NCBI GenBank assembly: GCA_947459855.1 | Contig: CANHFL010000001.1 | Location: 1 to 17,713, forward strand | DNA: 17,713 nucleotides | Source: Planctomycetaceae bacterium | GTDB lineage: Bacteria; Planctomycetota; Phycisphaerae; Phycisphaerales; SM1A02 | Direction: 5' to 3' | Part shown: positions 1 through 17,713 of the stretch, piece by piece | How positions within the stretch are numbered: position 1 is the first letter of the stretch | How the letters are laid out: each line of letters starts with the position of its first letter | Notes under the pieces: generated by a model | Told to the model about the DNA's origin: nothing | Database searches by the model: none | What the model saw: only the letters and a program-made list of their open reading frames with translations | Made by a program: the position numbers and the translations under genes

Positions 1-425
1 GCTGGTACTCCAACAACCAGGGATCCGCGCCGAACGCCGACTCGATGCCCGTGCTGTGGTCGCGTGACGGGGTCACGTGGACGCAGCTCGAGGACGTCTC
101 CGAGAACGCGGGCGCCTGGGTCGAGAGGCGCTGGCCGCTGGCGTCGTTCCTGCCCGCGGCGGGCACGTTCCGCATCCGCTTCCAGGCGCGCGACCTGGCC
201 ACCGGCTCGATCGTCGAGGCCGGCGTGGACGACGTCCGTATCGAGAAGGTCGGCTGCAGCTACGCGCCCGCCGACGTCAACCGCGACGGCCGCGTCGACG
301 GCACCGACCTCGGCCTGCTGCTGGCGGCGTGGGGCCCGGCGAACGGCTCGGCGGCGGACGTCGACGGCAACGGGACCGTGGACGGGTCGGACCTTGGCCA
401 GTTGCTCAGCGGCTGGGCGCCCTGA
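1..425 (+). CDS. 3' end of a secreted protein with C-terminal dockerin-type repeats (partial)
   Basis: The frame is open from the left edge (first full codon at base 3) to TGA at 423-425, so the start lies outside the window. The visible ~140 residues have two parts. The first is a beta-rich stretch with WSRDGVTWTQL, FRIRFQARDL and EAGVDDVRIEKV, like the jelly-roll or MAM-like modules at the ends of secreted metalloproteases. The second is two dockerin-type calcium-binding repeats, DVNRDGRVDGTDLGLLL and DVDGNGTVDGSDLGQLL, each followed by a short W-containing tail (AAWG, SGWAP). In dockerins the D/N side chains of DxNxDGxxD bind calcium. Phycisphaerae carry many secreted proteins with this terminus; in that group it probably acts as a sorting or anchoring tail rather than in a cellulosome (inference). 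The catalytic or main domain cannot be known from here. The gene converges on the ABC ATPase gene with 16 bp between stops. Confidence 0.85.
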   Translation, partial: WYSNNQGSAPNADSMPVLWSRDGVTWTQLEDVSENAGAWVERRWPLASFLPAAGTFRIRFQARDLATGSIVEAGVDDVRIEKVGCSYAPADVNRDGRVDGTDLGLLLAAWGPANGSAADVDGNGTVDGSDLGQLLSGWAP

Positions 426-441
426 GCCTCGAGCCCTCGCC

Positions 442-1191
442 TCACGCCACCCGGCCGTCGACCAGGTGCACCACGCGGTCCGCGCGCGACGCGATCCACT
501 GGTCGTGCGTGACCATCACGATGGTCAGCCCCGCGCGGTGCTGCTCGGCGATCATGTCCAGGATCGACTCGCCGGTCTTCGCGTCCAGGTTGCCGGTCGG
601 CTCGTCGGCCAGCAGCACCTCGGGGTTTCGCATCAGGGCGCGCGCGATCGCGACGCGCTGGCGCTCGCCGCCCGAGAGCTCGGCGGGGCGGTGTCGGAAC
701 CGGTGCGCCAGCCCGAAGCGCTCCAGCAGCCCGCGCGCCCGCTCGCGGATCTCCTCGCGGCGGCGCAGCCATTCCCAGCGGCCGACGCCGATCGTCGCGG
801 GGAGCATCGTGTTCTCCAGCACGTTCAGCTCGGGCAGCAGGTGGTAGAACTGGAACACGAAGCCGACGTGCGCGTTGCGGTAGCGGTCCAGCCGGCGCGG
901 CGCGAAGCGGCTGATGTCCTCGCCGCGGAACTCGACGGTGCCCGCATCCGGGCGGTCCAGCCCGCCCAGCAGGTGGAGCAGGGTGCTCTTGCCGCTGCCG
1001 GACGATCCCAGGATCGCGACCCACTCGCCGTGGCGCACCTCGATGCCCGCGCCCTTGAGCACCGGCACCGTGACGCGGCCCATGCGGTAGGTGCGCTGCA
1101 CGTCGCGCGCCAGCAGCACAGGCGAAGCGGGCGTCGCCGGCGCGTGGTGGCCGGACGTGGCATGCAGGTGGCTGGGTGCGGCGTCGTTCAT
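442..1191 (-). CDS. ABC transporter ATP-binding protein, LolD/MacB type
   Basis: 249-residue ATPase of the LolD/MacB/FtsE class. It should power the permease encoded just upstream, moving lipoproteins or lipids from the inner membrane, or driving a mechanotransmission exporter. Walker A GSSGSGKS is at about residues 62-69, the Q-loop glutamine at 114 (VFQFYHLLPEL), the signature LSGGERQ at 172-178, Walker B VLLADEPTGNLD at about 192-203, and the H-loop histidine at 229 (VTHD). YHLLPELNVLENTMLP is typical of LolD. I chose ATG at 1189-1191 because it lies 7 bp after the permease stop and gives a family-like length. A longer frame reaches 1263 but would overlap the permease and adds an unlikely Arg/Pro-rich leader. 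The N-terminal ~25 residues (His/Ala/Pro-rich) precede the conserved fold and are not seen in typical LolD. The family is certain; the substrate is not. Confidence 0.93.
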   Translation of the reverse strand: MNDAAPSHLHATSGHHAPATPASPVLLARDVQRTYRMGRVTVPVLKGAGIEVRHGEWVAILGSSGSGKSTLLHLLGGLDRPDAGTVEFRGEDISRFAPRRLDRYRNAHVGFVFQFYHLLPELNVLENTMLPATIGVGRWEWLRRREEIRERARGLLERFGLAHRFRHRPAELSGGERQRVAIARALMRNPEVLLADEPTGNLDAKTGESILDMIAEQHRAGLTIVMVTHDQWIASRADRVVHLVDGRVA

Positions 1192-1198
1192 CGTCGGC

Positions 1199-2851
1199 TC
1201 ACTCGTAGCGCAGCGCCCGCACCGGGTCGATGTCGGCGGCGCGCGCGGCCGGCACCGCGGCACCCAGCACGCTGAAGACGATCGCGCCGATGCACGTGAT
1301 GCCCGCGTTGGTCCAGTCCATCGCGCTTGGAATGGTCGCGAAGTAGTAGACGCTCGGGTCCCAGATGAGGAAGCCCTTGTGCAGCATCAGCCCGGTCGCG
1401 GCGCCGGCGGTCACCAGCGTCAGCACGGTCCAGAGCAGGAAGCCCAGCGCGCGCGAATGCCGCCCCGCGCGCACGGTCATCACCAGGGCGCCCGCCGCCA
1501 GCAGGTAGCTCCCGACCCAGACGAACGCGGGGACCTCGTTGCCCATGGCCTCGTGGATGGCGTTGATGTTGCGGATCACCAGCCACGCGAGCCCGGTGCC
1601 GATGCCCGACCCGACCACGCCGATCACCAGGCCGTAGTGCAGGAAGATCGCCAGCACGCCGGAGCGGCTGGCGCCGGTGGCGCGCAGGATGCCGATGTCG
1701 CGGGTCTTCTCGCTGACGATTGACCAGAAGATCGCCAGGATCAGGCCCGCGCACACCAGGTAGGTGATCGAGAACAGGATCCGCATCATCTGGCGCTCGC
1801 GCTCGACCGGCCCGATCAGGTCGCGCAGGCGCTCCTCCCACGTCAGGATGCTCACGTAGGCCGGCGACGGCGCCTTGACGCGCGCGTCCGGGTCGGCGGC
1901 GGTGCGCAGGTAGAACTGCTCGTACGCGTCGGTGACCTGCTGCTTCAGCTCCTGCGGCGCGACGCCCGGCTTCGCACGCACCAGCACCTGCGTCGCGCGC
2001 GCGGGCGACATGCCGACCACCGGGTACTTGCCGTCCGGCCCGGGCTCCGCGGTGGTGTCGACGATCGGCGCCTCGTCCAGGCGCAGCAGTTCCTGACCGT
2101 CCTTCAGCGGGATGAACACTCGGTTCTTGTCCACCTGGAAGACGCCGGACATGACCTCGTTCACCACCTTGAACGCACGGCTGTTCGACTGGCTGATCGT
2201 GCCCTTCTCGCTGATGGGAACCAGCGTGACGGTGATCTCGTGGCGGGGCATCCACCAGTAGTCGACGCGCGGCCGGTAGGTGCCGTCGCGCTGGCGCTGG
2301 TTGACCACGGAGACGTGCATGCCCAGCACCGCGCCGGGGCGTCCGGTCGCGCGGTCCTTCATCGCCAGCGCGTCCTGGTGCAGGGTGTCGTCGATGGATC
2401 GGCGCGGGTCGTCCTCGCGCATGGCGAGCGCCTCGGCGGCGGTGCCCGGCTTCCACCAGATCGTGCGGTCGAACTCGGTCACGCGGGCGAAGCTCTCCGG
2501 CTCGATGGCCCACACCTGCGCGGTCACGACGTCCTTGTTGCTGCCCTCGGGGTAGGGCATGCGGATCAGGCCGTAGGTGTCCACCAGCGGACTGGCCGCC
2601 GCGGCGCCCGGCAGCCGCTCGATGTCGCGGATCAGCGTTCCATAGTGGGGGATTCCCTGCACCGGGTAGCTGACCACCACGTCGCCCATGAGCGTTCGCC
2701 CGGAGTTGCGGAGGTTGTCCAGGAAGCCGCTCATCACGCTGACGACGATCACCACCAGCGCCACGCACAGCGCCACCGCCGCGACGGCGATCAGCGGGAT
2801 GATGCGCGTCGTCAGGTACCGGCGGACCAGGAGCTGGACGTAGATGCCCAA
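1199..2851 (-). CDS. ABC transporter permease, LolC/LolE (FtsX-like) family
   Basis: 550-residue integral membrane protein, first gene of a two-gene operon with the ATPase. Hydrophobic helix 1 is at about residues 17-40, followed by a ~310-residue periplasmic domain. The FtsX-like core begins near 355 with helices at about 356-380 and 398-426 and a last helix at 515-536. EKTRDIGILRATGAS (381-395) is the classic coupling-helix region, and the protein ends DPVRALRYE, the usual terminus of LolC/E and MacB-like permeases. WDPSVYYFATIP (497-508) matches the LolC/E segment before the last helix. LolC/E proteins have four helices; here two extra hydrophobic stretches (about 442-461 and 468-490) are inserted before it. 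The start is TTG at 2849-2851. An in-frame stop at 2864-2866 leaves almost no room for anything upstream, and no ATG or GTG precedes the first helix. A TAGGAT -10-like box sits 9 nt ahead. Confidence 0.9.
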   Translation of the reverse strand: MGIYVQLLVRRYLTTRIIPLIAVAAVALCVALVVIVVSVMSGFLDNLRNSGRTLMGDVVVSYPVQGIPHYGTLIRDIERLPGAAAASPLVDTYGLIRMPYPEGSNKDVVTAQVWAIEPESFARVTEFDRTIWWKPGTAAEALAMREDDPRRSIDDTLHQDALAMKDRATGRPGAVLGMHVSVVNQRQRDGTYRPRVDYWWMPRHEITVTLVPISEKGTISQSNSRAFKVVNEVMSGVFQVDKNRVFIPLKDGQELLRLDEAPIVDTTAEPGPDGKYPVVGMSPARATQVLVRAKPGVAPQELKQQVTDAYEQFYLRTAADPDARVKAPSPAYVSILTWEERLRDLIGPVERERQMMRILFSITYLVCAGLILAIFWSIVSEKTRDIGILRATGASRSGVLAIFLHYGLVIGVVGSGIGTGLAWLVIRNINAIHEAMGNEVPAFVWVGSYLLAAGALVMTVRAGRHSRALGFLLWTVLTLVTAGAATGLMLHKGFLIWDPSVYYFATIPSAMDWTNAGITCIGAIVFSVLGAAVPAARAADIDPVRALRYE

Positions 2852-2860
2852 GGGATCCGG

Positions 2861-2866
2861 ATCCTA
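2861..2866 (-). promoter_or_regulatory. -10-like element TAGGAT upstream of the ABC permease gene
   Basis: TAGGAT (minus strand, 2866 to 2861) ends 9 nt before the TTG start at 2851, predicting a 5' leader of only 2-4 nt. An alternative register, TATAGG (2868-2863), overlaps it. The same bases contain a 6-bp palindrome CTATAG (2864-2869). On the plus strand this gives TATAGC at 2865-2870, a possible -10 for the divergent glycosyltransferase gene with a leader of about 25 nt. No clear -35 was seen. Confidence 0.4.
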
Positions 2867-2903
2867 TAGCCTGCACCCTTCGCGGTGGTTCGGCCGCGCC
2901 AGC

Positions 2904-4142
2904 ATGGACCCCTTCGGACCCATCCTCGTCGCGCTCTCGGCCGGATCGGTGGCGGAGCTCGCCAACTGGCTGCTGGTGGCATGGCGCGTCCGGCGCGAGC
3001 TGCGGGAGACTCCCTACGTCCGCGACGCGCTGGCGGGCCCGGCGCCGGCCGCGTGGCCCGCGGTGTCGGTGGTGGTGCCGGCGCACAACGAGCAGCGCGT
3101 CGCCGCGGCGTGCGCGCGCTCGATCCTGGCAAGCGACTACCCGGCGCTCGAGCTGGTGTTCGTGCTGGACCGTTGCACCGACGGCACACGGGCCGCGCTC
3201 GAGCCGATCGCCGCGGCCGACCCGCGCCTGCGCATCGTCGACAATTCCAGCTGCCCGCCCGACTGGGCCGGCAAGTGCAACGCCGCGCGCGTCGGCGCGG
3301 GCCATGCTCGCGGGGAACTGGTGCTCTTCACCGACGCGGACACGTGGTTCGACCCGTCGCTCGTCCGTGCGTCCGTGCAGCTGCTGCTGGCGCGCGGGTG
3401 GGGCATGCTGTCGCTCCTGAGCGCGCCGACGCACGACCACTGGTTCGAGAACGTCGTCCAGCCCGTCACCAGCTTCTGGCTCCTGAAGATCTTCCCTATC
3501 AGCCGCGCCAACGCCGGCGAGCAGCGCCGCTCGTTCGCCAACGGCCAGTTCATGCTCTTCCGCCGCAGCGCGTACGACGCGCTGGGCGGGCACGCAGCCG
3601 TCAAGGACGACCTGCTGGAGGACCTCGGCTTCGCGCGCCGCCTGAAGCAGGCGGGCGTCGGGCAGGGGGTCGGGGTCGGCGACGGCATGCTGGTCGTCTC
3701 GATGTACGACTCGTGGCGCGGGTTCCGGGACGGCTGGCGCCGGATCTACATCGAGTGCTGCCGCCGCAGCCCCGCGAAGATGCGCATGCAGGCGATGCAG
3801 CTGCTGGCGCTTGGCCTGCTGGCGCCTGCGCTGCGCACCGCCGCGGTCGCGGTGGGCGCACTGGTGCTCGCCGGCGCCGTCGGCGACGCGGCCGGCGATG
3901 CCGGGCTCCGGATTGCCGCGGCCGTCGCGATCGCCGCCGGCGCCGCGGCGTGGGCGGTCCGCACCGCGGTGCTCGCCGCCATCTACCGCGCCGCGCAGTT
4001 CCCCGTGTGGAGCGCGCTGTGCTGGTCGCCCGCCGCGATCGCGGTGGCCGGCTTCTTCCTGCGCGGTGCGGCCGAGCTCCGCGCGCGCACACCGGTTCGC
4101 TGGGGCGGTCGCGAGTACGTGCTCGAGCCCGCCGACGACTGA
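2904..4142 (+). CDS. Family 2 glycosyltransferase, CrtQ/HpnB-like, membrane-bound
   Basis: 412-residue GT-A fold glycosyltransferase. VSVVVPAHNE (about 54-63) is the nucleotide-binding start of the domain, FTDADTWF (142-149) holds the DxD metal-binding motif, LLEDLGFARRLKQAG (237-251) contains the catalytic-base ED pair, and DGWRRI (276-281) replaces the Q/RxxRW motif. PPDWAGKCNAA (118-128) matches the GK-containing segment of the CrtQ (diaponeurosporenoate glucosyltransferase) and HpnB (hopanoid-associated) group. An N-terminal helix (about 7-28) and three C-terminal hydrophobic stretches (about 296-328, 335-360, 370-390) place it in the inner membrane, probably acting on a lipid acceptor. 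ATG at 2904 was chosen because the helix follows directly. An ATG at 2844 in frame would overlap the divergent permease start and adds an unrelated 20-residue leader. It lies 40 bp upstream of surE and is probably co-transcribed. The acceptor and the sugar are unknown. Confidence 0.85.
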   Translation: MDPFGPILVALSAGSVAELANWLLVAWRVRRELRETPYVRDALAGPAPAAWPAVSVVVPAHNEQRVAAACARSILASDYPALELVFVLDRCTDGTRAALEPIAAADPRLRIVDNSSCPPDWAGKCNAARVGAGHARGELVLFTDADTWFDPSLVRASVQLLLARGWGMLSLLSAPTHDHWFENVVQPVTSFWLLKIFPISRANAGEQRRSFANGQFMLFRRSAYDALGGHAAVKDDLLEDLGFARRLKQAGVGQGVGVGDGMLVVSMYDSWRGFRDGWRRIYIECCRRSPAKMRMQAMQLLALGLLAPALRTAAVAVGALVLAGAVGDAAGDAGLRIAAAVAIAAGAAAWAVRTAVLAAIYRAAQFPVWSALCWSPAAIAVAGFFLRGAAELRARTPVRWGGREYVLEPADD

Positions 4143-4182
4143 CGCCTTTCCCACGCGCCCGCCGGCTGCGGGCCTTCCTCCC

Positions 4183-4974
4183 ATGCGCATCCTCCTCACC
4201 AACGACGACGGCATCGACGCACCCGGCATCGAGGCGCTCTTCGACGCGATCCAGGGCCTTGGCGAGATCCGCGTGGTCGCGCCCGCGGACATGCAGAGCG
4301 CGTCCAGCCACGGCATCACGTTCCACCGCCCGCTGATGGTCGCCGAGAAGCGGGTGAATCCCCGCATGGCGGGCATCGCGGTCGAGGGCCGGCCGGCGGA
4401 CTGCGTGAAGCTGGGCATGCGCGCGCTGTGGCAGGAGTGGTACGGTCCGGGCACGCGCCCGGACCTCGTGATCAGCGGCATGAACGCCGGGGCCAACGTC
4501 GGCATCAACTGCATCTACTCCGGCACCGTCGCGGCCGCGGTCGAGGGCGCATTCCTGGGCGTCCCGGCGATCGCGGTCAGCCTGCACCTCGGGAGGAACC
4601 GCAAGGAGACGCAGTACGCGCGCGCCGCGCAGATCGCGCGCGCCGCGATCGACCGCGTGCTGCAGCACCCGCTGGACGCGCACCGCGTGATCAACATCAA
4701 CGTGCCGGTCACCGAGCGCGCCGATGCGCCGGTTCCGCCGATCCGCGTGGTGCGCATGAACGTCGCCGCGGGCATCGACGGCTACGAGCGCCGCGTGGCG
4801 CCGGACGGCCGGCCGTACTACTGGCCCAACGGCAACGGCATGGAGTTCTTCCACACGGCCGAGGACACGGACGTCGAGGCCCTGGCAGAGCGCTTCATCA
4901 CCGTGACACCGCTCTTCTACGACCTGACCGACGCGTCGCTCGGGGCGTGGCGCGCGCGGCTCGACGGGCGCTGA
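4183..4974 (+). CDS. surE: 5'/3'-nucleotidase SurE (survival protein E)
   Basis: 263-residue, metal-dependent nucleoside monophosphatase (5'- and 3'-nucleotidase, also exopolyphosphatase in some species), cytoplasmic. The start MRILLTNDDGIDAPGI is diagnostic. D8 and D9 bind the metal, S39 lies in QSASSHG, and N101 in SGMNAGANVG is the fourth metal ligand. GRPADCVKLG (about 69-78) and IYSGTVAAA (111-119) are further conserved blocks. The length matches the family (about 250-270). ATG at 4183 is fixed by the conserved N-terminus. The bases before it (GGGCCTTCCTCCC) contain no Shine-Dalgarno sequence; translation may depend on coupling to the glycosyltransferase gene 40 bp upstream, or on an unrecognised start mode. 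A longer open frame upstream overlaps the glycosyltransferase and is not used. Confidence 0.97.
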   Translation: MRILLTNDDGIDAPGIEALFDAIQGLGEIRVVAPADMQSASSHGITFHRPLMVAEKRVNPRMAGIAVEGRPADCVKLGMRALWQEWYGPGTRPDLVISGMNAGANVGINCIYSGTVAAAVEGAFLGVPAIAVSLHLGRNRKETQYARAAQIARAAIDRVLQHPLDAHRVININVPVTERADAPVPPIRVVRMNVAAGIDGYERRVAPDGRPYYWPNGNGMEFFHTAEDTDVEALAERFITVTPLFYDLTDASLGAWRARLDGR

Positions 4975-4976
4975 GG

Positions 4977-4989
4977 GCCCCGCGGGGGC
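4977..4989. terminator. Short GC hairpin between convergent surE and tonB-like genes
   Basis: GCCCC-GCG-GGGGC (4977-4989) forms a 5-bp stem with a 3-nt loop, in the 25 bp between the two convergent stops. It has no T-run on either strand, so it is at best a weak bidirectional terminator. Confidence 0.25.
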
Positions 4990-4999
4990 GCGTCCGCGT

Positions 5000-6625
5000 T
5001 CACAGGATCAGCTGCAGCGTGACGGTCACCGTCTCGCCGGGCTTCAGGTCATCGATCTGCTTGCCCGACGCGCGCCAGCCGCACAGCGCGTCGATGATGC
5101 GCTCGTCCAGCGACGGGTTGCCGGTCGAGCGCAGGATGCGCGGCAGCTTCGCGGGAGAGCCCGGCGTCGCGGGCGGGACGCTCCCGGTGTGGTCGAACGT
5201 GATCGCCACCACGGGATCCGCGGCGCCCCCGAGCTCGTTCACCTGCTGCAGCAGCGTGAAGTTCGCGCGGCGCGGCTTCAGCTGGATGCCGCGCGCGGCG
5301 ATCAGGCGCCCGTTCTTCCAGTCCTTCGGGTCGCACTTCACCAGGCCGGTCGCGGGGCTCTCCAGGTCGCTGAGCGCGCCCTTGCCGCCCGCGCCGGGCA
5401 CCGGCGAAGCGCCTTGGCCGCCTGCCTTGCCGGCATCTCCGGGCGCCTGGTCCGCTGCGCCGCCGGCCTTCGGCTTCTCGGTGGACGCGACGCCGCCACC
5501 GGCCGTGGTCACGGGCGGCTGCTGCGCGTTCGCGGGCTGCGGGGGCGGCGCCGGCGCGATCGGCTGCGGCTGCGGCGTGGGCGGTGCCGGCTGGGGCTGC
5601 GTGGCGGCCGGCGCCGTGGCTTGCGGCTGCTTGGGGTCGGGCGCGGGCGTCGCGGGCGGCGTGACGGGCTTCGGCTCGGGCGGCGGCGGCGGGGCGTCGT
5701 CCTTGCGGGGGATCTCGGCCGGCGGCGTGGCCTCGTTCGTTGAGGGCTTCGGCTCCACCGGCACTGGAGGCGAGGGCGGGGAGGGCGGCACCGGCGTCGG
5801 CTGGTCGGGCGGCGTGACGGGAACCGGTGCCGGGGCGACGGGGGCGGGCGGCGGCAGCGGCTGCGTGGGCTGCTGGGGCGCACCCTGCGGAGCGGCGGGC
5901 TGCTCGGGCTGCTTCGCGTTGTTGCCCTCGGCGGGCGCCAGGACCTTCGGCTCGTCGATCGGCGCGGCCTGCACCGTGCGCGTCGCGGTCTCGTTGGGCG
6001 ACCCCGCGGCGCTGGCCACGACGGTCGTCGCGTCGGCGTTGGACGCCGCGCCGCCACCGCCCACGCCGCGGTCCAGCGACGTGTTGCTGCGGCCCGGGCC
6101 CTCGCTGCCGGCGCCGCCGGCGTCGCTCATGCGGTAGCCGGCCTGCGCCACCACCGAGAGCTGCGCCATGTGCTCCTCGTACGCGTCGCGCCCGATGATC
6201 ACGATCGAGTTCGGGTCGCCGTCGTCCTTGCCGATCGCGACCTCCTCGTCCTGGGGCAGCGCCGGCTTGGGCTCGGGCATCGTGATCGTGGCACCGGCGG
6301 GCGGCGGCGGGGGAGGCTGCTCGGCCGCGGCCTGCTTCGCCGCATCGGGCTCCTTCGGCGGCTCCTCGGGCTTCTTCGCCTGCCGTTCGTCGGGCTTCTT
6401 CCCGTCGGGCCGCTTGGGGGCGTCCTTCTTCGCGTCGGGCGCCTTGGGCTGCTGCGCGGCGGCGACCTTCGCCTTCTCGGCGTCGGCCTTGGCCGCCTCG
6501 CGGTCCGTCCGGAACCAGTCCATGATGGCGGGCGAGAACATCACCGCATGGAATGCCACGGAGCAGACCACGCCGATCGTCAGCGCCAGTCCCGTGCGTT
6601 CGGTGTTCGGCTGCTCGGCCGCCAT
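5000..6625 (-). CDS. TonB-like energy-transducing protein with a very long Pro-rich linker
   Basis: 541 residues with TonB architecture: one N-terminal helix (about 12-36, ALTIGVVCSVAFHAVMF), a long periplasmic linker, and a C-terminal beta domain. The linker starts Lys/Ala/Glu-rich (40-100), has a Gly/Ser/Thr stretch (about 165-210) and becomes extremely Pro/Gln/Ala-rich (about 225-370). The C-terminal ~110 residues contain FDHTGSVPPA, ILRSTGNPSLDERIIDAL and CGWRASGKQIDDLKPGETVTV; the SxGNxxLDxxxxxALxxWR pattern is that of TonB C-terminal domains. TonB passes the energy of the proton gradient to outer-membrane transporters. It lies 10 bp after exbD in the same operon, which supports the role. 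E. coli TonB is about 240 residues, so this one is more than twice as long. ATG at 6625 fits the helix. It could instead serve a TolA-like or motility-associated function. Confidence 0.8.
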   Translation of the reverse strand: MAAEQPNTERTGLALTIGVVCSVAFHAVMFSPAIMDWFRTDREAAKADAEKAKVAAAQQPKAPDAKKDAPKRPDGKKPDERQAKKPEEPPKEPDAAKQAAAEQPPPPPPAGATITMPEPKPALPQDEEVAIGKDDGDPNSIVIIGRDAYEEHMAQLSVVAQAGYRMSDAGGAGSEGPGRSNTSLDRGVGGGGAASNADATTVVASAAGSPNETATRTVQAAPIDEPKVLAPAEGNNAKQPEQPAAPQGAPQQPTQPLPPPAPVAPAPVPVTPPDQPTPVPPSPPSPPVPVEPKPSTNEATPPAEIPRKDDAPPPPPEPKPVTPPATPAPDPKQPQATAPAATQPQPAPPTPQPQPIAPAPPPQPANAQQPPVTTAGGGVASTEKPKAGGAADQAPGDAGKAGGQGASPVPGAGGKGALSDLESPATGLVKCDPKDWKNGRLIAARGIQLKPRRANFTLLQQVNELGGAADPVVAITFDHTGSVPPATPGSPAKLPRILRSTGNPSLDERIIDALCGWRASGKQIDDLKPGETVTVTLQLIL

Positions 6626-6635
6626 GGCGCCGATT

Positions 6636-7085
6636 CTACTTGGGCGGTGCCGCGGAACCCTTCGGCGAATGCAGGCCGGGGCGGCCCACCATGTTCACCG
6701 TGATGTTCAGCGTCCGCAGGCGGTCGTACACGTCCTGCATCAGCGGCGCGCGGTCGACCTTGCCCTGGCCGTCCGCGATCGCCAGGTACACGACCGTCTT
6801 GCGGTCCTTGTCCAGCTGCGCCTTCACCCTGGGGGCGAGGTCCTCGACCTTCACCTGCTCCTTGTCCACGAACAGCCGCCCGTCCAGGTCCACCGAGATC
6901 GTCACCGCCGGCGCCGGGGTCGCGGCCTTGCCGCTCTGGTAGCTGCGCAGCTGCATCGGCACCAGGTCCACCCGCATCAGCGTCGCCGTCGCGAAGATGA
7001 AGTACGTGAGGAGGAACGTCATCACGTCGATCAGCGGGATCAGCTCGATCCGCGGGTGGATGGGCGTGCGGCGCAGGCGGCGCAT
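6636..7085 (-). CDS. ExbD/TolR-family biopolymer transport protein
   Basis: 149-residue single-span inner-membrane protein. The helix IPLIDVMTFLLTYFIFATATL (16-36) includes D20 in PLIDV, the position of the proton-path aspartate of ExbD/TolR. The periplasmic part has VTISVDLDGRLFVDKEQV and VYLAIADGQGKVDRAPLMQ, the ExbD fold with the usual D-rich turn. ExbD works with ExbB to couple proton flow to TonB. Here tonB follows after 10 bp, but no exbB lies in the operon: the next gene upstream is the divergent STAS gene. The partner must be encoded elsewhere. ATG at 7085 gives the family-typical short basic N-terminus (MRRLRRTPIHP). A TATCCT box 9 nt upstream suggests a nearly leaderless mRNA. Confidence 0.9.
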   Translation of the reverse strand: MRRLRRTPIHPRIELIPLIDVMTFLLTYFIFATATLMRVDLVPMQLRSYQSGKAATPAPAVTISVDLDGRLFVDKEQVKVEDLAPRVKAQLDKDRKTVVYLAIADGQGKVDRAPLMQDVYDRLRTLNITVNMVGRPGLHSPKGSAAPPK

Positions 7086-7094
7086 GGATCCCGA

Positions 7095-7126
7095 AGGATA
7101 CGCGCCCCCGCGGGTGGCGCTATCCT
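7095..7126. promoter_or_regulatory. Divergent twin -10-like boxes (TATCCT) for exbD and the STAS gene
   Basis: The 47 bp between the divergent starts contain the same hexamer on each strand. TATCCT on the minus strand (7100 to 7095) lies 9 nt before the exbD ATG, and TATCCT on the plus strand (7121-7126) lies 6 nt before the GTG of the STAS gene. With transcription starting about 7 nt after the -10, the STAS mRNA would begin at or next to its GTG. No Shine-Dalgarno sequence fits in either gap. Confidence 0.5.
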
Positions 7127-7132
7127 GCAGCC

Positions 7133-7501
7133 GTGTCCATCAACGAATGGTCGGATGACATCCACATCGCCGAGCTCCAGGACGATCCGTCGTTCTCCGA
7201 GGACCTCACGAACCTCACGCTGCGCTACCAGGCGACGATCGACGCCGTGAAGGCCGGCCGCGACCGCCCCGAGACGCCGAACCTGGTGCTCGACCTGCGG
7301 CACGTGCATTTCCTGAACTCGACGAACATCGCCCAGCTGCTGCGCCTGCGCAAGGTGGCCATGACCGCCGGCGCCCGCGTCCGCGTGTGCTCCGTCAGCG
7401 ACCGCATCTGGGGCGTCCTGCTGGCCACCGACCTGGACCGCATCTTCGACTTCAGCGAGGACGTGACCACGGCCCTCGCGGCGCTGCAGATGCAGGTCTG
7501 A
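7133..7501 (+). CDS. STAS-domain protein (anti-sigma factor antagonist-like)
   Basis: 122 residues, a single STAS domain, cytoplasmic. LVLDLRHVHFLNSTNIAQLL (51-70) is the hallmark strand-loop-helix; in SpoIIAA-like antagonists this loop reads DSSG and the second Ser is phosphorylated by an anti-sigma kinase. Here the loop is NSTN, with T64 at the phosphosite, so regulation by Ser/Thr phosphorylation is possible but altered. ATDLDRIFDFSEDVTTALAAL is the usual C-terminal helix region. The start is GTG at 7133, set by a TATCCT box 6 nt upstream and by the lack of any earlier in-frame start. The gene is monocistronic: divergent from exbD and followed by a hairpin 10 bp after its stop. Anti-sigma kinase partners are not in the window; roles in envelope transport or signalling complexes are equally possible. 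Confidence 0.85.
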   Translation: MSINEWSDDIHIAELQDDPSFSEDLTNLTLRYQATIDAVKAGRDRPETPNLVLDLRHVHFLNSTNIAQLLRLRKVAMTAGARVRVCSVSDRIWGVLLATDLDRIFDFSEDVTTALAALQMQV

Positions 7502-7511
7502 CGGGCTGGCG

Positions 7512-7549
7512 CGGAAATTGGGTTCGGGATGACCCGGTACCGATTTCCG
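7512..7549 (+). terminator. Hairpin downstream of the STAS gene
   Basis: Arms 7512-7528 and 7533-7549 give a 17-position stem with two G-T wobbles and two mismatches around an ATGA loop, 10 bp after the STAS stop. There is no T-run, so Rho-independent termination would be atypical. It may instead be an mRNA 3' end stabiliser. Confidence 0.5.
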
Positions 7550-7598
7550 GGAGATGGGAATCGAGGCAGTGCGTGGTTGCCGCGCCCTGTCGCTGCGC

Positions 7599-7745
7599 TT
7601 GGCCCCCTCCTCCGCGAACTTCCTCGCTCCACCAGGTTCCGCTCGTCATCGTGTTCGGCTGGCTCGGCACGTGGCACGACCCGGGCCGAATCGGACCGTG
7701 GTACGCGTGCCTCGCGGCCTCGTACGTCGCTGCGGAGGGGGCCAA
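7599..7745. repeat. Long imperfect palindrome 1
   Basis: The outer arms are a perfect 12-bp match: TTGGCCCCCTCC (7599-7610) against GGAGGGGGCCAA (7734-7745). Inside, ACCAGGTTCCG (7631-7641) pairs with CGGACCGTGGT (7692-7702) with two mismatches, and TTCGGC (7654-7659) with GCCGAA (7685-7690). The pairs are nested, so the whole stretch can fold on itself. Confidence 0.5.
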
Positions 7746-7746
7746 T

Positions 7747-7842
7747 GCTCGCTGCGGGCGCTCGCCGGCGGACGTTCCTTGGGCGATTCATCGTGCCGCC
7801 ATTGCGGCACGATGACATGTCCGCAGGCGCCCAGAGCCGAGC
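7747..7842. repeat. Long imperfect palindrome 2, perfect 12-bp apical hairpin with CATT loop
   Basis: The apex is perfect: TCATCGTGCCGC (7788-7799), loop CATT (7800-7803), GCGGCACGATGA (7804-7815). The outer arms 7747-7773 and 7819-7842 match imperfectly (GCGGAC with GTCCGC, then GCTCG with CGAGC at the ends). It begins one base after palindrome 1 ends. Confidence 0.65.
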
Positions 7843-7843
7843 A

Positions 7844-7937
7844 CGGACCGGAGGGGGCCTCATCAAGCGAGTTGTCCCCGGCGGCGCCATTGCGCCGGCG
7901 GGGAAGTGTCTGAGCGACTGAGGCCCCCTCTGGTCCG
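7844..7937. repeat. Long palindrome 3, 19-bp outer stem and CATT-loop apical hairpin
   Basis: Outer arms 7844-7862 and 7919-7937 match over 19 positions, the only imperfection being a G-T wobble (7850/7931). The apex is TCCCCGGCGGCGC (7875-7887), loop CATT (7888-7891), GCGCCGGCGGGGA (7892-7904): 13 positions with one mismatch. The loop is the same as in palindrome 2, and the GGCCCCCTC/GAGGGGGCC motif of the outer arms recurs in palindrome 1. Confidence 0.7.
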
Positions 7938-7945
7938 CGCGCATG

Positions 7946-8011
7946 GCGACCAGGTGCCTTTCGCTCAGCGACCAGGTGCCTTTCGCATGGCGACCAAGTG
8001 CCTCGCCGTCC
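7946..8011. repeat. Three tandem 22-bp repeats
   Basis: Units start at 7946, 7968 and 7990. The first two share the 19-mer GCGACCAGGTGCCTTTCGC exactly and differ only in the last three bases (TCA, ATG). The third is diverged (GCGACCAAGTGCCTCGCCG). The period is exactly 22 bp, about two helical turns. They lie 44-109 bp beyond the gyrA stop. Confidence 0.8.
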
Positions 8012-8020
8012 CCGCCGCAA

Positions 8021-8051
8021 AGACCGCGCGGGGTCGTCCCGAACCCGGTCT
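8021..8051 (-). terminator. Possible weak gyrA terminator hairpin
   Basis: On the gyrA strand, AGACCG just after the stop codon (8051 to 8046) can pair with CGGTCT (8026 to 8021), with further imperfect G/C pairs inside, followed by TT. The stem is short and the T-run minimal. Confidence 0.3.
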
Positions 8052-8054
8052 CCG

Positions 8055-10655
8055 TCACTCCGCCGGCGTCGCCGTCACCGGCTCGTCGCCGGCCAGGACC
8101 TTGGCCACGCTCGCCACGCCGTCGCCCGAGTCCAGGGTGACCAGCCGCACGCCCTGCGTGTTGCGGCCCACCTGGCGCACGTCCGCCGCGCGGATGCGCA
8201 CGACCATGCCGCCGCGCGAGCTGAAGATCAGCTCGTCGCCGTCGGTCACGGTGCGCACGGCCACCACGCGGCCGTTGCGGCCCTCGGTGCGGATGTCGAT
8301 GCGGCCCTTGCCGCCGCGGCTCTGCGCGCGGGTCGTGCCGTCCTCGCTCTGCACCAGGTACTCGCGCAGGGGGGTGCGCTTGCCGTAGCCGGTGGCGCAG
8401 ACGGTGAGCAGGTCGGAATCGTCGCAGACCACGCCGCCGACGACCTCGTCGCCCTCGGCCAGGTCGATGCCGATCACGCCCGCCGCGCTGCGGCCCATGA
8501 CGCGCGCGTCGTTCTCGTCGAAGCGGATCGACATGCCGTCGGCGGTCGCCAGCAGCACGTGGTCCGCGCCGCGGGTCAGCAGCACGTCGACCAGGCGGTC
8601 GCCTTCCTTCAGGCCCAGCGCGATGATGCCGGCCTTGTTGACGTTGCGGTACTCCTGCAGCGCGGTGCGCTTCACCTGGCCGTTCGCGCTCAGGAAGAAC
8701 AGGAAGTCCTCGCGAGCCTCGAAGTTGGACACCGGCAGCCACGCGCAGATCCGCTCGTCCTTGCGCAGGTCCAGCAGGTTCTGGATCGCGCGGCCCTTCG
8801 CGGTGCGGGCGGCCTCGGGGACCTGCCAGACCTTGATCTTGAACACGCGGCCCGTGTTCGTGAAGCAGAGCATGTCGTCGTGGCTGCTGCACACCAGCAG
8901 GTGCTCGACGCTGTCGGCGTCCTCGTCGCCGCCGCTGCCGGCGCCCTTGGCGCCGATCACGCCCTTGCCGCCGCGGCCCTGCACGCGGTACGTGTCGCTC
9001 GGCAGCCGCTTCACCCAGCCGCGCCTGCTCACCGTCAGCACCACCTCGTGCTCCGGGATCAGGTCGGCCATCTCGAAGTCCTCGGCCTCGTTGCCCTCGA
9101 TCGTGGTGCGGCGGGCGTCGCCGAACCTCTCCTTCAGCTCGATCGTGTCCTCGCGGATGATGTCGAGCACCAGGCGCTCGTCGGCCAGGATCGCCTCGTA
9201 GCCCTCGATCTCCTCGACCAGTCCGCTCAGCTCGCCGGCCAGCTTCTCGATCTCCAGGCCCGTCAGCTGGATCAGGCGCAGGGCGCCGATCGCCTCGGCC
9301 TGCACCCGGGTCAGCGCGGTGCCGGACGGCTCGGTCTTCGCGATCACGGCCTCGGGGATCTTCGGCGCGTAGGGGTGGCTGCGCGGGATGCGGAAGCTGC
9401 GTGCCATCAGGCCCGCGATCGCCTCGTCGCGCGTGCGCGCGGCGCGGATGATGCGGATCACCTCGTCGATGTCGCACACTGCGTAGATCAGGCCCTCGAG
9501 CTTGTGGGCCTGCTGCTTCGCCTGGCGCAGCAGGTAGGCCGTGCGCCGGCGGATGACGTCCTTGCGGTGGTCGACGTACAGGTCGATCAGGTTGCGCAGC
9601 GGCAGCGTGCGCGGCTGGCCGTTGACCAGCGCGATGTTGATGATGCTGAACGTGTCCTGCAGCGGCGTGAACTCGTACAGCTGCTTCTCGACCACCGCGG
9701 GGTCGGCGTTCTTCTTCAGCACCACCACGATGCGCGTCTGCGCGTCGCGGCCGGAGTGGTTCTTGACGTCCGCGATGTCCGGGATGCGGTCGTTGCGGCT
9801 CGCGTCGACGATCTTCTCGATGAGGGTCGACTGCACCACCTGGTACGGGATCTCGTCGATGACGATCGCGTCGCGGCCGCCCTCCTTCGTCAGGTGCACC
9901 TTGCCGCGCACCGTCAGCTTTCCGCGGCCGGTGGCGTATGCCTCGACGATCCCGCGGCGTCCCATGATCGTGCCGCCGGTCGGGAAGTCCGGGCCCGGCA
10001 CCAGCTTCATCAGGTCCTCGAGCCCGACCTGCGGGTTGTCGATGGTCGCGACGATCGCGTCGCAGATCTCGCGCACGTTGTGCGGGGGCATGCTGCTGGA
10101 CATGCCCACGGCGATGCCGCTCGAGCCGTTGACCAGCAGGTTCGGGAACTTGGCCGGCAGGACGGTGGGCTCCTGCAGGCGGTCGTCGTAGTTGGGCTTG
10201 AAATCGACCGTCTCCTTGTCCAGGTCGTCCAGCAGCGCCACCGCGGCGGCGGTCATGCGCGCCTCGGTGTAACGCATAGCGGCCGGCGGGTCGCCCTCGA
10301 TGGAGCCGAAGTTGCCCTGCTTGTCGACCAGCAGCGCGCGCGTCTTCCAGACCTGGCCCAGGTTGACCAGCGTCGGGTAGATGACGCTCTCGCCGTGCGG
10401 GTGGTAGTTGCCGCTCGTGTCGCCGCAGATCTTGGCGCACTTGATGTGCTTGCGCCCGGGCGTCAGGTTCAGGTCGTGCATCGCCACCAGGATGCGGCGC
10501 TGCGAGGGCTTCAGGCCGTCACGGACGTCGGGCAGCGCCCGGTCCATGATGGTGCTCATGGCGTACGTCAGGTAGCTGTCGTGCAGCTCGCGCTCGATGT
10601 CGATGTCGACGAGGCGATCGACCGGCGGGACGGTGTTTTCGGGGGTTTCAGCCAT
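8055..10655 (-). CDS. gyrA: DNA gyrase subunit A
   Basis: 866-residue breakage-reunion subunit of DNA gyrase, which introduces negative supercoils together with GyrB. The N-terminal DNA-cleavage domain contains YAMSTIMDRALPDVRDGLKP (31-50), the quinolone-pocket region HPHGES (85-90) and the catalytic tyrosine Y129 in AAMRYTE. The C-terminal beta-pinwheel begins near 530. It carries the GyrA box QGRGGKG (559-565), which distinguishes GyrA from ParC, and a second box-like QSRGGKG (778-784). The length is within the family range. At the quinolone pocket, E. coli D82-S83 reads E89-S90, and E. coli D87 is replaced by P94. ATG at 10655 is the first start in the conserved frame; a TATCAT box 19 nt upstream gives a short leader without a strong Shine-Dalgarno. 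No gyrB is in the window. Long open frames on the opposite strand are shadows. Confidence 0.98.
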   Translation of the reverse strand: MAETPENTVPPVDRLVDIDIERELHDSYLTYAMSTIMDRALPDVRDGLKPSQRRILVAMHDLNLTPGRKHIKCAKICGDTSGNYHPHGESVIYPTLVNLGQVWKTRALLVDKQGNFGSIEGDPPAAMRYTEARMTAAAVALLDDLDKETVDFKPNYDDRLQEPTVLPAKFPNLLVNGSSGIAVGMSSSMPPHNVREICDAIVATIDNPQVGLEDLMKLVPGPDFPTGGTIMGRRGIVEAYATGRGKLTVRGKVHLTKEGGRDAIVIDEIPYQVVQSTLIEKIVDASRNDRIPDIADVKNHSGRDAQTRIVVVLKKNADPAVVEKQLYEFTPLQDTFSIINIALVNGQPRTLPLRNLIDLYVDHRKDVIRRRTAYLLRQAKQQAHKLEGLIYAVCDIDEVIRIIRAARTRDEAIAGLMARSFRIPRSHPYAPKIPEAVIAKTEPSGTALTRVQAEAIGALRLIQLTGLEIEKLAGELSGLVEEIEGYEAILADERLVLDIIREDTIELKERFGDARRTTIEGNEAEDFEMADLIPEHEVVLTVSRRGWVKRLPSDTYRVQGRGGKGVIGAKGAGSGGDEDADSVEHLLVCSSHDDMLCFTNTGRVFKIKVWQVPEAARTAKGRAIQNLLDLRKDERICAWLPVSNFEAREDFLFFLSANGQVKRTALQEYRNVNKAGIIALGLKEGDRLVDVLLTRGADHVLLATADGMSIRFDENDARVMGRSAAGVIGIDLAEGDEVVGGVVCDDSDLLTVCATGYGKRTPLREYLVQSEDGTTRAQSRGGKGRIDIRTEGRNGRVVAVRTVTDGDELIFSSRGGMVVRIRAADVRQVGRNTQGVRLVTLDSGDGVASVAKVLAGDEPVTATPAE

Positions 10656-10674
10656 GGGTTTTCCGAGGTCGCGG

Positions 10675-10696
10675 ATGATACCCGGAAACGCGTTCC
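10675..10696 (-). promoter_or_regulatory. gyrA promoter region: TATCAT box and adjacent inverted repeat
   Basis: TATCAT on the minus strand (10680 to 10675) lies 19 nt before the gyrA ATG. Just upstream is an inverted repeat, GGAA (10684-10687) and TTCC (10693-10696), containing the 8-bp palindrome AACGCGTT (10687-10694). It falls between the usual -10 and -35 positions, where a repressor could act. No clear -35 was found. Confidence 0.35.
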
Positions 10697-10781
10697 GAAG
10701 CCGCTTCCGCGCCCTTTCGCGGCTGCACGGAATGGCCGTGATTCAAGGCTTTTTTGCGCGCGCGCGTGTGGCCTGCCGCGG

Positions 10782-10787
10782 TAGCGT
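10782..10787 (+). promoter_or_regulatory. -10-like element TAGCGT of the SecD-head-like lipoprotein gene
   Basis: TAGCGT ends 6 nt before the ATG at 10794, so the transcript would start at or next to the start codon. The bases before it include a T6 run and an alternating GC tract (10750-10770) but no clear -35. Confidence 0.4.
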
Positions 10788-10793
10788 TCCGGC

Positions 10794-11246
10794 ATGCCGA
10801 TCCGACCGCTCCTTCGTGCCGCCGTCACCGTCTGGCTGGGCCTTGCGCTCGCCGCCGTGATCGTCACCGCCGTGGCATCCTGCGCCTCGTCGACGGCCGC
10901 GGCGGCGCCCGCGCACTGCCTGCAGGCAGTGGTCGTGGACGGCTCCGGCACCACGGTCTGCCGCCTCGGGTGCGACGATTTCGTGCGCGCGTCGAAGTCG
11001 CGTTCCTCGGACGGCGCGCCGGCCGTCGCGCTGGAGCTGACGCCCGCCGCGGGCGAACGCCTCCGCGCCGCGACCGCCGACGCGGAGCACCGCAGCCTCG
11101 TGGCAACGTTCACGTGGGACGGCACGGCGCTCGACTTCCGGCCGAACGTGCGCAGCCAGCTCTCGACGCAGCTGATGGTCACCGGCCGCAGTCCCGGCGA
11201 CCTCGCCGCGTGCGACCGGATCGTGGCCGCGTTCGCGGCGCGCTGA
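10794..11246 (+). CDS. Putative lipoprotein resembling the SecD/SecDF P1 head domain
   Basis: 150 residues. The N-terminus has a basic start, a hydrophobic stretch (about 8-28) and VTAVASC with Cys30, a plausible lipobox (VASC), so it is probably a membrane-anchored periplasmic lipoprotein. The mature part contains DGAPAVALELTPAAGERLRA, ATFTWDGTAL and STQLMVTGRSP. The order 'strand + LTPxxGxRL', 'DGxxL', then '..L.VTG' is the layout of the P1 head of SecD, where it reads roughly VxFxLTxxGAxxF, LDGxVxSAP and xITG. The resemblance was read by eye and is remote. A free-standing head domain without the SecD membrane part would have another role, perhaps substrate binding. ATG at 10794 is supported by the TAGCGT box 6 nt upstream. 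It is monocistronic, divergent from gyrA and convergent with the methyltransferase gene (12 bp between stops). Confidence 0.7.
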   Translation: MPIRPLLRAAVTVWLGLALAAVIVTAVASCASSTAAAAPAHCLQAVVVDGSGTTVCRLGCDDFVRASKSRSSDGAPAVALELTPAAGERLRAATADAEHRSLVATFTWDGTALDFRPNVRSQLSTQLMVTGRSPGDLAACDRIVAAFAAR

Positions 11247-11258
11247 GGCGCCCGCGCG

Positions 11259-12062
11259 TCACTTCCGCGCGGTGATCAGCAGGAACAGGCCGAGCCCCGG
11301 GGCTGCGCGACGCACCAGCCAGCGCGGGAAGATCGCCTTCGCGGTCGAGAGCAGTGGCCCGCGGTGGCGCTGCCCCGCGCCGCCCTCCAGCAGGTCGCCC
11401 TGCGAGAGCACGACCGACGTCTCGACATGCGAGAAATCGCGGAACAGCCCGCGCGCCTCGGTGGGCGTGTAGGCCTTGGTGCCGGGGCTCTCCAGGTGCG
11501 ACGCGTAGATCTGCGCCATGCTGGTGCCCGGCTTGCCGCGCAGCAGGCCGTAGCGCGCCCACAGCATCATGCCCACCAGGCTCCACGTGTGGTAGATCAT
11601 CACTCGCGCCTCTCCGCCCGGCTTCAGCACGCGGTGGATCTCGCGCACGGCGGCCGGCGTGTCGGGGCTGTGATGGATCACGCCCCACGAGTAGACGACG
11701 TCGAACTCGCCGTCTCCGAAGGGCAGGTGCTCGGCGTCGCCCACGCGCAGCGTCGACTTCAGGCCCTTGTGCGCCAGCCGGCGCGTGGTCATCTCGATCG
11801 CGCGGTCGGTCAGGTCCACGCCGTGCAGGTCGGCGCCCGCGGCCGCGAAGCCCTCGTGGTCCGCGCCCAGGCCGACGCCGATCTCCAGCACCTTCTTGCC
11901 GCGCGTGTCATCGAAGCGCGCGAAGCCGGGGATGTACGGCTCCAGCTCGTAGCGCTTGCGTCGGTGTTCGTCGAAGCCCGCGGCCTCCTGCGAGGGCAGG
12001 TAGAGCTCCTCGCCGCACGAGGCGCGGTTCCAGAACGTTCGGACATCTTCCTTGAGGGCCAT
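11259..12062 (-). CDS. Class I SAM-dependent methyltransferase (Methyltransf_11 type)
   Basis: 267-residue Rossmann-fold methyltransferase. SAM motif I is VLEIGVGLG (58-66), the acidic residue after strand 2 is in GVDLTDRA (81-88), GDAEHLPF (108-115) contacts the adenine, and DVVYSWGVIHHSPD (121-134) and HRVLKPGG (143-150) are the usual motifs IV and VI. The C-terminal part, from IYHTWSLVGMMLWARYG, is hydrophobic and ends in a nonpolar segment (LVRRAAPGLGLFLLI), suggesting membrane association or a lipid-like substrate. The substrate cannot be named. Two ATGs are possible, at 12074 and 12062. I prefer 12062, because the first overlaps a TATGAT -10-like box (12075-12070) and the second lies 7 nt after it. 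It is downstream of the TlyA-like gene (43 bp gap) but appears to have its own promoter. Confidence 0.85.
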   Translation of the reverse strand: MALKEDVRTFWNRASCGEELYLPSQEAAGFDEHRRKRYELEPYIPGFARFDDTRGKKVLEIGVGLGADHEGFAAAGADLHGVDLTDRAIEMTTRRLAHKGLKSTLRVGDAEHLPFGDGEFDVVYSWGVIHHSPDTPAAVREIHRVLKPGGEARVMIYHTWSLVGMMLWARYGLLRGKPGTSMAQIYASHLESPGTKAYTPTEARGLFRDFSHVETSVVLSQGDLLEGGAGQRHRGPLLSTAKAIFPRWLVRRAAPGLGLFLLITARK

Positions 12063-12069
12063 GCCGGCA

Positions 12070-12075
12070 ATCATA
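12070..12075 (-). promoter_or_regulatory. -10-like element TATGAT of the methyltransferase gene
   Basis: TATGAT (12075 to 12070, minus strand) is the closest match to TATAAT in the window and stands out in GC-rich DNA. It ends 7 nt before the ATG at 12062 and decides between two candidate starts. It implies transcription of this gene separate from the upstream operon. Confidence 0.5.
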
Positions 12076-12105
12076 ATCCGGGGGCGAAGGCCCTTCGCGG
12101 CGGGA

Positions 12106-12723
12106 TCAGGCCCGCTGCAGCAGCGTCAGCCACTCGATGTTCCCGGGCACGCCGGCCTTCTTGCTCGTCTTGCCGCCCACCAGCGGGCTCTGCGTGCTGC
12201 CCAGGACCCGCGCGCCCATCGCGGGCATCTCGGCCTCGACGCGCGCGACGACGCCGGAGACCCGATCGTGCGGCAGGAAGCCGCGGTCGAGCCAGGCCTT
12301 CTCATCCTCGCGCAGCTCGTAGTGGGGCTTCACCAGCGTGACGATGCGCCCGCCGGGGCGCAGCCACCGCAGCGCGGCGGGGACGGCCAGGCGCTGCGGC
12401 GTCCATGCCAGGTCCACCACCACCAGGTCGACGCCGCCGGCCGGCGGTTCCGCATGCAAGGCGTTCGTCCGCTCGCGCGTCTCGACCCGCGGGTCCTTGC
12501 GCAGCTTCCACGCCAGCGCACCGTAGCCGGTGTCGACCGCGACGACGTGCCGCGCGCCGCGCTGCAGCAGGCAGTCGGTGAAGCCGCCGACGTTGCAGCC
12601 GAAGTCGGCGCAGTCGAGGCCCGCGGGGTCCAGCCTGAACTCGTCCAGCGCGTGCGCCAGCTTCGCCCCGGCGCGGCTCACGAACTGCGGCCCGTCGGCG
12701 GGGAGCGGCGCGCCACCCGTCAC
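12106..12723 (-). CDS. TlyA/FtsJ-like rRNA 2'-O-methyltransferase lacking the S4 domain
   Basis: 205 residues aligning with the methyltransferase part of TlyA (16S/23S rRNA cytidine-2'-O-methyltransferase, 'hemolysin A' family). FVSRAGAKLAHALDEF (14-29) is the TlyA domain start, DFGCNVGGFTDCLLQRGA (40-57) is the SAM loop with its GGFTD, and AVDTGYGALAWKLRKDPRV (62-80) is near-diagnostic. The K-D-K-E tetrad of FtsJ-fold 2'-O-methyltransferases looks complete: K21, D104 (VVVDLAW), K132 (LVKPHYEL), E197 (GNIEWL). Canonical TlyA is about 250-270 residues with an N-terminal S4 RNA-binding domain; here only 13 residues precede the catalytic domain, and the upstream bases are lpxI. The start is GTG at 12721-12723, 2 bp after the lpxI stop, implying translational coupling. 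The rRNA target is inferred. Confidence 0.85.
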   Translation of the reverse strand: MTGGAPLPADGPQFVSRAGAKLAHALDEFRLDPAGLDCADFGCNVGGFTDCLLQRGARHVVAVDTGYGALAWKLRKDPRVETRERTNALHAEPPAGGVDLVVVDLAWTPQRLAVPAALRWLRPGGRIVTLVKPHYELREDEKAWLDRGFLPHDRVSGVVARVEAEMPAMGARVLGSTQSPLVGGKTSKKAGVPGNIEWLTLLQRA

Positions 12724-12725
12724 GG

Positions 12726-13601
12726 TCAGCCCTTCACGCCGACCACGGCGATGCCCGCGCGGTCGGCCGCGGCCAGCACGGCGGGGCGGTCGGCCAGGAT
12801 CACGCGGCCGACGCCCACGGCCAGGCAGCCGGCGCCCGCGCGCGCCAGGTTCTCGATGGTCTGCACCCCGATGGTCGGGACGTCCGCGCGCATGTCGTGC
12901 CCGGGACGCGCGGTCTTGAGGAGCGTCCAGCCCTTCGCGCGGCAGAGCTCGCCGCTGCGCGCGATCATCGCGTCCGTGCCCTCGACCGCCTCGACCGCGA
13001 TCACGTCGCGGTCACGCACGCTGATCGCCTGGCCGATGTCCAGCCCGCCGACCTTCTCGAGCAGCGGCCAGCCGAACGCGATGTCCCCCAGTGCCCGCGC
13101 GTCGGGCTGCACGCGGCCCATCGGGCCCTCGGTGGCCAGGTGGTCGGGGATGTAGCGCGTCGAGTCGATGAGGAACACTCCCTGCGTGGCCAGGTCGTCG
13201 GCCACCGCGCGCAGCAGCGTCGCGCTCCGGCGGTCGTGCCGCAGCCGGCGGAACCACAGGTCGATCGTACGCCAGTCGGGAAGCTCGCGGACCGCCTTGA
13301 GCTTGGCCCACGGGTCGTGCATCCGCTTCTTGCTGACGCGGCCGACCATCGTCACCTCGCTGACGCCCGCGCGCCGGAAGCAGCGCACCCAGCGCCCCAG
13401 CTGCAGGATGCCGGCCACGTGGAACTCGTCGCACATCGCGCGCAGCGCGGGGTCGAACTGCTCGCGCAGCCCGACGCACACCACCTTGCGCCCCTGCGCG
13501 CGCATGCCCTCGGCCACCAGGAAGGGCAGCGTGCCCTGGCCCGCGATGATCCCGACGCGCGCGCCCGGCGCGGCCCGGTGCTGGGCGGGGTCGGCCGTCA
13601 C
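12726..13601 (-). CDS. lpxI: UDP-2,3-diacylglucosamine pyrophosphatase LpxI
   Basis: 291-residue enzyme of lipid A synthesis that cleaves UDP-2,3-diacylglucosamine to lipid X and UMP, replacing LpxH in species that lack it. VGIIAGQGTLPFLVAEGMRA (16-35) is the N-terminal motif; LQLGRWVRCFRRAGVSEVTM, DIAFGWPL (173-180), GLDIGQAISVRD (186-197), VEAVEGTDAMI (203-213) and HDMRADVPTIG (235-245) follow in family order. The start is GTG at 13599-13601. It overlaps the TGA of the preceding LOG-family gene (GTGA), and the conserved sequence begins 15 residues later. The open frame continues upstream through the LOG gene in another frame, which is not real. It sits second in a tightly packed operon. Its presence argues for an LPS-bearing outer membrane, as do the WecA-like and ligase genes nearby. 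Confidence 0.95.
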   Translation of the reverse strand: MTADPAQHRAAPGARVGIIAGQGTLPFLVAEGMRAQGRKVVCVGLREQFDPALRAMCDEFHVAGILQLGRWVRCFRRAGVSEVTMVGRVSKKRMHDPWAKLKAVRELPDWRTIDLWFRRLRHDRRSATLLRAVADDLATQGVFLIDSTRYIPDHLATEGPMGRVQPDARALGDIAFGWPLLEKVGGLDIGQAISVRDRDVIAVEAVEGTDAMIARSGELCRAKGWTLLKTARPGHDMRADVPTIGVQTIENLARAGAGCLAVGVGRVILADRPAVLAAADRAGIAVVGVKG

Positions 13602-14224
13602 GCGCCGCGGCCCCCGCGGATGTGCGCCGCGCTGTCGGTGCCCGCGTGCATGGGCAGGAACCGCGCGGGGTCGTGCGGCTTCGGCTCGTGCGCCAGCAGG
13701 CTGGCCAGCGCCGCGGCGCCGTCGTCCACCACGCCCAGGACGTCGCGGATCGCGGGGCGCACGAAGCGGTGCTCGATGCCGTGCTCGATCATCGCCACCA
13801 GCGGGTCGTAGTAGCGGTCGTGGTTCACGATCGCGATCGGCTTGTGGTGGTCGCCCAGCTGGCGCGCGACGAGCACCTCGAAGAACTCCTCGTACGTGCC
13901 CAGGCCGCCGGGCAGGATCACGTAGCCGTCGCCGCGGTCCATCAGCTGGCGGCGGCGGGCCTGCATGGTGTCGACCACCACCAGCTCGTCGCAGCCGGTC
14001 CAGCCCTGCTCCAGGCTCATCAGCTTCTGCGTGATGATGCCGATCACCCGGCCGCCGCGCTCCTTGCAGGCGCGGGCGCACTCGCCCATCAGGCCGATAG
14101 AGCCGCCGCCGTAGACCAGGGTCAGCCCCTTCTCGGCGATGGCATGGCCGAGCGCGCGGGCGCCCTCGGAGAAATGGGGCTCCAGCGCGCCGCTGGACGA
14201 ACAGTAGACGGTGACGGAACGCAT
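13598..14224 (-). CDS. LOG-family (TIGR00730) nucleotide phosphoribohydrolase
   Basis: 208-residue Rossmann-fold protein of the Lonely-Guy / YgdH-YvdD group. Characterised members cleave AMP or cytokinin-riboside monophosphate to a free base and ribose 5-phosphate. VYCSSSGALEPHF (6-18) is the N-terminal motif, YGGGSIGLMG (38-47) binds phosphate, and the signature PGGLGTYEE (105-113) contains the catalytic Glu. MQARRRQLM (87-95) is the usual MHxRK segment, in altered form. The length is normal. ATG at 14224 begins the conserved sequence; upstream in-frame codons cross the divergent promoter and gene. The last ~25 residues (KPHDPARFLPMHAGTDS...) extend past the fold. A TACGCT box inside a 12-bp palindrome lies 7 nt upstream. 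It is the first gene of an operon with lpxI, overlapping it by 3 bp. Bacterial members are often labelled 'lysine decarboxylase', which is wrong for this fold. Confidence 0.93.
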   Translation of the reverse strand: MRSVTVYCSSSGALEPHFSEGARALGHAIAEKGLTLVYGGGSIGLMGECARACKERGGRVIGIITQKLMSLEQGWTGCDELVVVDTMQARRRQLMDRGDGYVILPGGLGTYEEFFEVLVARQLGDHHKPIAIVNHDRYYDPLVAMIEHGIEHRFVRPAIRDVLGVVDDGAAALASLLAHEPKPHDPARFLPMHAGTDSAAHIRGGRGA

Positions 14225-14231
14225 GGGGGGA

Positions 14232-14243
14232 AGCGTATACGCT
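14232..14243. promoter_or_regulatory. Palindromic divergent promoter core (AGCGTATACGCT)
   Basis: A perfect 12-bp palindrome in the 29 bp between two divergent start codons. On each strand it presents TACGCT (or, shifted, TATACG) as a -10-like box: 7 nt before the LOG gene's ATG (14224) and 10 nt before the WecA-like gene's ATG (14254). RNA polymerase could not occupy both directions at once, so the two genes may compete. A repressor could equally bind the palindrome. Confidence 0.45.
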
Positions 14244-14253
14244 GCGTTTCGCG

Positions 14254-15441
14254 ATGGGATCGATCCCGGCACCGCTCCTGGTCCTGCTGCTCGCCGCCGC
14301 CGCGGTGGCGCTGTCGGCACCGCTCACCGCGCTGCTCGTGGGGCTGGGCCATCGTGCGGGGGCGCTGGATTCCGCGGGCGCCGGCGGTCACTCCAAGGTC
14401 CTGCGCCGCGTGCCGAACATCGGCGGCGTGGCGATCGCCGCGACCGTCGCGCTGCCGCTCCTGGCGGTGGTGGTGGCCGGGCACGCGATCGGCGCGGACC
14501 GGATCGCCGAGTGGTTCCCCGCGCTGGCGGCCAGCGCTCGACGGCTGCCCGACGTGCTGCCGCAGGCGACCGCGATCCTGGTGGGTGCGGCGGCGCTGCA
14601 CCTGATGGGTCTCATCGACGACCGACGCGCCCTGCCGTGGCTGCCGAAGCTCGCGGTGCAGCTGGCGGTGGCCGCGGGCACGGTGCTGGTCGGCGGCATC
14701 CGCGTGCTGCACCTGGCGGACGCGTGGGCGGGTGGGCCGTGGCTCAGCGTCTGCATCAGCGTCGCGTGGATCGTCGTGCTGGTGAACGCGATCAACTTCC
14801 TGGACAACATGGACGGCCTGGCCGGCGGCGTGGCATTCGTGGGCGCGGTCGCCCTCGCGCTCGCGGCCGCGGTGGCCGAGCAGTGGATGACGGCGGGCCT
14901 GCTGGCGGTGCTGGCCGGGGCGCTGCTCGGGTTCCTGGCGTTCAACTTCCCGTGGCGTGCGGGACGGACGGCACGGATCTTCATGGGCGACGGCGGGTCT
15001 CTGGTGGTTGGCTACTTGCTGGCCGTGCTTGCGATGGCGATCGTCTTCACCGCGCCGGACCGGCCCGGCTACGCGCTGGGCACGCACGCGTACGGCGTGT
15101 TCGCGCCGCTCGTGATCCTGGCGGTCCCGCTCTACGACGCGTGCACGGTGACGCTTCTGCGCCGTTCGCAGGGGCGCAGCCCGATGGTCGGCGACCAGCA
15201 GCACTTCAGCCACCGGCTGGTGCTGCGCGGGCTCTCCAAGCGCGGCGCGGTGCTCCTGATCTGCGCGCTGGCCGCGGTGTGCGGCGTCTCGGGCCTGCTG
15301 CTGGGCAGCGCGGCGCCTTGGCAGGCGGCGCTGATCGGGGCGCAGGTGGCGGCGGTGCTGGGCACGATCGCCGCGCTCGAGCGCCCGCAGCTCCGCGCGA
15401 TGCGCGACGCCGGCGCCGTGCGCCACGAGGGCGCGCGGTGA
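14254..15441 (+). CDS. WecA/MraY-family polyprenyl-phosphate sugar-1-phosphate transferase
   Basis: 395-residue polytopic inner-membrane enzyme that transfers a sugar-1-phosphate (GlcNAc-1-P in WecA, MurNAc-pentapeptide-P in MraY) from a UDP-sugar to undecaprenyl phosphate. The cytoplasmic motifs are in order: VPNIGGVAI (53-61), GLIDDRRALPWLPKLAVQL (119-137) with the DD pair D122-D123, NAINFLDNMDGLAGG (178-192), MGDGGSLVVGYLL (244-256), and DQQHFSHRL (314-322), the HxSHR motif of the WecA/TagO group. These, and the absence of MraY-specific sequence, favour initiation of O-antigen or another envelope glycan over peptidoglycan. About ten hydrophobic segments fit the 11-helix topology. The first motif normally reads K/R-P-xxPxxGG; here it is HSKVLRRVPNIGG. 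The gene overlaps the downstream ligase gene (GTGA at 15438-15441). ATG at 14254 precedes helix 1. Confidence 0.92.
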   Translation: MGSIPAPLLVLLLAAAAVALSAPLTALLVGLGHRAGALDSAGAGGHSKVLRRVPNIGGVAIAATVALPLLAVVVAGHAIGADRIAEWFPALAASARRLPDVLPQATAILVGAAALHLMGLIDDRRALPWLPKLAVQLAVAAGTVLVGGIRVLHLADAWAGGPWLSVCISVAWIVVLVNAINFLDNMDGLAGGVAFVGAVALALAAAVAEQWMTAGLLAVLAGALLGFLAFNFPWRAGRTARIFMGDGGSLVVGYLLAVLAMAIVFTAPDRPGYALGTHAYGVFAPLVILAVPLYDACTVTLLRRSQGRSPMVGDQQHFSHRLVLRGLSKRGAVLLICALAAVCGVSGLLLGSAAPWQAALIGAQVAAVLGTIAALERPQLRAMRDAGAVRHEGAR

Positions 15442-17713
15442 GTGCCGGACGCACCCCGCCGGTCGCGCCTGCGTCGCCGTCCGTCGCGGCCGTGCGGCGG
15501 GGGCCCGGTGCGTTGGCCGTGGCCGCCGCGCGCGTGGCATGCGCGGCGATCGCCGCGATCGCCGCGGGGCGCATGCTGGTCGCGACCGCGCCCGTCGGAT
15601 GGTTCGACGTCGATCCGGTGCTCGATCCCACGGCGTGGGCCGGCATCCTTCCCTCGCACGCACTGGCGTGCGACGCGGCCGTGCTGGCGTGCGCGGCGGT
15701 CGCGCTGTTCGCGATGCGCGGCGCGATCGACCGGCTGGGGATGGTGTTCGTGCTCCTGGCGCTCGTGCCCGCGTTCATCGTCGCGGTGCACGCGGCGGGC
15801 AGCGGGGCCGAGGCCGCGGACGACCTGTGGCGCGGCGCCGACTGGGTTGCGGCGGCGGTCGGCGCGGCTGCGATCGCCGCCTGCATGCGCGCGGATGCAC
15901 CGACCGGTGGGCTGCGCGCGCTGCTGGCCGCGGTGCTGCTGGGCGGGCTGGCGCCGGTGCTGGTGCGCGCGGGCGTGCAGCTGGCGGTCGAGCATCCCGA
16001 GACGGTCGCGTACTACCAGGCCCACAAGGCGCAGGTGCTGGCCGCGCGCGGCTGGGCGCCCGACGGTGCGCAGGCCGCGATGTACGAGCGCCGGCTGATG
16101 CAGCTGGAGGCGACCGGCTGGTTCGGGCTTTCGAACGTGCTGTCGGGCGTGGCCGCGGCGGGCGCGGTGGCGCTTGGCGCGCTGGCTGCCGGCGCGTGGC
16201 GGCGTGTGGAGTCGGGCACGGCGTTCCTGCTTGCGGCGGCGGCCACGGCGTGCGCGGCGGTGGTCGCGATCAATGGTTCCAAGGGCGCAGTGGGCGCGAT
16301 GGCGGTGGGCGGCGTGCTGGCGGCGGCGGCGCTGCTGCGCGGCGCGCGCGCGGACGGCGCCGGTGGGCGCGGCACGCGCGGCGCGTGGCTTGCGCTGGGG
16401 CTGGTCGCGGGCGTGGTGGTGCTGGTCTTCGTGCGCGGGCTGTTCGGCGAGCATCTCGGCGAGCGCAGCCTCCTCTTCCGCTGGCAGTACCTGTGCGGCG
16501 CGATGCGCGCGTTCGCCGCGGCGCCGGCCGTGGGCACCGGCCCCGCGGGCTTCGCCGAGTCATACCTGGCGGTCCGCCCGGTCAACGCACCCGAGGAGGT
16601 CGCGAGCGCGCACGCCGCGTGGGCTGACTGGCTGGCGGCGCTGGGCGTGATGGGCGCGGCGTGGGTCGCGCTCTTCCTGGGCGCCGCGGCGGGCGCGGGA
16701 CGGGCGGCGTTCGGCGGCGGCGATCGCGCGCGCCCGGACGATGCGTCCTCGGGACCGGGCGCGCTCATGCTGGTCGCGCCGGCGTTCGTCGGCCTGGCGG
16801 CGGCGCTCGCGATCGTCCCGGAATCCGACACGCTCGACGGCATCGGCCTGGCCACGCGCCTGGGCGGGGCCTGCATGGCGGTGCTCGTGGCGTTCGCCGT
16901 GTGCACCACGGGCCGCGCCGCGGCGCGTGCGCTCGCGGTCGCGCTCGGCGCGGCGGGCGTGGTGGTCGCGATGCACGCGTGCGTCGAGATGACTTTCTGG
17001 CAGCCGGGCAGCGTCGCGTGGGTCGCCTGCGTGCTTGCGGTGGCGGCAGCGGGGGCAGGCAATGCGTCCGACCGCTCGTCCTGGTGGCGCATGCGCGCCG
17101 GGCGGGGCGTGGCGATCGGCGTGCCCGCGCTGCTGCTGGTCGCGTCGGCCGGGGCCTCCTTGGCCGGTGCGCTCCCGGCGTCCGCCGCGGAGCGCCGCAT
17201 GGTCGCAGCCGCCGAACCGCTCGTCGAGGTCGGCCTTTCTCGGCTGCAGGGCGTCGCGCTCGCCTCCGGCCCAGCGCTCGACGATCGCCGCATGGCCGCG
17301 GCGCAGGCGCTGGCGTGGACCGACGACGGAGCGTCGCCGTGGACGCGCCGCCCCATCGTGCTCGGCGCCGCGATCGACCAAGCCGCGCTGGCCGTTCTTG
17401 CCCAGCCCGCGCGCACGTCCGAGGCACTTGCCCTGGCCGACGCGGTCCTCGCGCGCTCCGCGACCGGCCGCACGCTGGCCGCCGCCGCCGCGCTGGACGA
17501 GGCCGTGCTCACGCGCACGTCCGCCCCGCAGGCCGAGCGCATCGCCGCCGCCGGGCGGCTCGAGCGCCACGCAACGGCGCTGCTCGCGATCGATTCCCGA
17601 AACGTCCGTGCATGGATCCGCGCCTGCGACGCGCGCCTGGCCCTCGGCGACGCCGTCGGGGCACGCCAGGCAGCGCTCTCCGCGCTCGCGGCCGACGCGA
17701 CCTACGCGCTGGA
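15438..17713 (+). CDS. O-antigen ligase / Wzy_C-type polymerase with TPR-like C-terminus (partial, runs off the edge)
   Basis: I translated this frame from GTG at 15438 to the right edge: 758 codons without a stop. GTG shares bases with the TGA of the preceding transferase gene (GTGA). The first ~580 residues are mostly hydrophobic helices. INGSKGAVGAMAVGG (K282) corresponds to the SRGA motif of Wzy_C proteins. Residues 342-392 form the Wzy_C core: ERSLLFRWQYLCGAM (R343, R348), then AAAPAVGTGPAGFAESY in place of 'hPxxGxGxGxF', then SAHAAWADWLAALGVMG with H392 at the HN position. These Arg and His residues are the ones needed in WaaL-type ligases. From about 610 the protein is soluble and helical, and the last visible stretch (ATALLAIDSRNVRAWIRACD, then RLALGDAVGARQAALSAL) looks like TPR repeats. 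Likely role: ligating or polymerising the glycan begun by the neighbour. The C-terminus is outside the window. Confidence 0.82.
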   Translation, partial: MSAGRTPPVAPASPSVAAVRRGPGALAVAAARVACAAIAAIAAGRMLVATAPVGWFDVDPVLDPTAWAGILPSHALACDAAVLACAAVALFAMRGAIDRLGMVFVLLALVPAFIVAVHAAGSGAEAADDLWRGADWVAAAVGAAAIAACMRADAPTGGLRALLAAVLLGGLAPVLVRAGVQLAVEHPETVAYYQAHKAQVLAARGWAPDGAQAAMYERRLMQLEATGWFGLSNVLSGVAAAGAVALGALAAGAWRRVESGTAFLLAAAATACAAVVAINGSKGAVGAMAVGGVLAAAALLRGARADGAGGRGTRGAWLALGLVAGVVVLVFVRGLFGEHLGERSLLFRWQYLCGAMRAFAAAPAVGTGPAGFAESYLAVRPVNAPEEVASAHAAWADWLAALGVMGAAWVALFLGAAAGAGRAAFGGGDRARPDDASSGPGALMLVAPAFVGLAAALAIVPESDTLDGIGLATRLGGACMAVLVAFAVCTTGRAAARALAVALGAAGVVVAMHACVEMTFWQPGSVAWVACVLAVAAAGAGNASDRSSWWRMRAGRGVAIGVPALLLVASAGASLAGALPASAAERRMVAAAEPLVEVGLSRLQGVALASGPALDDRRMAAAQALAWTDDGASPWTRRPIVLGAAIDQAALAVLAQPARTSEALALADAVLARSATGRTLAAAAALDEAVLTRTSAPQAERIAAAGRLERHATALLAIDSRNVRAWIRACDARLALGDAVGARQAALSALAADATYAL

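Follow-up and report, generated by a model that had tools for sequence, protein, structure and literature searches.

The three abutting palindromes beside gyrA, at 7599-7937 of the window (the whole 17,713-nt stretch of DNA analysed), are only the inner part of a longer repeat unit. Our analyses make it likely that they are the interior of a single copy of a REP/REPIN- or MITE-like element, which is dispersed, non-coding and rich in hairpins and which multiplies as DNA. The data fit a non-autonomous DNA element of this kind carried in a REPIN-like doublet, and not a regulator of gyrA. A REP- or MITE-like palindromic element was among the readings offered by the original prediction, and it is borne out by copies at 15 places, inverted arms, short gyrA gaps in relatives and a location mainly at gene ends.

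Minimum-energy folding of 7590-7945 reproduced the three abutting nested hairpins described originally, with an apex of 12 pairs and a CATT loop in hairpin 2, an apex of 13 steps including one mismatch around the same CATT loop in hairpin 3, and an outer stem of 19 pairs in the latter. The motif GGCCCCCTC/GAGGGGGCC was likewise present in the outer arms of hairpins 1 and 3. It had been argued that chance does not easily build such a structure, and the fold was indeed far more stable than expected (z = -6.24 for the + strand, -6.52 for the - strand), none of 100 dinucleotide-preserving shuffles being as stable on either strand. Alignment of copies and scanning placed the full unit at approximately 7514-8052, bounded on either side by an inverted 35-nt palindromic arm, of which the right-hand one is degenerate (Table 1). 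Folded as single-stranded DNA, 7513-8053 gave z = -9.96 (0/100 shuffles equally stable), the arms closing a branched structure that encloses the three hairpins. The tandem repeats directly 3′ of hairpin 3 vary in number between copies, and two relatives of the source genome (G003 and G005) carry different short repeated stretches in their place.

Table 1. Features of the repeat unit and of its two neighbouring genes, in window coordinates
Feature	Position	Strand	Basis
STAS-like gene (presumed)	7133..7501	+	ORF list, GC-phase gene call; adjoins gyrA in 10 relatives
Left arm, palindromic REP-like unit GAAATTGGGTTCGGGATGACCCGGTACCGATTTCC	7514..7548	+	22-nt pattern scan, copy alignment
Leader (GAGGCAGTGCGTGGT-GCCGCGCCC-TCGCTGCGC)	7549..7598	+	alignment of source-genome copies
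Hairpin 1, core CTCGCTCCACCAGGTTYCGCTCG	7599..7745	+	fold; pattern search in 121 genomes; G030 copies
Hairpin 2	7747..7842	+	alignment of source-genome copies
Hairpin 3, outer stem and apical stem	7844..7937	+	fold; paired outer-stem changes in 29 sequences
Hairpin 3 internal loop, conserved 5′ strand CAAGCGAGTT	7864..7873	+	
Hairpin 3 internal loop, conserved 3′ strand TGTCTGAGCGA	7907..7917	+	
Short imperfect tandem repeats (GGCGACCAGGTGCCTTTCGC)	7941..8004	+	sequence, copy alignment
Right arm, degenerate inverted copy of left arm (5 mismatches in 22 nt)	8019..8052	-	scan
gyrA (presumed)	8055..10655	-	compared with relatives by sequence only

Further copies, which the original prediction had proposed to look for, were found by sequence search at 15 places in the source genome (assembly of 1.63 Mb in 309 contigs, 69.7% complete) and, in large numbers, in relatives belonging to its genus and to two further genera. 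Alignment of all 15 revealed a modular build. Hairpin 2 is missing on contigs C20, C50, C94 and C285, where the direct repeat GGAGGGGGCC forms the junction of hairpins 1 and 3. Hairpin 1 is lost on C264 and C87 and hairpin 3 on C56, C26, C79 and C243, only the 3′ arm of the latter being left on C87; copies on C74, C79, C216 and C243 are also interrupted by contig ends. The leader is duplicated in some copies (C74, C26). Every copy has at least one arm, which is weak on C56 and C87 (5-6 mismatches in 22 nt).

With up to 3 mismatches, the 22-nt arm pattern gave 37 matches in the source genome against 0 for the reversed control, totals in which a palindromic unit can count on both strands. Five more matches came from other genomes of the genus, confined to 2 of 13. 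Arms also occur without the core, either as inverted doublets of 69-73 nt (C2, C75, C181, C286) or as single palindromes (e.g. C42, C122). Three 34-nt candidate doublets (C42, C122, C285) turned out to be single palindromes matched on both strands, and an arm doublet at the end of contig C204 may be an assembly artefact. This organisation fits a hairpin core (hairpins 1-3) nested, in the source genome, within an inverted pair of REP-like units, that is, a REPIN-like doublet. No target-site duplication was seen by eye in the aligned copies from this incomplete genome, and no full-length parent with a transposase was found, the search of the (incomplete) source genome covering PF01797 only.

In the window, the left arm begins 12 nt beyond the stop codon of a gene that we take to be STAS-domain-like, and 2 nt separate the right arm from the stop codon of the gene named gyrA in the original prediction, a name that agrees with our own assumption. 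To place the other copies, genes were called with a GC-phase heuristic devised for this analysis. For 41 of 42 arm ends in the fetched loci (up to 4 mismatches), a gene was called on the outer side, and it faced the arm with its 3′ end in 31 cases and with its 5′ end in 10. In 28 of these 31, the position of the arm end ranged from 19 nt inside to 5 nt past the stop codon. The arm often supplies the neighbouring gene's stop codon, through its first G or GA or through a TAA within it (e.g. L017, L019, L066-L080). The wider flank count drew on 65 loci (15 from the source genome, 12 from G003, 5 from G005, 11 of the 16 fetched stretches from G030, 15 from genus g44 and 7 from other genomes of the genus of the source), three of which had no recognisable marker. 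In the 62 left, called flanks were gene 3′ ends in 77 of 100 cases, and in g44 in only 10 of 18, a weak preference. Where genes were called on both sides (41 loci), the neighbours were convergent in 25, co-directional in 12 and divergent in 4. Passages of PMC3733652 describe GTAG and CGTC REPs whose termini supply stop codons and which lie mostly between convergent and unidirectional genes.

A DNA search of 61 genomes including the source identified 11 with matches, which in some (G028, G032, G042) amounted to a single stretch of 28-32 nt. A gapped pattern of hairpin 3 found 20 stretches in five MAG assemblies, titled Planctomycetaceae bacterium (two), Phycisphaera mikurensis, Planctomycetota bacterium and Phycisphaerales bacterium. 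Across the order, a search with the loop and its spacer matched 10 of 251 genomes, seven of them in multiple copies: the source genome (7), G003 (12), G005 (6) and, in genus g44, G186 (4), G192 (3), G209 (4) and G558 (12). Single hairpin-3 matches in G076, G152 and G554 were at control level (4 singles with the reversed control), as was one in G205 (2 singles with the reversed control). The core of hairpin 1, searched in 121 genomes, was multi-copy in the source (11), G003 (2), G005 (3) and G030 of genus g18 (21); single matches in seven other genomes were again at control level (six in the reversed control).

The composition of copies differs between these hosts. G030 copies keep the order of the source genome, the leader and hairpin 1 being followed, in the longer copies, by hairpin 3. 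Three g44 copies retrieved with wide flanks (L211, L222, L227) showed hairpin 3 only, once with a partial second unit. In G003, which has 15 hairpin-3 matches, the core is as in the source genome and is bordered by other arms (AAATCCGCTCCTGGTTCGTTTGGCACC...), adjoining stop codons by eye; these arms gave 32 matches against 0 in the control, including a core-less doublet on C27. Arms thus differ between species around a common core, and hairpin-3 copies resemble those of their own genome. In addition, 13 of the 21 G030 hairpin-1 matches are no more than about 300 nt away from the end of a contig (e.g. L176-L179), so the repeat probably breaks the G030 assembly.

Compensatory changes between relatives, which the original prediction had also called for, were found in the outer stem of hairpin 3. 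Across 29 distinct sequences from the genus, this stem was paired in 99.4% of cells, compared to 35-52% when the 3′ side was slid. Two-sided changes occurred in 47 cells against 18.8 in shuffles and the covariation score was 0.257 against 0.077 (none of 500 shuffles reaching either value), figures which are inflated by kinship among the 29 sequences; the numbers of double-change pairs (4) and of pair types (9) were not above shuffles. The stem is GGCCTCA/TGAGGCC in the source genome, GGCACCA/TGGTGCC or GTGCTATCA/TGATAGCAC in g44 and GGCATGCCTCG/CGAGGCATGCC in G030. It is complementary in nearly all copies, with one mismatch each in L003 and L018 and two in L228. In the alignment that includes g44, the outer stems of G186, G192 and G209 lie one column off the g1 register, so the pair counts do not draw on that alignment. 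On a simple scale of arm pairing, with a maximum of 8, the outer arms reached 7.3-8 inside single genomes, 6.5-8 across g1 genomes and 3-7 when genera were compared, against 5.2 for shuffled arms; in this comparison, two rows labelled G003 are in fact from G030 (L038) and from a chance viral match (L188).

The internal loop strands AGCGAGTT / TGTCTGAGCGA are fixed while the outer stems around them differ, and the strands (C)AAGCGAGTT and TGTCYGAGCGA hardly vary between genera. We infer that the fixed loop is recognised by a protein. The apical stem is clear within the source genome, G003 and G005 (7.1-8); in G007, G030 and g44 it contains bulges and its scores of 5.0-6.3 do not clearly exceed those of shuffled arms. 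It is absent from the consensus fold computed for the 29 sequences.

The original prediction had also raised a structured non-coding RNA. Such an RNA motif would have its hairpin 3 loop bound by a protein or acting in the 3′ UTR, for example by halting RNA decay or transcription, and would have spread by chance duplication. Copies located mainly behind genes, a folding far better than shuffled and an outer stem that changes in pairs around a fixed loop would suit it. However, between co-directional genes the element ran with transcription in 6 cases and against it in 6, a split that, in only 12 cases, speaks against a strand-specific RNA. Neither a terminator-like T run nor a sigma-70-like promoter was found in 7400-8100. 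In line with the earlier remark that no named family fits, Rfam returned no family at gathering score in the window (five weak matches in 7480-8070 were far below the cut-offs), and across the tested loci the sole match to reach that score was a tRNA adjoining a G030 copy. We consider an RNA an unlikely account of the repeat as a whole.

REPs are thought to depend on RAYT enzymes. The source genome holds one Y1_Tnp (PF01797) match, at L065:2780-3760 (contig C5), in a gap bordered by genes presumed to be leuS and folC. It is flanked by inverted copies of the GTAG-tagged GTAGGACGGAACCCGGTTGACCGGGTT, a separate family of 10 matches present only in the source genome among 14 of the genus. Even with 6 mismatches allowed, the surrounding 6.5 kb showed no arm of the element. 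In an assembly 69.7% complete, a second RAYT could be missing. In G005 (L025) and G013 (L034), the leuS-folC gap holds hairpin modules where the source genome has the RAYT-like gene.

Among 11 copy-bearing relatives, Y1_Tnp was present in three (G004, G005, G007) and was not detected, by a search for PF01797 only, in the other eight, namely G003 (97% complete), G012 (88%), G013 (69%) and G030, G186, G192, G209 and G558 (91-97%). Conversely, G001, G002, G006, G008 and G011 have Y1_Tnp and no element match, and G574 has neither Y1_Tnp nor a loop match. No GTAG or CGTC tag was seen on the printed arm ends, which read GAAAT in the source genome and (A)AAT in G003, or on the core. According to passages of PMC8266576, TnpA-REP enzymes vary in how far they rely on the GTAG tag and on the hairpin.

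These data weigh on the idea of a classical REPIN moved by a RAYT, with the core as passenger between two REPs. The arms are small palindromes, partly in inverted doublets and near stop codons, and a Y1_Tnp gene does exist in the source genome, but that gene is accompanied by the other, GTAG-tagged repeat and the element's arms are devoid of GTAG. Moreover, G003 reached its 32 arm and 15 hairpin-3 matches, and G030 and four g44 genomes have core hairpins, with no Y1_Tnp match. We consider a classical REPIN quite improbable. The family thus behaves like REP/REPIN or MITE repeats, although neither the tag nor a RAYT flanked by its own repeat was found.

The gyrA gap was then compared with that of relatives. 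Among the 13 other genomes of the genus, 11 yielded gyrA, which is followed on the fetched stretch by the STAS-like gene in 10 of these 11 (absent there in G007). The gap measures 553 nt in the source genome and 2, 3, 21, 21, 22, 75, 80, 80, 81 and 115 nt in the 10 relatives with both genes adjacent, all of which lack the element there. Other sites are shared. The C94 site of the source genome is also occupied in G003 and G013; the source and G013 copies are co-oriented and could be inherited, whereas the G003 copy lies in the opposite orientation with its own arms, which suggests repeated insertion at one place. The C285 site is shared with G030, which belongs to a different genus, and the two copies there are oriented alike. 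The source C243 copy has neighbours that also lie near a G030 copy (L172), but at a different gap.

A few sites common to species, and one to another genus, together with the resemblance of hairpin-3 copies within each genome, would be expected if old, non-mobile copies were inherited at fixed sites and kept alike by gene conversion. The absence of the element from the gyrA gap of all 10 relatives with both genes adjacent, the opposite-oriented G003 copy at a shared site and arms that differ between species argue against this scenario, to which we give a distinctly low probability. Finally, a 3′ regulatory structure specific to gyrA, another suggestion of the original prediction, would suit the spacing of 2 nt to the gyrA stop codon but can practically be dismissed, as 14 of the 15 source-genome copies lie elsewhere and the relatives do without the element beside gyrA.

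The fixed loop led outside the Planctomycetota. Its strands in swapped order, TGTCTGAGCGNAGCGAGTT, form a motif suspected to cap hairpins in other bacteria. This permuted form had no exact match in 294 Planctomycetota genomes. An exact scan of viral contigs gave 8 stretches, and low-threshold plasmid searches returned 8 and 28 records, of which 7 loop-covering matches were examined: Ilyobacter twice (Fusobacteriota), Aureibacter and Parabacteroides (Bacteroidota), Marinobacter and Variovorax (Pseudomonadota) and Streptomyces. These 15 loci hold 17 places with at most one mismatch to TGTCTGAGCGNAGCGAGTT. A perfect stem of at least 6 pairs within 2 nt closes 7 of the 17, compared to 0.46% of random positions in the same loci, although the plasmid queries were themselves TGTCTGAGCGNAGCGAGTT hairpins and may favour matches with stems. 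Six of the stem-closed places are in plasmids (L190, L191, L192, L193 twice, L195) and one is viral (L182), so that the permuted strands cap hairpins in a small number of plasmids from Pseudomonadota, Bacteroidota and Fusobacteriota. No stem was found at one Ilyobacter place (L189) or at the Streptomyces place (L194), which is inside a coding gene, and the Aureibacter place overlaps a small gene annotated as hypothetical. The permuted loop matched only 7 records in 28.0 billion bases of E. coli, all at 92% over 25 nt and in coding genes.

Several single observations accompany these searches. In L183 and L193, a second copy of TGTCTGAGCGNAGCGAGTT with one mismatch lies a few hundred bases away in opposite orientation. 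In the Marinobacter plasmid pHP-187 (L191:560-665), the permuted loop tips a very long, near-perfect intergenic hairpin. With the permuted-loop phage query, the best of the 20 records listed were the uncultured gut-phage sequences MT837089.1 and MT836232.1. The 50,697 phage records contained no match to the element itself. Other candidates were discarded: the permuted counterpart for hairpin 1 (GGTGGAGCGNAGCGAAACC) had three viral matches, of which one has a stem of 4 pairs and the other two lack a convincing stem; the native loop order with its spacer had one viral match and no stem; a shorter permuted loop had 10 further viral matches, with a best stem of 5 pairs and mostly 1-3, which we took as chance.

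The TGTCTGAGCGNAGCGAGTT hairpins of other phyla thus share the two loop strands of hairpin 3, but the strands are circularly permuted and form one apical loop, whereas in hairpin 3 they form an internal loop between two stems. We propose, tentatively and as a possibility more doubtful than not, that AGCGAGTT and TGTCTGAGCGA together constitute a multi-phylum structural recognition site for a hairpin-specific enzyme that moves or processes DNA, used in either circular order, whether as an apical or an internal loop, the fold being read and not the linear sequence. The element would then represent a branch of a large palindromic repeat superfamily, beside those tagged by GTAG and CGTC.

Compared with known systems, the element resembles REP, REPIN and BIME sequences with their RAYT, as depicted in parts of PMC3733652, PMC8266576 and PMC3116915, in its small palindromes and inverted doublets and in an intergenic location mostly behind genes, where it often supplies the stop codon. 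Palindromes of 20-50 nt, many mostly intergenic copies and inverted doublets are all present. It departs from them by its size of about 540 nt with three long hairpins, by arms and core that carry neither GTAG nor CGTC, and by a Y1_Tnp gene flanked by another repeat where a cognate RAYT would be flanked by the same one. With MITEs it shares terminal inverted repeats (the right arm in the window being degenerate and some copies one-armed), a non-coding nature, many copies, a lineage-specific presence at gyrA and an empty site there in relatives. It differs from MITEs in that no autonomous parent and no target duplication were found and in that the arms vary between species around a common core. 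The element is REP/MITE-like, of a kind already known, and the variant is new. In a literature search, with subscription papers mostly outside its scope, none of the listed titles and abstract openings described it; the three works that contain one of the 13-mers searched for concern, by title, plants and mouse nerve.

Most likely, this REP/MITE-like element propagates in the form of folded DNA, which enters the space that follows stop codons. Single-stranded DNA, for instance on the lagging strand, would fold into the branched hairpin, which an enzyme encoded elsewhere may recognise and move; we infer this passage through a single-stranded hairpin. Insertion would occur mostly into the tight space directly behind stop codons and, in the source genome, the core would either travel or sit inside the REPIN-like doublet of arms. 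Some sites common to species or even genera run counter to such mobility, and could also be explained by inheritance plus homogenisation.

What emerges is a many-copy REP-like family with paired stem changes whose hosts are mostly without a detectable RAYT (8 of 11 copy-bearing relatives), so that there probably is, or once was, another mover. What deserves to be followed up is the shared loop: fixed here and permuted in distant bacteria, it offers a concrete bait for finding that mover. If the proposal of a shared recognition site is true, the enzyme of this site would be one not yet linked to any repeat.
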